Shown: positions 1-64,000 of the stretch, piece after piece
How the letters are laid out: each line of letters opens with the position of its first letter
Position numbering within the stretch: the first letter of the stretch is position 1
Assembly: GCA_902801565.1 (NCBI GenBank)
Contig: CADCIX010000002.1
Location: 1 to 64,000, forward strand
DNA: 64,000 nucleotides
Direction: 5' to 3'
DNA from: an uncultured Veillonellaceae bacterium
Lineage (GTDB): Bacteria; Bacillota; Negativicutes; Selenomonadales; Selenomonadaceae
Notes under the pieces: generated by a model
Database searches by the model: none
What the model was told of the DNA's origin: nothing
The model's input: the letters and a program-made list of their open reading frames with translations, nothing else
Position numbers and translations under genes: made by a program

Positions 1-1
1 C

Positions 2-1633
2 CAGAGGGAATATTACTTTGTTGACAAGACTCGGTTTATACGGGAATTATTGGATGCACAGGGAAAGATTACCCTGATTACTCGTCCCCGCCGCTTCGGC
101 AAGACACTGACGCTTTCCATGCTTCAATACTTTTTCACCTTGGAGAATGCCGAGGAAAACAGGAAACTTTTCCGCAGGTTGGACATCGAGGGAGCGGGGA
201 CCCAGTACATGCGGGAGCAGGGCACCCGGCCCGTGGTGTTCCTTACGCTGAAGGATATCCGAAGTGACTGCTGGGAAGGGGAACGGGAAAAATTCGCGTT
301 GCGTTTGTCACATTTGTATCGGAACTATTTGTTTTTATTGGAATCCCCTGCCTTGGCAGAAGTGGATCGAGAGGCCTTTCTTGCTATATGGAAGAAAACA
401 GCAAACACGTCGGAAATGGAAGATGCCATTACGAACCTGTGCTGTTTGCTGGAAAAGCATCACGGGAAAAAGCCCGTTCTCCTTCTGGACGAGTACGATG
501 CCCCCATCCTCTCTGCCTGGGAGAATGGCTATTACAAGGAAGGCATCGACTTCATGCGGGGCTTCCTTGGTTCTGCCCTCAAAACGAATCCATCCCTGGG
601 ATTTGCTGTTCTGACGGGGGTGACGAGAGTCTCCAAGGAGAGCATTTTTTCCGGTCTCAACAATCTGGATGTGTGCGGCGTCCTGTCCGACACCTATGCC
701 GATGCCTTTGGCTTCACACAAGAGGAAGCGGCAAGGCTTATGGAGGAGTGTGGTGTGGGGGACAAACTGCCGGAACTCAAGAAATGGTATGACGGCTATC
801 TGTTCGGGCAGGTGGAAATCTACAATCCCTGGTCGGTGATCAACTTTATCAAGAATGGCTGCAAATTCCAGCCCTACTGGCTCAATGTCTCGGGCAACAG
901 CATTCTCCATGTCCTGCTGGAACATGTGGACGAGGACCGCCGGAAGGAACTGGAGGGACTCATGAAGGACTCCCCTGTGGAAGCGGTCATTGACGAGGGG
1001 GTCATCTATCCGGACATCCACGAAAGCAGCAATGCCCTCTACATGATGATGCTGACCACGGGCTACCTGAAGGCCGTGGAAACCGATTGGGATCCCACGG
1101 GGGAAGAGCTTCCCAGTTGCAAGCTCCTGATTCCCAACAAGGAAATCCGCATGGTCTACCGGAAGGAAATCCTGGGCTGGATGGCAACAAAATCGGACAG
1201 CATCCAGCTCCGCCATATGCTCCGTGCCATGGTGTCGGGGGATGCGGCAACCTTCCAGAACCGTCTGCAGAAGATATTGACGGGCATTGTAAGCTATCAC
1301 GATGCCGCCAACAATCCGGAGAACTTTTACCACGGATTGATGCTTGGCTTTGCTGTCCTCATGAGCGGTTCCTATCGCGTGGAGTCCAACCGGGAGAGCG
1401 GCTACGGACGCTTCGACATCGCTTTCTTCCCCTTGAAGGATGGCACGCCGGGGGTAATCCTGGAACTCAAATCCGCCAAGTCCGAGGAGGCCATGGAGGG
1501 AGCGGCAAAAGAAGCCCTCCACCAGATTGAGGAGAAGGCCTATCTTGCGGAACTCGATCGTCAGGGAGTGAAGGAGGTCTGGAAGTACGGCATTGCCTTT
1601 TGCGGGAAGAAGGTATGGATGGAGCAGGGGTAG
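2..1633 (+). CDS. AAA-ATPase-like / PD-(D/E)XK nuclease-like protein, 5' end outside window
   Basis: The frame is open from base 2 and already reads YYFVDKTRFIRELLDAQGK, the usual N-terminal motif of this family, so the gene starts upstream of the window and the TTG at 50 is not its start. Next comes a Walker-A-like TRPRRFGKT and a Walker B VLLLDEYDAPI (nt about 479-511), as in the AAA-ATPase_like family (PF09820). Near the C-terminus RFDIAFFP followed by GVILELKSAKS fits the PD-(D/E)XK nuclease-like domain (PF08011) usually fused to it. The family is common and often multicopy in Clostridia, Negativicutes and Bacteroidetes. Its function is not established; defence or mobile-element roles are speculation. 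A hairpin terminator follows directly. Confidence 0.85.
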   Translation, partial: QREYYFVDKTRFIRELLDAQGKITLITRPRRFGKTLTLSMLQYFFTLENAEENRKLFRRLDIEGAGTQYMREQGTRPVVFLTLKDIRSDCWEGEREKFALRLSHLYRNYLFLLESPALAEVDREAFLAIWKKTANTSEMEDAITNLCCLLEKHHGKKPVLLLDEYDAPILSAWENGYYKEGIDFMRGFLGSALKTNPSLGFAVLTGVTRVSKESIFSGLNNLDVCGVLSDTYADAFGFTQEEAARLMEECGVGDKLPELKKWYDGYLFGQVEIYNPWSVINFIKNGCKFQPYWLNVSGNSILHVLLEHVDEDRRKELEGLMKDSPVEAVIDEGVIYPDIHESSNALYMMMLTTGYLKAVETDWDPTGEELPSCKLLIPNKEIRMVYRKEILGWMATKSDSIQLRHMLRAMVSGDAATFQNRLQKILTGIVSYHDAANNPENFYHGLMLGFAVLMSGSYRVESNRESGYGRFDIAFFPLKDGTPGVILELKSAKSEEAMEGAAKEALHQIEEKAYLAELDRQGVKEVWKYGIAFCGKKVWMEQG

Positions 1634-1640
1634 CCAGAGG

Positions 1641-1668
1641 GAGCAGCCGATGAATGGCTGCTCTTTTC
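1641..1668 (+). terminator. intrinsic terminator after the AAA-ATPase gene
   Basis: Perfect 8-bp stem GAGCAGCC/GGCTGCTC (1641-1648 and 1656-1663) with a 7-base loop, followed by a T-rich tract. Confidence 0.75.
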
Positions 1669-1737
1669 TTCTTTTTTGGCATGGGTATGTGGAAAAAACG
1701 ACCATTTTTTGGTAACCCATTTTATTTTTATGTTCGT

Positions 1738-1767
1738 TTGCAGGAGTCTGCAGGGGACGGGTAGAAT
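1738..1767 (+). promoter_or_regulatory. putative sigma-70 promoter for dxs
   Basis: TTGCAG (1738-1743) and TAGAAT (1762-1767) with an 18-base spacer, about 60 bases before the dxs start and after the upstream terminator. Assigned from sequence pattern only. Confidence 0.5.
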
Positions 1768-1827
1768 ACACATAACCAAGCCGGATAGCGTTATTATGGA
1801 GCAGAACGAGTGACAGGAGAATGATTC

Positions 1828-3717
1828 GTGAAGAAATTATTGGATACAATAGACTCCCCTCAGCAGCTGAAGCATATGAGCGCGGAAAAGCTGGGGCAGC
1901 TTGCGGGGGAGCTTCGGGATCTCATGATCCATACGGTGGCGTCGAATGGGGGGCATTTGGCACCCAGCCTTGGGGTGGTGGAGCTGACTCTTGCACTGCA
2001 TAGTGTGTTTGACTGCCCAAGAGACAAGATCGTTTGGGATGTGGGGCATCAGGCCTATGTGCACAAGATCCTGACGGGACGGCGGGAGAGGTTTTCCACC
2101 CTTCGGAAGATGGGGGGCATCACCGGTTTTCCCAAGCGGGCGGAGTCGGAATATGATGCCTTCGGGGTGGGGCATGCCAGCACTTCCGTTTCGGCGGCTC
2201 TCGGCATGGCTCTGGCCAGGGACCTGGATGGGGAAGAGTCCCATGTGGTGGCGGTCCTGGGAGACGGGGCCTTTACCGGCGGAGAGGTGTTCGAGGCGCT
2301 GAATCATGCCGGGGCATTGCAACGGAACCTCATCGTGGTGCTCAATGACAATGAGCGTTCCATTGACAAGAACGTGGGTGCGCTTGCGGACTACTTTTCC
2401 CGCATCCGGTTCGCGCCGGGCTACGCAAGGGCGAAGAAGGATGTGGAGAAGCTGCTGCACAGGATTCCCCACTTTGGCGGCCGGATGCTGAAGACGGCGA
2501 GTGAATGGAAGAACGGCGTGAAATCCGTCCTGACTCCGGGAGGGCTTTTTGAGGAGCTGGGTTTCCACTATGTGGGGCCGCTGGATGGGCATGATATTCC
2601 CGTGATGCAGTCGGCCTTCCTGCAGGCAAAGCGGATGGAAGGGCCGATCCTGATCCATGTCCGCACGAAAAAGGGGAAGGGCTATCCCCCGGCGGAGCAG
2701 GACCCCGGAAGGTTCCACGGCATCGGAAAGTTTGATGTGGCGACGGGGACGGGCATCAAGGCGCAGGGGACGCCGCCCACGTATACCTCGGTGTTCAGCA
2801 AGGCATTGATCGAAATGGCGGCAAAGGACGAGCGCATTGTGGCCATCACCGCTGCCATGCCCTCGGGGACCGGGCTCAAGGAATTCGGACGGCAGTTCCC
2901 GGATCGCTTCTTTGATGTGGGCATTGCCGAGGAGCATGCGGTGACCCTGGGGGCGGGGCTGGCTGCCGCCGGAAAGAAGCCTGTGGTGGCGCTTTATTCC
3001 ACCTTTGCCCAGAGGGGCTATGACCAGATGCTCCACGATGTCTGCCTGCAGGGCCTTCCTGTGACCCTTTGCCTTGACCGGGCGGGACTGGTGGGGGAGG
3101 ATGGCCCGACCCATCATGGCGTCTTTGACCTCTCTTATCTGCGGCAGATGCCGAACATGACGGTTCTCGCTCCGAAGGACGAGGCGGAACTCCGTCAGAT
3201 GCTCGCCTTTGCCATGGAAGAGGAAGGGCCGGTTGCCCTGCGGTATCCGAGGGGCGCAGGTCTTGGCGTGGACCTCGCTGGGGAAGTTGCGGCAATTCCC
3301 AAGGGGAAGGCGGAGATCCTTCGGGAGGAAGGAGAGATCGGCATGCTCGCTGTCGGCAGCATGGTGGATGCTGCTTCCAGGGCCGCGGACATCCTGGGGC
3401 AGGAAACGCCGTCTTTGAGGGCTGCCCTTGCCAATATGCGTTTCGTGAAGCCCCTGGATGAGGATTTGCTTTGCCGCTGGGCAGAGGAAAAGAAATTGCT
3501 GGTGACACTGGAGGAGAATGTCCTGGCCGGCGGTTTCGGTGCCGCTGTGCTGGAATTCCTGGCGGACAGGGGACTCTCCGTTCCGGTTCTGCGGATCGGC
3601 ATCGGGGATTGTTTTGTGGAACAGGGAACCAGGAAGGAACTCCTGGAGCTTTGTGGTATGACGCCGGAACGGATTGCCCGGAGGGTGAAGGAAAAGTATT
3701 CCTTGTGCACACGATAG
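1828..3717 (+). CDS. dxs: 1-deoxy-D-xylulose-5-phosphate synthase
   Basis: A 629-residue protein of the normal Dxs length. It condenses pyruvate and glyceraldehyde 3-phosphate into DXP, the first step of the MEP isoprenoid pathway, and DXP also feeds thiamine and pyridoxal synthesis. Visible motifs: VWDVGHQAYVHKILTGR near the N-terminus, the thiamine-diphosphate/Mg site GDGAFTGGEVFEALNHAG with the downstream NDNERSID, and the transketolase-type pyrimidine domain with GIAEEHAVT and DRAGLVGEDGPTHHG. The start is GTG at 1828 with AGGAG about 10 bases upstream. A small membrane-protein gene follows after 19 bases and is probably co-transcribed. No other MEP gene is adjacent. Confidence 0.97.
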   Translation: MKKLLDTIDSPQQLKHMSAEKLGQLAGELRDLMIHTVASNGGHLAPSLGVVELTLALHSVFDCPRDKIVWDVGHQAYVHKILTGRRERFSTLRKMGGITGFPKRAESEYDAFGVGHASTSVSAALGMALARDLDGEESHVVAVLGDGAFTGGEVFEALNHAGALQRNLIVVLNDNERSIDKNVGALADYFSRIRFAPGYARAKKDVEKLLHRIPHFGGRMLKTASEWKNGVKSVLTPGGLFEELGFHYVGPLDGHDIPVMQSAFLQAKRMEGPILIHVRTKKGKGYPPAEQDPGRFHGIGKFDVATGTGIKAQGTPPTYTSVFSKALIEMAAKDERIVAITAAMPSGTGLKEFGRQFPDRFFDVGIAEEHAVTLGAGLAAAGKKPVVALYSTFAQRGYDQMLHDVCLQGLPVTLCLDRAGLVGEDGPTHHGVFDLSYLRQMPNMTVLAPKDEAELRQMLAFAMEEEGPVALRYPRGAGLGVDLAGEVAAIPKGKAEILREEGEIGMLAVGSMVDAASRAADILGQETPSLRAALANMRFVKPLDEDLLCRWAEEKKLLVTLEENVLAGGFGAAVLEFLADRGLSVPVLRIGIGDCFVEQGTRKELLELCGMTPERIARRVKEKYSLCTR

Positions 3718-3736
3718 CGGATAGGAGCGGGAATAT

Positions 3737-4063
3737 ATGCGGTATCGGTGGTTTGATGAGGAGGAAAGGAAGAGGAAGGGGAAAGCCTTGCCGAAGGAGG
3801 ATCCGGGAAGCCCTGCGGCGTGGAAGAAACGGCGCCTTGCGAGGACGGAGCTTTTTGCCTCCGTCATTGCTGTCGGAGTCTTTCTCTATGGGCTGGCGAC
3901 GGAGGACATTCCCCTTCTCTACTTGTCGGCAGCATTTTTCCTGAACGCGATACGTCCCTTTGCATTGATGCTGGGGGAGCCTTTCGGGTCGTTCCTTGCC
4001 AATCTTCTCTGGGGGTTCAGCATCGCTTTGTTCCTGGGAGCGGTTTTTTTGGCTTTTTTTTAA
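3737..4063 (+). CDS. small hypothetical membrane protein
   Basis: A 108-residue protein that I do not recognise. The first ~35 residues are strongly charged (WFDEEERKRKGK), followed by two hydrophobic stretches around residues 38-72 and 80-108, so two or three membrane segments with a cytoplasmic basic N-terminus are likely. ATG start with GGAG 12 bases upstream. It lies 19 bases after dxs, with no terminator between, and is followed by an A/T-rich spacer before glgC. It is probably the last gene of a dxs transcript. No enzymatic motif is visible. Confidence 0.7.
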   Translation: MRYRWFDEEERKRKGKALPKEDPGSPAAWKKRRLARTELFASVIAVGVFLYGLATEDIPLLYLSAAFFLNAIRPFALMLGEPFGSFLANLLWGFSIALFLGAVFLAFF

Positions 4064-4197
4064 AAAAAACGGATTTGCTCAAAAAAAATGCAGGATTATT
4101 ATAAAATTTGTAGAATTAACTGAATAAGGGTTTTTAGAGGTAATGTTCATGTACGGGATGCGTTGCTTTACAGCAAAATATCCAGGGGGGATTTTGT

Positions 4198-5352
4198 ATG
4201 AGAAAGACAGAGTGCTTAGCAATGATTTTGGCAGGCGGGCAGGGAAGCCGTCTGGGGGCATTGACGAAGAAGATCGCCAAGCCGGCGGTTCCCTTTGGCG
4301 GGAAGTATCGCATCATCGACTTCCCTCTCAGTAATTGCGCGAACTCGGGAATCGGCAAGGTGGGTGTCCTCACCCAGTACAAGCCGCTTGAGCTCCACAA
4401 CTATCTGGGAACCGGCAGTGCGTGGGATCTGGACCGGAAAGGCGGCGGCGTCTTCATTCTCCCGCCCTATGCACGGGAGAAGGGCGCGGACTGGTACCGC
4501 GGCACGGCGGATGCCATATACCAGAACCTGAATTTCATCGACCTGACGGATCCGGAATACGTCCTGATACTCTCCGGCGACCACATCTACACGATGGACT
4601 ACTCCTGGATGCTGGAGTCCCACAAGATGAACAAGGCCGATGCAACCATTGGTGTCTTTGAGGTTCCTTGGGACGAGGCTCCCCGTTTCGGCATCATGAA
4701 CACGGACAAGACGGGCCGCATCGAGGAATTTGAGGAGAAACCCCCGAAACCGAAAAGCAACCTTGCCTCCATGGGCATCTACATCTTCACGAAGAGCGTC
4801 CTCAAGAAATATCTGGAGGATGATGCGAAGAACGAGACTTCCAGCCATGACTTCGGCAAGGACATCATCCCGAAGATGCTGGCGGACGGCCTGCATCTGC
4901 ATTCCTATGCCTTTGACGGCTATTGGAAGGATGTGGGGACGATTGAGAGCCTCTGGCAGGCGAACATGGATCTCATTCAGGAGGAGCCGCCCTTCGAGCT
5001 CCACGGCGAGTGGAGGATCTATTCCTCGAACCCGTCCATGCCACCCCAGTATGTGGGTCCTGAGGCTAAGGTCTGCAAGTCGATGATTACCGAGGGCTCC
5101 ATGATCCTCGGCGAGGTGACGAACTCCGTTATCTTCTCCGGCGTGCGTGTCGGCAAGGGAGCGAAGGTGACGAACTCGGTGATTCTGCCGGATACGGTGA
5201 TTGGCGAGAATGCCGTGGTGGACTATGCCATCATCGCGCAGAACTGTGAGGTTGCGGCAGGCGCTTCCGTGACAGGGGAGCTGGGCGCCATCAAGGTCAT
5301 TGCGGAAGGCGAGACGGTAAAGGCGGATGCAGAGGGAAAACAGGTCGGCTGA
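4198..5352 (+). CDS. glgC: glucose-1-phosphate adenylyltransferase, catalytic subunit
   Basis: A 384-residue enzyme that makes ADP-glucose from glucose 1-phosphate and ATP, the committed step of bacterial glycogen synthesis. The N-terminal nucleotidyltransferase signature [17 protein letters not shown] and the activator/substrate-binding segment [19 protein letters not shown] are intact. [11 protein letters not shown] (metal/nucleotide site) and [10 protein letters not shown] follow, and a left-handed beta-helix fills the C-terminal third. ATG start preceded by an AGGGGGG ribosome site. It heads the operon glgC-glgD-glgP-glgB-glgA. As in Bacillus and Geobacillus it is paired with a GlgD paralogue, so the active enzyme is probably a GlgC/GlgD heterotetramer. 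Confidence 0.97.
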
Positions 5353-5386
5353 TCTGATTGCGAATATATGAACGGAGTGGTGAAAA

Positions 5387-6493
5387 GTGAAAACAGTAAT
5401 GGGGCTTATCAACCTGAATGAGGATAGCAGCCTGATTCGCAATCTGGCGGACCGCAGGGCTGTCGAATCAATCCCGTTTGCCGGTCGTTATCGCATGATT
5501 GACTTTGCCCTTTCCAGCATGGTGAATTCCGGAATCCTGAATGTGGGCATCATGCTGCCGGACGAGGAGCGTTCCGTGTTGGATCACCTTCGTTCCGGCA
5601 AGGACTGGGATCTTGCCCGCCGGCATGACGGCCTTTACTATCTGCCGTCGGCCAGGGTGGAGAAGGAGGCGCGTCAGGGCGATCTCAAGAACTTCTACTT
5701 CAATCTCGATTTCATCGAGCACAGTTCCCAGAAGTACGTGCTGCTGACCAGCGGAAGCTTCATCTACAACATGGATTTCAACAAGATTCTCATGTTCCAC
5801 CAGAATACCGGCGCCGATATCACCATGGTGTATTATACGGCCCAGGGCGAGGGAACGGGAAAGAATGTCGTCCTGGAGACTGCGGAGAACGGATTGGTAT
5901 CCGATATTTCGGAGAAGCCCGCTATCTATGATGGTTCCAAGATCTGCATGGCAATCTATCTGATGGAGAAGACCGTCTTTGTGGATCTCGTGCGCTCCGC
6001 CTATGAGCACGGCGGGCAGGACTTCCTGCTGGACGGTATCATCCGCAAGGCAGAGGAATACACCATGTACGCCTGCGAGCATAATGGCTATGTGGCCCAT
6101 GTGGATTCCGAGCAGGCCTATTACAAGGCGAACATGGACATCCTGCGTCCGGAGATCTGGGAAGAGCTCTTCATGGGACAGAATTCTGTCTATACGAAGG
6201 TGCTGGATGGTGTTCCCGTCCAGTACAAGGAAAATGCGGATGTGAAGAATTCCCTGATCGCCAATGGATGCATCATCCAGGGCGAGGTGGAGAACAGCAT
6301 CCTCTTCCGTGGGGTCAAGATCGGCAAGGGCGTGAAGATCCGGAACAGCATCATCATGCAGAAATGCGATGTTCAGGATGGGGCGCTCATCGAGAATGTC
6401 ATCTGTGACAAGAATGTGCTCATCACCAAGGACAAGTGGCTGAAGGGCGCACCGAATTATCCGTTGATTGTTGCCAAGAATATGGTGATTTAA
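5387..6493 (+). CDS. glgD: glucose-1-phosphate adenylyltransferase, GlgD (regulatory-type) subunit
   Basis: A 368-residue paralogue of GlgC, lying 34 bases behind it with a GTG start. Where GlgC has AGGQGSRL this protein has INLNEDSSLIRNLADRR, so the nucleotide-binding loop is missing. That is the hallmark of the GlgD subunits of Firmicutes, which alone have little or no activity and modulate GlgC. Substrate-side features persist (SIPFAGRYRMIDFALSSMVNSG), and a C-terminal hexapeptide beta-helix is present (NSILFRGVKIGKGVKIRNS). A 13-bp hairpin overlaps its stop codon, possibly trimming or protecting the mRNA between the ADP-glucose genes and glgP. Confidence 0.94.
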   Translation: MKTVMGLINLNEDSSLIRNLADRRAVESIPFAGRYRMIDFALSSMVNSGILNVGIMLPDEERSVLDHLRSGKDWDLARRHDGLYYLPSARVEKEARQGDLKNFYFNLDFIEHSSQKYVLLTSGSFIYNMDFNKILMFHQNTGADITMVYYTAQGEGTGKNVVLETAENGLVSDISEKPAIYDGSKICMAIYLMEKTVFVDLVRSAYEHGGQDFLLDGIIRKAEEYTMYACEHNGYVAHVDSEQAYYKANMDILRPEIWEELFMGQNSVYTKVLDGVPVQYKENADVKNSLIANGCIIQGEVENSILFRGVKIGKGVKIRNSIIMQKCDVQDGALIENVICDKNVLITKDKWLKGAPNYPLIVAKNMVI

Positions 6494-6522
6494 GGAAACG
6501 CTGAATTAATCAGTGTTTCCTT
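6492..6522 (+). repeat. 13-bp inverted repeat at the glgD stop codon
   Basis: AAGGAAACGCTGA (6492-6504) pairs with TCAGTGTTTCCTT (6510-6522) with one G-U pair and a 5-base loop. There is no T-run, so it is more likely an mRNA-stabilising or factor-assisted hairpin, or a short intergenic palindromic repeat, than a classical terminator. Confidence 0.6.
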
Positions 6523-6549
6523 GAGGGACGGAGTTCCCATATCAACAGG

Positions 6550-6600
6550 AAGCCGTTGTAAAGTGGCCGGGTGTGTCGTATTTGCAACGGCTTTTCTTTT
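6550..6600 (+). terminator. possible attenuating terminator between glgD and glgP
   Basis: AAGCCGTTG (6550-6558) pairs perfectly with CAACGGCTT (6585-6593), followed by a tract of T with one C. The loop is 26 bases, longer than typical, so it may be a partial terminator that lowers glgP-glgB expression relative to glgC-glgD. Confidence 0.45.
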
Positions 6601-6682
6601 GAATCCCAGGAAGCCAGGCGGATTCCCGTCCTGGCTCCTGGAGAAAATGAACAGCCTGCCAGGCAAGTAAGGGGTGTTTTTG

Positions 6683-9142
6683 TTGGCAAAGGAAAAAAAG
6701 GTAAAAAAGGACAAAGAGTATGATAAGCTGAAGGAGACATTGAAGAACCGCTTTGTCATGACGGCGCATGTCATGTGGGGCCGGGATCTCAATGAGCTCA
6801 CGCCGAACGAGATCTACCAGACGGTGGCGGCGACAGCGAAGCAGTATATCTCGTCGAAGTGGATCAAGACAAACAAGGCATATATGGAGCGTCAGGAGAA
6901 GCAGATTTATTATTTCTCCATCGAGTTCCTCATGGGCCGTCTCCTGAAGACGAACCTCATCAATCTTGGATTGAAGGATGCCGTGGAGGAAGTTCTCGCC
7001 GACCTCAAGATTGATCTCTCCAAAACCTTTGAGGAGGAGCCGGATGCAGGTCTTGGAAATGGCGGCCTGGGGCGTCTTGCCGCCTGCTTCATCGATTCCA
7101 TGGCAGCACACCGCCTGCCGGGACATGGCAACAGCATCCGCTATCAGTACGGCCTCTTCGAGCAGAAGATCATCCAGGGCAACCAGGTAGAGATTCCCGA
7201 CAACTGGCTCAAGAACGGCTTTGCCTGGGAATACCGCAAGCCGGATAAGGCCATCGAGGTCAAGTTCTATGGCAACGCTTACATGAAAGACCTTGGGAAT
7301 GGCGAGCTGGAACTGGTTCATGAGCATCCCATGATTGTCATGGCGGTGCCCTATGATGTGCCGATTGTGGGCTACCACAACAATACCGTCAATAATCTGC
7401 GCCTCTGGAACGCAGAGGTGAACCGCGATTTCTCCGATTACGGGACGCTCACGCAGGAGCAGCGCCGCGCAAAGAAGGAATACAGGGAATTCGTGGAAAG
7501 CATCACGGAGTATCTCTATCCCGATGACAGTTCCTATGAGGGCAAGCGCATGCGTCTCATCCAGGAGTACTTCATGACCTCGGCCGGCGTGCAGAGCATC
7601 GTGCGCCATTATCGCAAGGCAGGCATGGGCATCAGCAACTTCGCCAAGAAGATTGCGATCCATATCAACGATACCCATCCGGCAGTGGCCGTGGCAGAGC
7701 TCATGCGCATCTTCGTGGACGAGCAGGGGCTGGAATGGTCCGAGGCATGGGCACTCACCAAGGGAACCATTGCTTACACGAACCATACCATCATGCCGGA
7801 GGCCCTGGAGACCTGGCCGGTGGATATGTTCCGCGAGCTGCTGCCGCGCGTCTATATGATCATCGAGGAGATCAACCATCGCCATCTGGAGGATGTGCGG
7901 GAGCGTTTCCCCGACGACGATGCCAAGGTGCGTGCCCTGTCCATCATTCAGGACGGTGTGGTCCATATGGCGCGTCTTGCCATCGTGGGCTCCCACAGCG
8001 TCAATGGCGTGGCGCAGATCCATTCCGATATCCTGAAGCATTCCACGTTGCATGATTTCTATGATTACAGCCCCCGCATGTTCAACAACAAGACCAACGG
8101 CATCACCCATCGCCGCTGGCTCATGGGGGCAAATCCAGAGCTTGAGGACCTCATCGACACTACCATCGGTAGCCGTCGCTGGCACCGTTATCCCGAGCAG
8201 CTGGACCTCCTGAATGACTTCGTGGAGGACAAGCCCTTCCTGACGGAGCTTGGAAAGATCAAGCTCCTCCGCAAGCAGTGTCTGGCGAATTACATCAAGG
8301 AGCATAATGGTACGGTTGTGGATCCCAATACCATCTTTGATATCCAGGTCAAGCGCATCCATTCCTACAAGCGCCAGCTCATGAATATCCTGCATATCAT
8401 GTACCAGTACCATCGCCTCAAGGCGGATCCCGACTTCGAGATCCTGCCGACGACCTACTTCTTTGGCGGCAAGGCGGCTCCCGGATATTACATCGCGAAG
8501 GAGACCATACGCCTCATCAACAGCGTGGCGGAAAAGATCAACAACGATCCTGCGGTGCGTGACCAGCTCAAGGTCATCTTCATCGAGAACTTCGGCGTTT
8601 CCATCGGTGAGATCGTCTATCCGGCGGCGGATGTCAGTGAGCAGATTTCCACGGCATCCAAGGAAGCATCGGGAACGGGCAACATGAAGTTCATGATGAA
8701 TGGTGCGATTACACTGGGAACTATGGACGGCGCCAATGTGGAGATCTCCGAGGCGGTAGGGGATGACAACATCGTCATCTTCGGCCTGCGTTCCGAGGAG
8801 GTTCTGGCCTATTATGCCAACGGCAGCTATTCCGCCTGGGATGAGTACAATATGAACCCCAATGTCCGCCTGGTGATGAACCAGCTGGTGGACAACACTT
8901 ACGGGGATTTCCATTCCCTTTACGATTACCTCATTCACGGAAACGATGAGTTCTTCATCCTGAAGGATTTCGATTCCTATGCATGGGGGCATGAGGAGAT
9001 CATGCGCCGCTACAAGAAGAAGTTTGAATGGCTGCGTGCCTCGGCGATGAACATTGCCAATTCCGGCTGGTTCTCCTCGGATCGTACGATTGACGAGTAT
9101 GCGAATGAGATCTGGCAGGTCAAGCCTGTTATGATTACCTGA
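6683..9142 (+). CDS. glgP: glycogen/starch phosphorylase
   Basis: A GT35 phosphorylase of about 819 residues. It releases glucose 1-phosphate from the non-reducing ends of glycogen using pyridoxal phosphate. The PLP-lysine segment EASGTGNMKFMMNGAITLG is present near the C-terminus, as are LGNGGLGRLAACFIDSMA and the substrate region KTNGITHRRW. Two starts are possible. GTG at 6674 sits on top of the ribosome site. TTG at 6683 lies 7 bases after TAAGGGGTG and is chosen here, giving MAKEKKVKKDKEYDKL. It lies inside the biosynthetic operon, so synthesis and breakdown enzymes are co-expressed and must be balanced post-transcriptionally. Confidence 0.96.
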   Translation: MAKEKKVKKDKEYDKLKETLKNRFVMTAHVMWGRDLNELTPNEIYQTVAATAKQYISSKWIKTNKAYMERQEKQIYYFSIEFLMGRLLKTNLINLGLKDAVEEVLADLKIDLSKTFEEEPDAGLGNGGLGRLAACFIDSMAAHRLPGHGNSIRYQYGLFEQKIIQGNQVEIPDNWLKNGFAWEYRKPDKAIEVKFYGNAYMKDLGNGELELVHEHPMIVMAVPYDVPIVGYHNNTVNNLRLWNAEVNRDFSDYGTLTQEQRRAKKEYREFVESITEYLYPDDSSYEGKRMRLIQEYFMTSAGVQSIVRHYRKAGMGISNFAKKIAIHINDTHPAVAVAELMRIFVDEQGLEWSEAWALTKGTIAYTNHTIMPEALETWPVDMFRELLPRVYMIIEEINHRHLEDVRERFPDDDAKVRALSIIQDGVVHMARLAIVGSHSVNGVAQIHSDILKHSTLHDFYDYSPRMFNNKTNGITHRRWLMGANPELEDLIDTTIGSRRWHRYPEQLDLLNDFVEDKPFLTELGKIKLLRKQCLANYIKEHNGTVVDPNTIFDIQVKRIHSYKRQLMNILHIMYQYHRLKADPDFEILPTTYFFGGKAAPGYYIAKETIRLINSVAEKINNDPAVRDQLKVIFIENFGVSIGEIVYPAADVSEQISTASKEASGTGNMKFMMNGAITLGTMDGANVEISEAVGDDNIVIFGLRSEEVLAYYANGSYSAWDEYNMNPNVRLVMNQLVDNTYGDFHSLYDYLIHGNDEFFILKDFDSYAWGHEEIMRRYKKKFEWLRASAMNIANSGWFSSDRTIDEYANEIWQVKPVMIT

Positions 9143-9187
9143 TGCACAGGGACAGCACAGTCTGCAATCCAGAAGGAGGCTGCATTT

Positions 9188-11098
9188 GTGGAAACATCTG
9201 CATTGAAGGATTTTGATCTGTATTTGTTCCATCAGGGAACGAATTACCGTTCCTATGAGATGCTGGGAGCCCATTTTGTCGAGCAGGACGGGAAAAAAGG
9301 CGTCCGCTTTGCCCTCTGGGCTCCCCATGCGAAATCTGTCAGCGTAGTGGGGGATTTCAACAACTGGGATACGCGCTGCAACTACATGGAGCGCGTCGAG
9401 AATGAAGAGGGAACCTGGAGCGAGATCTGGGTGCTTTTCATTGAAGGACTCTCGGAAGGGGACATCTATAAGTATGCCATAGAGCCCCAATGGGGCGGCC
9501 CTCATATCATGAAGGCGGATCCCTATGGCTTCTATGCGGAGAAAAAGCCCGAAACGGCATCACGTCTCTACGATCTCAACCATTATGACTGGAAGGACGG
9601 GGCATGGCAGCAGCGCAAGCGGCAGGAGATTTCCTATGGGAAGCCGATGCTTGCCTATGAAGTCCATGCGGGTTCCTGGAAGCGGAATCCCGATGGGGAA
9701 TATCTGACCTATCGGGAACTGGCGGATCAGCTCATCGGCTATGTGAAGGACATGAACTATACCCATATCGAGTTCATGCCTCTCTGCGAGCATCCCTTTG
9801 ATGGTTCCTGGGGGTACCAGACCACGGGATATTATGCGGTGACGAGCCGTTATGGCTCCCCGGATGATTTCCGTTACCTTGTGGACACGGCCCATGCCAA
9901 CGGCATCGGCATCATCATCGATTGGGTGCCGGGGCATTTCTGCAGGGATGATCAGGGACTCAGGGATTTTGATGGGCAGAATCTTTACGAATCGGATAAT
10001 CCACAGCTTGCTGACAATAAGGGATGGGGAACCATAAATTTTGATTATGGTCGTACGGAAGTGCAGAGTTTCCTGATTTCCAATGCCTTGTTCTGGTTCG
10101 AGGAATACCATATCGACGGGCTGCGCATCGATGGCGTGGCGAATATGCTCTACCTGGACTTTGGCCGCGAGGAGGGGGAATGGTGCCCGAACCGTTACGG
10201 CGATACGGGCAATCTTGAGGCCATCGATTTTCTGAAGAAGCTCAATGCGGCCATCTTCAAGTACCATCCCCAGGCCATCATGGTGGCGGAGGAATCCACT
10301 GCCTGGCCCCTCATATCCAAGCCGGTCTACATGGGCGGCATGGGATTCAACTACAAGTGGAACATGGGATGGATGAACGATATGCTCACCTATGTGAGCC
10401 TGGATCCCATCTATCGCAAGTGGAACCACGACAAGGTGACCTTTTCCTTCATGTATGCTTTCTCGGAGAATTTCGTCCTGCCTCTTTCCCATGATGAGGT
10501 GGTGCATGGCAAGCGTTCCCTCATCGAAAAGATGCCGGGGGATTACTGGCAGAAATTTGCGGGCCTCAGGAATTTCTTTGGCTATTGGATGGCGCATCCG
10601 GGCAAGAAGCTCCTGTTCATGGGCGGGGAGTTCGGGCAGTTCATCGAGTGGAACTATGAGGACGGCCTTGACTGGAAGCTCGTGCAGGAGTACGACATGC
10701 ACAGGAAGATGCTGGAGTATTCCCGTGCCCTCAATAAATTTTATTGCATGAACAAGCCCTTTTGGGAGGTCGATTTCGACTGGAACGGCTTCCAGTGGAT
10801 CGATTGCAAGGACAATGAGAACAGCATCATTTCCTTTGTGCGAAAGGCGGAGGATATGGATGATTTCATTGTCGTTGTCTGCAATTTCACGCCGGAGGTT
10901 CGCCATGACTACCGCATCGGCGTCCCGAAGAAGGGGAGGTACCTGGAGGTATTCAACAGCGATGCCGCCGAATATGGCGGAAGCGGTGTGAGGAATACAG
11001 GGGACCTCGTGACGGAGGATGTCAGATGGCACGACCGTGAGCAGTCCATTGTCCTTACGGTGCCGCCTCTTGCGACTGTGTATTTGAGATTATCATGA
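9188..11098 (+). CDS. glgB: 1,4-alpha-glucan branching enzyme
   Basis: A 636-residue GH13 branching enzyme that moves alpha-1,4 oligosaccharides to alpha-1,6 positions in growing glycogen. An N-terminal CBM48-like module (FALWAPHAKSVSVVGDFNNW) is followed by the catalytic barrel: IIIDWVPGHF, HIDGLRIDGVANMLYLDF (nucleophile Asp near residue 315), VAEESTAW (acid/base Glu) and LSHDEVVHGKRS. It is shorter than the E. coli enzyme (728) because it lacks the extra N-terminal module, as in Bacillus GlgB. GTG start with AGAAGGAGG at the right distance. It is 45 bases after glgP and part of the same operon. Confidence 0.96.
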   Translation: METSALKDFDLYLFHQGTNYRSYEMLGAHFVEQDGKKGVRFALWAPHAKSVSVVGDFNNWDTRCNYMERVENEEGTWSEIWVLFIEGLSEGDIYKYAIEPQWGGPHIMKADPYGFYAEKKPETASRLYDLNHYDWKDGAWQQRKRQEISYGKPMLAYEVHAGSWKRNPDGEYLTYRELADQLIGYVKDMNYTHIEFMPLCEHPFDGSWGYQTTGYYAVTSRYGSPDDFRYLVDTAHANGIGIIIDWVPGHFCRDDQGLRDFDGQNLYESDNPQLADNKGWGTINFDYGRTEVQSFLISNALFWFEEYHIDGLRIDGVANMLYLDFGREEGEWCPNRYGDTGNLEAIDFLKKLNAAIFKYHPQAIMVAEESTAWPLISKPVYMGGMGFNYKWNMGWMNDMLTYVSLDPIYRKWNHDKVTFSFMYAFSENFVLPLSHDEVVHGKRSLIEKMPGDYWQKFAGLRNFFGYWMAHPGKKLLFMGGEFGQFIEWNYEDGLDWKLVQEYDMHRKMLEYSRALNKFYCMNKPFWEVDFDWNGFQWIDCKDNENSIISFVRKAEDMDDFIVVVCNFTPEVRHDYRIGVPKKGRYLEVFNSDAAEYGGSGVRNTGDLVTEDVRWHDREQSIVLTVPPLATVYLRLS

Positions 11099-11198
11099 AA
11101 TTAGCTGTTTGGAAGATATATCGTGGACGAGCTGTAACGAGAGAAAAATTTTATTGCTCGCGAGTATAAATCGTATAGCCATGAGGAGGAGATTATGA

Positions 11199-12635
11199 AT
11201 GAAGGTTCTATATGTAGCATCTGAGGCTGTGCCATTTGCAAAGACAGGCGGTTTGGCAGATGTGGCCGGTTCGCTGCCCCAGGCATTGAAGTTCGAGGAT
11301 GTTGACATCCGCGTAATCATGCCAAAGTTCGGTAAGATTTCCGATGAATTCAAGAACAACATGGAACATGTCTATGACGGGGAAATCAATGTCTCCTGGC
11401 GTTCCAAGTTCGTCGGCGTGGACAAGTATGAGTACAATGGCGTTACCTATTATTTCATCGACAATCAGGAATATTATGACAGGGAAGGCTTCTATGGCTA
11501 CGATGATGATGCGGAGAGGTTTTCCTTCTTCTGCCGCGCGGTGCTGAACCTCCTTCCGGCGATTGACTTCTGGCCGGACATCATCCATACGAACGACTGG
11601 CATACCGGTCTCGTGAATGTCTTCCTGAAGCTGGAGCATCAGGATGATGAGCGCTATCAGAACATCCGCACCCTCTATACGATCCACAACCTCAAGTACC
11701 AGGGGGTTTTCCCGAAGGATGTCATGAGTGATGTCCTGGGGCTCGACTGGAAGTATTTCAACAATGGGGATCTGGAATTCTATGATGCGGTGAATTTCAT
11801 GAAGGGCGGCCTCATCTATGCCGATTTCATCAGCACGGTGAGCCGGACCTATGCACAGGAGATCCAGTACGAGTACTTTGGGGAGCATCTGGACGGGCTT
11901 CTCAGGAGCCGCAAGGATGACCTTTATGGCATTGTCAATGGCCTCGACTACGATGTCTACAATCCCATGACGGACAAGAATCTCTTTGAGACCTATGATC
12001 TGGAGTCCTATGACCGCAAGCAGGACAACAAGGTGCAGCTCCAAAAGCTGCTGGGCCTGCCGGAAGGGCGCCGTGTTCCAATGGTGGCACTGGTATCCCG
12101 CCTCGTGGCGGCAAAGGGCATGGATCTCATCGTCCGCATGATGGACGAAATCCTGCAGCATGAGAACATCCAGTTTGTGCTCCTGGGCACGGGCGATAAG
12201 GTGTTCGAGGACTGGTTCAAGGGGCTGGCATGGCGTTTCCCGACGAAGGTTTCCGTGAACATCCGCTTCTCCAATGAACTGGCACAGCGCATCTATGCGG
12301 CATCGGATATCTTCCTCATGCCCTCCAACTATGAGCCCTGCGGCATCGGCCAGCTCATTGCCCTTCGTTACGGCTCGATTCCTGTGGTTCGCGAGACGGG
12401 CGGCCTCAAGGATACCGTGAAGCAGTACAACAAGTACACGGAGACAGGGAACGGCTTCGTGTTTGGCAGCTACAATGCCCATGAGATGATGTATGCGTTG
12501 AAGCGTGCCTTGGGGTGCTATGCGAATTACGAGGTCTGGCAGAAGATCGTGGAGAATGCCATGAACTCCGACTACAGCTGGACGGAATCCGCAAAAGAAT
12601 ACCGCAAGCTCTATGACAAGCTTCTGGCCAAATAG
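11199..12635 (+). CDS. glgA: glycogen synthase (ADP-glucose)
   Basis: A 478-residue GT5 synthase that extends alpha-1,4-glucan chains from ADP-glucose. The N-terminal KTGGLADVAGSLPQAL carries the KxGGL ADP-glucose loop. The second Rossmann domain shows PMVALVSRLVAAKGMDLIV and the nucleotide-sugar motif SNYEPCGIGQLIALRYGSIP followed by TGGL. ATG start with GAGGAG upstream. A strong terminator lies 17 bases after the stop, so it closes the glgCDPBA transcript. The 100-base gap before it holds no clear promoter. Confidence 0.97.
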   Translation: MKVLYVASEAVPFAKTGGLADVAGSLPQALKFEDVDIRVIMPKFGKISDEFKNNMEHVYDGEINVSWRSKFVGVDKYEYNGVTYYFIDNQEYYDREGFYGYDDDAERFSFFCRAVLNLLPAIDFWPDIIHTNDWHTGLVNVFLKLEHQDDERYQNIRTLYTIHNLKYQGVFPKDVMSDVLGLDWKYFNNGDLEFYDAVNFMKGGLIYADFISTVSRTYAQEIQYEYFGEHLDGLLRSRKDDLYGIVNGLDYDVYNPMTDKNLFETYDLESYDRKQDNKVQLQKLLGLPEGRRVPMVALVSRLVAAKGMDLIVRMMDEILQHENIQFVLLGTGDKVFEDWFKGLAWRFPTKVSVNIRFSNELAQRIYAASDIFLMPSNYEPCGIGQLIALRYGSIPVVRETGGLKDTVKQYNKYTETGNGFVFGSYNAHEMMYALKRALGCYANYEVWQKIVENAMNSDYSWTESAKEYRKLYDKLLAK

Positions 12636-12652
12636 GAGTCGGCCAGTCAATC

Positions 12653-12691
12653 CTGACCCGGCGAACCCCCCTTCGCCGGGTCAGTTTTTTT
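12653..12691 (+). terminator. strong intrinsic terminator after glgA
   Basis: Perfect 13-bp stem CTGACCCGGCGAA / TTCGCCGGGTCAG (12653-12665 and 12672-12684) with a 6-C loop, followed by seven T. It ends only about 5 bases before the ribosome site of the next gene, so the downstream debranching gene depends on readthrough or on a promoter inside glgA. Confidence 0.92.
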
Positions 12692-12707
12692 GGAAAGGAG
12701 CAATCAC

Positions 12708-15700
12708 ATGCTGGAACGAGGAAATGTGGAACACAATTCCCATGATATCTATTATCGCTCCACCGTTGGTGCTGCTGAGGCAGGCAGCGAGGTGAGACTG
12801 GGAATTCAGGTGCGCACAGAGGACGCGGTGGAGAAAGTTCTCCTGCGGCTCTGGCGGGGAGAAACGGGTGAAAAACTTGTGACCCTGAGGACGGAGGCAC
12901 AGCCTGCGGATCGGGAATGCTATTATTTTGCAGATATCCAAATGCCGGAGAAGGGCTGCCTGCTCTGGTATTATTTCATCATCGTTTCCGCCGGGGAAAC
13001 TTTCTATTACGGCAACAACCAGGAACAGCTTGGAGGCATGGGAGACCTTTACGACCATGTGCCGCCGTCCTATCAGATCACCGTTTTCAACGAGGGAGCA
13101 AAGACGCCGGACTGGTTCAAGCATTCCGTTATCTACCAGATATTTCCCGACCGGTTCTGTCGGGAGGGCAGCGAGGTTGTTCCAAAGAAAGGGGCGGTGT
13201 ATCATGCCTGCTGGGAGGACGAGCCCTTTTACTGCAAGGATGTGGACACGAAGGAACTCGTGTTCTACGATTTCTTTGGGGGGAATCTCAAGGGCATCGA
13301 GAAGAAGCTCCCTTATCTCAAGGAACTTGGCATTTCCGTGATCTATCTGAATCCCGTGTTTGAGTCTGAGAGCAACCATCATTATGATACGGGGGATTAT
13401 CATAAGATTGACCCGATTCTGGGAACGAATGAGGATTTTCGGCATCTTGCCGAGACGGCAAAGGAAATGGGCATCCGGATCGTCCTGGATGGCGTGTTCA
13501 GCCACACGGGCAGCAACAGCCGCTATTTCAACCGCAAGGGGATGTATGACTCGGTGGGAGCGTATCAGTCCGAGAACTCGCCCTATCATGAGTGGTACGA
13601 TTTCCGCAAGTTCCCCACGGAATACGATTGCTGGTGGAACAACGGCAATATGCCCAATGTCAGGGAAACAACGCCTTCCTATATGGATTTCATCATCCAT
13701 AACAAGGACAGTGTCCTGCATTACTGGATGGACAGGGGAGCCAGCGGCTGGCGCATGGATGTCATCGACGAGCTGCCCCCCATCTTTTCCCAGAGCTTCT
13801 ACAAGGAACTCAAGGAGAGGGATCCGGAGGCCGTGGTCATCGGCGAGGTGTGGGACGATGCCTCCAACAAGGTGGCCTATGATGTGGCAAGGGAATACCT
13901 CTGCGGGCAGGAGATGGACTCTGCCATGAACTATCCCTTTCGCCAGCATGTGGTGGACTTCCTGATGGGCAGGACGGATGCCGGGCTTTGCTGTCGCAGG
14001 ATGGAAAGTCTCCGGGAAAATTATCCCAGGGAAAATTTCTATGCCATGATGAATCTCATTGGCAGTCATGACGTGCATCGCGCTATTACCCTTTTCGGGG
14101 AGGCCGGTTACTATGACGGGATGCCGGCAGTGGAGCAGGCGCGCAGCCGTCTGGATCAGGAACATTATGAGCTCGGCAGGAAACGGCTCTTTCTGGCGGT
14201 CCTCTGGCAGATGACCTATCCGGGAGTTCCCTCTGTCTATTACGGTGACGAGATCGGCATGGAGGGGTTCAAGGATCCCTACAATCGGCGCCCCTATCCC
14301 TGGAAGGATGGAGACGAGAACATCCGCCGGTGGTACAAGAAATGCATTGCCGAGCGCAACCGGCACGCGGCTTTGCGGACAGGGGAACTTCTGCCGCTTT
14401 ACGCGGAAGGGGATGTGGCTGCCTATGCCCGTGTCATCCGGGAGGGCAGGGATGTCTTCGGCAAAGAGGCGGAAAACGACGCCTATATTGTGGCGTTCAA
14501 CCGCAGCACAACGGAAAAACGCCAGGTTTCCTTCGATGTCAGTGACTTTTCCGATGGTGTTTTTGAATCCCTGTTGCAGGAGGGCGAAAAGATTCCCGTG
14601 AAACGCGGACGCATTCATCTGGAATTGGAGCCCTTGCAGGGCTGTCTGCTCCGCAGGGTGAAGGAGGCAAGGAAATATCCGCGCATGGCAGGGGTGTTGC
14701 TTCATCCCACCTCGCTTCCGTCGAAATACGGCATCGGGGATTTTGGAAAGGCTGCCTATCAGTTTGTGGATCTTATGGCAGAGGCAGGGCAGTCCGTATG
14801 GCAGATACTCCCCATGGGACCGGTGGACTTTTTCGGCTATTCTCCCTACCAGTCCCCGTCGGCTTTTGCGGGGAATCCGATGCTCATCGATATGGAGGGG
14901 CTTGTCCGGGAAGGATGGATTGCGGAGAGAGACACGGAGATTGACGAGCCGGGCGACAGCTCTCTTGTGGATTTCGAAAAGGCATGGTCCTTCAAGAAGG
15001 AATGCATCCTGAAGGCCTTTGAGGTTTTTCGGAAGACAGCGAAAAAAAATGAGGATTATCAGAATTTCTACCGCCATGAGGCCTATTGGCTGGAGGATTA
15101 TGCCCTCTTCGAGGCATGCAAGAGGGAATTCAAGGGAGAGGCATGGCCGAAATGGCCGGATGCGGTGCGGCGGAGAGACAAGGTGGCATTGGAGGACTTG
15201 CGGGAGCGTCTCAGGGACGATATCGCCCTGGAGATGTTCATGCAGTATCTTTTCGACCGTCAGTGGAAGCACCTGCATGAATATGCCAAATCCAAGGGCA
15301 TCAACATCCTTGGGGATATGCCTATCTTCATCTCTCATGACAGCGCGGACGCATGGGCGAACCAGAGTCTCTTCGATCTCAATGAGGACGGGTCGGCAAA
15401 GACGGTGGCCGGGGTTCCGCCGGATTATTTCAGTGCCACGGGGCAGCTTTGGGGCAATCCGCAGTATGATTGGGAGGCCATGAAGCGGGAAAATTACGCA
15501 TGGTGGAAGCGGCGCTTCAAGAAGCTCTACGAGCAGGTGGACATCGTGCGCATCGACCACTTCCGCGGCTTCGAGTCCTATTGGGAAATCAGCGGCAAGG
15601 CGAAGACCGCCATTCATGGGCATTGGCGCGAAGGGCCCGGGGAGGCTTTTTTCCGGGCCATCAAAGAGGAACTGGGTGACCTTCCCATCGTGGCGGAGGA

Positions 15701-16172
15701 TCTGGGCATCATCACCGATGCGGTGGAGGAACTTCGGGCGGCATGCGATTTCCCGGGCATGAAGGTGCTGCATTTCACCCTCTATTTCAATGAGCAGGGG
15801 AGAATCGGCATTGTGCCGCCGGAAAACAGCATCGTATATACGGGCACCCACGACAACAACACGACGGTGGGATGGTATGAGAAGGAAGTGGACGAGCGCA
15901 GCAAGGTGGCCATTGCCAGACTTCTGCATGCGGATCCGAAGAATCCCGAGGATGTGTGCGAAAAGCTCATCGAGTTCGCCTATGCCTCCGATGCCCGCAT
16001 GGCAATCATCCCCATGCAGGACATCCTGCACATGGACAGCCGAAGCCGCATGAACGTGCCCGGCACGGTGGGACTCAACTGGAAATGGTGCCTGAAAACA
16101 GAGTATGCGAAGGACTTTGATGCAGCAAGACTCAAAGAGCTCTGCAAAAAAAACGGGCGATTGGTTGACTAA
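12708..16172 (+). CDS. fused GH13 glycosidase (neopullulanase/debranching type) and GH77 4-alpha-glucanotransferase
   Basis: One 1154-residue chain with two enzymes. Residues about 1-650 are a GH13 glycosidase with an N-terminal beta-sandwich. IYQIFPDRF opens the barrel, and the catalytic residues are in GWRMDVIDELPP (Asp about 351), VIGEVWDDA (Glu about 380) and IGSHDVHRA (Asp about 455). It resembles neopullulanase/maltogenic amylase more than E. coli GlgX. From about residue 656 a GH77 amylomaltase begins (GVLLHPTSLPSKYGIGDFG) and continues with SPYQSPSAFAGNPMLID, IVRIDHFRGFESYW, VAEDLGII and YTGTHDNNTTVGWY. Such bifunctional debranching/MalQ proteins are annotated in Negativicutes and clostridia. 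ATG 12708 follows AAAGGAG. It probably degrades the maltodextrins left by GlgP and recycles short chains. Confidence 0.93.
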   Translation: MLERGNVEHNSHDIYYRSTVGAAEAGSEVRLGIQVRTEDAVEKVLLRLWRGETGEKLVTLRTEAQPADRECYYFADIQMPEKGCLLWYYFIIVSAGETFYYGNNQEQLGGMGDLYDHVPPSYQITVFNEGAKTPDWFKHSVIYQIFPDRFCREGSEVVPKKGAVYHACWEDEPFYCKDVDTKELVFYDFFGGNLKGIEKKLPYLKELGISVIYLNPVFESESNHHYDTGDYHKIDPILGTNEDFRHLAETAKEMGIRIVLDGVFSHTGSNSRYFNRKGMYDSVGAYQSENSPYHEWYDFRKFPTEYDCWWNNGNMPNVRETTPSYMDFIIHNKDSVLHYWMDRGASGWRMDVIDELPPIFSQSFYKELKERDPEAVVIGEVWDDASNKVAYDVAREYLCGQEMDSAMNYPFRQHVVDFLMGRTDAGLCCRRMESLRENYPRENFYAMMNLIGSHDVHRAITLFGEAGYYDGMPAVEQARSRLDQEHYELGRKRLFLAVLWQMTYPGVPSVYYGDEIGMEGFKDPYNRRPYPWKDGDENIRRWYKKCIAERNRHAALRTGELLPLYAEGDVAAYARVIREGRDVFGKEAENDAYIVAFNRSTTEKRQVSFDVSDFSDGVFESLLQEGEKIPVKRGRIHLELEPLQGCLLRRVKEARKYPRMAGVLLHPTSLPSKYGIGDFGKAAYQFVDLMAEAGQSVWQILPMGPVDFFGYSPYQSPSAFAGNPMLIDMEGLVREGWIAERDTEIDEPGDSSLVDFEKAWSFKKECILKAFEVFRKTAKKNEDYQNFYRHEAYWLEDYALFEACKREFKGEAWPKWPDAVRRRDKVALEDLRERLRDDIALEMFMQYLFDRQWKHLHEYAKSKGINILGDMPIFISHDSADAWANQSLFDLNEDGSAKTVAGVPPDYFSATGQLWGNPQYDWEAMKRENYAWWKRRFKKLYEQVDIVRIDHFRGFESYWEISGKAKTAIHGHWREGPGEAFFRAIKEELGDLPIVAEDLGIITDAVEELRAACDFPGMKVLHFTLYFNEQGRIGIVPPENSIVYTGTHDNNTTVGWYEKEVDERSKVAIARLLHADPKNPEDVCEKLIEFAYASDARMAIIPMQDILHMDSRSRMNVPGTVGLNWKWCLKTEYAKDFDAARLKELCKKNGRLVD

Positions 16173-16247
16173 CGATTTCTTTTCTTTTTTCGGTTTCTGT
16201 GGTATCCTATGAGATAGCGCAAGTGGATATGGAGGGGGGAGATCTTT

Positions 16248-16955
16248 GTGGGAGAATTTACCTTTGTGATTGAGAAGACCTGTCCGATCTGCGGGGAGAC
16301 AACGCGGGTCGTGAAGACGAAATCGCGCCTTCTGGCGGAGAAGACGGATGAGGATTTCTGTGTTCATTACAAGGGATTCAATCCCTATTTCTATCGTGTC
16401 TGGTTTTGCGAGCACTGCGGGTTTGCCGCCGATGAGAAGCATTTTTTGGGGCAGATACCGGCCCGTTCCAAGAAAAAGATACGGGAATTTTTGGAACAGC
16501 GTAATTTGGGCATGGAATTCACAGAGGTACGAGGGGTGCCTGAGGCCGTTGCATCCTACAAGCTCGCCATCTATTACGAGGAGCTTATCGGCGGCATGTT
16601 CAATACCCGTGCGGGACTTTGGCTTTCCCTGGCCTGGGTCTACCGCGATACGGGCGAGCGGGAGAAGGAAATGGAGGCGATGCAGCATGCAGCGGATCTC
16701 TATGATGCCTCCCTGGTGAAGGAGCGCTATCCCATTGGCAAGATGACGGACAATACGGTCATCTACCTCGTGGGCGCCATCTATTTCCGCATGGGAGAGA
16801 TGGACAAGGCAACCCAATACCTGAGCCGCATCATCGGCGACCAGAAGGCAAGGGATATGGATGCCCAGCTTTACAGGAAGGCGAGGGACCTCTGGCAGGA
16901 TGTGCGGGATGCCAAAGGGGAGAAGGATGAGGAGCCCGCGAAGAAGAAGGGGTAA
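16248..16955 (+). CDS. DUF2225 family protein with N-terminal zinc-ribbon Cys motifs
   Basis: A 235-residue cytoplasmic protein. The N-terminus has CPICGETT and, after about 45 residues, CEHCGF, four cysteines expected to bind zinc. The rest is alpha-helical and TPR-like (GLWLSLAWVYRDTGEREKEMEAMQHAADLY, split by helices, and a second repeat around MGEMDKATQYLSRII). This is the layout of the DUF2225 family (PF09986) found in Firmicutes and spirochaetes, whose function is unknown. GTG start with GGAGGGGG upstream. The next gene begins 3 bases after its stop, so the two are coupled. Confidence 0.85.
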   Translation: MGEFTFVIEKTCPICGETTRVVKTKSRLLAEKTDEDFCVHYKGFNPYFYRVWFCEHCGFAADEKHFLGQIPARSKKKIREFLEQRNLGMEFTEVRGVPEAVASYKLAIYYEELIGGMFNTRAGLWLSLAWVYRDTGEREKEMEAMQHAADLYDASLVKERYPIGKMTDNTVIYLVGAIYFRMGEMDKATQYLSRIIGDQKARDMDAQLYRKARDLWQDVRDAKGEKDEEPAKKKG

Positions 16956-16958
16956 TGG

Positions 16959-17639
16959 ATGGTGGATATGTCTGCTCATTTCCAGGAGCAGTTTCTTTCG
17001 TTTGATTTGAACAAGATAAAGGACAGGGTACAGGATTTCTCCCCGGTGATTCAGGTGGTGAGGGATACCTGGGATCATCAGACTTTGGGAGAAATCCTGG
17101 AGGGCAGGGTATACCTGCCGGATGACGTGCTCAATGAGATGCTTGCAGAGCGTGTCACCGGCAGGGAAAATACCCCCCTGTCTTCTTTGCGGCTGACCTG
17201 TCATGAAAACGGGATCATGGATATCGATGCCATGACGAAAAAGGGTGACAAGGTGGAGCTTTCAGGCACCATAGAAAAATTCATCCACAAGGGAGACACG
17301 TCCTGTCTCGTCTATCGGGTCAAGAAGCATCGGCTTCCCGGGCATGGCATCAGTTCGTGGCTTTTTTCACAGGTATCCCTTGCCATGGCGCAGCGTCTCA
17401 TGGGAAAGGTGGAAACACCGGAGAACCTTCCCACAAGCATTCAGCACAATACCGTCACAGTGGACTTTTCCAGGATATTGGCGGAATCAAAGTTCGGCAG
17501 GGCAGAGCTGGAGGGCTCCCGCTTGCTGGATATGCTGGAAATCAAGGAAGCAAAGCCAAAGGAAGGCGGATTGGAGATTGACGTGGATTTCCATGTCGAT
17601 GACAATATAAAGTCCATTCTGAAACGAATGGTTCGGTGA
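16959..17639 (+). CDS. hypothetical cytoplasmic protein between DUF2225 and DUF4127 genes
   Basis: A 226-residue protein that I do not recognise. It has no signal peptide or membrane segment. Residues about 80-110 read as alternating beta strands (MDIDAMTKKGDKVELSGTIE), and the last 30 residues (LEIDVDFHVDDNIKSILKRM) also look like beta strands ending in a helix, resembling lipid- or polymer-binding beta folds only in a very general way. Starts at 16959 or 16968 are both possible; the second has the better-spaced GGATGGTGG. It lies between a DUF2225 and a DUF4127 gene with gaps of 3 and 24 bases, so it very likely shares their transcript. Confidence 0.75.
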   Translation: MVDMSAHFQEQFLSFDLNKIKDRVQDFSPVIQVVRDTWDHQTLGEILEGRVYLPDDVLNEMLAERVTGRENTPLSSLRLTCHENGIMDIDAMTKKGDKVELSGTIEKFIHKGDTSCLVYRVKKHRLPGHGISSWLFSQVSLAMAQRLMGKVETPENLPTSIQHNTVTVDFSRILAESKFGRAELEGSRLLDMLEIKEAKPKEGGLEIDVDFHVDDNIKSILKRMVR

Positions 17640-17663
17640 AGATAATAATGGAGGGAAAGTTCT

Positions 17664-19319
17664 TTGCAGTTTCGTAAGTGTGTCCTGGTTGTTGTAACGG
17701 TTCTATGTTCCGCGCTCGTGGTAATGCCTTCGGCGGAGGCGAGAAAAGAACCACAGGTGAAGAAAATCGTGTTCGTGCCCCACGACAATCGACCGATTTC
17801 CGACAAACAGACGGCTGATGTCGTGGAGAGGCTGGGGTACGAGGTCGTTGTGCCGCCTGATGAGATCCTGGGAAGCCGGGAGGATCTGGGGCATCCCGAC
17901 GAGCTCTGGAAATGGCTGAAAGAGGAGATTCTTGCCGACAAAAAAGAGAAGAATGAGGAAATCCAGGCAGTGGTTGTATCCTCGGATGCCATGCTCTATG
18001 GGAGTCTGGTGGGCTCCCGAAAGCATGATTACAGCAAGGGGGAAATTCTTGGCAGGGCGGCGAGATTTCAGCAATTTCGCAAAGACAACCCGAAACTTCC
18101 TATCTATGTGTTCGGCTCCATCATGCGCACGCCGCGTTCTGGTGAAGCTTCGGGACATATGGAACCGGAGTATTATGACAGCTACGGCTCCGATATCTTT
18201 CGCTATACGGCATTGAAGGACAAGGAGGAAGTGGAGGGACTGGAGCCCCGCGAGAAGAAGGAGCTGGCGTTCCTTCAGGAACTTGTTCCCCAAACTGCAT
18301 TGCAGGACTGGACGGGACGACGGGAGAAGAATCTGGAGGCCAGCAAGTTCCTCATTGACCTTGCAAAGAAAAAGACCTTTGATTATCTTTTGATCGGAAA
18401 GGACGACAATGCTCCTTATTCCCAAACCCATATGGAGAGCAGGCGCATTTCCGATTACAGCAAGGATCTGGGAGAGAACTCGTTTCAGTCCATGGCGGGA
18501 ATTGACGAGGCGGCCATGTTGCTTTTGGCCCGGGCAGTCAATGAGAGATCCAGGAACAAGCCCTATGTCTTTGTGCGTTACAACTGGGGCTCCGGGCCAT
18601 ACACGGTGCCCTTGTATTCCGATGAACGCATCAGCAGTTCCATTGAGGATGCCATAGTGGTTGCAGGAGGGCTCCAGGTGGACTCGCCGGAGGCGGCGGA
18701 TCTGGTCCTTGCGGTGAACACGAACCCCAACGGCAAGACCTATGAGGCACCGGATCGGTCGAATGATGGGCGGCCAGGGGAAGGCACGAAATATTTTGTC
18801 GATATCGTGGAGGAATATCTCGGCAAGGGATATCCTGTGGCCGTTGCCGATGTGGCTTATGCCAACGGTTCCGACAATGCCGTCATGGAGCAGATGCGGA
18901 AGCGCGACCTGCTTTTCCGGTTGCAGGGCTATGCAGGCTGGAATACGGCAACGAACAGCACGGGTTTTGTGATTGCCCAAGGCATGCTTGCAAAGAAGAT
19001 GAAGAGGGAGGATGTGGATGAGCTGCTTCTTACGCGCTACCTCGATGACTGGGCCTATCAGGCGAATGTGCGCAACGTCATTGCCCGCCAGCTCACCTGG
19101 CTGCGGGGGGATGGCGTGTACGGAAGCCTGGACGAGAAGCGCGGAACGGTAAGCGAGAGGACAGCCCGGCTGCTCTCCCGTTTTGTGGAAGACAATCTTC
19201 CGCCCTTTGATGACCTGGAGCAGATAGAGGTTGACTTTCCCTGGAATCGCATGTTTGAGTCCGATATCCATCATTCTGTGAGAGATACGGGGCCGTTGAT
19301 CAAAGTGAATAATCCTTGA
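17664..19319 (+). CDS. exported DUF4127 family protein
   Basis: A 551-residue protein with an N-terminal signal sequence (QFRKCVLVVVTVLCSALVV, cleavage probably after SAEA). The mature start KKIVFVPHDNRPISDKQ, then DNAPYSQTHMESRR and VRYNWGSGPYTVPLYSDE match the DUF4127 family (PF13552), common in Firmicutes and without an established function. Conserved Asp, Asn and His residues in PHDNRP and KDDNAPYSQTH suggest a hydrolase-like active site, which is inference. TTG start after GGAGGG. It ends the three-gene unit and is followed by a clear terminator. Confidence 0.85.
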   Translation: MQFRKCVLVVVTVLCSALVVMPSAEARKEPQVKKIVFVPHDNRPISDKQTADVVERLGYEVVVPPDEILGSREDLGHPDELWKWLKEEILADKKEKNEEIQAVVVSSDAMLYGSLVGSRKHDYSKGEILGRAARFQQFRKDNPKLPIYVFGSIMRTPRSGEASGHMEPEYYDSYGSDIFRYTALKDKEEVEGLEPREKKELAFLQELVPQTALQDWTGRREKNLEASKFLIDLAKKKTFDYLLIGKDDNAPYSQTHMESRRISDYSKDLGENSFQSMAGIDEAAMLLLARAVNERSRNKPYVFVRYNWGSGPYTVPLYSDERISSSIEDAIVVAGGLQVDSPEAADLVLAVNTNPNGKTYEAPDRSNDGRPGEGTKYFVDIVEEYLGKGYPVAVADVAYANGSDNAVMEQMRKRDLLFRLQGYAGWNTATNSTGFVIAQGMLAKKMKREDVDELLLTRYLDDWAYQANVRNVIARQLTWLRGDGVYGSLDEKRGTVSERTARLLSRFVEDNLPPFDDLEQIEVDFPWNRMFESDIHHSVRDTGPLIKVNNP

Positions 19320-19326
19320 ATCATGG

Positions 19327-19360
19327 AAAGTGCCGGGCGAATGTTTTTCCCGGCACTTTT
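19327..19360 (+). terminator. intrinsic terminator after the DUF4127 gene
   Basis: AAAGTGCCGGG (19327-19337) pairs perfectly with CCCGGCACTTT (19349-19359) and ends in T residues. Confidence 0.85.
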
Positions 19361-19363
19361 AGT

Positions 19364-19392
19364 TTGAAGGAATTCGGTGCATGTGTTATACT
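19364..19392 (+). promoter_or_regulatory. leuA promoter
   Basis: TTGAAG (19364-19369), 17-base spacer, TATACT (19387-19392), directly after the upstream terminator and 44 bases before the leuA start. No leader peptide or T-box fits in the short leader. Confidence 0.7.
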
Positions 19393-19435
19393 TAAAGCTA
19401 TTATAGCCTATTGTCAATCAGGAGGATTTTACGAT

Positions 19436-21106
19436 ATGATGAATTACACGAAATACCGCAAGGGGTATTATCTCCCGCCGACCATCGATATGAGCTGGGC
19501 TCAGAAAGAGTATCCGGAGAAGGCACCCGTATGGTGCAGCGTGGATCTGCGGGACGGGAACCAGTCCCTTGTGATTCCCATGAGCCTTGACGAGAAGATC
19601 GAGTTCTACAAGATGCTCATCAAGATCGGCTTCAAGGAGATCGAGGTGGGATTTCCAGCAGCATCGGATACGGAATATGCGCTCCTTCGCCGTCTGGTGG
19701 AGGACAATCTGATTCCCGACGATGTGACAGTGCAGGTGCTGACGCAGGCAAGGGAACACATCATCCGCAAGACCTTCGAGGCCCTCAAGGGTGTCAAGAA
19801 TGCCATCGTCCATGTCTACAATTCTACCTCCGTGGCGCAGCGGGAGCAGGTGTTCCGCATGTCGAAGGATGAAATCAAGCAGATTGCCGTGGATGGGGCA
19901 AAGCTCTTGAAGGAACTGACGGAGGAAGCAGGTGCGGACTACCGCTTTGAGTATTCTCCGGAGAGTTTCACGGGCACGGAGCCGGAGTATGCCCTTGAGG
20001 TCTGCAATGCCGTGCTGGATGTCTGGCAGCCGAAGGCGGACCGCAAGGCCATCATCAATATTCCTGTGACCGTGGAGATGTCCATGCCCCATATCTATGC
20101 CATGCAGGTGGCATATATTTCCCAGAACCTCAAGTACCGTGACAATGTGGTGCTTTCCCTCCATCCCCATAATGACAGGGGCTGCGGCGTTGCTGATTCC
20201 GAGATGGGAATCCTGGCAGGGGCGGATCGCATCGAGGGAACCCTCTTCGGCAATGGCGAGCGCACGGGCAATGCGGATATCGTGACCATTGCCATGAACA
20301 TGTTTGCCCTGGGTGTTGATCCGAAGCTGGATTTCTCGGATATGCCGGCACTGGTGGAGATGTATGAGCGGGTGACCCGTATGCATGTCCATGACCGCCA
20401 GCCCTATGCAGGCTCCCTGGTGTTCGCGGCCTTTTCCGGCTCCCATCAGGATGCCATTGCGAAGGGCATGCATTGGCGGGAGGAGAAGGATCCGGAGCAT
20501 TGGACGGTTCCCTATCTCCCCATCGATCCGCAGGATGTGGGCCGCGAGTACGAGAGCAACGTCATCCGCATCAACAGCCAGTCCGGCAAGGGCGGTGTCG
20601 GCTTTATCATGGAGCATCAATATGGCATCGAGATGCCGAAGAAGATGCGGGAGGATTTCGGGTACTGCGTCAAGGGCGTGTCCGACCACAAGCACAAGGA
20701 GTTGCTGCCAGATGAGATCTACCAGATCTTCATCGACGAGTACGTCAATGTGGAGACGCCTTACAAGCTGATCGATTTCCTGCTCCGCAAGGAGCCGGAC
20801 GGCACCCGCAGCGGCAGTGTGGACCTGGAGGCTGATGGCAAGCACAGGACCTTTGTGGCGCGGGGCAATGGCCGTCTCGATGCCGTGAGCAATGCCCTGC
20901 AGGAAAACCTCAACGTGAAGTACACGAACCTTACTTACAGCGAGCATGCCCTGGAGATCGGGCAGTCTTCTCGTGCCATTGCCTATATCGGCATCACGGG
21001 AGAGGATGGCAAGATTTCCTGGGGTGCGGGCATGGACACAGATATCATCACGGCGTCCATTCAGGCACTGTTCAGTGCCATCAATCGCATGAAAGCGGGA
21101 AAGTAA
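19436..21106 (+). CDS. leuA: 2-isopropylmalate synthase (LeuA type 2)
   Basis: A 556-residue enzyme that condenses acetyl-CoA with 2-oxoisovalerate, the first step of leucine synthesis. WCSVDLRDGNQSLVIPMS carries the metal-binding Asp and catalytic Arg, and SLHPHNDRGCGVADSE carries the metal-binding histidines and an active-site glycine loop. The C-terminal ~130 residues form the LeuA allosteric (leucine feedback) domain. The long N-terminus KYRKGYYLPPTIDMSW and the overall length fit the second LeuA group rather than the short E. coli type. ATG 19436 with GGAGG at 19421. The frame extends further upstream but would run through the promoter and terminator, so that extension is rejected. No leuBCD gene is nearby. 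Confidence 0.95.
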   Translation: MMNYTKYRKGYYLPPTIDMSWAQKEYPEKAPVWCSVDLRDGNQSLVIPMSLDEKIEFYKMLIKIGFKEIEVGFPAASDTEYALLRRLVEDNLIPDDVTVQVLTQAREHIIRKTFEALKGVKNAIVHVYNSTSVAQREQVFRMSKDEIKQIAVDGAKLLKELTEEAGADYRFEYSPESFTGTEPEYALEVCNAVLDVWQPKADRKAIINIPVTVEMSMPHIYAMQVAYISQNLKYRDNVVLSLHPHNDRGCGVADSEMGILAGADRIEGTLFGNGERTGNADIVTIAMNMFALGVDPKLDFSDMPALVEMYERVTRMHVHDRQPYAGSLVFAAFSGSHQDAIAKGMHWREEKDPEHWTVPYLPIDPQDVGREYESNVIRINSQSGKGGVGFIMEHQYGIEMPKKMREDFGYCVKGVSDHKHKELLPDEIYQIFIDEYVNVETPYKLIDFLLRKEPDGTRSGSVDLEADGKHRTFVARGNGRLDAVSNALQENLNVKYTNLTYSEHALEIGQSSRAIAYIGITGEDGKISWGAGMDTDIITASIQALFSAINRMKAGK

Positions 21107-21116
21107 AAACTTTATA

Positions 21117-21145
21117 TTGACAAGACAGGTGCTTTCCAGTATAAT
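21117..21145 (+). promoter_or_regulatory. consensus sigma-70 promoter of the tRNA cluster
   Basis: TTGACA (21117-21122), 17-base spacer, TATAAT (21140-21145): perfect -35 and -10 hexamers, about 64 bases before the first tRNA. Confidence 0.9.
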
Positions 21146-21208
21146 CTTATTCTGTGAGTTACGCATTATTGAATGTTTCCTAGTTGCAGCAGAATTTTCA
21201 TCTCACAT

Positions 21209-21284
21209 GGTTCACTAGCTCAGTTGGCAGAGCACCTGACTTTTAATCAGGGTGTCCCGGGTTCGAATCCCGGGTGAGCCACCA
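21209..21284 (+). tRNA. tRNA-Lys (anticodon TTT)
   Basis: Acceptor arm GGTTCAC/GTGAGCC, D-loop AGCTCAGTTGGCAGAGC, anticodon loop CTTTTAA, T-arm GGGTTCGAATCCC, encoded CCA. Confidence 0.97.
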
Positions 21285-21285
21285 T

Positions 21286-21360
21286 GGCGCGTTGGTCAAG
21301 TGGTTAAGACACCGCCCTTTCACGGCGGCTTCACGGGTTCGAATCCCGTACGCGTCACCA
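21286..21360 (+). tRNA. tRNA-Glu (anticodon TTC)
   Basis: Acceptor arm GGCGCGT/ACGCGTC, anticodon loop CTTTCAC within a CCGCC/GGCGG stem, T-arm GGGTTCGAATCCC, encoded CCA. One base separates it from tRNA-Lys. Confidence 0.97.
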
Positions 21361-21363
21361 TAC

Positions 21364-21440
21364 GGCCCGGTAGTTTAGTTGGTTAGAATGCCGCCCTGTC
21401 ACGGCGGAGGTCAGGGGTTCAAGTCCCCTTCGGGTCGCCA
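21364..21440 (+). tRNA. tRNA-Asp (anticodon GTC)
   Basis: Starts GGCCCGG, anticodon loop CTGTCAC within a CCGCC/GGCGG stem, T-arm GGGGTTCAAGTCCCC, encoded CCA. Confidence 0.97.
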
Positions 21441-21444
21441 TTTT

Positions 21445-21520
21445 GCCTCGGTAGCTCAGTTGGTAGAGCAGGGGACTGAAAATCCCCGTGTCAGTGGTTC
21501 GATTCCGCTCTGAGGCACCA
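21445..21520 (+). tRNA. tRNA-Phe (anticodon GAA)
   Basis: Starts GCCTCGG, D-arm AGCTCAGTTGGTAGAGC, anticodon loop CTGAAAA, ends GAGGCACCA with encoded CCA. Confidence 0.97.
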
Positions 21521-21530
21521 CTTGGATAGG

Positions 21531-21566
21531 AAAGGCCTTTAGATAATATTCTGAAGGCTTTTTTTA
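21531..21566 (+). terminator. probable terminator of the tRNA cluster
   Basis: AAAGGCCTT pairs with AAGGCTTT (one bulged base) and is followed by a run of T. It is weaker than the other terminators but in the expected place. Confidence 0.55.
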
Positions 21567-21588
21567 CTACGAAAAATTAGTGAGTCAA

Positions 21589-21653
21589 GCCCGTAAGGGC
21601 GCAGATGAACTTAGTTTTCGTGTAAGGGCGTAGTGCGAAACACCGTTTCGCAC
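21589..21653 (+). repeat. two small palindromes in the leader of the DedA-family gene
   Basis: GCCC-gtaa-GGGC at 21589-21600 and the perfect 9-bp GTGCGAAAC-acc-GTTTCGCAC at 21633-21653. Neither is followed by T-runs, so they are intergenic palindromic repeats or operator/leader structures rather than terminators. Confidence 0.5.
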
Positions 21654-21734
21654 GAAGTTTGTTTGCAGGGAGACTGCAGTTGTGGTATCATCGTGGGCAG
21701 GAAGAATTGTTTGTGTTTTGGAAAGGAAGATTTC

Positions 21735-22358
21735 ATGGAACAGCTTTCTCAGGTATTCTTGGAGTTCATTGCGTCCTGGGGATATTTTGCCGTGGCGGTG
21801 CTTATGGCGATGGAGAATGCCTGCATCCCGATTCCGAGCGAGCTCATTCTGGGCTTTGCGGGATATCTCGTGTTTGCGGGGAAGATGACCTTTGGGGGAG
21901 CCCTGGTTGCGGGCATGATCGGAGGCATGGTCGGTTCTGTTTTTGCCTATGTGGTGGGGCACAAGGGAGGGCGTTCCTTTGTTGACAAGTACGGGCATTA
22001 TTTCTTCGTGAAGAAGTCCCATGTGGACATTGCCCAGAGGTGGTTCGACAAATACGGTATCAAGGCGGTCTTCTTCAGCCGCATGCTTCCCGTGGTGCGC
22101 ACCTTCATTTCCCTGCCTGCGGGGTTTGCCCATGTGGACATGAAGAAGTTTTTGGTCATGACCTTTGCGGGTTCCCTTCCCTGGACGGCATTGATCCTCT
22201 TCGCGGGGATGATGCTGGGGGAAAGCTGGAAGATTCTCACGAAGATCGGGCATGAGGCGAGCATCGTTTTCGTCATCGTCTGTGCCGTTGCCCTTGCCGT
22301 TTTCTATGTGCGCTACCGCAGGAGGAAGAGCGCAAGGCAGGGGATTGATCTGGAATAA
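21735..22358 (+). CDS. DedA family membrane protein
   Basis: A 207-residue integral membrane protein of the DedA/SNARE-associated (VTT) family. MENACIPIPSELILGFAGYL contains the family's ExxxPxP-like re-entrant loop, and FFSRMLPVVRTFISLPAG is the conserved second motif with its Arg residues. Several hydrophobic segments follow. Family members act in membrane homeostasis, and some (UptA and relatives) recycle undecaprenyl phosphate or flip phospholipids. Which lipid this one moves is unknown. ATG 21735 preceded by AAAGGAAG; a longer in-frame reading upstream lacks a ribosome site. Confidence 0.9.
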   Translation: MEQLSQVFLEFIASWGYFAVAVLMAMENACIPIPSELILGFAGYLVFAGKMTFGGALVAGMIGGMVGSVFAYVVGHKGGRSFVDKYGHYFFVKKSHVDIAQRWFDKYGIKAVFFSRMLPVVRTFISLPAGFAHVDMKKFLVMTFAGSLPWTALILFAGMMLGESWKILTKIGHEASIVFVIVCAVALAVFYVRYRRRKSARQGIDLE

Positions 22359-22377
22359 AGAAATTTCCTGTTTTGTC

Positions 22378-22406
22378 TTGCACATGTGGGGTGGACATGG
22401 TATACT
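22378..22406 (+). promoter_or_regulatory. promoter of the rpsF-ssb-rpsR operon
   Basis: TTGCAC (22378-22383), 17-base spacer, TATACT (22401-22406), giving a leader of about 85 bases before rpsF. Confidence 0.75.
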
Positions 22407-22450
22407 TTTAAGGTCATAAGACAGTTAGGTTTCCATATGGAGCCTTCCCT

Positions 22451-22470
22451 GCTCCCCGGAAGTGGGGAGC
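22451..22470 (+). promoter_or_regulatory. hairpin in the rpsF leader, candidate S6:S18 autoregulatory site
   Basis: Perfect 7-bp stem GCTCCCC/GGGGAGC with loop GGAAGT, between promoter and ribosome site. Many bacteria have an S6:S18-binding leader in front of rpsF. The CCGGAAG core here is compatible with such a site, but the match was judged by eye only. Confidence 0.45.
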
Positions 22471-22497
22471 CAATAGACCAAAGGAGGAGGTGGTTTC

Positions 22498-22788
22498 GTG
22501 AGAAAGTACGAAGTCATATTCATTGTCAAGCCCATGGAGGAAGAGGCGACGAACGCCGTCATCGAGAAGTTCTCCAAGCTCATTACCGCAAATGGCGGCA
22601 CGATTGACAAGGAAGATCGCTGGGGCAAGAAGCGCTTGGCCTATGAGATCAAGGACGAGACTGAGGGCTACTACTGCTTGTTCAACGTCACGTGCGAGCC
22701 GGCTTGCGTTGCTGAGTGCGACCGTGTGATGAAAATCACGGATGAGCTCTTGAAGCATATGATCGTCAAGTCCGACGAGGAAGAGTGA
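22498..22788 (+). CDS. rpsF: 30S ribosomal protein S6
   Basis: A 96-residue protein, normal S6 length, starting RKYEVIFIVKPM and carrying the typical KEDRWGKKRLAYEIKDETEGYY. S6 binds the central domain of 16S rRNA as a heterodimer with S18, encoded two genes downstream. GTG start with an excellent AAGGAGGAGG site. The order rpsF-ssb-rpsR is the conserved Firmicute arrangement. Confidence 0.98.
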   Translation: MRKYEVIFIVKPMEEEATNAVIEKFSKLITANGGTIDKEDRWGKKRLAYEIKDETEGYYCLFNVTCEPACVAECDRVMKITDELLKHMIVKSDEEE

Positions 22789-22849
22789 GCGTAAGAGTAA
22801 GAGAAGTACACGGGCATCTAAGGATGCCAGGTGGCAGGGAGGATACGGT

Positions 22850-23299
22850 ATGAACAAGGTAATACTGATTGGACGTTTGACGCGTGATCCCGAGGTTCGT
22901 TATACCCAGTCCGGTATAGCTGTCTGCACCTTTACTCTGGCGGTAGACAGGAGATACGCACGCAAGGCGGAGAACAACGGACAGCCGACGGCGGATTTTA
23001 TTCCCATCGTGGCTTGGAGGAAGCTGGCGGAAATTTGCGGGAACAACCTGACAAAGGGACGCCGCATTTCCGTGGAAGGCAGCATGCAGGTGCGGAATTA
23101 TGAGGCTCAGGACGGCACGAAGCGCTATGTCACTGAGGTTATCGCGGACGAGATCGAGTTCCTGGATTCCAGGAACAGCGGACAAGGGGACGGGGGATAT
23201 TCCCCGGGAGCGCAGGCATCTTCTGTTGCGGCCTCCGCACCGCAGGCACCGTCAGATTCCTTTGGACCGGCCATCCCTGAGGATGAGATCCCATTTTGA
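22850..23299 (+). CDS. ssb: single-stranded DNA-binding protein
   Basis: A 149-residue SSB: N-terminal OB fold starting NKVILIGRLTRDPEVRYT, a Gly/Pro/Ser/Ala-rich linker from about residue 112, and the acidic tip EDEIPF that docks replication and repair partners. It coats single-stranded DNA as a tetramer. It is placed between rpsF and rpsR as in other Firmicutes, with short gaps and no internal terminator. Confidence 0.98.
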   Translation: MNKVILIGRLTRDPEVRYTQSGIAVCTFTLAVDRRYARKAENNGQPTADFIPIVAWRKLAEICGNNLTKGRRISVEGSMQVRNYEAQDGTKRYVTEVIADEIEFLDSRNSGQGDGGYSPGAQASSVAASAPQAPSDSFGPAIPEDEIPF

Positions 23300-23314
23300 T
23301 AGGAGGGAACTGTC

Positions 23315-23548
23315 TTGATAAGACGTGACAGAAGCAGGAGGCCTCGCAGGAAGGTCTGCTCTTTTTGCGTAGATAAGGTTGAGCATATCGATTACAAGGA
23401 TGTTGCAAAGCTTCGCCGTTTCACGACGGAGCGCGGCAAGATTCTGCCCCGCCGCATCTCTGGCAACTGTGCAAAGCATCAGCGCCAGGTGACTGTGGCA
23501 ATCAAGCGGGCGCGCAATATCGCATTGCTGCCTTTTACTGCTGAGTAA
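23315..23548 (+). CDS. rpsR: 30S ribosomal protein S18
   Basis: A 77-residue protein, normal S18 length. It begins with a basic [16 protein letters not shown], carrying the CxxC found in zinc-type S18 paralogues, and continues with [19 protein letters not shown] second cysteine group is reduced to a single Cys in GNCAKHQ. TTG start with AGGAGGG upstream. A strong terminator follows 7 bases after the stop. Confidence 0.97.
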
Positions 23549-23555
23549 GGATTGG

Positions 23556-23586
23556 GGCGTTGCACCTTTCTGGTGCAACGCCTTTT
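23556..23586 (+). terminator. intrinsic terminator of the rpsF-ssb-rpsR operon
   Basis: GGCGTTGCACC (23556-23566) pairs perfectly with GGTGCAACGCC (23572-23582), then TTTT. Confidence 0.92.
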
Positions 23587-23870
23587 GTATGACCAGAAAG
23601 TTGCTTTCGTCAATTTAATCGTATTTTAATTTATTTTTTTGAAAGACTTGACGATAATATAGGTGCAAGGATGAAATTGGGCGACCAATCCCCGCCTGCT
23701 ATGGCAGATGAAAATTGCATCATCATCAAGAATGGGGCTGCGGGATTCCTTGATAAGACGAATGTCGTATTCGTACGGTGAGAAAGTTTTTGATGAGGTT
23801 GTCGGTTTTTATGCGAATACGATAGGCGTGAGCAGCTTCCGGAGGCGATAACCGGAAGCTGCTTTTTCCT
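23587..23870 (+). ncRNA. candidate structured small RNA or leader between rpsR and serS
   Basis: This gene-free stretch lies between the rpsR terminator and the serS promoter and carries its own strong terminator (23831-23867), so it looks like a separate short transcription unit. Within it TCGTATTCG (23765-23773) pairs perfectly with CGAATACGA (23814-23822), which would close a long hairpin just before the terminator. TTGACG at 23648 or GATAAT at 23653 could belong to a promoter, but no full pair is convincing. A 36-codon frame (23671-23781) exists but its ribosome site is poor. I do not recognise the RNA as T-box, SRP RNA, tmRNA or a known riboswitch. The exact transcript ends are unknown. 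Confidence 0.4.
23831..23867 (+). terminator. strong terminator upstream of serS
   Basis: AGCAGCTTCCGG (23831-23842) pairs perfectly with CCGGAAGCTGCT (23852-23863), followed by T residues. It terminates something other than rpsR, which already has its own terminator 250 bases earlier. Confidence 0.9.
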
Positions 23871-23900
23871 ATGGCAAAATTTGAACAATTGCGTTATAAT
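23871..23900 (+). promoter_or_regulatory. serS promoter, copy 1 of a shared extended promoter motif
   Basis: ATGGCA (23871-23876), 18-base spacer containing TTTGAACAATTGCG, TATAAT (23895-23900). The spacer is nearly identical to those upstream of rnhA and of the first OmpH-like gene. Confidence 0.75.
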
Positions 23901-23943
23901 AAAAGGTGTATTTAATGATAGTGATATGGAGAGTGAATGTATC

Positions 23944-25221
23944 GTGCTGGATATGAAATTTGTCAGGGATCATCTCGATGAGGTTCGCCAGATGCTGGTG
24001 AACAGGAACAATTCCTTGAATCTGGATGATTTCTCTTCGTTGGAAAAAAAGCGTCGTGATATCCTCGCAGAGGTGGAGCAGCTCAAAGGAAAGCGCAATA
24101 CCGTGTCGAAGCAGGTCAGCATCATGAAGAAGAATGGTGAGAATACCGATGCGATTGTTGCAGAAATGCGTTCTGTGGGAGACCGGATCAGTGTTTTGGA
24201 TGGGGAACTCAAGGAAGTGGGAGAGAAGCTGCGTGACATTCTCCTGCACATTCCCAACATGCCGAAGGAAGATGTTCCTATCGGCAAGGATGACACGGAG
24301 AATCCGGAGGTACGCAAATGGGGAACTCCCAGGGAGTTTTCCTTTGAACCGAAGGAGCATTGGGATATCGGTGCGGATCTCGATATCCTGGACGCGGATC
24401 GTGCAGCGAAGGTCACGGGTGCCCGCTTTACTTTTTACAAGGGATTGGGAGCGCGTTTGGAGCGCGCCTGCATCAACTTCATGATGGATATCCATGCCAA
24501 CAAGCATGGATATACGGAAATGCTGGCGCCTTACATTGTCAACAGGGACAGCATGATCGGCACGGGACAGCTGCCGAAATTTGCCGAGGATATGTTCAAG
24601 CTGGAAGGCATGGATTACTATCTTGTGCCCACGGCGGAGGTTCCGACCACGAACTATCATCGGGAGGAAATTCTCGATGGGGCGAAATTGCCGGAATACT
24701 ACAGCGCATATACCGCTTGTTTCCGTGCCGAGGCAGGGAGCGCGGGACGCGACACCCGCGGGCTGATTCGCCAGCACCAGTTCAACAAGGTGGAACTCAT
24801 CAAGTTCGTGAAGCCGGAAAATTCCTGGGATGAGCTGGAGTCTATGGTGGATGCCGCAGAGGATGTTCTTCGGGTTCTGGAGCTTCCCTATCATGTGGTG
24901 CAGCTTTGCACGGGAGATATGAGCTTTACCTCGGCCAAGACTTATGATATCGAGGTCTGGTTCCCTGCCCAGAACAGGTACAGGGAAATTTCCTCCTGTT
25001 CCAATTGCACAGACTATCAGGCACGCCGTGCGAACATCAAGTTCCGCAGGGATGCGAAGGCCAAGCCGGAATTCGTCCATACGCTCAATGGTTCCGGTCT
25101 CGCGGTGGGGCGTACGGTTGCGGCCATTCTGGAAAACTATCAGCAGGAGGATGGTTCCGTGGTGATTCCAAAGGCACTCGTTCCCTACATGGGCGGCGTG
25201 GAAGTCATCCGGAAGAATTGA
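23944..25221 (+). CDS. serS: seryl-tRNA synthetase
   Basis: A 425-residue class II synthetase that charges tRNA-Ser (and tRNA-Sec where present). The first ~110 residues form the antiparallel coiled-coil arm that clasps the tRNA long variable arm. The catalytic domain shows motif 2 around [20 protein letters not shown] and motif 3 around [19 protein letters not shown] 23944 is chosen because [14 protein letters not shown] matches family N-termini and GGAGAG lies 10 bases upstream. An ATG at 23926 is possible but overlaps that site. A 16-bp imperfect hairpin lies just after the stop. Confidence 0.96.
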
Positions 25222-25233
25222 TTTTAGAAGAAA

Positions 25234-25294
25234 TCCCAGGGAACTGTGAAGAAATGAATTCAAGATTTATGGATGAACAGTTCCTTGGGGATTT
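25234..25294 (+). repeat. long imperfect inverted repeat after serS
   Basis: AATCCC-AGGGAACTGT near 25234 pairs with ACAGTTCCTTGGGGATT near 25278, with a loop of about 29 bases and a short T-run after it. It may act as the serS terminator. Its GGAACTGT/ACAGTTCC arms resemble the palindrome after msbA. Confidence 0.5.
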
Positions 25295-25360
25295 TGATGA
25301 GTCCCTTTGATGTGGCGGAAGGGATATCTGATGTATTATATCTTGGAGGAGGACTGGTTT

Positions 25361-25894
25361 ATGGAACTGAAAGGATCACAGACGGAAAAAAATTTGTGGG
25401 CGGCTTTTGCCGGAGAGTCCCAGGCGCGCAACAAGTATTCCTACTATGCCTCTCGCGCGAAGAAGGACGGTTATGTCCAGATTTCCAACATTTTCCAGGA
25501 GACGGCGGACAATGAGAAGGAACATGCCAAGATCTGGTTCAAGCTCGTGGAGGGCATCGGTGACACGAAGGCGAACCTGAAGGCTGCGGCTGCCGGGGAG
25601 AATGAGGAATGGACCAGCATGTACCCCGGATTTGCGAAAACGGCACATGAGGAAGGCTTCGAGAAGATTGCAAAACTCTTTGAGGCCGTGGCAAAGATCG
25701 AGAAGGAGCATGAGACCCGCTACAATCTCCTGCTCAAGAACATCGAGGAGGACAAAGTATTCAAGAAGGGCGAGAAGATCATCTGGCAGTGCCTCAATTG
25801 CGGTTATGTCTGCGAGGCCTCCAATGCGCCGGAGGTCTGTCCTGTCTGCGACCACCCGCAGTCCTTCTTCCAAAAGGTTGCGGCGAATTACTGA
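25361..25894 (+). CDS. rubrerythrin
   Basis: A 177-residue rubrerythrin, which reduces hydrogen peroxide in anaerobes using a diiron centre. Ferritin-like helices supply the iron ligands ([25 protein letters not shown] and [11 protein letters not shown] carry the EX6Y and ExxH patterns). The C-terminal rubredoxin-like domain has [10 protein letters not shown] and CPVCDHPQ, with two CxxC knuckles for one iron. ATG 25361 follows GGAGGAGG. A longer in-frame extension from 25307 lacks a ribosome site. It suits an oxygen-sensitive anaerobe. A bidirectional terminator follows. Confidence 0.95.
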
Positions 25895-25916
25895 GATTGA
25901 CTGTTTTGGCAACAAA

Positions 25917-25954
25917 AAAACGCATCGGGAGATATCTTCCGATGCGTTTTTTTT
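25917..25954. terminator. bidirectional terminator between rubrerythrin and the leftward coiled-coil gene
   Basis: AAAAAACGCATCGG...CCGATGCGTTTTTT: perfect stem with A-run on one side and T-run on the other, serving the converging genes on both strands. Confidence 0.92.
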
Positions 25955-25965
25955 CGTTTAGCTTC

Positions 25966-26178
25966 TCAGCCGTTATGGTTGCGAAGGATGTCTGCTGCCT
26001 GGGAAGCGGACATGCCGCGCTCCTGCAGGATGTCATAAACCTCCTGCATGGCCATCGCTTCCTTCCTGTCGAGCAGTTCCTGGCGCTTTGCTTTCAAGTC
26101 TCTGATACGGGCCGATGCCTTTTCGATTTTTGCATCAAGAACCTCAATCTGTTCGTCGATGTTTACATTTCTTGCCAT
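25966..26178 (-). CDS. small coiled-coil protein, DUF4315-like
   Basis: A 70-residue leftward gene. Residues 8-45 are a heptad-rich helix (IEVLDAKIEKASARIRDLKA), followed by a short helical tail (DILQERGMSASQAADILR). This resembles the DUF4315 proteins of mobile elements and other short coiled-coil proteins only in layout, so the family is uncertain. ATG preceded by AGGAGG on the minus strand. It has its own near-consensus promoter containing a small palindrome, and converges on rubrerythrin at a shared terminator. Confidence 0.75.
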   Translation of the reverse strand: MARNVNIDEQIEVLDAKIEKASARIRDLKAKRQELLDRKEAMAMQEVYDILQERGMSASQAADILRNHNG

Positions 26179-26230
26179 AATCGTTCCTCCTAGTTTTGAA
26201 TAAATTTGCCATCAATGCACTTATATTTTT

Positions 26231-26259
26231 ATTATACGCCATGTTGGCGTGTACGTCAA
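26231..26259 (-). promoter_or_regulatory. promoter of the 70-residue coiled-coil gene with operator-like palindrome
   Basis: On the minus strand: TTGACG (26259-26254), 17-base spacer, TATAAT (26236-26231). The spacer and the base next to the -10 hold the palindrome ACGCCA-tgt-TGGCGT (26236-26250), a possible repressor site. Confidence 0.75.
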
Positions 26260-26279
26260 AGAAAAAATGAAAAAAATTT

Positions 26280-26924
26280 CTATTTTCCGTGCTTCATTGC
26301 TTCGCTTTTTGCAAGTTGGTCGCATCGTTCATTTTCTGCAATTCCCGCATGTCCTTTTACCCAATGGAAATCTACCTGGTGCTTTTGAAAAAGGACATCG
26401 AGTTTTTCCCATAGATCTCTATTCTTTACATCGCTTCCCGTGGAGGTTTTCCAGCCGTTGCGTTTCCAGCCCTTGATCCAATGTTTGGTGAATGCGTTTT
26501 TGAGGTATTGGCTGTCGGTGTAAAGTGCTATGGAGGATGATTCCGCGATATGGGAAAGAGCGGCAACCGCAGCACAGAGTTCCATGCGGTTGTTGGTGGT
26601 ACTGGGATCCCCGTCGTGAAGCTCAATGGATTTTCCTGTGGAAGTTTCCGTCAGGATGGCTGCCCATCCTCCCGGACCACCGGGATTTCGGAGACAGGAG
26701 CCATCTGTATATACGACATAATCGGCATTGACCTTTTCTTGGGAATGTTTTCCCGTCGTTTTTGAGGAAGTGCCTTCTTCCAGCCAGACAAGTGCTTCCG
26801 GAACTGTGGCAAAGCTTTTGAATTTCGCTCCGGTGTATCCCTTGACTTGCTTTTCGCATTCCACCCACGTGGAAAATATTCCCGTTTTGCGTCCCTGTCT
26901 CACGGCATATACTTTGTTCTTCAT
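26280..26924 (-). CDS. rnhA: ribonuclease HI with N-terminal hybrid-binding domain
   Basis: A 214-residue RNase H that cuts the RNA strand of RNA-DNA hybrids. The first ~45 residues (VYAVRQGRKTGIFSTWVECE, then GAKFKSFATVPEA) form the hybrid-binding/caulimovirus viroplasmin-type domain. After a Ser/Thr/Lys linker the catalytic domain starts at VVYTDGSCLRNPGGPGGW. The DEDD residues can be placed in YTDGS, NNRMELCA, YTDSQYL and HAGIAENERCDQLAK. Its promoter is a copy of the extended motif shared with serS and the OmpH-like gene. The 150-200 bases between it and mlaE carry divergent promoters. Confidence 0.95.
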   Translation of the reverse strand: MKNKVYAVRQGRKTGIFSTWVECEKQVKGYTGAKFKSFATVPEALVWLEEGTSSKTTGKHSQEKVNADYVVYTDGSCLRNPGGPGGWAAILTETSTGKSIELHDGDPSTTNNRMELCAAVAALSHIAESSSIALYTDSQYLKNAFTKHWIKGWKRNGWKTSTGSDVKNRDLWEKLDVLFQKHQVDFHWVKGHAGIAENERCDQLAKSEAMKHGK

Positions 26925-26947
26925 AAATTCGCTCCCTTCCGGTCATT

Positions 26948-26977
26948 ATTATAACGCAATTGTTCAGGTTTTGCTAT
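26948..26977 (-). promoter_or_regulatory. rnhA promoter, copy 2 of the shared extended promoter motif
   Basis: On the minus strand: ATAGCA (26977-26972), 18-base spacer with CTGAACAATTGCG, TATAAT (26953-26948). It differs from the serS copy at only a few positions. Confidence 0.75.
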
Positions 26978-27074
26978 ATGCAAAACATTCCAATCAGCGT
27001 TTCGACGCGGGCTTGTTCTGTGTCATAAAGCACTATTCAAAGTTTGCCAACGGCAAAAAAATCTCTTCTTCCTA

Positions 27075-27103
27075 TTTACTATTTTGCGAATGGTTGCTAA
27101 AAT
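27075..27103 (+). promoter_or_regulatory. putative promoter of the mla operon
   Basis: TTTACT (27075-27080), 17-base spacer, TAAAAT (27098-27103), about 30 bases before mlaE. It is the left-most promoter candidate of the envelope cluster. Confidence 0.5.
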
Positions 27104-27134
27104 CTTAAGGTAGATTGAATTTTTGGAGGGCATT

Positions 27135-27905
27135 ATGGTCACCCGTTTTCTGGAATGGCTGGGCCGCTTCGTTTTGAGGCGGCTGGAAGAATTCGGCACG
27201 ATTGTGCTATTGTATGCAGAAACCATGCGGCAGCTTAAGCACAAGCCGCGCATTCACCATATCATTGCGCAGATGTCCCATCTGGGGGTGGATTCCCTTT
27301 CCATTGTCAGCCTTACCCTGCTGTTTACCGGCGTGGTACTGACACTTCAGACGGCATCGCAGTTTATCCGCTTTGGCGCACAGTCCACCATTGGCGCGGT
27401 TGTTGCTGTTGCCATTGGGCGAGAGCTTGGGCCTGTGCTTGTGGGGGTTGTCTGTGCGGGACGCGTGGGGTCTGCCATCACGGCAGAGATCAGCACGATG
27501 AAGGTTACGGAACAGATCGATGCCTTGCGTGTCATGGCAGTGAATCCCGTGGATTATCTCATTGTGCCGCGCATGCTTGCCTGTATGATCGTGGTGCCGA
27601 TCCTGACGGTGTTCGGCGATATCATCGGCATCCTTGGGGGCTGGGCGGTGGCGGTCTATTATTCCGGCATCAGTTCCTATCTTTATATCAATTCCATTGA
27701 CCGTTTTTGTGATGTATTCGACATTACCGGGGGCATCATCAAGGCGGTGTTCTTTGGCAACGTCATTGCGGTCCTGGGCTGCTATTACGGGCTTCACTCC
27801 CCGGCAGGGGCAGAAGGCGTGGGCAAAGCGACGACGCGGACGGTAGTGGCATCCATTGTTGTGATTTTCATCTTGAATGCGGTATTGACGTTTATCTTAT
27901 TTTAA
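27135..27905 (+). CDS. mlaE: MlaE-family lipid ABC transporter permease
   Basis: A 256-residue inner-membrane permease of the MlaE/YrbE family with about five membrane segments. FIRFGAQSTIGAVVAVAIGREL followed by GPVLVGVVCAGRVGSAITAE is the family core, and AEISTMKVTEQIDALRVM is the coupling-helix region that contacts the ATPase. It forms the channel dimer under the MCE protein MlaD in phospholipid traffic between inner and outer membrane. ATG 27135 follows GGAGGG. MlaF starts 13 bases after its stop. Confidence 0.95.
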   Translation: MVTRFLEWLGRFVLRRLEEFGTIVLLYAETMRQLKHKPRIHHIIAQMSHLGVDSLSIVSLTLLFTGVVLTLQTASQFIRFGAQSTIGAVVAVAIGRELGPVLVGVVCAGRVGSAITAEISTMKVTEQIDALRVMAVNPVDYLIVPRMLACMIVVPILTVFGDIIGILGGWAVAVYYSGISSYLYINSIDRFCDVFDITGGIIKAVFFGNVIAVLGCYYGLHSPAGAEGVGKATTRTVVASIVVIFILNAVLTFILF

Positions 27906-27918
27906 TTTGAGGGAAAAT

Positions 27919-28665
27919 ATGATAAAATTAGTGGATGTAAATAAGGAGTTTTCGGGAAAGGCTGCCTTGAAGCATATCCATATGGAGATACGAAGGGGAG
28001 AGACGCTGGCAATCATTGGCGGTTCCGGCTCGGGAAAGAGCACACTCCTTCGGCTGCTGATCGGCCTTATACGCCCCACGAGTGGGGAGATATGGTTTGA
28101 CGAGCAGGAGGTTTCCCGTATTTCCGAAAAGGAATGGGACAAATTGCGCCTTTCCATGGGCATGGTTTTCCAGTATTCCGCACTCTTTGATTCCATGACG
28201 GTGGGTGAGAATGTGGCCTTTGGGCTTCGGGAGCATACGGATTATGAGGAAGGGAAGATCCAATCCATCGTGAGAGAGAAGCTCCATCTTGTGGGACTGG
28301 ATGATGTGGAGGAAATGATGCCCAATGAACTCTCCGGTGGCATGAAGAAGCGGGTGAGCCTTGCGAGGGCGATTGCAATCAATCCGCGTGTCATCTTCTA
28401 TGACGAGCCGAGTTCCGGTTTGGATCCCATTATGACGACGAAGATTGATGAGCTTATCGTGAACACCCAGAAGGCACTTGATGTGACCTCCGTGGTTGTC
28501 ACCCATGATATGGCAAGCGCCTGCCGCATTGCTGATCGCATTGCCATGATCTATGAGGGAGAGCTCATTGCCCTGGAGCCGGTGGAGCGTTTCCGTGAAT
28601 CGGAAGATCCCCGGGTGCAGGCGTTTTTCCATACCCTGCAGACGATGAAGGAGGCAGGTAGATGA
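27919..28665 (+). CDS. mlaF: MlaF-family lipid ABC transporter ATPase
   Basis: A 248-residue ABC ATPase with Walker A IGGSGSGKSTLL, signature LSGGMKKRVSLARAI, Walker B VIFYDEPSSGLDP and the switch His in VVTHDMASA. The GGMKKR signature and the long phenylalanine-rich middle (MVFQYSALFDSMTVGENVAFGL) are typical of MlaF. It energises MlaE. ATG 27919 is used, with TTGAGGG just upstream; the in-frame TTG at 27907 is the ribosome-site region itself. It overlaps mlaD by four bases (ATGA). Confidence 0.95.
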   Translation: MIKLVDVNKEFSGKAALKHIHMEIRRGETLAIIGGSGSGKSTLLRLLIGLIRPTSGEIWFDEQEVSRISEKEWDKLRLSMGMVFQYSALFDSMTVGENVAFGLREHTDYEEGKIQSIVREKLHLVGLDDVEEMMPNELSGGMKKRVSLARAIAINPRVIFYDEPSSGLDPIMTTKIDELIVNTQKALDVTSVVVTHDMASACRIADRIAMIYEGELIALEPVERFRESEDPRVQAFFHTLQTMKEAGR

Positions 28666-29945
28666 CAAAAGAAGCAAAGGTGGGGGCATTCACTCTGGGA
28701 GGGATCCTGCTCCTGGCTGTGGTGCTGGCCCATCTCAGCGGCTTTCAGCTCGGTGGCAGCAGTGGTTATCGGCTGTATGTCGGCTTCACCAAGGCGGTGG
28801 GCCTCGTGCCCCAGTCGACGGTTTGTCTTTCCGGCGTGCCTGTGGGCAAAGTGGAGAGCATCGTGAATGAAGGCGCGGGCGTGACCGTGACCATGGATAT
28901 CAATAAGGGCGTGAGGATTCCGAGGGACTCCACAGTGACCATTGAGTCCAGCGGTGTCATGGGAGAAAAATTCGTCAGCATCATGCCCGGAAAAGGGGAT
29001 ACGCATCTTTTTGAGGACGGCGACTACATCATTGGCTATGATGAAGAGGGCATGGATGCCATGTTCACCAATATCAGCAAGGCTGTCGTGCAGGTGCAGG
29101 ACATGCTGGTCTCCATCAACGAGATCATCAGCGATCCCCAGCTCAAGGGAACTGTGGTGGATATGGCGGTCAATATGCGGGATGCCTCAGCGCATATCAG
29201 CGGCCTCATGGCAGGGCTGGAAGAGATGGTTTACATGAACCAGGGCAATGTCCAGCAGATTGCGCAAAACCTGGCAGCGGCTACTGCAGGTATGCAGAGG
29301 ACCATGGCCAGTGTGGAGCACATGATGGAGAACATGGATAGCGTGGCAGGGGATCCGCAGACGGCGGAAAACCTGAGGCTTACCTTGCAGAACATCGCCG
29401 ATACCAGTGCCAGGGTTGAGCGCATGGCCGCAAATATCGAGGGAGTCGTTGCCGATCCGCAGACGGCGGAGGATTTGCGGGCCACCATCCACAATGCACG
29501 GGAACTCACCGACAAGGCGGACAAGATGATGGGATCGGTCAGCAAGGTGCAGGTGAAGCCCTCGGTGGATGTCCTTTACAGCGGCAAGAACAGCGACTGG
29601 CGCACGAATTTCAATGTGGATGTCATGGAGGAAAAAGGCGCGTTTCTCAGCCTTGGCGTTGATGATATCGGGCAGGACAACCTGTTCAATGCACAGATTG
29701 GAAAACGTCAGGGGAATCTTGGCGTCCGGGCTGGCGTCATTGCCAGCAAGCCGGGAATTGGGCTGGATGGCTATGTTGGGAAAAAGTGGAAGTTCTCCGC
29801 TGACGCCTATGATCTCAACGATGTGTCATTGAGGCTCCGGGCGCAGTATGAGATTGGCGATGAGACGTATCTCATGGGAGAGTTCAATGATGTGACAGAC
29901 CATGACAAACGGGCTGCCTATATGGGAATACGCAAGACCTTTTAA
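28662..29945 (+). CDS. mlaD: MlaD-type MCE protein with long helical region and C-terminal beta-barrel-like domain
   Basis: A 427-residue protein, more than twice the length of E. coli MlaD (183). Residues about 7-28 are a membrane anchor and about 38-115 the MCE domain (VGLVPQSTVCLSGVPVGKVESI). Then comes a long helical part with three related repeats: SDPQLKGTVVDMAVN near 150, GDPQTAENLRLTLQN near 231 and ADPQTAEDLRATIHN near 265. From about residue 297 the sequence turns into amphipathic beta strands (VDVLYSGKNSDWRTNFNVDV) and ends in Phe, as outer-membrane barrels do. In Veillonella parvula an MlaD of this design is reported to bridge both membranes, and no MlaA/B/C is present in this cluster either. 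It overlaps mlaF by four bases. Confidence 0.9.
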   Translation: MTKEAKVGAFTLGGILLLAVVLAHLSGFQLGGSSGYRLYVGFTKAVGLVPQSTVCLSGVPVGKVESIVNEGAGVTVTMDINKGVRIPRDSTVTIESSGVMGEKFVSIMPGKGDTHLFEDGDYIIGYDEEGMDAMFTNISKAVVQVQDMLVSINEIISDPQLKGTVVDMAVNMRDASAHISGLMAGLEEMVYMNQGNVQQIAQNLAAATAGMQRTMASVEHMMENMDSVAGDPQTAENLRLTLQNIADTSARVERMAANIEGVVADPQTAEDLRATIHNARELTDKADKMMGSVSKVQVKPSVDVLYSGKNSDWRTNFNVDVMEEKGAFLSLGVDDIGQDNLFNAQIGKRQGNLGVRAGVIASKPGIGLDGYVGKKWKFSADAYDLNDVSLRLRAQYEIGDETYLMGEFNDVTDHDKRAAYMGIRKTF

Positions 29946-30021
29946 GAAATCCATAGATGTGCTATTATAGATATGCTATAATCTTAAATGTTTGGAAGGT
30001 AATCTTTGGGAGGAGTTTATT

Positions 30022-31632
30022 TTGAGGAATTCGAAAAGTTTTTATAAAAAACTGTCGTCCCTAGTTGCAATGGGACTTATGGGGATGGCTGCAACGGGGA
30101 CTGCTTTTGCGGCGGATACGGTGGAACTGAATCTTGCGGACAGTGTCCGCATGGCCATGGAGAACAACCGGACCATCAAGCAGTCAGCGGCAAGCCTGAA
30201 GGCTGCAGAGTGGCGGCTGCATAATGCGCGCCGCGCTACGGGACTCAACCTGGGGTGGACGGGGAGTGCCCTGCATTATGATGGAAAGTATTATGAGAAT
30301 TCCTATTCGACAGGCTACACCAATAATCTGACAGCAACCTATCCTATTTACACGGGTGGGCAGAATGAGAACACCATCAAGAACCGGCAGTATGCCCTGA
30401 ATGAGGCGGATCTTACCCTGGAGCGCACAAAGCAGAGCATCCGTTACAATACGATGGCAGAATATTACAGTGTGCTTCGTTATCGCAACAATATTGATGT
30501 GCAGCAGGAGTCCGTGAATACCCTTGAGGTGCACCTCAACAATGTTCAGGCACAGTACCGTGTGGGCACGGTGGCAAAGTCCGATGTCCTGCAGTCCCAG
30601 GTGCAGCTTGCCAATGCGCAGCAGGACCTTGTGACGGCACAGAACAACTATGAGGTGGCTGTGGCCGCCCTGAACAATCTCATCGGCCTTCCCACGGATA
30701 CGAACCTGGATATCAAGGATGACCTCAGCTACACGAAGTATAATCTTACCGAGGAAGGCTGCCAGGAGTATGCCCTTCGGAACCGTCCCGATTACATTGC
30801 AGCCGAGTATGCCGTGAAGGAAGCAGAGGCTGCGATGGAGACTGCCAAGGCAGGTTATCGTCCGAAAGTGAATGCCCAGGCAGTGAAATTCCTCAATGGC
30901 GGCAAACCCTTCGACGACGATCATCAGGAGTACTGGACGGCGGGTGTCACGGCGAGCTGGGATATTTTCGATAATGGTGTGACGGCAGCCAGTGTCAATG
31001 AGTACAAGGCTGCGCTGGAAAGGGCAAAGGAGGTCGCTGCCAAGACAAAGGAGGATGTACAATTGGACGTGCGCCAGTACTATCTGAATCTGTTGGCTGC
31101 GGAGAAGAACATCCATACCATGGCGGTTGCCGTGGAGGAGGCCGAGGAGAACTACAAGATCTATCAGGTTCGCTATAGTGCCGGTGTGGACACGAACCTC
31201 AGCGTCATGAACGCAGAGGAGAAACTCAATGCGGCCCGCATGAACTATTATAGTGCCTTGTATTCTTACAATACCAGCAAGGCAGCATTGGATTCTGCCA
31301 TGGGTGTTCCCGTGGATGTGGATACGTCTCGTTACTATGATGAGGAAATCAAGACGAACTCCGTGCAGAAGGCTCGCGAAGCGGGTGAGATCCAGCCTGG
31401 CACGGTGATTGACAGCCCCATCAAGCATGAGGATGGGACGCCTGCTCCTGCGGTTCCCGGTTTGCAAGAAAGTATTGCGGCTTCGAAGGAAGTGAAGACC
31501 AGTGTTGCGGTTCCAGCGGCAGAGGAAATTGGTGCTGTGACTTCGGAGGAAGTGAAGGCTACCTCGGATGTTTCCGGAATGACTGCGCAAAACGTCGATG
31601 AACAGTCTGTGGAAGCTGAGTTGGCAGGGTGA
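30022..31632 (+). CDS. TolC-family outer-membrane efflux protein
   Basis: A 536-residue exported protein. TTG 30022 follows GGGAGG and gives a clear signal peptide ending AAATGTAFA before ADTVELNLADSVRMAMENN. Two OEP repeats follow, with barrel strands such as NLTATYPIYTGGQNENTIKN and long helices with QYRVGTVAKSDVLQSQVQLA and RYSAGVDTNLSVMNAEEKL, both classical TolC motifs. The last ~90 residues are an unusual low-complexity Val/Glu/Ala/Ser tail (SIAASKEVKTSVAVPAAEE) that should lie in the periplasm. Pump partners are not adjacent. TamB follows after 12 bases. Confidence 0.93.
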   Translation: MRNSKSFYKKLSSLVAMGLMGMAATGTAFAADTVELNLADSVRMAMENNRTIKQSAASLKAAEWRLHNARRATGLNLGWTGSALHYDGKYYENSYSTGYTNNLTATYPIYTGGQNENTIKNRQYALNEADLTLERTKQSIRYNTMAEYYSVLRYRNNIDVQQESVNTLEVHLNNVQAQYRVGTVAKSDVLQSQVQLANAQQDLVTAQNNYEVAVAALNNLIGLPTDTNLDIKDDLSYTKYNLTEEGCQEYALRNRPDYIAAEYAVKEAEAAMETAKAGYRPKVNAQAVKFLNGGKPFDDDHQEYWTAGVTASWDIFDNGVTAASVNEYKAALERAKEVAAKTKEDVQLDVRQYYLNLLAAEKNIHTMAVAVEEAEENYKIYQVRYSAGVDTNLSVMNAEEKLNAARMNYYSALYSYNTSKAALDSAMGVPVDVDTSRYYDEEIKTNSVQKAREAGEIQPGTVIDSPIKHEDGTPAPAVPGLQESIAASKEVKTSVAVPAAEEIGAVTSEEVKATSDVSGMTAQNVDEQSVEAELAG

Positions 31633-31644
31633 TGGAAAGAGTGT

Positions 31645-34600
31645 TTGAATGACTGGTTTTACGGGATGGGAACAGGAATGAAAGGAAAAGGAACGGGCAT
31701 AGCGGCAAGTGTTTTCATAGGAATTGCTTTGATCGGCTTCTTGGCCGCCGGGTTCGTTCTGAGATCCGAGGCGTTCATGGAACGGGCGGGGGCGACAGCA
31801 GCGGAAAAGGCTGCTGAGCTCCTGGGCGTTCCCATGGAAGTCGGGAGCATCGAAGTGGAGTCCTTTCATTCCCTTGTCATCAGGGATATTGCTGTTTATG
31901 ACAAACAGGCAGAATGTATCGCCCGGGCAGAGGAAGCACGGGTGAACTTCCGCCTGTTTTCTGCATTGCAGGAGAATCCGGCAGCAGCCGTGGATGAGGT
32001 GGTATTGCACCATGTATCTGTCAATCTCGTGCAAAGGCCGGATGGCACATGGAATGCAGAGGATATCGAGACCTCGGAAGGCGGGGAGAATGCCTTTCGA
32101 GGAAAAGTGGTTGTGGAAGATGGTACACTCAGAGGAAATGTGCAAGGGAAGGAGCTTGTACTGGAAAATGTGACGGCTGGTTTGGACATGGCGGATTACC
32201 CTGTCATGAAGGTGGAGGCCTCTGCAGAGAACCAGGGAGCGAAAATCCAGGCTGGCGGCACACTTGGAAAAGAACGGCAGATTCTTACGGCACATGTGGA
32301 AGGCGTGGATTTGGAGAACTACTTTTCTCTTGTTCCTGAGGGGCTCATCCCGGAAAATGTGAAGATTGTTTCCGGCGAGATTCCCAAGGCAAAGGCGGCA
32401 ATCCTTCGTCAGGGCGATGTGCTCAGTTTCAGTGGCCAGGCGGAATATCAAAAGGGTGTCGTGCAGGTGGAGGGAACGGAAATCCGGGATATCCATGGCT
32501 TTGCAACCTTCACGGATTCGGAGCTAATGCTGTTCACGGATGCGGAGTCCATGGAGCAGAAGGCGCATGTGCATGGAAAGCTTCGCTGGGATACAGGTGC
32601 GCCTTACATGGATCTTTATGCGAACTCGGATTCCTTTGACCCGGGGGCAATTCTCCCCACGATTCCTTTCCAGGGCGCCGTGGACTTTCAGGCGCATGTG
32701 GCCGGTTCGTTTACAAATCCCACTGTGGATGGGGATTTTCATGTGGCATCCGGAAGGATTGAGGATATCCAGATCCAAAATGCGGCTGCACATGTTTATT
32801 TTGCTGATCATGCTCTCTATCTTCAGGATGTTTCGGCAGGCATGCTTGATGGCACGGTCAAGGGGGAGGGAGAACTCCGCCTGGATGATATGGCCTATAC
32901 TGCCCATGTGAAGACCGGGGACGTGGAGGCCGCTTATTTTGCGGATTATATTCCGGGGGTATCGGGACGATTGTCGGCCGATTTGGGAATCAGCGGTCAG
33001 GGGACAGGCATGGAGAACCTGGAGATTTATGGAAGCGTCAGAGCCAAAGATGCTTTCTATCAGGAGCTCCCCATCACGGATCTCAGTGCTTCCTTCTATG
33101 CGAAAGGACAGGATGTCACCATTGACTATTTGAGCCTTCAAATGCCGAATCATAGTGATATCGGTCTGGAGGGAACCATCAAAGATGGGAATGACCTGGA
33201 TCTTTCCTTTTATGGCGGGCATGTGGATTTTTCCATGCTTTCGAAACTTGTTCCGCAGGCAGATATCACTGGATTTGGAGATTTTGAGGGCAAGATCAAG
33301 GGGGGCATGGAGAACCCTCAGGTAGGGATTCGTCTTTCTTGTTTGAAGGGAACTCTTTTCCAGCAGCCCTTTGACTCCCTCAGGGCATCCATGGGCGGGA
33401 GTCTTGATGGGATAGGCATCCGGGAATTCTTTATGGAAAAGGATGGCCATGAAGTCTGGCAGGTGAAAGGCTATGTCGGTTTTGTGGGGGAGAAGCGCAT
33501 TGACCTGCAGGCAGATACCGTTGGGGCCCGCATGGAAGACATTGCAGCTCTCGTGGCTCCGGACCAGCCAATCACCGGCAATGTGGACAATACGATTCGC
33601 GTGACGGGAACCTTGGACAATCCTCATGCAGTCGGGTACATCCATATGTATCGTGGCAGTTATCGGGGAATGCTGGTCATTGGCATGGATGGCGATTATT
33701 TCCTGGAAGGGGACAAGGTGCGACTTCAGGATGCACGTATCCGGACTCCGATGATCGATATGGATGTCAGTGGTACGTTGGATTACAAAACCATGCAGAT
33801 GGATATGGATTTGTCCGTTTATGATATTGATATGAAGCGGTTGGAGAATCGGTTCCCATACGAGGTGAGCGGTCATGGAACGTTTTCCGGAAAGGCATCG
33901 GGAACCATTGATGAACCTGTTTTCCGAGGGATTCTTGATGCACCGGAACTTGTTCTCAACGAGCAGAGCATCACGCAGGTTCATGGTGAGGTGGAGTATG
34001 CGAAAAATCAAGTGACCTTGAGGGAATTTGGATTCGACCAGAAGGAAGGCCGCTATCGTCTCAATGTGGGAATGGGGATGGATGCTTACAATCTGTCCGG
34101 CAGCGCTTCTGTCAGGAATGCGGATATCAATGCGCTTTTGGCCATGCTCGACCAGAAGAATGACAAGATACAGGGACGGCTGGATGCTGATGCTGTGTTG
34201 GGCGGATCGTTGGACAATCCTTCGGTCCGCATGTCCGGGAGCATCCTGTCAGGATTGCTTGCCGGATACGACGTTCATGATGTAGCATTTCAGGCAAGTA
34301 TTGCCGACAGGGTATTGGCGGTGGAAAAGCTCACGGGATCCCAGGGGGAAACCGGTCATTTTGATGCTCTTGCCAGCATTAGCATGGATGGCCCTATTCA
34401 GGGAACGATTTCTGCCCATGATCTGGAGGCGGGGCTTTTCACGAAACTTGCCGGACTTGACACAGAGGTTGTGGGTTTGGCTGATGTGGAGGCAAGCATC
34501 GGGGATGTTCTCCAGAACCCGTCGGCAAATGTTTCTGTGAATGTGCGCAATGGAGGCATTCAAGGGTCTACCTTTGACAATCTGCACGGAGTGTTTCTGC

Positions 34601-36012
34601 TGAAAAACGGCCTTGTGGATGTACAGGAACTCATGGTGCAGAAGATGGTCGCAGAGAAAAATTATCAGGCCAGTGCCAAGGGAATCGTTCCTCTGCGGGC
34701 GGTTTTCGCGACGGCCGGAGAAGAACTTGATGACTATGAGCAGATAAAGTTGGGGTTCAGCCTGGATGAGGCAGATCTGAGTTTGCTTCCCCTATTGTCT
34801 GATCATGTGGATTGGGCTCTGGGAGAGATGGACGGAAATGTGGAGATTACGGGGACACTGGCCCATCCGCTTGCTCATGGCAGTATCCGTGTTCCGGCTG
34901 GCAGCCTGAAGATCAAGGAATTGGAAAAGCCCATAACGGATATGCAGCTGAATATGATATTCCGGGGAAATGTTTTGGATCTGGAGGAATTTTCCGGCAG
35001 CATGGGGGAGGGAAATTACAGGGCGGTTGGTTCTTTGGCCTTGGATGGAACATCCCTGTCAAAATATGATTTCCAAGTGGACATGGATCAGCTTGATGTA
35101 CAAAGCGATTTCTACCGTGGCCCGCTTTCGGGACAGTTCCATGTGGGAGAGGGAGAGTTCGAATGGTTGGACAGGACAATTGTCCGTCCAAAACTTACTG
35201 GAAATCTCCAGCTGGAGCATTGCCTGATATCTGTGCCTGCCATTCCGGAGACAGAAGGGGAAATGCCGGAGGCATTCCTGGATGTTTCTGTTGAATTGGG
35301 GAAGAAGGTGCATTTCTACAGTCCCAGTCTTTATGATATGTATCTGACGGGAACTGCGCACTTTGAGGGCTCGACCAGGTATCCCAAGACATCGGGGATG
35401 ATTTCTGTGCGGCGCGGGGGCACCTTTACCTATTTGAAGAATGTGTTCAATATCCGTGAAGGAGAGATTTCCTTCAATCAGGTGGACTCTTTTGTGCCCA
35501 GCATGTCCTTTTTTGCGGATACACGTCTGGGTAGAACGAAAATCTTCCTCTGGGGCAAAGGCCCGCTGGGGAGCGATCAGATGCAGCTGCGCCTGACATC
35601 TTCTCCGGAAATGAGCCAGACGGAAATCATCCAGATGCTTACCTTCCGCAGTTCCTATAAAGATGGGAAAGCCACCTTTGATGTGAGTGACTTGCTCCTT
35701 ACAGGACTTCAAATGAGCATCCTTGCCGATCTGGAGAATTCCATGAAAGAGATTCTGTATCTGGATGTCTTTTCCGTTTCCCATGGCAGTGGATCGGCTT
35801 TCGGCAAGGATGAGGATGATGACTATTACAGCCTGACTGTTGGAAAGTATTTTGGCGACAAGCTTTTGCTGAGGTATACGCAAGGCTTTGGCACCGGGAG
35901 CGACAAGCATCGCTTCGGCATGACGTACGAGTTTAACGACCGCATCGGTCTGACGGTAGAGCAGGCAGGCTCAGAGAGCATTGTCGGCTTGGAGGCAAGA
36001 ATCAAATTCTAG
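31645..36012 (+). CDS. tamB: TamB/AsmA-like inter-membrane bridge protein
   Basis: A 1455-residue protein with one N-terminal membrane anchor (ASVFIGIALIGFLAAGFVL), a very long stretch of repetitive beta strands and a C-terminal TamB (DUF490) domain around MISVRRGGTFTYLKNVFNIR through VGKYFGDKLLLRYTQGFG, ending in LEARIKF. The beta-taco fold of such proteins forms a hydrophobic groove for phospholipid transfer between membranes, and TamB also assists barrel assembly with an Omp85 protein. Here bamA is the next gene and no TamA is visible, so TamB and BamA probably cooperate, as proposed for diderm Firmicutes. The start is uncertain: TTG 31645, or ATG 31666 or 31678. Confidence 0.93.
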   Translation: MNDWFYGMGTGMKGKGTGIAASVFIGIALIGFLAAGFVLRSEAFMERAGATAAEKAAELLGVPMEVGSIEVESFHSLVIRDIAVYDKQAECIARAEEARVNFRLFSALQENPAAAVDEVVLHHVSVNLVQRPDGTWNAEDIETSEGGENAFRGKVVVEDGTLRGNVQGKELVLENVTAGLDMADYPVMKVEASAENQGAKIQAGGTLGKERQILTAHVEGVDLENYFSLVPEGLIPENVKIVSGEIPKAKAAILRQGDVLSFSGQAEYQKGVVQVEGTEIRDIHGFATFTDSELMLFTDAESMEQKAHVHGKLRWDTGAPYMDLYANSDSFDPGAILPTIPFQGAVDFQAHVAGSFTNPTVDGDFHVASGRIEDIQIQNAAAHVYFADHALYLQDVSAGMLDGTVKGEGELRLDDMAYTAHVKTGDVEAAYFADYIPGVSGRLSADLGISGQGTGMENLEIYGSVRAKDAFYQELPITDLSASFYAKGQDVTIDYLSLQMPNHSDIGLEGTIKDGNDLDLSFYGGHVDFSMLSKLVPQADITGFGDFEGKIKGGMENPQVGIRLSCLKGTLFQQPFDSLRASMGGSLDGIGIREFFMEKDGHEVWQVKGYVGFVGEKRIDLQADTVGARMEDIAALVAPDQPITGNVDNTIRVTGTLDNPHAVGYIHMYRGSYRGMLVIGMDGDYFLEGDKVRLQDARIRTPMIDMDVSGTLDYKTMQMDMDLSVYDIDMKRLENRFPYEVSGHGTFSGKASGTIDEPVFRGILDAPELVLNEQSITQVHGEVEYAKNQVTLREFGFDQKEGRYRLNVGMGMDAYNLSGSASVRNADINALLAMLDQKNDKIQGRLDADAVLGGSLDNPSVRMSGSILSGLLAGYDVHDVAFQASIADRVLAVEKLTGSQGETGHFDALASISMDGPIQGTISAHDLEAGLFTKLAGLDTEVVGLADVEASIGDVLQNPSANVSVNVRNGGIQGSTFDNLHGVFLLKNGLVDVQELMVQKMVAEKNYQASAKGIVPLRAVFATAGEELDDYEQIKLGFSLDEADLSLLPLLSDHVDWALGEMDGNVEITGTLAHPLAHGSIRVPAGSLKIKELEKPITDMQLNMIFRGNVLDLEEFSGSMGEGNYRAVGSLALDGTSLSKYDFQVDMDQLDVQSDFYRGPLSGQFHVGEGEFEWLDRTIVRPKLTGNLQLEHCLISVPAIPETEGEMPEAFLDVSVELGKKVHFYSPSLYDMYLTGTAHFEGSTRYPKTSGMISVRRGGTFTYLKNVFNIREGEISFNQVDSFVPSMSFFADTRLGRTKIFLWGKGPLGSDQMQLRLTSSPEMSQTEIIQMLTFRSSYKDGKATFDVSDLLLTGLQMSILADLENSMKEILYLDVFSVSHGSGSAFGKDEDDDYYSLTVGKYFGDKLLLRYTQGFGTGSDKHRFGMTYEFNDRIGLTVEQAGSESIVGLEARIKF

Positions 36013-36052
36013 ATCCATGAGGAGGTTCCTTCCAGAAAAAGCAGGAAAAGTC

Positions 36053-36082
36053 TTGCACATAGGGGTATAGTTCTGCTATGAT
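36053..36082 (+). promoter_or_regulatory. putative bamA promoter
   Basis: TTGCAC (36053-36058), 18-base spacer, TATGAT (36077-36082), about 90 bases before the bamA start. Confidence 0.55.
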
Positions 36083-36169
36083 AAAGGAGTTTGGAAGGCA
36101 TGGGAAGAGTGTTGGCTGGATTGGAGGATTCCAGCAGAGATATGCAATTGTTTGTAGGAGGTTTCCGTT

Positions 36170-38065
36170 TTGAACAAGAAGAAGTGTCGTTTTCTGGTAT
36201 ATGCAGTGGCACTGGCTGCCGGGATGTCTGCTGTTCCAGGAACTGCAGGCGCCGATCCTGTGGAATCAGACGCTGCAGTCGTGTCTGATGCAGTGGTCGA
36301 TGATCTGTCAGGACAGCCTGCTTCGGAAGTTCCCGCATCGGCTTCCGATGTGGCAGTGGAAGAGGGGGCTGTAAAGGGGGAGGCGCGTCCGGATGACCAA
36401 GCCATTCGTGAGAGCATCCAGAAGTTTGACGGGCTGACCCTGGCGGAAATAAATTTCGCCGGTGGCTCGGAACAGACGAGAGCCACGGCGCAGGCAGCCA
36501 CGTCCTTGCGTGCAGGGGATGCTTTTACAGCGGATGCTTTGGATAAGGATGCGGAAGCCATCATGAACACAGGCTACTTCGTCGATCTTTATCCCAGTTT
36601 CGAGCAAGTGCCGGAGGGAATCGTTCTGACCTATCACTTGCAGGAGTATCCTGTTTATCGTGGGGTGGAGTTTTCCGGGAACACGGTGGTGTCCACCGAG
36701 GAACTGAAGAAGATGGTCACCCTGCGGGAGGGGGAATCGTTCAACGGGATTACCTTCCACAAGAACATGCAGGCGGTTGAGGACAAGTACCATGAGGAGG
36801 GGTATATCCAGGCTAGGATCGTGGATATGCACCAGACGGCAGATGGCATTATCCAGGTGAAGGTCAATGAGGGCGTCCTGGAAGGATTCAAGGTCAAGGG
36901 GAACGAGAAAACGAAGGAGTATGTCATTCTTCGTGAGATGCGTCTGAAACCGGGGGAACCGTTCAATGCAAAACAGGCAAGACGCAGCATTCAGCGTGTG
37001 CAGAATCTCGGCTTTTTTGAGGATGTCAATGTTAAGATACTTCCGGGCGTTGATCCGAATGCCATTGTCATGGAGATCGATGTAAAGGAGAAGCGCACGG
37101 GAACCTTTGGCGTGGGCGCTGGCTACAGCAGCCAGGATGGCATCATTGGCATGGTGAGCGTCAGCGACACGAACTTCCGGGGAACCGGGGATGCTGTGTC
37201 TGTGATTTATGAGATGAGCGGCGATGACACAGATGCACGGGGCTATAGTTTTTCCTATCGTCATCCGTGGCTGGACCGCAAGGAGACAGCCCTGACGCTG
37301 CGGCTCTATAACCGTAGCTATGACTACAATGATTATGATACGGATGGGGACCTGAAAGAAGAATATATGCGGAAATATTCCGGGGGTGAGATTACCCTGT
37401 CCCGTCCCATCAGTGAGTATTCCACGAACTATCTCACACTCAGGAACCGCAAGGATTCTTATGAAAAGCATCTTGAGAGCGGCAATGCGGGAGATCGAAG
37501 CACGGAGGCGGGAGATGCATGGCGGGAGGCCAATTTCGGTACGACGCGCAGTATTACCTTCCAGCATGTGACGGATACAAGGGACAATATATACGAGCCC
37601 ACGGAAGGCGGTCGGGTGAGTCTTACCGCTGAGATCGGGGGATTTGGCGGGGATTTCAGTTTTCGCAAGGCAAGCATTGAGGATCAGAGATACTACAAGG
37701 TAGGACATTCTCAAGTGGTGGCGACGAGATTGGCATATGGCATCGGCAGCGGGGATATTTCCGAGTTCAACCAGTTCAAGGTGGGTGGACAGGATACCCT
37801 GCGTGGCTATCGGGATGACCAGTTCCGGGGCAATCGGATGTTCATGGGGACTTTGGAATACAGATTTCCTCTGGTGAGCAAGGTTCAGGGGGCTATTTTT
37901 ACTGATTGGGGATCAGCCTGGGATGGCGGATTCAAGCCGAAGGATCTGCATGGCAGCGTTGGCATAGGCTTGGCACTCAATACTCCGTTGGGACCGCTTC
38001 GCCTGGACTACGGTCGCAGGTCCGGTGGCGGGCGTGTGCATTTCAGTGTGGGAGGAACGTTCTGA
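36170..38065 (+). CDS. bamA: outer-membrane assembly factor BamA (Omp85 family)
   Basis: A 631-residue Omp85 protein that folds and inserts outer-membrane barrels. TTG 36170 follows AGGAGG and gives a signal peptide (CRFLVYAVALAAGMSAV). After an acidic Ala/Ser/Glu-rich stretch come three POTRA modules (about residues 85-325, for example VYRGVEFSGNTVVSTEEL and LEGFKVKGNEKTKEYVILRE), fewer than the five of E. coli BamA. The 16-strand barrel follows with the conserved LRGYRDDQFRGNRMF (loop 6 RGF/Y motif) and ends VHFSVGGTF, with the terminal Phe barrel signal. It lies between tamB and the OmpH-like chaperones. Confidence 0.95.
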   Translation: MNKKKCRFLVYAVALAAGMSAVPGTAGADPVESDAAVVSDAVVDDLSGQPASEVPASASDVAVEEGAVKGEARPDDQAIRESIQKFDGLTLAEINFAGGSEQTRATAQAATSLRAGDAFTADALDKDAEAIMNTGYFVDLYPSFEQVPEGIVLTYHLQEYPVYRGVEFSGNTVVSTEELKKMVTLREGESFNGITFHKNMQAVEDKYHEEGYIQARIVDMHQTADGIIQVKVNEGVLEGFKVKGNEKTKEYVILREMRLKPGEPFNAKQARRSIQRVQNLGFFEDVNVKILPGVDPNAIVMEIDVKEKRTGTFGVGAGYSSQDGIIGMVSVSDTNFRGTGDAVSVIYEMSGDDTDARGYSFSYRHPWLDRKETALTLRLYNRSYDYNDYDTDGDLKEEYMRKYSGGEITLSRPISEYSTNYLTLRNRKDSYEKHLESGNAGDRSTEAGDAWREANFGTTRSITFQHVTDTRDNIYEPTEGGRVSLTAEIGGFGGDFSFRKASIEDQRYYKVGHSQVVATRLAYGIGSGDISEFNQFKVGGQDTLRGYRDDQFRGNRMFMGTLEYRFPLVSKVQGAIFTDWGSAWDGGFKPKDLHGSVGIGLALNTPLGPLRLDYGRRSGGGRVHFSVGGTF

Positions 38066-38069
38066 GGGG

Positions 38070-38198
38070 ATAAGAATATTTTGCCCTTGGCAAAATTTGA
38101 ACCCCCTCCGGGGGCTAGCTTCGCGTCGCAATGCGTTATGACGGGGCAAGCCCGTCGAAACGACAATAAGAATATTTTGCCCTTGGCAAAATTTGAAC
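38070..38198 (+). repeat. tandem 33-bp direct repeat carrying a -35 palindrome
   Basis: An identical 33-bp segment occurs at 38070-38102 and 38166-38198. Each copy contains the palindrome ATTTTGCC-ctt-GGCAAAAT, which overlaps the TTGGCA -35 box. In the first copy the rest of the promoter is interrupted by about 26 bases with a CCCCC/GGGGG hairpin before AATGCGTTAT resumes (about 38130). The second copy is intact and drives the OmpH-like gene. Confidence 0.8.
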
Positions 38199-38211
38199 AA
38201 TGCGTTATAAT
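38183..38211 (+). promoter_or_regulatory. promoter of the OmpH-like gene, copy 3 of the shared extended promoter motif
   Basis: TTGGCA (38183-38188), 17-base spacer with TTTGAACAATGCG, TATAAT (38206-38211). It matches the serS and rnhA promoters, with one base missing in the spacer. Confidence 0.8.
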
Positions 38212-38269
38212 AAAAGCGATTTGAGCATTTTCAAGGGTTGATCTTGGGAGGATAAAAGGAGATATTAGT

Positions 38270-38737
38270 ATGGTACAGTTGCAGAAAACTCAGGTAAAGG
38301 TTATCAGCATCCTTATTGCGTTGGTATTTGTGGGGAGCGTTGTTGCCATTGCGCTCACACAATCTGGTTCCGGCATTGTGTCGGCAGCAGGGTCTTCGAA
38401 TGTGGGTGTGGTGGATTATCGTCAGATCATGAGCCAGCATCCGGATCTTCAGAGTGCAAACAGCCAGATGCAGCAGGCTGTTACTGATGCCCAGAAGGAC
38501 TTCGAGGAAAAATCTGCGAACATGAGCGATCAGGAGAAGAGCGATTATTACCAGCAGACGCAGCAGCGCCTCCAGCAGAAGCAGGAAGAGCTTCTCGAGC
38601 CCATTCAGAAATCCGTGGAGGATGGAGTCAAGAGCGTGGCGGATGCAAAAGGCCTTTCCGTTGTCCTCGATAAGAGCACGGTGGTATATGGTGGACAGGA
38701 TATCACGCAGGATGTCATCAAGAAGCTTTCCAAGTGA
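38270..38737 (+). CDS. OmpH/Skp-like periplasmic chaperone
   Basis: A 155-residue protein with an N-terminal membrane anchor or signal segment (VISILIALVFVGSVVAIAL), then VGVVDYRQIMSQHPDLQSA, the typical OmpH/Skp entry strand. A coiled-coil hairpin follows (about residues 65-120) and then the closing VADAKGLSVVLDKSTVVYGG strand. Skp-type trimers hold unfolded outer-membrane proteins on the way to BamA, whose gene is directly upstream. It is about the usual Skp length. It has its own strong promoter and ends in a terminator, so it is expressed separately from the next two OmpH-like genes. Confidence 0.9.
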   Translation: MVQLQKTQVKVISILIALVFVGSVVAIALTQSGSGIVSAAGSSNVGVVDYRQIMSQHPDLQSANSQMQQAVTDAQKDFEEKSANMSDQEKSDYYQQTQQRLQQKQEELLEPIQKSVEDGVKSVADAKGLSVVLDKSTVVYGGQDITQDVIKKLSK

Positions 38738-38761
38738 TATCCATTATACAGGGATTGATGT

Positions 38762-38791
38762 TGCCGAGCCCGTCAGAGTGCTCGGCATTTT
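38762..38791 (+). terminator. intrinsic terminator after the first OmpH-like gene
   Basis: TGCCGAGC (38762-38769) pairs with GCTCGGCA (38780-38787), followed by TTTT. Confidence 0.75.
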
Positions 38792-38826
38792 CATAGGTGC
38801 AGTTTTTTCCCTATAGGAGGAGCCAT

Positions 38827-39921
38827 ATGGCGAAGAAGGCACCGCCGGGGCAGCAAGCGGAAGCAGAAAACGCAGAGTCCTTTTGGAAAGGACGGAAGGC
38901 TGCTATATGCGCAGGCATTCTTTTTTCAGCAGGGATGATTGTGCTGGGCGGATGGATGCTGCATTCCTGGCTTGCTCCACCACCGCCTGTTCCTGTTGTG
39001 GAACGAAAGGAGATCGGTTTCCTGAATCTTCAGGAGGCTGTCAAGGCGCATAAGGATTACAAGAGACTCCAGGAACTTCGGCAGGAATACCTGGCACTGC
39101 GTGAGGAGATTGCAGCTTCCATACCCTTGCCGATTGTGAAGCCGCCGGAGGTGGAAGCAAAACCTTTCGATGATTCTGTGTGGCAAAAGAACGCACAAAA
39201 TATCATCGGAAGGCGGGCAGAGATTGAGCGGAAACAGAAGCGGGCTGCCGAGGAATATTATGAGACGAATCAGGAAGAGTACATGGCACAAAGAGATGCC
39301 ATTGATGCACAATACCTCAGTGATATCACGAACCTGAGATTGAAACTGGACAATGCGGATGTCCTGGGTCTCGACAGGGAGCTCGTTGCCCAATTGTCCG
39401 AGCAGATGGCGCAATTACAGAGGGAACGCGGAGAGAAACAGGCATTATTGCGCGAACAGTGGGATGATGCCATGGAGCAATATGCCCGGCAGGCAGTGGC
39501 ACAAGACCTCGATGAGCTGCGGACCCAGGCCAGCGCTTCCAAGGAACAGCTGGAGGCCGAAGCGGTAAAGCGGCGGTCTGAGGCGCAGTCCAGGGATGTA
39601 CTGGCAATGGAAGCGAGGATGGAAGCGTCCGAACGTTTTCAGAAGACGATGCAGAAGCGGCAGGAGCTTGACGGGAAGCAGGATGAGATTCTTTCCCTGG
39701 AAAAACACATTTTTAATGATGTGGCAGGCAAGGCGGCGAAGCTGGCAATCCTGCATCATTTCACGATGGTTATTGCAAATCCCGCTGCGCGTCTGGAGCC
39801 GCTCATCCCTTGGCCAAACAGGGTAGGACCTGCTCTTGAACGTCATTCTGAGGTGATTGTTTCCGGAGACGGCGATATCGAAGACATTACAGAGGAACTT
39901 GTTGCAGAGCTTAAGAGATGA
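38827..39921 (+). CDS. large membrane-anchored coiled-coil protein, OmpH-like, between two Skp genes
   Basis: A 364-residue protein I can place only loosely. A short cytoplasmic N-terminus precedes one membrane segment (AAICAGILFSAGMIVLGGWML), a proline-rich linker (LAPPPPVPVVERKE) and then GFLNLQEAVKAHKDYKRLQ, which mimics the OmpH/Skp entry strand and first helix. About 220 residues of Glu/Gln/Arg-rich coiled coil follow, and a C-terminal strand-rich part (AAKLAILHHFTMVIANPAAR) resembles the closing strands of OmpH. So it looks like an inner-membrane-tethered, greatly enlarged Skp-like chaperone facing the periplasm. ATG 38827 follows AGGAGG. The lipoprotein gene follows after about 30 bases. 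Confidence 0.75.
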   Translation: MAKKAPPGQQAEAENAESFWKGRKAAICAGILFSAGMIVLGGWMLHSWLAPPPPVPVVERKEIGFLNLQEAVKAHKDYKRLQELRQEYLALREEIAASIPLPIVKPPEVEAKPFDDSVWQKNAQNIIGRRAEIERKQKRAAEEYYETNQEEYMAQRDAIDAQYLSDITNLRLKLDNADVLGLDRELVAQLSEQMAQLQRERGEKQALLREQWDDAMEQYARQAVAQDLDELRTQASASKEQLEAEAVKRRSEAQSRDVLAMEARMEASERFQKTMQKRQELDGKQDEILSLEKHIFNDVAGKAAKLAILHHFTMVIANPAARLEPLIPWPNRVGPALERHSEVIVSGDGDIEDITEELVAELKR

Positions 39922-39952
39922 AACCTATCAAGGAAAGAAGAGAATAGCGACA

Positions 39953-40390
39953 ATGAAACTGAAAAAGAAATCTGCTGCTATGCTTGCAGCTGCCATGTTG
40001 TCCGCGATGCTTTTGGGTGGTTGCGGGCAAGTGAAAGTCGGTTATGTGGATGAGGCCCGTTTGGCCGGGGAGGCCCCCCAGATCAAGACAACCATGGAGG
40101 AGGGCGCGAAGAAACTTGAGGAGGTTCAGTCAGAACTGGAGAAGAAGTTTCAGGAGAACCCGAACATGACCATGGAGGAGGCACAAAAGCTTCAGCAGGA
40201 GGCCCAGCGCAAGGCAATGGGCATCAACCAGCAGTATATGACACAGGTACAGCAGAAAATGGACGTGGCCTTGGCAGAAATCGCAAAGGAAAAGAAACTC
40301 GATGTTGTGGTCGATAATGAGGGGCTGCAAAAGACCGTCTTGTTGGGTGGCATCGATGTTACGGATGAGGTCATCCAAAAATTGCAATGA
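39953..40390 (+). CDS. OmpH/Skp-like lipoprotein
   Basis: A 145-residue protein with a lipoprotein signal peptide (MLAAAMLSAMLLGGCG; lipobox LGGC, cysteine at residue 23). The mature part, VKVGYVDEARLAGEAPQ, then a Glu/Gln-rich coiled coil and AKEKKLDVVVDNEGLQKTVLLGG, follows the OmpH/Skp pattern. A lipidated Skp is unusual: the E. coli chaperone is soluble. Gly after Cys is not an inner-membrane retention Asp, so outer-membrane placement is possible but unproven for this clade. ATG 39953 has a weak upstream AAGGAAAG. LpxD follows in 15 bases, mirroring the skp-lpxD order of Proteobacteria. Confidence 0.88.
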   Translation: MKLKKKSAAMLAAAMLSAMLLGGCGQVKVGYVDEARLAGEAPQIKTTMEEGAKKLEEVQSELEKKFQENPNMTMEEAQKLQQEAQRKAMGINQQYMTQVQQKMDVALAEIAKEKKLDVVVDNEGLQKTVLLGGIDVTDEVIQKLQ

Positions 40391-40405
40391 GGATGGTAGG
40401 GCGAG

Positions 40406-41425
40406 ATGAAGAAGACGTTAAAAGAGATTGCCGCCTTTGTGGGAGGCCGGATTTCAGGGGATGACTCCATTGAGATTTGCGGCCTGGAAAATATCGAGGG
40501 GGCCGGTCCTTCGGATCTCACTTTTGCCGTGGAGCCCCACATTGAGGAGGCAAAATCTTCCAAGGCTGCAGCCGTGATGCTCCCAGAGGGTGTGGAAGGG
40601 TTTCCCCTTCCCGCCATTCATGTGGCGGAGCCAAAGGCTGCCTTTGCCAGGCTTTTGGAATTGTTCACACCGAAACTGGAGTTTGAAAAAGGTGTGAGCC
40701 CTGAGGCCCATGTCGGCAAGGATGTAAAACTCGGCAAGGACGTTATCATCATGCCCTTCGCCGTGGTGGACGATCATTGTGTGATTGGGGACAGGGTGAC
40801 CATCTATCCCCATGTTTATGTCGGACAATACGCCGAAGTGGGGGATGATTCCATCCTGTATTCCAATGTGACGGTGCGGGAGCATTGTCGTGTAGGAAAT
40901 CGATGTGTCCTTCACAGTTCGGCGGTGCTTGGGTCCGATGGATTTGGATTTACCACCAAGGATGGTATTCATACGAAAGTTCCCCAGGTGGGGAATGCAG
41001 TGCTGGAGGATGATGTGGAGATCGGTGCCCATGTCGGCATAGACCGGGCCGCCATGGGATCGACCGTCATCGGGCATGGGACGAAGATTGACAATCTCGT
41101 ACACATCGGGCATAATTGCAAGATAGGTCCCAACTGCCTCATCGTGGCACAGACAGGGATTTCCGGTTCCACGACGGTGGGCAGCAACGTGACCTTCGGC
41201 GGGCAGGTCGGGACGGTCGGACATATCCATATCGGAGGGAATTCCGTCTATGCGGCGCGTTCCGGCATCATCGGCGACATGCCGGAAGGTGTCTTCTGTG
41301 CAGGCTTCCCCGTGCAGTCACATGCAGAATGGCTGCGAATGCAGGCAGCCATGAAGCATCTGCCGGAAATGCGAAAGAAGATCAGACAGTTGGAAAAGAA
41401 GTTGTCTGAGTACGAAAAGAAGTAG
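40406..41425 (+). CDS. lpxD: UDP-3-O-acylglucosamine N-acyltransferase
   Basis: A 339-residue acyltransferase adding the second (N-linked) acyl chain in lipid A synthesis, using acyl-ACP. An N-terminal uridine-binding domain (about 1-100) is followed by a left-handed beta-helix of hexapeptides, with LVHIGHNCKIGPNCLIVAQ carrying the catalytic His region and VGIDRAAMGSTVIGHGT the family signature. A C-terminal helical tail ends EKKLSEYEKK. The length matches E. coli LpxD (341). ATG with GGTAGGG upstream. It starts the first lipid A block (lpxD, acyltransferase, lpxC, fabZ, lpxA, lpxI, lpxB). Confidence 0.97.
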   Translation: MKKTLKEIAAFVGGRISGDDSIEICGLENIEGAGPSDLTFAVEPHIEEAKSSKAAAVMLPEGVEGFPLPAIHVAEPKAAFARLLELFTPKLEFEKGVSPEAHVGKDVKLGKDVIIMPFAVVDDHCVIGDRVTIYPHVYVGQYAEVGDDSILYSNVTVREHCRVGNRCVLHSSAVLGSDGFGFTTKDGIHTKVPQVGNAVLEDDVEIGAHVGIDRAAMGSTVIGHGTKIDNLVHIGHNCKIGPNCLIVAQTGISGSTTVGSNVTFGGQVGTVGHIHIGGNSVYAARSGIIGDMPEGVFCAGFPVQSHAEWLRMQAAMKHLPEMRKKIRQLEKKLSEYEKK

Positions 41426-41438
41426 GAGAAGCAGCTTC

Positions 41439-42332
41439 ATGTTGTCATATCATTTTGCCCGTCTTGCAAGCTTCCTTGCCTGCCTGTTGCCAGGCAGTCT
41501 CGCGGAAATCATCGGCAGGGGCTTGGGAACTCTTGCCTGGATGGTCATTCCCAAATGGCGCAAGGCCATGGCACGGGAAAATGTCAGACTTTGCCTTGGC
41601 GTTGGCGAGGCAGAGGCAGACCGCATCGCGAAGGCAAGTGTTGTGCGGTTCGGTCCGATGACCATGGAAGTTTTGAGATTTTCGGTGCTCAAGCAACATA
41701 TGGAGAGATATGTTGCCATTGAGGGAGGCAAGTACCTGAAAGAGGCCATGGAACGGGGGGAAGGCGGTATTATTGCCTCTGCGCATAGCGGCAACTGGGA
41801 ACTCATGGGAGGTGCCCTTTCCCAGGCGGGCTTTCCTCTCGTTGGCGTTGCAAAGAAGCAGGATTCCGAGGGGCCGGACAAGTTCATCAATGAGCAACGT
41901 GTGGGCATTGGCATGCATATTACCTATCGGACGAATGTGCGGGAAATGTATGACATGCTCATGAAAGGCTGGTTCATAGGCCTCATCATGGATCAGGATG
42001 TGAGCATCCATGATGGCATTGTTCTGGATTTTTTTCATCGCCCCACAAATTGCGCTGTTGGTGCTGCTTCCATGGCAAGGTTCAAGAGAGTCCCGATTTT
42101 TCCGATGTTCATGCACCGCAATGCGGATGGGACGCATCGTCTTGTCATCCTGCCCCCGCTTCGTGTGGAACGCACGAAGGACAAACGGGAGGATATCCGG
42201 CGCACGACCCAGGAGATTGTACGCCTTACGGAAGAGCATATCCGCAAGTACCCAGAGGAATGGTTCTGGCTGCATGACCGTTGGAAGTCCATGCGAGGCG
42301 AACAGCGCTGGAAACCAACTCAGGGAGATTGA
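41439..42332 (+). CDS. lipid A late acyltransferase (HtrB/LpxL family)
   Basis: A 297-residue membrane-associated acyltransferase. An N-terminal hydrophobic segment (LASFLACLLPGSLAEIIGRG) is followed by the HX4(D/E) active site HSGNWELMGGAL (His at residue 114) and the second block GLIMDQDVSIHDGIVLDFFH. It should add a secondary acyl chain to Kdo2-lipid IVA. A second member of the family lies at 54.2 kb, so two secondary acylations are possible; which is LpxL and which LpxM cannot be told from sequence. It starts 13 bases after lpxD. Confidence 0.93.
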   Translation: MLSYHFARLASFLACLLPGSLAEIIGRGLGTLAWMVIPKWRKAMARENVRLCLGVGEAEADRIAKASVVRFGPMTMEVLRFSVLKQHMERYVAIEGGKYLKEAMERGEGGIIASAHSGNWELMGGALSQAGFPLVGVAKKQDSEGPDKFINEQRVGIGMHITYRTNVREMYDMLMKGWFIGLIMDQDVSIHDGIVLDFFHRPTNCAVGAASMARFKRVPIFPMFMHRNADGTHRLVILPPLRVERTKDKREDIRRTTQEIVRLTEEHIRKYPEEWFWLHDRWKSMRGEQRWKPTQGD

Positions 42333-42336
42333 CTTC

Positions 42337-42365
42337 TTGCATGAATGGAGATTGTTCGGTAAAAT
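42337..42365 (+). promoter_or_regulatory. putative lpxC promoter
   Basis: TTGCAT (42337-42342), 17-base spacer, TAAAAT (42360-42365), in the 69-base gap before lpxC. Confidence 0.6.
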
Positions 42366-42401
42366 AGGATAAGATTGAATTTTGGAAAGGGGGAAGGCTT
42401 T

Positions 42402-43241
42402 TTGCAGTTTCAGACAACATTAGCTTCTGCAGTTGCCTATGAGGGTGTGGGACTTCATTCTGGCAGGAAAGTCCATATGGAATTGCAGCCTGCCCCGGCG
42501 GGAACAGGGCTGGTGTTCGTTCGGACGGATCTTCCTAAGGTTCCGATGATCCGGGCGATTGCAGCGAATGTGGCTTCCACCGTGCGTGCCACCACGCTGG
42601 AGGAGGCCAATGCAAAGGTGTTTACGATAGAGCACCTTATGAGTGCGTTTCATGCGCTGGGCATTGACAATTGCCGCATTGAAATGGATGCAGAGGAACC
42701 GCCTGTGGCGGACGGTTCTTCCCAGGTCTTTTTTGAGCTTATGCGGAATGCAGGACGGAAGGAATTGGAAAGCCCCCGAAGGGAAACCGTGATTGACAGG
42801 GTATACCGGGTGGATGATCCAGAGAATGGAAGATTTGTCATGGCAGTTCCCTATGACGGCTTTCGCGTGAGCTTTACCTCTGTGAACCCCCATCCCCTCA
42901 TTGGCGTGCAATATGAGGATTTCGTCGTGGGGGAGGAAGTCTATGGGAAGGAGATCGCTCCTGCCCGTACCATCGCCTATGAAAAGGAAGTGGAGGCCCT
43001 GAGGCAAATGGGGCTTGGACTTGGAGGCACCTTGGAGAATGTCATCGTCTACAATGATGATGGCTGGATGAACGAGCTTCGCTTTGAGGACGAGCTTGTC
43101 CGCCATAAGATACTGGATGTCATTGGGGACCTGCGGTTGGCGGGTATCCTTCGCGGCCATATCATCGCTGTGGCATCGGGGCATGCCATGAATACCGAAT
43201 TGGCGAAGATGATTGCTGCCGATGCGGGGAAACTTGAATAA
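42402..43241 (+). CDS. lpxC: UDP-3-O-acyl-N-acetylglucosamine deacetylase
   Basis: A 279-residue zinc deacetylase, the committed step of lipid A synthesis. The zinc ligands are visible in EHLMSAFHALGI (His) and HKILDVIGDLRL (His and Asp), with the catalytic His in SGHAMNTELA. GVGLHSGRKV at the N-terminus and VADGSSQVFF are family motifs. TTG 42402 is chosen because GGGGGAAGG lies 7 bases upstream; the ATG/TTG readings further out have none. It is shorter than E. coli LpxC (305) through a trimmed C-terminus. A stand-alone lpxC promoter fits its role as a control point. Confidence 0.97.
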   Translation: MQFQTTLASAVAYEGVGLHSGRKVHMELQPAPAGTGLVFVRTDLPKVPMIRAIAANVASTVRATTLEEANAKVFTIEHLMSAFHALGIDNCRIEMDAEEPPVADGSSQVFFELMRNAGRKELESPRRETVIDRVYRVDDPENGRFVMAVPYDGFRVSFTSVNPHPLIGVQYEDFVVGEEVYGKEIAPARTIAYEKEVEALRQMGLGLGGTLENVIVYNDDGWMNELRFEDELVRHKILDVIGDLRLAGILRGHIIAVASGHAMNTELAKMIAADAGKLE

Positions 43242-43300
43242 GAGCAATTTGTGGAAAAATATCATAGTGAATAATGTATTTTCAGGAAGAAGGAAAAGAA

Positions 43301-43741
43301 ATGGTCTTAGATATCAATGAAATTCAGAAAATCCTGCCGCATCGTCCGCCGATGCTTCTGGTGGATCGCATCATCGATCTGGTGCCCTTCAAGTCTGCTG
43401 TGGGGATCAAGAATATCACCATGATGGAGCCCCAGTTCCGAGGACATTTTCCGGGTCAGCCGATCATGCCAGGGGTACTTCTTCTGGAGGCCATGGCACA
43501 GGTCGGCGGCGTTGCCATGCTCTATCCCGAGGAGCATCGGGGCAAACTTGCCCTCTTTGGCGGCATGGACAATGTGAAGTTCAAGAGACCTGTTGTTCCC
43601 GGTGACCAGGTGGTTACGAAGGCGGAGCTTGTCCGTGTGCGCGGGGATTTCGGAACCCTTCATGCCGATGCTTACGTGGATGACAATCTGGTGGCATCCG
43701 CTGATTTCAAGTTCGCCTTGAAAAAGCCTGATACAGTTTGA
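43301..43741 (+). CDS. fabZ: (3R)-hydroxyacyl-ACP dehydratase
   Basis: A 146-residue hot-dog-fold dehydratase of fatty-acid elongation. LPHRPPMLLVDRI and FRGHFPGQPIMPGVLLLEAMAQ carry the catalytic His and Glu. It competes with LpxA for hydroxyacyl-ACP, which is why fabZ sits among lpx genes in many diderms. ATG 43301 with AGAAGGAAAAG upstream; an earlier ATG at 43274 is in frame but less well supported. The 170 bases after it hold no gene and a weak hairpin only. Confidence 0.97.
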   Translation: MVLDINEIQKILPHRPPMLLVDRIIDLVPFKSAVGIKNITMMEPQFRGHFPGQPIMPGVLLLEAMAQVGGVAMLYPEEHRGKLALFGGMDNVKFKRPVVPGDQVVTKAELVRVRGDFGTLHADAYVDDNLVASADFKFALKKPDTV

Positions 43742-43916
43742 ACGTCTGTTTTTTGACAGAAGAGAAGAAAATCGCAGTTCACCTCGTGAAATAGAGGTAT
43801 TGATGCCCATATCGCGCGAGAGGTTTTGCAGATGAATCTGGAAGATATATAGCGGGATAGATTTGTTGACTTGGGCAACGATATAGGAAGTCATGGGGTT
43901 GAAGGAGTTGGAACAG

Positions 43917-44729
43917 ATGGGTGCAGAGAATAAAGTTCTGGCATATATACATGAGACGGCAGTCGTTTCCCCCGGAGCAAAGATTGGCAGGAATGTGGAG
44001 ATTGGGCCGTATTCTGTGATTGGTGAGAACGTGGAGATCGGTGAGGGGACGAGGATCGGTCCTCATGTGGTTCTTGCGGGATGGACGAGTATTGGCAAGG
44101 CTTGCCAGATTTTTCAGGGGGCTTCTGTGGGCGAAGTGCCGCAGGACTTGAAATTCAAAGGTGAGAAGAGCTATACCTTCATTGGGGACAGGACGGTGAT
44201 CCGCGAGGGCGTCACCATCCACCGTGCCGCCGGGGAAGAAGAAGAAACGCGCGTCGGCAGCGATTGCCTGCTCATGGCGATGTCGCATGTGGCGCATAAT
44301 TGCATCGTGGGAAATCATGTCATCATGTCGAACATGGCGGGCGTGGCCGGCCATGTCATCATTGAAGATCGCGTTGTCATCGGAGGTATGGCAGGAATAC
44401 ACCAGTTCGTGAAGATCGGGCGCAATGCCATGGTGGGCGGCATGGCAAAGCTTGTGCAGGATGTGGTGCCCTATACGATCGTCGATGGACATCCGGCCAA
44501 GGTGGTGGGGCTCAACAGCGTGGGGATTTCCCGTGCAGGCATCCCACTGGAGATTCGACGCAGCATCAAGAAAGCCTATAAGATCCTGTATCGTTCCGGG
44601 TTGTCGCTGGCAGAGGCTATTTCAGTGATTGAACAGGAAGTGGATTCCAGCGAGGAAGTGGAGCACTTCCTGCGCTTCTTGCGGAATGCGGAACGCGGCA
44701 TTTGCCGTGAGCGCCGCAATAACGATTGA
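43917..44729 (+). CDS. lpxA: acyl-ACP:UDP-N-acetylglucosamine O-acyltransferase
   Basis: A 270-residue first enzyme of lipid A synthesis, transferring a hydroxyacyl chain to UDP-GlcNAc. Its left-handed beta-helix starts VVSPGAKIGRNVEIGPYSVI, and MSHVAHNCIVGNHVIMSN holds the catalytic His. The C-terminal helices start at about residue 195. The start at 43917 is chosen for the GAAGGAG 9 bases upstream; an ATG at 43893 would add eight residues. It is followed by lpxI after 16 bases. Confidence 0.97.
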   Translation: MGAENKVLAYIHETAVVSPGAKIGRNVEIGPYSVIGENVEIGEGTRIGPHVVLAGWTSIGKACQIFQGASVGEVPQDLKFKGEKSYTFIGDRTVIREGVTIHRAAGEEEETRVGSDCLLMAMSHVAHNCIVGNHVIMSNMAGVAGHVIIEDRVVIGGMAGIHQFVKIGRNAMVGGMAKLVQDVVPYTIVDGHPAKVVGLNSVGISRAGIPLEIRRSIKKAYKILYRSGLSLAEAISVIEQEVDSSEEVEHFLRFLRNAERGICRERRNND

Positions 44730-44745
44730 TTTGGAGGTCGCTCAT

Positions 44746-45549
44746 ATGGAGAGGATTGGATTGCTGGCAGGTATAGGAAAACTGCCGGTGGAATGTGCCA
44801 GAGCTGCGAAGGCTATGGGGTATGAGGTCTATACCGTGGCCCTGTTGCCGGAGACAGATCCGGAGACAGCGGATTTTTCGGCGGAGTTCAAGGAAATCAG
44901 TGTTGCTCATCTGGATGCAATCCTGAATTATTTGCAGGAAAAGGAAATCAAGAAGGTCACCGTCATTGGCAAGGTGACGAAGGAGCTCCTGTTCAATGCA
45001 AAGATCACACCGGATGCCCGCATGATGCAGCTCATCATGTCCCTGCCGGACCGCAGCGACGATACCATCATGATGATGTTTGTGAGGGAGTTGGCGAAGT
45101 GCGGCATGGAGGCATTTGACCAGACAATGCTGATTCGCAAGCTGATGCCCCATCGCGGCACCATCACGAAGCGCGAGCCCACGGCGAAGGAAAAGCAGGA
45201 CATGGAGTTCGGTTTCCGCATGGCAAAGGAGATTGGGCGCCTTGATGTGGGGCAGACTGCGGTTGTGAAGGATTTGGCAGTCATGGCCTTGGAAGCTATC
45301 GAGGGGACGGATGCATGCATTGAGCGGGGTGGCACACTGGCCAATGGCGGTGCAGTCATCGCGAAGGTGGCAAAGCCACAGCAGGACAATCGCTTCGATG
45401 TTCCCACGGTGGGGCTTAAGACCATTGAGACCATGGTTTCGGTCAAGGCATCGGCGTTGGCGATTGAGGCAGATAAAACGCTGCTGGTAGAGAGGGAGAA
45501 GGTCTTGGCGCTGGCCGAGGCAAACGATATCACCATCGTGGCCATGTAA
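44746..45549 (+). CDS. lpxI: UDP-2,3-diacylglucosamine diphosphatase, LpxI type
   Basis: A 267-residue DUF1009/LpxI protein that cleaves UDP-2,3-diacylglucosamine to lipid X. It is the non-orthologous replacement of LpxH found in alphaproteobacteria and many other diderms. Family features are IGLLAGIGKLPVECARAAKA at the N-terminus, KKVTVIGKVTKELLF, and the C-terminal GTDACIERGGTLANGGAVIAK and DVPTVGLKTIE. ATG 44746 with TTGGAGG upstream. It lies between lpxA and lpxB, exactly where its reaction belongs. Confidence 0.95.
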   Translation: MERIGLLAGIGKLPVECARAAKAMGYEVYTVALLPETDPETADFSAEFKEISVAHLDAILNYLQEKEIKKVTVIGKVTKELLFNAKITPDARMMQLIMSLPDRSDDTIMMMFVRELAKCGMEAFDQTMLIRKLMPHRGTITKREPTAKEKQDMEFGFRMAKEIGRLDVGQTAVVKDLAVMALEAIEGTDACIERGGTLANGGAVIAKVAKPQQDNRFDVPTVGLKTIETMVSVKASALAIEADKTLLVEREKVLALAEANDITIVAM

Positions 45550-45558
45550 AGGACTGCA

Positions 45559-45592
45559 AGACGCGAGGATATTATAGTCCGCGCGTCTTTTC
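45559..45592 (+). terminator. weak terminator between lpxI and lpxB
   Basis: AGACGCG (45559-45565) pairs with CGCGTCT (45582-45588) across a 16-base loop, then TTTT. Probably partial, as lpxB starts 19 bases later. Confidence 0.5.
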
Positions 45593-45610
45593 TACGTAAG
45601 GTGTTTGGGG

Positions 45611-46780
45611 GTGGCAAACGTGAAGATCATGCTGTCGGCCGGCGAGACATCAGGGGATCTGCATGGCGCACGCATAGCCGGGGAACTCAAGCGCCAGGAG
45701 CCCGGCATGGAACTCGTGGGATTTGGCGGTGACCGCATGGCAGAGCAGGGCGTGCGGCTCTGGCATAATTTCAAGAACTACAATGTCATGGGGGTTTGGG
45801 AAGTTCTCGTGAATCTTCGGAGGATATGGGAGCTTTTGCGCGACCTGGAAGATCATATGCGCCAGGAGAGGCCGGATCTTCTGGTGCTCATCGACTATCC
45901 GGATTTCAATTGGCGCCTGGCGAGGCGGGCAAAGGCCCTGGGAATTCCCGTGTTTTCCTTTATACCGCCATCTGCCTGGGCCTGGAGGAAGGGCAGGGCA
46001 AAGGAATGTGCAGCCATTGCGGATGAGTTTGTCTCGATTTTCCCCTTTGAATTGAAACCCTATGAGGAAGCAGGCGCGAAGATCTCTTTTTTGGGGAATC
46101 CCTTGGTGGATGCGGTGAAAGCCTCCCTTTCCGCAGATGAGGCGAGAGGATTCTTTGGGCTGGAGCGGACGGATCAGGTTGTGCTCCTCATGCCGGGCAG
46201 CCGCCGCCAGGAGATCCATCGCTTGTTCGCCCCTATGCTCGATGCTGCGGGCTTGCTGCTTCGGGAACGCCCGAATACGAGGTTTTTCCTGCCGGTGGCA
46301 GATAGCGTGGATGAAACGGTTCTTCAGAGGATGACCTCTGACGCAGGCATCCCGGTGACATTGACCCACGAATATCGTTATGATCTCATGGGGCTTGCCG
46401 ATGTGGCCATAGCGACTTCCGGGACGGTTGTGATGGAAGCGGCCCTTATGGGACTTCCTTGTGTTGTTCTCTATCGGATGGCTGCCTTCAATTACTTGAT
46501 CGGGAAATTGTTGGTACATGTGGAGCATATCAGCCTGCCCAATATCCTTTTGGGACGAAGGGCCTTGCCGGAACTGCTTCAGGATGAGGTCCGGCCTGCA
46601 CGCATTGCAGAAGAGGCACGGGGACTTTATCGCGGGGAGCGGCATCGTGATGAGGTGACGGAGGCATTGGCAAAGGCTTGCCATTGCCTGGGGGAGCCGG
46701 GGGCGGCATCCCGCATTGCGGCAAGGGTTCTTGCAGCGGCGAAACGAGGAATGACGGGGGAAAATAATGAAAAACTATAA
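45611..46780 (+). CDS. lpxB: lipid-A-disaccharide synthase
   Basis: A 389-residue GT19 glycosyltransferase joining lipid X and UDP-diacylglucosamine. IMLSAGETSGDLHGARIAGE is the N-terminal signature, PPSAWAWRKGRAKE a family core and LMPGSRRQEIHR the donor-binding segment. GTG 45611 is chosen: AAGGTG lies 8 bases upstream and gives MANVKIMLSAGE. TTG 45605 and GTG 45620 are alternatives. Its last 14 bases overlap msbA, so lipid A synthesis and export are translationally coupled. Confidence 0.96.
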   Translation: MANVKIMLSAGETSGDLHGARIAGELKRQEPGMELVGFGGDRMAEQGVRLWHNFKNYNVMGVWEVLVNLRRIWELLRDLEDHMRQERPDLLVLIDYPDFNWRLARRAKALGIPVFSFIPPSAWAWRKGRAKECAAIADEFVSIFPFELKPYEEAGAKISFLGNPLVDAVKASLSADEARGFFGLERTDQVVLLMPGSRRQEIHRLFAPMLDAAGLLLRERPNTRFFLPVADSVDETVLQRMTSDAGIPVTLTHEYRYDLMGLADVAIATSGTVVMEAALMGLPCVVLYRMAAFNYLIGKLLVHVEHISLPNILLGRRALPELLQDEVRPARIAEEARGLYRGERHRDEVTEALAKACHCLGEPGAASRIAARVLAAAKRGMTGENNEKL

Positions 46781-48491
46781 GAGATTGCTTGCTTATATGC
46801 GCCCGTATCTGCATCGGCTGCTTCTGGCGATTGTCTTTATTGTTCTGGCGGCATCGGCGAATCTCTATCTTCCTTGGATCATCAAGGACATGATTGACGA
46901 TGTGCTGGCGGCAAAGGACATGATGATGCTGAATGTCATTTCCGTCAGTATTGTCGTGGTATTTCTTTTCCGTGGCATTTTCTATTACGGGCAGTCCTAT
47001 CTGGTTTCCTATATTGGGCAGCGTGTGGTCATCGATGTGCGGGAGGTGCTTTTCCGCAAGTTCCAGCGCATGCCGATTTCCTATTTTGACCGTCATCAGA
47101 CAGGCGAGACCATGAGCTATCTCACGAATGATGTCAATGCCATGCAGAGCGCTCTGGTGGACAGCCTGATCGAGCTGGTCACGGAAGGGGCAATCCTCAT
47201 CGGCTCTCTGGTCATGATGGTCTACCTTGACTGGAAACTCAGTCTTCTTACCCTGGTGGTGATTCCCCTCGTGGGACAGGCCATGAAGATTTTTGGGCGC
47301 AAGATCAAGGTCACGGGAACCGTGATCCAGGAGCGGCTGGCAGATATCACATCACTGCTTCAGGAGAGCATTTCCTCCATCCGCATTGTGAAATCCTTTG
47401 TGCGGGAGGACTATGAGATTGAGCGTTTCTGCAAGCAGAACGACCTGAATTTTCAGGCAGCCATGAAGAATGTGCAGCTTACGAGCCTCCTGACACCGAC
47501 GGTGGAGTTTTTGGCAGCTGTTGCGGTCACTTTCATCGTCTGGTTTGGCGGCTATGAGGTGGTCAATGGGGAAATCACGGCGGGAGCTCTTGTGGCGTTC
47601 CTGACCTATGCCGTGAACCTTGCCAATCCTGTGAAGCGGCTCTCGAGGGTCTATGGCAATATTCAGAAAGCAATGGCGGCCGTGGATCGTGTCTTCACGG
47701 TGATCGATCTGGAAGAGACGGTGAGCAACAAGCCGGGAGCTGTTGCCCTTCCGGTGACACAGGGACATGTGACGGTGGAGGATATCACCTTTTCCTACAA
47801 GGATGGCGTACCTGCATTGCAGGATGTCTCTTTGGAAGCAAAGCCCGGGCAGATGATTGCCTTTGTGGGTCCCAGCGGCGCGGGAAAATCCACCATTGCC
47901 AACCTGATTCCCCGGTTTTATGATGTCACAGAGGGAGAAATCCTCATCGACGGGCATGATATCCGTGACGTGACGGTGGAATCCCTGCGCCAGCAGATTG
48001 GCATCGTTCCGCAGGAGACCATGCTTTTCAGCAACACGGTTCGGGAAAATATCCGTTATGGGCGTCTGGACGCTACGGATGAGGAAGTGGTGGCCGCGGC
48101 AAAGGCTGCCAACGCGGATGTGTTTATCAGGGAATTGCCGAAGGGCTACGATACCCAGATTGGGGAGAGGGGACTGAACCTTTCCGGCGGGCAGCGCCAG
48201 CGCATCTCGATTGCGAGGGCCATTCTCAAGAATCCCCGCATTCTCATTTTGGATGAGGCAACCTCGGCACTGGATACAGAGAGTGAGAAGATCGTGCAGG
48301 CGGCTTTGGACAAGCTCATGCTGGGCAGGACTTCCTTCGTCATTGCCCATCGTCTTTCCACCATCTTTGAGGCCGACCAGATCTATGTCATTGATGGCGG
48401 TCGGATTCGGGAGCATGGGACACACGAGGAGCTGCTGGCGAAAGGCGGTCTCTACAGCAATCTTTATCACATTCAGTTCAGCAAGACTTAG
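46767..48491 (+). CDS. msbA: lipid A export ABC transporter (MsbA type)
   Basis: A 574-residue half-transporter: six membrane helices (about residues 15-310) and an ABC domain with Walker A VGPSGAGKST, Q-loop IVPQETMLFSN, signature LSGGQRQRISIARAIL, Walker B ILILDEATSALD and switch His in VIAHRLSTI. As a homodimer it flips core-lipid A to the periplasmic face of the inner membrane. The exporter function is inferred from its place between lpxB and waaA. It overlaps lpxB by 14 bases. A large palindrome follows the stop. Confidence 0.93.
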   Translation: MKNYKRLLAYMRPYLHRLLLAIVFIVLAASANLYLPWIIKDMIDDVLAAKDMMMLNVISVSIVVVFLFRGIFYYGQSYLVSYIGQRVVIDVREVLFRKFQRMPISYFDRHQTGETMSYLTNDVNAMQSALVDSLIELVTEGAILIGSLVMMVYLDWKLSLLTLVVIPLVGQAMKIFGRKIKVTGTVIQERLADITSLLQESISSIRIVKSFVREDYEIERFCKQNDLNFQAAMKNVQLTSLLTPTVEFLAAVAVTFIVWFGGYEVVNGEITAGALVAFLTYAVNLANPVKRLSRVYGNIQKAMAAVDRVFTVIDLEETVSNKPGAVALPVTQGHVTVEDITFSYKDGVPALQDVSLEAKPGQMIAFVGPSGAGKSTIANLIPRFYDVTEGEILIDGHDIRDVTVESLRQQIGIVPQETMLFSNTVRENIRYGRLDATDEEVVAAAKAANADVFIRELPKGYDTQIGERGLNLSGGQRQRISIARAILKNPRILILDEATSALDTESEKIVQAALDKLMLGRTSFVIAHRLSTIFEADQIYVIDGGRIREHGTHEELLAKGGLYSNLYHIQFSKT

Positions 48492-48549
48492 GAACTGTCA
48501 ACTTATAAATTGAACATCTTGCTGGTCAATTTATTTCGTGTCAGTTCCT
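48490..48549 (+). repeat. 60-base imperfect palindrome at the msbA stop codon
   Basis: AGGAACTG (48490-48497) pairs with CAGTTCCT (48542-48549), and inside it ATAAATTGA (48505-48513) pairs with TCAATTTAT (48526-48534). There is no T-run. TTA flanks both ends. It may be a short intergenic palindromic repeat or an mRNA-end hairpin. Confidence 0.65.
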
Positions 48550-48577
48550 TAGATGATAGGACAAAGAGGGAAAGAAA

Positions 48578-51097
48578 ATGCAATTACTATACAATATAGC
48601 GGCGGTTGTCCTTGTCATACCGGTTCTGCTGATTTTTCTGGTCCGGGCGACACGGGAACGGGGCTTTGTGGAGCGTATCCGTCAGAGCGTGTTTGGGATA
48701 TTTCCCTCCAATGCCCTTGAGAAGGTGGAAAAGAAGAACTGCATATGGGTGCATGCCGCTTCTGTGGGAGAGATTGTTGCGACGAGTCCGCTGATCAAGG
48801 AATTCCGGAAGGAATTCCCCAAAAGCCCGATTCTGGTCTCCGTGGTTACCACCAGCGGATATGAGATGGCGAACCGCATCATCAAGGATGCAGACAGCAT
48901 CATATACTATCCTCTGGACTTTCCCTGGCTTGCGGGGCAGGTCCTGAAGCGCATCCATCCCCGGGTGTTCCTGCCGGTGGAGACGGAGATGTGGCCCAAT
49001 TTCCTCAAGATGGCGAGGAAGCTCAGGATTCCCGTCATGATGGTCAATGGGCGCATCAGTGACAAAAGCGTGAAGCGCTACAGATATCTGCACAGCATGC
49101 TGTCCGACATGATCGGCACCATGACGAAATTCGCCATGCAGTCCCCCATCGATGCGGATTACATCAAGCGTCTGGGGGCTCCCCCGGAACTCGTGACCGT
49201 CACGGGCAATACGAAGTTTGACCAGACCTATACGGATGTATCGCCGGAGGAAAAGCAAAAGATCCTGGATGATATGGGGCTTGCGGATAGCGAAGGGATC
49301 TTCCTGGCAGGAAGCACTCACAGGGGCGAGGAGGCATTTGTCCTGCAGGCTTTCAAGGCTGTGCGGGAAAAGCACCCGAAGGTGAAACTGGTGATTGCCC
49401 CCAGGGAGCTTCTCAGGACCATGGAGGTCATCCATATCTGCAAGTCGGCAGGCTTTGCTGTCGCAACCCGTACAGATCTCCAGGAGCATCCGGGAACAGG
49501 TCATGACATCGTCATTCTCAATACCATTGGTGAGCTTGGCAAGGTCTACAGCATCGGCGATGTCATCTACGTGGGAGGAAGCCTTATCTCCCATGGAGGA
49601 CACAATATCCTGGAGCCGGCAGCCCATGGCAAGGCGATTGTCGTTGGGCACAATATGTTCAATTTCAAGGATACCCATGCCCTGTTTACGAAACGGGATG
49701 CCTGCATCACCGTGAAGGATGCGGAGGAGCTGGCTCGCCAGATATCAAGATTGTTTGACGAGCCGCAGGAGCGTCGGCGCATGGAGCAGGAAACCCTGGC
49801 CATCGTCAACGAGAACAAGGGCGCTGCCCGCAAGTCTGCCATTATCCTGCACGAGATGCTGGAGGAATATGAGGCGAAGGAAAATGCACTGCATGTGCGG
49901 GCGACCGAAAAAGTGGAGAACCTTCAGACCTATTTCATCAATCTCGTGCACAGCAAGGAAGTCCATGGCATCTTCCTGAATGTCATCATGGCTGTGCTCT
50001 ATTGTTTCTCGATGATTTATCGCCTGTTGGTGAACATGAAGCTGGCCGGCTATAAGGTGGGGATCTTTCGGAGGGAGAAACTGGATTGTTTTGTCATCAG
50101 CCTTGGGAATGTCACGGTGGGAGGCACAGGAAAAACACCTACGGCGCAACGGCTGGCACGGGACATCCGGGATATGGGATACCGTGTCGTCATACTCAAT
50201 CGCGGCTACCGCGCCAAGTGGCATGGTGACGTGGGAGTCGTTTCGGACGGGGAGACACTTCATATGCCTGCCTCGGAGGCAGGGGATGAGGCCTTCATGC
50301 TGGCGAAGCACTTGCCAAGCGTGCCCGTCCTCATTGGCGCAGAAAGAGCGGTGACAGGCCGTTATGCCATAGAGCACTTTGGCGCAGAGGTGGCAATCCT
50401 GGATGATGGCTATCAGCACTGGCAGCTTCAGCGTGACCTGGATATCCTGCTGGTGGATGCCGTCAATGTGTTTGGCAATGGGCATATCCTTCCAAGAGGT
50501 ACACTTCGGGAGCCGATTTCCCATATCAGCCGTGCGGATGTCTGTCTTATGACAAAGGTGGACCAGGCGGCGGAAGGCTCCAGGGAGCATATACGCAGCA
50601 CGGTGCATCGGTACAATGAGGATGCGCTCATCATGGAAAGCATCCATCAGCCCAGGTGCCTGATTCCCATGGTGGAATGGTACAAGAATATTTCAGGGGA
50701 CGGGCTGGATGTATCAGAGATCCGGGGAAAGCATATCATGGCGGTTTCCGCCATCGGCAACCCGGCATCCTTTGAGCAGACCTTGTCTGACCTGGGGGCA
50801 GTCATCATTGAGAGTTTGCGCTATCCGGATCATCATGACTATACCATGAAGGAGATGGAGGAGGTGCTGCACCAGGCGGAGGCACAAGGGGTCGAAGCGA
50901 TTGTCATTACCGAGAAAGATGCCGTAAAGATTCCTGCGGAGGTTGTGCAGGAGGAATGGGGAATTCCCGTTTACGTCATCTGTGTAGAGGTGACTTTTCA
51001 AAGCGGTACCGATGAGTTCCGCTCCATGTTGCAGGAAAAATTGCAGGAACGGCTGGGGAATCCAATGTCGGCAAGGGAAAGGATGGGTGTTCAATGA
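48578..51097 (+). CDS. fused Kdo transferase (WaaA) and tetraacyldisaccharide 4'-kinase (LpxK)
   Basis: One 839-residue chain. Residues 1 to about 425 are the GT30 Kdo transferase: an N-terminal membrane anchor, IWVHAASVGEIVATSPL with the catalytic Glu, LPVETEMWPNFLKMARK and GGSLISHGGHNILEPAA. From about residue 465, after a second hydrophobic stretch (VIMAVLYCFSMIYRLLV), LpxK begins: ISLGNVTVGGTGKTPTAQ is its P-loop, followed by VVILNRGYRAKWHG and AILDDGYQHWQL. LpxK phosphorylates the disaccharide and WaaA then adds Kdo, so the fusion joins consecutive steps. No frame break is visible. Its last four bases overlap kdsB. Confidence 0.95.
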   Translation: MQLLYNIAAVVLVIPVLLIFLVRATRERGFVERIRQSVFGIFPSNALEKVEKKNCIWVHAASVGEIVATSPLIKEFRKEFPKSPILVSVVTTSGYEMANRIIKDADSIIYYPLDFPWLAGQVLKRIHPRVFLPVETEMWPNFLKMARKLRIPVMMVNGRISDKSVKRYRYLHSMLSDMIGTMTKFAMQSPIDADYIKRLGAPPELVTVTGNTKFDQTYTDVSPEEKQKILDDMGLADSEGIFLAGSTHRGEEAFVLQAFKAVREKHPKVKLVIAPRELLRTMEVIHICKSAGFAVATRTDLQEHPGTGHDIVILNTIGELGKVYSIGDVIYVGGSLISHGGHNILEPAAHGKAIVVGHNMFNFKDTHALFTKRDACITVKDAEELARQISRLFDEPQERRRMEQETLAIVNENKGAARKSAIILHEMLEEYEAKENALHVRATEKVENLQTYFINLVHSKEVHGIFLNVIMAVLYCFSMIYRLLVNMKLAGYKVGIFRREKLDCFVISLGNVTVGGTGKTPTAQRLARDIRDMGYRVVILNRGYRAKWHGDVGVVSDGETLHMPASEAGDEAFMLAKHLPSVPVLIGAERAVTGRYAIEHFGAEVAILDDGYQHWQLQRDLDILLVDAVNVFGNGHILPRGTLREPISHISRADVCLMTKVDQAAEGSREHIRSTVHRYNEDALIMESIHQPRCLIPMVEWYKNISGDGLDVSEIRGKHIMAVSAIGNPASFEQTLSDLGAVIIESLRYPDHHDYTMKEMEEVLHQAEAQGVEAIVITEKDAVKIPAEVVQEEWGIPVYVICVEVTFQSGTDEFRSMLQEKLQERLGNPMSARERMGVQ

Positions 51098-51840
51098 AGG
51101 TGCTTTGCGTCATACCGGCACGCTATTCATCGACGAGGCTGCCGGGAAAGCCGCTCAAGGATATTCAGGGCATGCCTATGATATGCAGGGTCTATGACAG
51201 GGCTGCACAGGCGAAGCGCATCGAAAAGGTGGTTGTGGCAACCGATGATGAACGTATCCTGGCGGCCGTGGAGGAGCATGGTGGGAAGGCCATGATGACG
51301 GCAAAGGATCACCCGACGGGAACGGATCGGCTGGCCGAGGCAGCGGCGGCATTTCCGGATATGGAACTTGTCATCAATGTCCAGGGGGATGAGCCCCTCA
51401 TCGATCCTGAGGTCATCGATGAACTTGCTGCGGCCTTTGAGGGAGAGGAAGATCTCAATATGGCAACGGTCATGACGGAGATCAAGGATGAGGCGGAGCA
51501 GAGGAATCCCAACAATGTCAAGGTGGTCACGGATGCCCGTGGCTATGCCCTTTACTTTTCCCGCTCCCTTATGCCCTATCCGCGCAAGACGGGTTTTTCC
51601 CCGGTTTATAAGCATATTGGCATCTATGCCTACAAACGGGATTTTCTGCTCCGTTATGCGAAGATGGAACCGACACCGCTGGAACAGAGCGAGTCTTTGG
51701 AGCAGCTTCGCGTGCTGGAAAACGGTTATCGCATCAAGGTCATCAAGACAGACCGGCAGTTTGTCGGTGTGGACACGGAAGAGGATCTGAAGAGAGTCAA
51801 TGAGTTGTACAGGAAACTGGAAGGGGAGGCATCTATATGA
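51094..51840 (+). CDS. kdsB: CMP-Kdo synthetase
   Basis: A 248-residue cytidylyltransferase activating Kdo with CTP for Waa[20 protein letters not shown] is the nucleotide-binding loop, [10 protein letters not shown] and [16 protein letters not shown] carry the metal-binding Asp, and [16 protein letters not shown] is typical. Four-base ATGA overlaps join it to both the waaA-lpxK fusion and kdsA. The Kdo block kdsB-kdsA-kdsD-kdsC is compact and complete. Confidence 0.97.
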
Positions 51841-52661
51841 ACAAGGTAAAGGTTGGCAGCTTTTCGGTTGGCGGGAATGAGCCCTTGGTGCTCCTGGCTG
51901 GGCCCTGTGCCTTGGAAAGCCTGGATCGGTGCCTTTACATAGGACGTACCATCAAGGAAATCTGTGGCCGTCTGGGAGTGCCATACGTGTTCAAGGCATC
52001 CTTTGACAAGGCGAACCGATCTTCTTTCCACAGTTTTCGCGGTCCCGGCATGGAAAAGGGCATCGAGATGCTCGGGAAGATCAAGGCGGAGCTTCAGGTC
52101 CCCATCGTGACAGACATTCATGAAACCTATCAGGCAGAGCCCGTGGCAAAGGTGGCGGATATCCTTCAGATACCGGCCTTTCTCTGCCGTCAGACCGACC
52201 TTCTTCATGCGGCAGCCGGGACAGGCAGGGTGGTCAATGTCAAGAAGGGACAGTTCCTTTCCCCGGCGGATATGCGGAACGTGGTGGACAAGCTCCACGA
52301 GAGCGGGAGTGAGAAGATCCTGCTCACGGAGCGCGGGGCTTCCTTTGGCTACAACAACCTCGTGGTGGACATGAGGAGCTTCCCCATCATGCGCTCCTTT
52401 GGCTATCCCGTGATCTTCGACGGGACCCATAGCGTCCAGATCCCCGGCGGGGCGGGCACGAAGTCTTCGGGCAATCGGGAGTATGTGGAATATCTTGTGC
52501 GCGCAGCGGTGGGCGTCGGCGTGGACGGCCTTTTCCTGGAAGTCCATGACAATCCGGAGGAAGCCCTTTCCGACGGCCCGAACATGCTCTATCTCGACAA
52601 ACTGGAGGATCTCCTGAAGGATGCGCTGGCCATTCATGAGATCGTGCGCAAGAAAATGTGA
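51837..52661 (+). CDS. kdsA: Kdo-8-phosphate synthase
   Basis: A 274-residue TIM-barrel enzyme condensing arabinose 5-phosphate with phosphoenolpyruvate. [38 protein letters not shown] and [20 protein letters not shown] are family blocks, and [13 protein letters not shown] carries the H-S-Q core. A Cys is present in FLCRQTD but not at the usual metal site, where NNLVVDMRS has Asn, so it is probably the metal-independent class; this is an inference by eye. It overlaps kdsB by four bases. Confidence 0.96.
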
Positions 52662-52672
52662 AGGTGCAGGAC

Positions 52673-53641
52673 ATGATCAAGGAAAAAGCGATTGAGACAT
52701 TGAAGATAGAAGCCGATGCGGTGGAGAAACTGATTCCGCGCATTGACGACGAGTTTGTCCGTGCGGTGCAGTGCATCCTGGATTGCACTGCACGAGTGGT
52801 CATCACGGGCATGGGAAAATCCGGGCATATTGGGCAGAAGATTGCCGCAACCCTGGCAAGTACGGGAACCCCGTCCTTTTTCATGCATCCGGCGGAAGCC
52901 TTTCATGGCGATCTCGGCATGGTGACGGAAAAGGATGTGGTCATTGCGATTTCGAACAGTGGCGAGTCCTCTGAAATCGTGAACATCCTGCCCATCATCC
53001 GCCGTATTGGGGCCACGATCATCGCCATGTGCGGCCGCAGGGAATCTTCCCTTGGACAGTACAGCGATTACTTTGTGGATATCAGCGTGGAGAGGGAGGC
53101 ATGCCCCTTGGGACTTGCCCCGACGGCCAGCACGACGGCAACTCTGGCCATGGGGGATGCCATTGCCATGACGCTCATGTCGGCACGCAATTTCACATCC
53201 CAGGATTTTGCCATGTTTCATCCGGGCGGTGCCCTTGGCAGGAAACTCCTGCTTACCGTGGAACATGTCATGCATACGGGGGAGGACAACCCGATCATTC
53301 AAAGGGGAAAGACGGCAAAGGATGCGCTCTTTGTCATGACGGACAAGGGACTTGGAGCGGCTTCCGTGGTGGATGAGAACGGGAAGTTCATCGGGCTCAT
53401 CACGGATGGCATCATCCGTCGTGCCCTTGGAAAGGACAACAGTTTCCTCGATGAGCCTGTGGAGCATATCATGTTTGAGAAGCCGTTGATCATTGCGCCC
53501 GGAAAACTGGCGGCAGAGGCGCTTTCCGTCATGGAGAAGCATAAGCCCCGCCCGGTTACGGTGCTCCCCGTCATTGATGGGGAGCAAAATCCCGTAGGCA
53601 TTGTCCATCTGACGGATCTTCTGCGGCAGGGAGTTGTGTGA
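52673..53641 (+). CDS. kdsD: arabinose-5-phosphate isomerase
   Basis: A 322-residue KpsF/KdsD enzyme making arabinose 5-phosphate from ribulose 5-phosphate. A SIS sugar-isomerase domain comes first (VITGMGKSGHIGQKIAATLA, AISNSGESSEIVNILP), then two CBS repeats (VMHTGEDNPII... and HIMFEKPLIIAPGKLAAEA) that probably sense a nucleotide. The start is uncertain: ATG 52673 has AAGGTG six bases upstream and is chosen, while GTG 52658 overlaps the kdsA stop but has no ribosome site. Confidence 0.95.
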   Translation: MIKEKAIETLKIEADAVEKLIPRIDDEFVRAVQCILDCTARVVITGMGKSGHIGQKIAATLASTGTPSFFMHPAEAFHGDLGMVTEKDVVIAISNSGESSEIVNILPIIRRIGATIIAMCGRRESSLGQYSDYFVDISVEREACPLGLAPTASTTATLAMGDAIAMTLMSARNFTSQDFAMFHPGGALGRKLLLTVEHVMHTGEDNPIIQRGKTAKDALFVMTDKGLGAASVVDENGKFIGLITDGIIRRALGKDNSFLDEPVEHIMFEKPLIIAPGKLAAEALSVMEKHKPRPVTVLPVIDGEQNPVGIVHLTDLLRQGVV

Positions 53642-53642
53642 T

Positions 53643-54203
53643 ATGGAACAGATGGCAGGAGCGCTGGAAAGGGCCAGAAAGATCCGACTCGTCATCTTTG
53701 ATGTGGACGGTGTTCTGACTGACGGGGGCATTTATGTCGGTGCAGATGGGGAGCTCTACAAGCCCTTCTTCTGCAGGGATGGTCTGGGTATTACTGTAGC
53801 GAGGAAAAATGGCCTGAAGACGGCAATCATCACGGGGCGCCAGTCTGCCCAGGTGAAGCGGCGGGGGGAAGAACTCCACATCGATGCCATCTGGCAGGGC
53901 TGCATGGACAAGCGTCAGGCCTATGAGGAGCTCAAGGCGAAGTTTGCCTTGAAGGATGAGGAGATTGCCTATATCGGCGATGATCTCATCGATCTTCCCA
54001 TCATGGTACAGGTGGGCTTTGCGGCGGCTGTTGCCGATGCTGCCCCTGAGGTGCGCCAGCATGCACATATCGTTTCCGGCTTTCCCGGCGGCAAGGGGGC
54101 TGTGAGAGAAGTTCTGGAGTTCCTGTTGAAGGCACAGGGAAAATGGGAGAGCATCGTGGCGGAATTTTTATGTCCGTCACCATTGAAAGATCTGGGGCAG
54201 TAG
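53643..54203 (+). CDS. kdsC: Kdo-8-phosphate phosphatase
   Basis: A 186-residue HAD-family phosphatase of the KdsC group. LVIFDVDGVLTDGGIYVG carries the nucleophile and acid Asp pair, followed by AIITGRQSAQVKRR and YIGDDLIDLPIMVQVG (metal-binding Asp). It has no cap domain, like other tetrameric KdsC enzymes. It starts one base after the kdsD stop and completes the Kdo pathway in order. A 20-base gap separates it from the second acyltransferase. Confidence 0.96.
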   Translation: MEQMAGALERARKIRLVIFDVDGVLTDGGIYVGADGELYKPFFCRDGLGITVARKNGLKTAIITGRQSAQVKRRGEELHIDAIWQGCMDKRQAYEELKAKFALKDEEIAYIGDDLIDLPIMVQVGFAAAVADAAPEVRQHAHIVSGFPGGKGAVREVLEFLLKAQGKWESIVAEFLCPSPLKDLGQ

Positions 54204-54224
54204 ATGAATGGAGGATAAAGTTCC

Positions 54225-55142
54225 ATGCTGTACAAAACGTTGATGTTCATGAGCTGGTGTGTTCGTCACACGCCCTACAGGCTGCTCATGGGAATCGGCA
54301 GGATATTGGGGAATCTCTATTATCTGTTGGTCAAGAAACAGAGGAACCGATCAATTGCACAGATGACGATGGCTCTTCAATTGCCGGAAGACGAGGTGAA
54401 GCATCTGGTTCGCGAATCCTTTGTGAATCTGGCACGCAACATGCTGGAGATCCTCTACATGCCGGTCCTGAACGCAAGGAATCTCCATGAATACGTTGAG
54501 ATCGATCATCTGGAGCGTGTCACGGAGGCCATGGCGGAGGGCCATGGCCTTGTGGTTGTCACCGGGCATATCGGGACATGGGAGTGGATGTCTGCATCCA
54601 TGGCCTTGAATGGTGTGCAGACAACAGCGATTGCCAAGCCACAGCCCAACATGGATTATACCCGGGCACTTGATGATTTGCGCGCCACTGTCGGTGTGGA
54701 GATTTTCTCCCGTGGGACCAGCGAGCTTCTGGCAGCGGGACGGGCACTCAAGAAGGGCAAGCTTCTCGGCTTTCTGATGGACCAGGATGGAGGCCCAGGA
54801 GGGGCTTTCATTGAATTCCTGGGGAGGCCGGCATCGACACCCATGGGAGCGGCAGTTTTTTCCCGCAAGTTCAATGCACCGGTGATTCCCATGTTCATCC
54901 TGCGCCAGAAAAGCGGGAAGCATAAGATTTTCATTGGGGAGGCCATGCGTTACAAGGATACCGGGGATACGGACAAGGATCTCTTTGAATTCACGGAAAA
55001 GATGACAAAGCTCATCGAACAGGTGGTAAGGGAGAATCCTACCCAATGGATATGGTTCCAGAAGCGTTGGAACACAGCCCCGGAGCAGCAGAAGAAAAAC
55101 AAGCATCACACGGTGAAAGCAAAGGGGAAGAGGACAGAATGA
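54225..55142 (+). CDS. second lipid A-type late acyltransferase (LpxL/LpxM family)
   Basis: A 305-residue membrane-associated acyltransferase paralogous to the one at 41.4 kb. The HX4(D/E) site is VTGHIGTWEWMSASMALN, followed by FSRGTSELLAAGRALKKG, then MDQDGGPGGAFIEFLG and KFNAPVIPMFILRQKSG. The C-terminus is Lys/Gln-rich (EQQKKNKHHTVKAKGKR). It overlaps lptC by four bases (ATGA), linking final acylation to LPS export. Which acyl position it modifies is unknown. Confidence 0.92.
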   Translation: MLYKTLMFMSWCVRHTPYRLLMGIGRILGNLYYLLVKKQRNRSIAQMTMALQLPEDEVKHLVRESFVNLARNMLEILYMPVLNARNLHEYVEIDHLERVTEAMAEGHGLVVVTGHIGTWEWMSASMALNGVQTTAIAKPQPNMDYTRALDDLRATVGVEIFSRGTSELLAAGRALKKGKLLGFLMDQDGGPGGAFIEFLGRPASTPMGAAVFSRKFNAPVIPMFILRQKSGKHKIFIGEAMRYKDTGDTDKDLFEFTEKMTKLIEQVVRENPTQWIWFQKRWNTAPEQQKKNKHHTVKAKGKRTE

Positions 55143-55696
55143 GCAAAAAGGGAAAAATCGCCATTGGCGCAGGAATCCTCCTTTTCCTCGCCCTTGTCAC
55201 ATGGGTGGTATATTCCATCCCGGATCCGCCGAAACCTGTGGAGCCGGACAATTCCCCGCGCATCATGTCCTATGAAGAAAATAACATCAGCGCGGAGAAG
55301 GATGGAAAGAAGCAATGGGAGCTTCATGCGGACAAGATTACCATGAACGTGGATACTCAGGATGCAGAAATGGAGAACATCGAAGGGAAATTCTATGAGG
55401 ATGATGGCCGCATTGTGACAATTGTGGCAAAGCATGGGACTTATAACCACTCAACCAAGGATGTTGCCATTGACGGTGATGTGAATGTCACCAATACGGA
55501 TGGGGCCACGCTGACCAGCAAGAAACTCACGTGGATTGCGGCACAGGAAATGCTGGTGGCGGAAGAGGATGCCTGTGTGAAGAAGGATGACGTGATGGCA
55601 AGCGGTGACCGCATCGAGAGCAGCGATGGGTTCAATCGTTTCAAGATTACTGGCAAGGCGCATATCGAAAAAGGAGCAAAAAATGAAGGGAAATAG
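55139..55696 (+). CDS. lptC: LPS export protein LptC
   Basis: A 185-residue single-pass protein: membrane segment IAIGAGILLFLALVTWVVYS, then a periplasmic beta-jellyroll (NISAEKDGKKQWELHADKI, VAIDGDVNVTNTDGATLTS). It takes LPS from the LptBFG extractor and hands it to LptA. The length is near E. coli LptC (191). The start ATG 55139 sits in an ATGA overlap with the acyltransferase stop. A longer in-frame reading from 55046 lies inside that gene and is rejected. Its end overlaps lptA by 14 bases. Confidence 0.93.
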   Translation: MSKKGKIAIGAGILLFLALVTWVVYSIPDPPKPVEPDNSPRIMSYEENNISAEKDGKKQWELHADKITMNVDTQDAEMENIEGKFYEDDGRIVTIVAKHGTYNHSTKDVAIDGDVNVTNTDGATLTSKKLTWIAAQEMLVAEEDACVKKDDVMASGDRIESSDGFNRFKITGKAHIEKGAKNEGK

Positions 55697-56399
55697 GGCA
55701 AGAAAACTTCTGGGAGCATTGGCGTTGACGGCAGCCTTCCTGATTGGCAGCCAGCAGATGGGCATGATTCATGCCGCAGGAACAGATGGAAACCCGGAAC
55801 CATCCTCCCTGGACGCGGATGTCGTGGAATATGACATGAAGACCGGCGTGGTGACGGCAGAGGGCGATGTGCTCATGAAGCGTGGGATTTCCAGGATTGC
55901 AGGAGCAAAGGCAATCTATAATGTCAATACGAGGGAAGGCATGGTGGAGGGGAATGTGGTTGCGGTTCGCGAGGACATGCGCATCACCTGCGACAAACTG
56001 ACCACCGACGGCCCGGATCACATGCTGGCCATCGGGAATGTCCATGGGACACAGCAGGACAAGACCTTTGACGGTGATCTGGTGGAGTATTTTCCGGAGC
56101 AGAACCAGTATGTGGTGATTCCAGGGGGAGGGGTTGTTACCAGCAAGGACGGAACCTTTACGGCAGATCATCTGGAAGGCTGGCTGGGGGATGAACATTA
56201 CGTCGGCATCGGGAATGCACATCTCGTGAGTCCGCCGCGCGATCTGGAAGCCTGGGGAGACCGGGTGGATTATTTTGGCAAGGAGCAGGGCAAGGCCATC
56301 CTTACGGGTCATGCCTTGGCAATCCAGGAAAACAATACGGTGCGTGGCAATCGTTTAACGATTTATCTTGCGCAGGATGGTAAAGCTAAGGTACAATAG
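55683..56399 (+). CDS. lptA: LPS transport periplasmic protein LptA
   Basis: A 238-residue exported OstA-type protein. The signal peptide is [19 protein letters not shown] (cleavage near MIHAAG). The mature chain repeats the beta-jellyroll rhythm [37 protein letters not shown] and [18 protein letters not shown]. It forms the periplasmic bridge for LPS and is longer than E. coli LptA (185), by about one extra repeat. ATG 55683 follows AAAGGAG within lptC. LptB follows after 34 bases. Confidence 0.92.
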
Positions 56400-56433
56400 G
56401 AGCACAGTACATGGGATTTGGAGGGGAACCGCC

Positions 56434-57153
56434 TTGCATATTGAAGCGAAGAACCTTGTCAAGAAATTCAAGCAGCGTGCCGTTGTGGACCGCGTGTCCT
56501 TGCGCATGGAAAAAGGAGAGATTGTGGGGCTCCTGGGGCCGAATGGCGCAGGGAAGACCACGACCTTCTACATGATCGTCGGCCTGGAGAGGCCCACATC
56601 AGGCGAGGTCTTTGTTTCCGACATCAATATCACTCGCCTTCCCATGCATCGCCGGGCTGCGCTGGGAATCAGCTACCTTGCCCAGGAGGCATCGATTTTC
56701 CGGAAGCTCACCGTGGAGGAGAATCTCATGGCCATTCTGGAGACCACAGAGCTTTCCAAGGCAGAGCAGAAGAACAAGTACGAAGAGCTTCTGGAGGAGT
56801 TCCATATCGGCCATGTGAGGGAGCGGAAGGGCACCGAGCTTTCCGGTGGCGAACGGCGCCGTGTCGAGATTGCCCGCTGTCTTGCCCTGGAACCGCAGTT
56901 CATCCTTCTGGATGAACCTTTTGCGGGGGTGGATCCTCTGGCGGTGGCGGATATTCAGGAAATTATCCAATACCTTCGCCAACGGGGCATGGGAATCCTC
57001 ATCACGGATCATAACGTCAGGGAGACCTTGCAGATTGTGGACCGCGCCTATATCCTGAATGAGGGGAAGATTCTTCTGGAAGGGGACAGCAATACCATTG
57101 CGACCAGTCCGGTGGCCAAGAAATTCTATTTAGGGGATAAGTTCACGTTATAG
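56434..57153 (+). CDS. lptB: LPS export ABC ATPase LptB
   Basis: A 239-residue ABC ATPase, normal LptB length. Walker [20 protein letters not shown]-loop [17 protein letters not shown], signature [16 protein letters not shown], Walker [17 protein letters not shown] and the switch His in [10 protein letters not shown] are intact. It powers LPS extraction from the inner membrane. TTG 56434 is chosen because GGAGGGG lies just upstream and the N-terminus then matches LptB. The permease gene follows after 11 bases. Confidence 0.96.
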
Positions 57154-57164
57154 GAGATGGATTG

Positions 57165-58259
57165 ATGCGTATTCGAATCTTGGACAAATACATATTTCGG
57201 GAAGTTACGCTGACTTTCATCTTTGGCATCTGTGCCTTTTCTGCTGTGTTTATCGGCTCTGGCACTTTGTTCCGCATTGCCAAGTACATCACGGACTATG
57301 GGGCATCCTTTCAGTCCGTTGTCAAGATTTTCGTACTGGGGCTTCCCAGTATCATCATCTGGACCTTTCCCATGTCCATGCTGCTGGCTGTGCTGCTCAC
57401 CTTTGGGCGGCTTTCCAGTTCCAGTGAGATCACGGCGATGAAGTCCTGCGGGATTGGCTTTTCGCGCATAGCGTTGCCCCCCATCATCCTCGGGATCCTT
57501 GTGAGCATATTTGCCATTGCTTTCAACGAGTATGTGGTTCCATGGGCGAACACTGCCTACAGCAATGTGCTCTACTATGAGATTGAGCACAATACGGCGC
57601 CGAAGTCACAGGAACACATCATACTCAAGGAAATCAAGGAAGACAAGATACAGCGGCTGGTCTATGCGCGGCTTTATGATGCCGAAAAGCAGTCCATGTA
57701 TGGGGTTTCCATGCATGACTATGACGAGGACGGCAAAATTGCCCACGTGGAAACCGCAGAGTACGCCAGTTGGGACGGCAAGACGTGGACCCTCCATGAT
57801 GGGATGATTTATGATGTGACGGATGGGAAGAGCGAGCACAGGATGCGCTTCCAGACGCAGGTGCTGCCCATAGAGACGAGTCCAAAACAGATCGTCCGGG
57901 AGCAGAAAAAGCCGGAGGAGCTCACGATGAAGGAGCTCAGGGCTCAGATCAAGATCATGCAGACCCAGTTTGTCAATACGAACGAACTGCAGGCTGAGCT
58001 TTATCAGCGGGTCACTGTGCCCATGGCAAGTCTGGTGTTTGCGCTCATCGGTGTTCCCTTGGGACTGCAGCCGACCAGGAACAGCTCCTCCAAGGGATTT
58101 GCTATGAGCGTCATCATCATTTTCCTCTATTATGCGGTGATGACCCTGTCCAATGCCATTGCCCGTGCCGGCGCGATTCCGCCGATTATCGCGGTCTGGA
58201 TCCCGAACATCATTGGGCTTGTTGTGGGATCCATCCTGATACGCAGAGCCTCGCGATGA
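57165..58259 (+). CDS. LptF/LptG family LPS export permease
   Basis: A 364-residue YjgP/YjgQ-type permease: three membrane helices at the N-terminus (VTLTFIFGICAFSAVFIGSG), a periplasmic beta-jellyroll (about residues 120-250), then three more helices ending VPLGLQPTRNSSSKGFAMSV. Length and layout fit both LptF and LptG, and I cannot tell which it is. Only one such gene is present here, whereas E. coli needs both. ATG 57165 follows TAGGAG. It closes the lptCAB block. Confidence 0.93.
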   Translation: MRIRILDKYIFREVTLTFIFGICAFSAVFIGSGTLFRIAKYITDYGASFQSVVKIFVLGLPSIIIWTFPMSMLLAVLLTFGRLSSSSEITAMKSCGIGFSRIALPPIILGILVSIFAIAFNEYVVPWANTAYSNVLYYEIEHNTAPKSQEHIILKEIKEDKIQRLVYARLYDAEKQSMYGVSMHDYDEDGKIAHVETAEYASWDGKTWTLHDGMIYDVTDGKSEHRMRFQTQVLPIETSPKQIVREQKKPEELTMKELRAQIKIMQTQFVNTNELQAELYQRVTVPMASLVFALIGVPLGLQPTRNSSSKGFAMSVIIIFLYYAVMTLSNAIARAGAIPPIIAVWIPNIIGLVVGSILIRRASR

Positions 58260-58298
58260 TCTTATGACAGTTACGAATGCCCCAGGAGGGGCGGAAAG

Positions 58299-59525
58299 GT
58301 GGTGCAACAGACGATGTACGGCGTTCTGCTCATTGTTGTCCTTATCATAACCGGTGGAGTGATTGCCTTTATCGGTGATCGCCTTGGAACAAAAATAGGC
58401 AAGAAGCGCCTGTCCATCTTCGGTTTGCGCCCGCGTCACACGTCCATTGTCATCACGATTTTCACAGGCATCTGCATCACGACCCTGACCTTTGGTGTCA
58501 TGGCAGCGGCCTCGGAAAATGTGCGGACCGCATTGTTCGGCATGGAGGAATTGAACCGGAATATGCAGCAGACCCGACAGGATCTGGACAAGGCATTCAC
58601 GGAACTGGCATCGGCGCAGAGAGAGCAGGAAGAAACGAATGCGGCTCTGAAGCAGTCCAGGGATGAGATGCAGGATCTGCGGGAACAGCAGAAGGAATTG
58701 GAAGCGGAGTCCCAGCGATTGCAGGAGGGCAACCGCTTGCTGGAGATGGAAAAGGAGGAACTGACCCGACGCAATGATGACCTGGCCGTGAAGAATGGCG
58801 CTTTGGAGGAGTCGAATGCCTCTCTGGCAGCAAGCAACGAGGAACTTGCCAGCGACAACCAGCGGCTTGAGAAGCGTACGGAAGCCCTTCGGGAGGGCCT
58901 TATCAGCATCCGGGAAGGGGATATCGTGTTCCGCGCCAATGAGGTCATAGCCAGCGGAGTGATCCGCGGCAACCGCTCCAAGGAGGAGGTCAGCCGGGAT
59001 TTCGAGGCATTGGCAAATCTTGCCAACCGCAATATCTCGGAGCGTCTTGGCACGAATGCAAGCGATAGCGATATCTGGATCTATCAGCCGGAATACGATG
59101 CTGCAATTGCCGAAATTGCCGGGAGCGACAAGGATTCCATCGTGCGCCTCATGGCAGCGGGCAACCTCCTGCGGGGCGAGCCTGTGCGTGTGCGTCTGGA
59201 GGTCTATCCCAACAGCATCATCTATGGCAAGGATGAGTTCATCCTTGCCTGTGCATACAACCTTCGGGGAGATGAAGACAAGTCGGAAGGAGTGCTCATG
59301 GATTTCCTGCACCAGATCAATACCGAGGCGGTGCGAAAGGGAATCCTGGCAGATCCCATCAGCGGCTCTGTGGGCATCATAGAAGGGGATCAGGTTTATG
59401 GTTTGGTGGAGGCGCTTCAATCCATCCATGGGGATGTGGTGCTTTCTGCCTATGCCCGGTTCGCAACAGATGCCATGGGCCCCTTGCGCCTCAATGTGAA
59501 ATTGGAGCAGCTCTCCAATGAATGA
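58299..59525 (+). CDS. DUF3084 family membrane protein with long coiled coil
   Basis: A 408-residue protein with two membrane segments (LLIVVLIITGGVIAFIGDRL and SIVITIFTGICITTLTFGV), about 130 residues of Glu/Gln-rich coiled coil (QREQEETNAALKQSRDEMQD onwards), and a folded C-terminal part (NEVIASGVIRGNRSKEEVSR...). This is the DUF3084 layout known from cyanobacteria and Negativicutes, both diderms; the function is unknown. The coiled coil could span part of the periplasm. GTG 58299 follows AGGAGGGG. It overlaps the nuclease gene by eight bases. Confidence 0.85.
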   Translation: MVQQTMYGVLLIVVLIITGGVIAFIGDRLGTKIGKKRLSIFGLRPRHTSIVITIFTGICITTLTFGVMAAASENVRTALFGMEELNRNMQQTRQDLDKAFTELASAQREQEETNAALKQSRDEMQDLREQQKELEAESQRLQEGNRLLEMEKEELTRRNDDLAVKNGALEESNASLAASNEELASDNQRLEKRTEALREGLISIREGDIVFRANEVIASGVIRGNRSKEEVSRDFEALANLANRNISERLGTNASDSDIWIYQPEYDAAIAEIAGSDKDSIVRLMAAGNLLRGEPVRVRLEVYPNSIIYGKDEFILACAYNLRGDEDKSEGVLMDFLHQINTEAVRKGILADPISGSVGIIEGDQVYGLVEALQSIHGDVVLSAYARFATDAMGPLRLNVKLEQLSNE

Positions 59526-59943
59526 CGGCCGGAAAATCGTGGCGGCGGTGGATCCCGGACGGGACAAGTGCGGCCTTGCGGTGGTGTCGGATGCGGGAGA
59601 AGTGCTCCTGCAGAGAGTCATTGCCACAGAGCATCTGGAGGAAGAGGCAAGGTCTGTCCTTGCCTCCCATGGGCCATCCTGCTTTATCCTTGGCAACGGG
59701 ACCACCAGCAAGAAGGCAGAAAGCCGCCTTCGCTCAGCAATTCCCTCCCTGCCCGTCCAGGTGGTGGATGAGTACCGCACGACGGAACTTGCCAGGAAGG
59801 AATACTGGAAGGCAAATCCTCCTTCGGGATGGCGTCGCCTCCTGCCCACCAGCATGCAGGTGCCCCCCGTTCCCGTGGATGATTTCGTGGCAGTGCTTCT
59901 GGCGAAGCGGTATCTGTCGGCGCAAAAAAATGAAAAAAATTGA
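59518..59943 (+). CDS. YqgF/RuvC-like nuclease
   Basis: A 141-residue RNase H-fold protein. VAAVDPGRDKCGLAVVSDAG matches the first catalytic Asp block of YqgF/RuvX proteins, CFILGNGTTSKKAESRL the middle block and VPVDDFVAVLLAKRYL the last acidic site. E. coli YqgF trims pre-16S rRNA. This variant is divergent and its target is not known. It overlaps the DUF3084 gene by eight bases, an odd pairing with an envelope protein, and is the last gene of the envelope cluster before the AT-rich patch. Confidence 0.8.
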   Translation: MNDGRKIVAAVDPGRDKCGLAVVSDAGEVLLQRVIATEHLEEEARSVLASHGPSCFILGNGTTSKKAESRLRSAIPSLPVQVVDEYRTTELARKEYWKANPPSGWRRLLPTSMQVPPVPVDDFVAVLLAKRYLSAQKNEKN

Positions 59944-59958
59944 AAGGCGGGAACGTAA

Positions 59959-60447
59959 GTGCTTGTAAAGAAAATCATATTCTCATTCCTTGGCATTGTA
60001 TGCTTCATAGCCCTGTCAATGGGCTCAACGGGCTATTGTAGTGTCAATTTGCCAAGGATTGCCTTTGATCGGGTTGCTATAGGAGGGATACAGCCCTTTG
60101 CCAGTAAAGATTATGTGCGCTCTATATATGGTGAGCCTGATGAGATAATAGATCGAAAAGGATCTAGGGCTTACAATGATAGTCAGCCGGATATAGTCTG
60201 GAAATACGGAGATACATTTCTCATCTGGTTTTACAAAGATTCTGTTAACCTTGTTAAATCTACAGGCCCTAATGGCTTAAAAACTCCCGATGGCATTGCT
60301 GTGGGAGATAGCGAAGCCAAGTTGATTTCTGTATATGGAGGAAAAGGGAAACTCGGTTACTGGTATAAAAGCGACCATAACATAGAGTTCGTCTTTGGAA
60401 TAAAAGATGGGAAAGTTTCCCACATTGCTGCTGGATGGAATTCGTAA
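59959..60447 (+). CDS. hypothetical exported protein (BamE-like layout)
   Basis: A 162-residue protein with a signal peptide (IIFSFLGIVCFIALSMGSTGYC). The mature part has alternating short strands and helices with ASKDYVRSIYGEPDEI and GIAVGDSEAKLISVYGGKGK, a motif (G-D/S-x-x-x-V-x-x-x-Y-G) seen in BamE/SmpA-like and related domains; this assignment is weak. GTG start with AAGGCGGG upstream. Its base composition is clearly richer in A/T than the genes before it, marking the start of an accessory patch. Confidence 0.65.
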   Translation: MLVKKIIFSFLGIVCFIALSMGSTGYCSVNLPRIAFDRVAIGGIQPFASKDYVRSIYGEPDEIIDRKGSRAYNDSQPDIVWKYGDTFLIWFYKDSVNLVKSTGPNGLKTPDGIAVGDSEAKLISVYGGKGKLGYWYKSDHNIEFVFGIKDGKVSHIAAGWNS

Positions 60448-60462
60448 ATAGGAGGAAGCTAT

Positions 60463-60999
60463 ATGCGTGTGAAAAGCATTTTTTCAAAAATCATCATAGC
60501 CTTCTTTTTAGGCCTTTGCTTGTCAATAGGTTTTCACCCCGACAATACGATTGCCTCTGTGTTCCAGATAGCCGAAGCATATCCGGAATATCTCAATGGC
60601 GATAAAGATTACATATGTTGTGACGGTCATATGGGTACGGCATTCTATGTAGTAGCCTCTTCTCTCAATGTCGAAAAATATGATCCACCACAATACATCA
60701 TAGCAGTTGACGTTGCCAGTGCCAGAAGTGCCATTGACGATGAAAATGACTTCTACAGGAATGGCGGAGCCGGCAAAATTACAGATGTGCGTAGGCATAG
60801 GTTCTTTTATAATTGGGATCTCAGGCGTATGTATGTTGATTCTCATGGAAACGATGATTGGCGCTACCTTGATCCTAAGGGGGATTGGGCACATACGGGA
60901 ATTGTTATGCCTGCAGGGCAGGTGGCTTTCCTGCTTGCTTACGATACGGAATTCTATAGCAGATATAACCATCTGGCCGACCTTGTCAGAAACCGCTAA
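60463..60999 (+). CDS. hypothetical exported protein
   Basis: A 178-residue protein with a signal-like N-terminus (FSKIIIAFFLGLCLSIGFHP). I do not recognise the mature part. It contains an HMGTAFYVVASSLNVEKYDP region, a DPKGDWAHTGIVMPAGQ segment, and many Asp, Asn and Tyr residues. ATG with AGGAGG. It follows the previous exported gene after 15 bases and shares its A/T-rich composition, so the two are probably one transcript and possibly acquired together. Confidence 0.65.
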   Translation: MRVKSIFSKIIIAFFLGLCLSIGFHPDNTIASVFQIAEAYPEYLNGDKDYICCDGHMGTAFYVVASSLNVEKYDPPQYIIAVDVASARSAIDDENDFYRNGGAGKITDVRRHRFFYNWDLRRMYVDSHGNDDWRYLDPKGDWAHTGIVMPAGQVAFLLAYDTEFYSRYNHLADLVRNR

Positions 61000-61354
61000 A
61001 TGGCACTTGCCAAGTATAATGAATTTTCTATGGCATGAAAATGAGTAGCTATGGGTATCCGAAAAAGGCAAATCTTAACAAGCCTAAAGAGATGAGATTT
61101 TGATTTCGAAAAATGCTCCAGTAACTTCCAAACCTACTGGAGCATTTCATTTCCCGATATATTGTTGTGCGTCCCCATTTTGACCAGTAAATCTGTTGAC
61201 TTGGATTTTTATGTTTTGTATTCTTCGTCCAGGGTAAGTACTCCTTTGGCATGAGCGTCACATGACGGAATTTGTCAAAAGGAATATATACAGCACAGAA
61301 AAGCAACAACAGACAGTGTGCGAAAAGAAATATCACGGAAAGAAGGATGGGAAA
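61000..61354. other. 355-base intergenic stretch in the AT-rich patch
   Basis: No credible gene was found in either strand. It holds a 13-bp terminator hairpin at 61111-61147 and short inconclusive frames. Confidence 0.5.
61111..61147. terminator. intrinsic terminator in the AT-rich patch
   Basis: AAATGCTCCAGTA (61111-61123) pairs perfectly with TACTGGAGCATTT (61135-61147). T residues follow on the plus strand, and A residues precede it, so it could serve both strands. Confidence 0.75.
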
Positions 61355-61624
61355 ATGAAGAACTTTTATACAGAAGTAGACGGCATAACGATGACATTTA
61401 ACGACATTGCCCAAACAGAGGATGGCATGGAGTATATAAGGATATATTTTGAGAAGCCTGTGGAAGGTGGTTTCAAGTTTCTTGAGTCCACACTACCGTT
61501 GCTTGATGTTGTTGCAACAGAAGGGTTTGACGGGAACGAACAGAAAGAATTATTGGAATATGCCAGCAGAAACGCATTCATCATATGGAGAATTGCCAGA
61601 GATGGGGGTGCAGATGTTGCCTAA
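61355..61624 (+). CDS. small hypothetical protein preceding a DUF4160 gene
   Basis: An 89-residue protein of predicted alpha/beta fold, unknown family. It contains ITMTFNDIAQTEDGMEYIRIYFE and a helix NEQKELLEYASRNAFIIW. ATG 61355 follows AGAAGGATGG. It overlaps the DUF4160 gene by 11 bases, so the two are coupled. The position is that of a DUF2442-type partner in DUF4160 pairs, though the sequence is not obviously DUF2442. Confidence 0.6.
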   Translation: MKNFYTEVDGITMTFNDIAQTEDGMEYIRIYFEKPVEGGFKFLESTLPLLDVVATEGFDGNEQKELLEYASRNAFIIWRIARDGGADVA

Positions 61625-61871
61625 AATATGTCAGCTTGGCAAATATGTGATATTCTTTTGGTCAAGGGAAAATGAGGAGCCTATTCACGTTCATGTATGC
61701 GAAGGGACTCCCCATGCGGAAGCTACTAAAATATGGATGAACGGTATGGTGAGACTTGCCCATAACAAAAGCCAAATACCGTCCAAAGATTTAAATATCA
61801 TCATGCAATGGCTGGCAACTAACAGGCAGATGGTAGAAGAAAAATGGAATAAGCATTTTAGCAATGTTTGA
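61614..61871 (+). CDS. DUF4160-like protein
   Basis: An 85-residue protein: LPKICQLGKYVIFFWSREN, then EEPIHVHVCEGTPHAEATKIW, matching the DUF4160 pattern (P-K-I, a membrane-like strand, then E-P-x-H-x-H). DUF4160 genes occur in pairs with DUF2442 in a toxin-antitoxin-like arrangement, but activity is unproven. ATG 61614 lies inside the upstream gene. An in-frame ATG at 61602 is also possible. Confidence 0.75.
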   Translation: MLPKICQLGKYVIFFWSRENEEPIHVHVCEGTPHAEATKIWMNGMVRLAHNKSQIPSKDLNIIMQWLATNRQMVEEKWNKHFSNV

Positions 61872-61950
61872 TAGAAAAGAAAATGACATTGTCAGTGGAG
61901 GGTAATAATTCTGTCCACCAATGCCATAAACATTAAAGACGGAGTTTAAG

Positions 61951-62280
61951 ATGATAAAAAATGAAATTATAAATGAATTGATTGCTGGCTTGCAGAATAT
62001 ATTTGGGGATAAGCTATACAGTATTATTCTTTATGGTTCTGTGGCTCGTGGTGAAGATATGGCTGAAAGCGATATAGATATAGCACTCTTGATGAAGGAA
62101 AGTCTAGATGATGATACAAAGGAAAATTTTTTGTGTTGGAATGCTTCTATGGATATGAAATATAACAAGATATTCTCCATAATTGATATAGAAAAAAGTA
62201 TTTTTGATAGGTGGGGAAATATTTATCCACTTTACCAAAACATCAAAAATGAAGGGATTGTGCTATGGAAGGCAGCCTAA
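61951..62280 (+). CDS. minimal nucleotidyltransferase (MntA-type antitoxin)
   Basis: A 109-residue MNT protein. ILYGSVARGEDMAESDIDIAL is the nucleotidyltransferase core (GSxARG then DxD), here with SDIDIA. In MNT/HEPN modules this protein AMPylates the HEPN RNase and blocks it. ATG with CGGAG upstream. The HEPN gene starts inside its last 16 bases, the standard overlap. Because that HEPN gene is broken, this is probably an orphan antitoxin now. Confidence 0.9.
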   Translation: MIKNEIINELIAGLQNIFGDKLYSIILYGSVARGEDMAESDIDIALLMKESLDDDTKENFLCWNASMDMKYNKIFSIIDIEKSIFDRWGNIYPLYQNIKNEGIVLWKAA

Positions 62281-62801
62281 AGGATCTTGCTAAGATTAGA
62301 CTCGAAAGAGCAGAAGAAATGCTTGCGTCAGCCAGAAAGAATTTTGAAATAGATGAACTAAAAACATCCTTAAATCGTTCGTACTATGCTATTTTTCATG
62401 CCATAAGAAGTGTAAATTGTTTGGAGGGATTTGATTCATCAAAACATTCCGGTGTAATAGCTCATTTTAAGTAACTGTTCAGTCGTACCTGTAAAAGTCA
62501 AGGTTACATCACAATATATAGTCAGTTGTTCATCAAGTTAATACATGATATTGGGTAAAGGTCGAATTTTTTCATGAAATTTGGGGTACGACTGAACAGT
62601 TACCATTTTAATCAATACACCTTGAAGCCTGGAAAAATGAATCCTCAATTATCAAATACGATTAAGAAGGCTATGTATTGTCGTGAGAAATCTGATTATG
62701 ACGATTTTTATATTGTGTCGCGGAAAGAAACAGAACAACAGCTAATGCAAGCGGAAGATTTTTTGAAAACGGTAAGGGAATATCTTACTGATAAGATTTA
62801 A
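62265..62801 (+). pseudogene. HEPN-domain toxin gene interrupted by a 133-bp insertion element
   Basis: The N-terminal part (62265-62474) reads LKDLAKIRLERAEEMLASAR and YYAIFHAIRSVNCLEG, and stops at a TAA created by the inserted element. The C-terminal part resumes at 62604 in the same frame with NQYTLKPGKMNPQLSNTIKK. Removing the element plus one 8-bp target copy (141 bases, 47 codons) restores a continuous 131-residue HEPN protein, the usual length, joining ...IAHF to NQYTL.... The RX4-6H-type toxin RNase motif is not clearly visible in what remains. The gene is inactivated, yet the repair would be exact if the element excised. Confidence 0.9.
62471..62603. mobile_element. 133-bp non-autonomous element (MITE) with 19-bp terminal inverted repeats
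   Basis: Left end GTAACTGTTCAGTCGTACC (62471-62489) and right end GGTACGACTGAACAGTTAC (62585-62603) are perfect inverted repeats. The 8-bp direct repeat CATTTTAA flanks it (62463-62470 and 62604-62611). The interior has no gene. Ends starting GTAA with 8-bp duplications are reminiscent of IS66-type elements, which is an inference by eye. Confidence 0.92.
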
Positions 62802-62833
62802 GGTAATTATTCATCCCCAAAAGGAGCTTTCCT

Positions 62834-64000
62834 ATGTTTTCTCTCATCTTCGAAGGGCTTCAGCAGGATCTGCGCCTCGCCCTGCTGCCGCCTTTTTTCT
62901 GTGCGGTCTTCCGTCTCGCCTTCATCCTCCTGTACCGTCCGAAGAAAACGCCTTCCGGCGAGTGGCGCAAGTGGTATCACTGCTTCCGCTATGGCTTCTG
63001 GTGGGGCATGGACATGAATGCTTATCCTTTCCTGGCGCTTCTCGTCCTGGTCACCCTGCCCGCAGCCATTCTTCCCTTCTGGCACGAAATCGGCAATATG
63101 CTTCGCATGGGGCTCATGGGAAGCTACCTGCTCCTCATCTACACGGCCTTCCTGGCAAAGCTCATCTTCTATTTCCACTTCCATGATATCTTCAACCATA
63201 CTGTCTGGCTTGGAAAGAATGCGGACAAACGCAACTTCGCCGACATCTTCTTCCACCAGAACCACGGCGGCTGGATTCTTCTCTCCTACCTTCCCTATGG
63301 GGCTCTTTGTCTTTTTGCCATGAAAGGGCTTCTTGCCCTTCCCTGTCTTTCCTGGCCGGAACTCTCTCCCCCTGGCCTTCAGTATGCGCTCGATGCCATA
63401 CTCGTCCCTGTCGCCATTGCCGTCTATTACTGGTTCCGTTATGGCGGCACTTTTCTCCATCGCAACAAGCCGGAATGGGACGAGGTTCCCGCCGTTGTGA
63501 AAGATGACATCTTCATGGCAAAAGCCACGCTGGATGACCTGGTAAACCTCAAGATCCTGCGCCGCCATGCTGTCCATCCCTCCCTCAAACACAGCGACGA
63601 GGAAGCGCGGGAGATCCTCTCTCCCATCCTGCCGGAATCCATTCTCACAGATGATGACCCCCTGCTTTATTTCCGCCGCAAGGCCCGGGGGCCGCGCATT
63701 CCAATGCCCCGGCACATCTTTCTTCTGTTCGCGGAGAGCCACGCCCAGAGCCCCCTGGACCCCCTCTACGAGTGCCTGCACATCGCTGACGGCGCACGCC
63801 GCTTCCGGAAGCTTCCCGGTACTGTCGCCTTCGACAATGTGCTCCCCGGAGGCATGATTTCCCAAACCTCCATCGTGAGCATGCTTTCTGGTATCTACGA
63901 CGTGGACATGGAACTCAACGAGAATCAGGAGTTCTGGAAGGGCACTCCCCGCACAGCCCTTGCCCTGCAGCTGAAGCGTCTTGGCTACCGCACAGCCCTT
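62834..64000 (+). CDS. LTA synthase/sulfatase-superfamily membrane protein, 3' end outside window
   Basis: An open frame of 389 codons runs to the window edge from ATG 62834, with AAGGAG 7 bases upstream. Residues 1 to about 230 contain at least five membrane helices. After a cytoplasm-like linker, HIFLLFAESHAQSPLDPL is the sulfatase-fold entry with the metal-binding Glu, and VLPGGMISQTSIVSMLSGIY holds a Thr fitting the phosphotransferase nucleophile. The superfamily includes LtaS, EptA/B-like phosphoethanolamine transferases and MdoB. In an LPS-bearing cell a phosphoethanolamine or phosphoglycerol transferase is more likely than LTA synthase. The C-terminal metal site lies outside the window. 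Confidence 0.85.
   Translation, partial: MFSLIFEGLQQDLRLALLPPFFCAVFRLAFILLYRPKKTPSGEWRKWYHCFRYGFWWGMDMNAYPFLALLVLVTLPAAILPFWHEIGNMLRMGLMGSYLLLIYTAFLAKLIFYFHFHDIFNHTVWLGKNADKRNFADIFFHQNHGGWILLSYLPYGALCLFAMKGLLALPCLSWPELSPPGLQYALDAILVPVAIAVYYWFRYGGTFLHRNKPEWDEVPAVVKDDIFMAKATLDDLVNLKILRRHAVHPSLKHSDEEAREILSPILPESILTDDDPLLYFRRKARGPRIPMPRHIFLLFAESHAQSPLDPLYECLHIADGARRFRKLPGTVAFDNVLPGGMISQTSIVSMLSGIYDVDMELNENQEFWKGTPRTALALQLKRLGYRTAL

Follow-up and report, generated by a model that had tools for sequence, protein, structure and literature searches.

Three Skp-family proteins between bamA and lpxD in Negativicutes, one with lengthened arms and two with predicted membrane anchors

Between bamA and lpxD, a rumen member of the Negativicutes carries three consecutive genes for different relatives of the OmpH/Skp family: a Skp-sized protein (OmpH1), a longer protein with a transmembrane segment and lengthened arms (OmpH2), and a second Skp-sized protein with a lipobox (OmpH3). 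The trio is conserved across the class, the middle protein changes between lipid and transmembrane anchors from family to family, and our searches of class genomes returned neither LolA nor parvulin domains. We put at about even the chances that the three proteins form a set of Skp-family holdases on the periplasmic side of the inner membrane, from which BamA would be fed.

The window, by which we mean the whole 64,000-nucleotide stretch analysed, comes from a genome of 2.71 Mb in 69 contigs (99.8% complete). In a BamA tree, the nearest relative of its bamA product belongs to locus L098 of an uncultured rumen genome (77% identity), inside the Selenomonadaceae. An initial annotation had placed three different OmpH/Skp relatives between bamA and lpxD; its coordinates, the length of 364 residues given for the middle protein and the LGGC lipobox all proved right (Table 1). 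Three skp genes following bamA have been described in Negativicutes by Antunes 2016 (PMC5007114) and Poppleton 2017 (PMC5491611), and the order seen here, tamB, bamA, three skp genes and lpx, agrees with that in PMC5007114. Among 80 named Negativicutes loci, about 75 show the order OmpH1-OmpH2-OmpH3, and the remainder stop at contig edges. The trio is thus not a product of chance, because essentially every Negativicutes locus examined has the same gene order. The start of OmpH2 is taken as an ATG, with an in-frame GTG also present 30 bases upstream. The gap between bamA and OmpH1 contains a perfect 30-base direct repeat, AAGAATATTTTGCCCTTGGCAAAATTTGAA (38072-38101 and 38168-38197), with a hairpin within each copy and no further copies in the window. 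The second copy provides the -35-like hexamer of a promoter-like site before OmpH1, although such sites come from a consensus scan only, which found three in the region against 2.1 expected.

Table 1. Positions of genes and protein features in the region from tamB to lpxD.
Feature	Position in window	Strand	Basis or remark
tamB	31645-36012		before bamA
bamA (Omp85)	36170..38065	+	directly 5' of the trio; ORF list
Promoter-like site TTGGCA-17-TATAAT before OmpH1	38183..38211	+	11/12 consensus match; putative
OmpH1, Skp-sized OmpH protein, 155 aa	38270..38737	+	
OmpH1 hydrophobic stretch, residues 11-29	38300..38356	+	unusually conserved; pairwise identity
OmpH2, OmpH relative with long arms, 364 aa, predicted anchor in the inner membrane	38827..39921	+	AlphaFold2 and homology
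OmpH2 transmembrane helix, residues 24-49	38896..38973	+	predicted helix; hydrophobicity of homologues
OmpH2 N-terminal OmpH part, residues 58-100 (first strand, beginning of ascending arm)	38998..39126	+	hhalign against OmpH1 alignment A1
OmpH2 residues 101-284, extended helical arms, no OmpH match	39127..39678	+	hhalign 1-2%
OmpH2 residues 285-364, C-terminal OmpH part, invariant D353-x-T355	39679..39918	+	hhalign and invariant alignment columns
OmpH3, lipid-anchored (predicted) Skp-sized OmpH protein, 145 aa	39953..40390	+	
OmpH3 lipobox L-G-G-C (L21 to C24; C24 predicted as the lipidated residue)	40013..40024	+	sequence
lpxD, downstream edge of the trio	40406..41425	+	ORF; identity from sequence and cluster synteny (PMC5007114)

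The outer two members of the trio are recognized directly by the Pfam OmpH model (PF03938), both above its cut-off of 32.4 bits. OmpH1, the Skp-sized member named in the initial annotation, matches at 8.7e-21 (75.1 bits), and OmpH3 matches at 6.8e-13 (49.5 bits); the two share 25% identity (BLASTP E 3e-11). The Skp structures 1u2m and 1sg2 ranked first among the PDB matches of OmpH1, but these matches were weak. An AlphaFold2 model of OmpH3 (mean pLDDT 87.0), with arms of 27 and 40 residues, matched Skp (1sg2, E 2.6e-4) and SkpA (8gl8) in Foldseek with a probability of 1.00 each, SkpA being the best match. The first strand of OmpH3 starts only 4 residues after C24, and the conservation of its arms is low (0.37). 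OmpH3 has the positive n-region, hydrophobic stretch and lipobox Cys of a lipoprotein, the genome encodes both Lgt and LspA, and G23 and C24 are invariant in 53 of 53 relatives; the lipobox thus looks usable, in agreement with the lipoprotein relative of the initial annotation. Elsewhere in the class, one genome (G047) has 21 matches to Pfam OmpH, compared to 3 in the genome of the window.

Searched alone, OmpH2 matches no Pfam family at E<=10, thus falling below the OmpH cut-off, and NCBIfam returned nothing convincing. Pfam OmpH is matched, however, by 15 of 25 OmpH2 homologues at E<=1, the best at 1.1e-7, and in profile-profile comparison the OmpH2 family scores 96.5% against the OmpH1 profile and 95.7% against that of OmpH3. 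Residues 58-100 match the OmpH1 alignment at an hhalign probability of 92% (single-comparison E 6.1e-7), and residues 285-364 reach 94-95% (E 1.9e-7 and 2.6e-8). In the reverse direction, the OmpH1 and OmpH3 profiles recover 21 and 18, respectively, of the 65 OmpH2 homologues at E<1e-3, with zero matches to reversed and shuffled copies of the same sequences. An iterated HMM that merged OmpH1 and OmpH3 into the OmpH2 family was dropped as evidence because coiled coils drift, and the separate profiles with their reversed and shuffled controls were used instead. Matches of the OmpH2 profile (A2) to apolipoprotein A-I in the PDB were likewise set aside as amphipathic-helix noise. Because both ends match OmpH and residues 101-284 match nothing, OmpH2 is, on the evidence of sequence, an OmpH protein whose arms have been lengthened by the insertion of ~160 residues.

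The extension is apparent from the spacing of the conserved motifs. The strand motif at the N terminus and the C-terminal motif are 79 residues apart in OmpH1, 82 in OmpH3 and 240 in OmpH2, so that OmpH2 has arms roughly three times as long as usual, and the span stays within 229-255 residues throughout the 65 OmpH2 homologues (median 243 for the lipid type and 248 for the transmembrane type). Core residues 112-175 of OmpH2 are conserved at least as strongly as its ends. In an AlphaFold2 monomer model (mean pLDDT 87.6), helices occupy residues 78-98, 112-175 and 184-309, and the elements follow the order strand, helix, long up-helix, long down-helix, strands and helix, which is also the order in the OmpH3 model. 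At 1.5 A per residue, the predicted ascending arm would measure ~15 nm and the descending arm ~19 nm. Because generic long coiled coils swamp the search, Foldseek listed no Skp among the 50 best matches to this model and had no match of any kind at E<=0.001. Structure prediction of the single proteins, as proposed with the initial annotation, therefore gave a Skp fold for OmpH3 and the matching order of elements for OmpH2, but not a Skp match for the latter, whose putative fold is identified from sequence together with topology.

The 364-residue coiled-coil relative had been described as anchored in the inner membrane, and its predicted transmembrane helix and two OmpH ends agree with that description. 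Positive residues precede the helix and a proline-rich linker (50-62) follows it, and the positive-inside rule would set the orientation of the protein in the membrane. A candidate hidden lipobox in the OmpH2 of the window, C28 (AAIC), was rejected, because the hydrophobic stretch only begins there and the preceding residue is I. Of the 150 class genomes sampled, 144 contain OmpH2 at E<1e-20. It has been lost from between OmpH1 and OmpH3 in at least two small, nearly complete genomes, at loci L184 (G146) and L185 (G089), and is therefore not indispensable. A lipoprotein form occurs in Pelosinus, Sporomusa, Propionispora, Anaerospora, Lucifera and Phascolarctobacterium, and a transmembrane form lacking a lipobox in Selenomonas, Mitsuokella, Megamonas, Pectinatus, Propionispira, Massilibacillus and the present genome. 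Counted by sampled family, with assignments made by eye, 23 have the lipobox and 9 the transmembrane anchor. A tree built without the anchor columns, whose bootstrap values are not fully settled, calls for at least four switches of anchor, three of them forced by well-supported branches. On the BamA tree, with L088 left out (its middle gene lies beyond the contig end), the anchor labels need one change; the count of switches was taken from the wider tree built without the anchor columns.

Profile searches found no LolA in the genome of the window nor in 100 class genomes, in agreement with published reports (PMC5007114, PMC5491611, PMC10665443). OmpH3 is accordingly left without the LolA expected to serve an outer-membrane lipoprotein of the Lol pathway. 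Since lipid and transmembrane anchors interchange on OmpH2 in a class without Lol, the lipid anchors of the trio most likely sit in the inner membrane and, by extension from OmpH2, this would probably place OmpH3 there as well. For Veillonella, PMC5491611 predicts one skp product of the cluster (vpar_0528-0530) to be a lipoprotein, which might be retained in the inner membrane. The parvulin PPIase domain (PF00639) was found in 0 of 100 class genomes, including that of the window, compared to 8 of 14 controls. Such an absence is unusual for diderm bacteria. SurA_N_3 and YfiO/BamD also gave no match in the genome of the window, with the same searches being positive in control genomes. Because parvulin, SurA_N_3 and YfiO/BamD were not found, a large share of the chaperone work for OMPs seems to fall to the Skp family.

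Soluble placement in the periplasm, the rule for Skp according to the initial annotation, does not apply to OmpH2 or OmpH3, given their transmembrane helix and lipobox, and for OmpH1 it is uncertain. Residues 1-31 of OmpH1 (38270-38362) show a pairwise identity of 0.63-0.68 among class relatives, compared to 0.56-0.63 for the body, with F20 and Q31 invariant; an AxA-type cleavage motif at residues 37-39 is also kept. The ordinary pattern for a signal region is illustrated by BamA, with 0.29-0.38 against ~0.58 for the remainder, and likewise by OmpH3, with 0.27 against 0.37-0.52. Four-fold synonymous sites of OmpH1 are saturated, at ~0.30 identity in all regions, and the constraint on its signal region therefore acts on the protein. 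Because this region is as conserved as the body, tethering is possible, and OmpH1 may have an anchor that is cleaved slowly or not at all.

In the mechanism that we propose, OmpH1 would serve as a Skp-sized jellyfish protein, OmpH2 as a transmembrane-anchored Skp with arms of ~15-19 nm, and OmpH3 as a Skp body fixed to the membrane by its lipid with almost no linker. Presumably as trimers, they would catch beta-barrel precursors leaving the Sec channel; the long arms of OmpH2 would reach through the periplasm, and the bound precursors would be handed to BamA. The trio would thereby stand in for SurA/PpiD-type chaperones and for the BamB-E and Lol lipoproteins, which are seemingly lacking here. 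Against this placement speaks the outer-membrane fraction of Veillonella, in which all four of its Skp proteins turned up, although the method used leaves room for inner-membrane carry-over (PMC5491611). A more extreme version, in which the inner membrane holds all three proteins (OmpH1 through an uncleaved signal anchor) and an OmpH2 trimer spans the periplasm, permanently linking the Sec exit with BamA, seems to us quite unlikely. If true, the all-tethered trio would form a chaperone conduit in place of soluble SurA/Skp shuttling across the whole class.

The initial annotation had suggested a relay of chaperones ending at the outer membrane or at BamA, which would place OmpH2 in the inner membrane, OmpH1 in the periplasm and OmpH3, delivered by a route other than Lol, at the outer membrane and docked at BamA. 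Such an arrangement would suit a protein held against its membrane by a 4-residue linker. The residue at position +2 of OmpH3 is G, which would not retain a lipoprotein under the E. coli rule. The fractionation of the Veillonella Skp proteins (PMC5491611) also points to the outer membrane; the outer-membrane proteins in that study were nevertheless without detected lipidated peptides, a result that its authors grade as inconclusive. The absence of Lol and the interchangeable anchors argue against a relay that ends on an outer-membrane lipoprotein. LolA was found in none of the 100 class genomes, in sister families OmpH2 itself carries a lipid in place of the transmembrane anchor, which would make sense with both anchors in the inner membrane, and a switch between lipid and transmembrane anchors implies, for OmpH2 at least, a single target membrane. 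We therefore consider the relay unlikely, and less likely than a holdase set at the inner membrane. Should at least one member of the trio instead be a fixed scaffold subunit of a BamA/TamB machine, it would resemble SkpA of the type 9 translocon. Flavobacterium SkpA is a structural part of that translocon and the second Skp of its operon is essential (PMC10994853), SkpA is the best Foldseek match of OmpH3, and the synteny with tamB-bamA is strict. The poorly conserved arms of OmpH3, however, fit the cavity of a holdase better than a rigid interface, and a structural role of this kind appears quite unlikely.

The tightly kept arm span of OmpH2, its well-conserved core and the generic coiled coils among its Foldseek matches would also be consistent with a mechanical spacer or tether, in which the arms set the spacing of the membranes or cross the peptidoglycan while the Skp ends serve for trimerisation alone. 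Pfam search of OmpH2 and 25 homologues, however, gave neither a peptidoglycan-binding nor an outer-membrane domain, the arms alone reach no defined partner in the model, and the class already has an outer-membrane tether in OmpM (PMC5007114), which makes us regard a spacer as quite unlikely as well. That the three are simply redundant Skp copies, each able to do the work of the others, is scarcely credible: several class genomes do have duplicated Skp genes, one of them with as many as 21 Pfam OmpH matches, but each member of the trio separately keeps its size, anchor style and gene position across the class. The inner-membrane holdase set thus remains our preferred reading.

To the question of how beta-barrel proteins cross a periplasm that has neither SurA nor Lol nor the BAM lipoproteins, the trio brings a class-wide candidate in the form of inner-membrane-tethered Skp, one with predicted arms long enough for most of the periplasm. 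The swap of lipid and transmembrane anchors on OmpH2 is, in effect, a natural experiment that bears on where lipoproteins are destined in Negativicutes, and Veillonella parvula is a genetically tractable species for tests. Three skp genes after bamA, and a lipoprotein prediction for one of them, are already published (PMC5007114, PMC5491611). The extension of the arms, the switch of anchors and the absence of parvulins were not found described in the open-access literature; lengthened arms, exchangeable anchors and a Skp set seemingly without its customary partner chaperones thus look undescribed.

Among known systems, the three-skp cluster of Negativicutes has the same genes, order and class as the trio; in the passages of PMC5007114 and PMC5491611 that deal with it, all three are treated as Skp copies, with no mention of arm extension, anchor switch or missing parvulins. 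OmpH1 and OmpH3 resemble E. coli Skp (1sg2, 1u2m) in size and either in sequence or in fold, and OmpH2 shares both ends with it. Unlike E. coli Skp, which is a single soluble protein, the present set has OmpH3 as a predicted lipoprotein and OmpH2 as a predicted transmembrane protein with ~160 more residues in its arms, in a genome that gave no SurA match. Flavobacterium SkpA and SkpB (8gl8, PMC10994853) similarly represent several Skp proteins of one operon with distinct roles. The 8gl8 chain, at 341 aa, is extended at the C terminus, whereas OmpH2 is extended in the arms, and SkpA is presented in the relevant sections of PMC10994853 with no membrane anchor described. In Veillonella, an elongated inner-membrane MlaD replaces both shuttle and lipoprotein (PMC10665443), which follows the same logic of lengthening an inner-membrane protein across the periplasm where Lol is lacking; MlaD differs in belonging to the MCE family, in its C-terminal outer-membrane barrel and in its role in lipid transport. 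By analogy, the nearest precedents would be Veillonella MlaD for the logic of the system and Flavobacterium SkpA/SkpB for the diversified roles of Skp.
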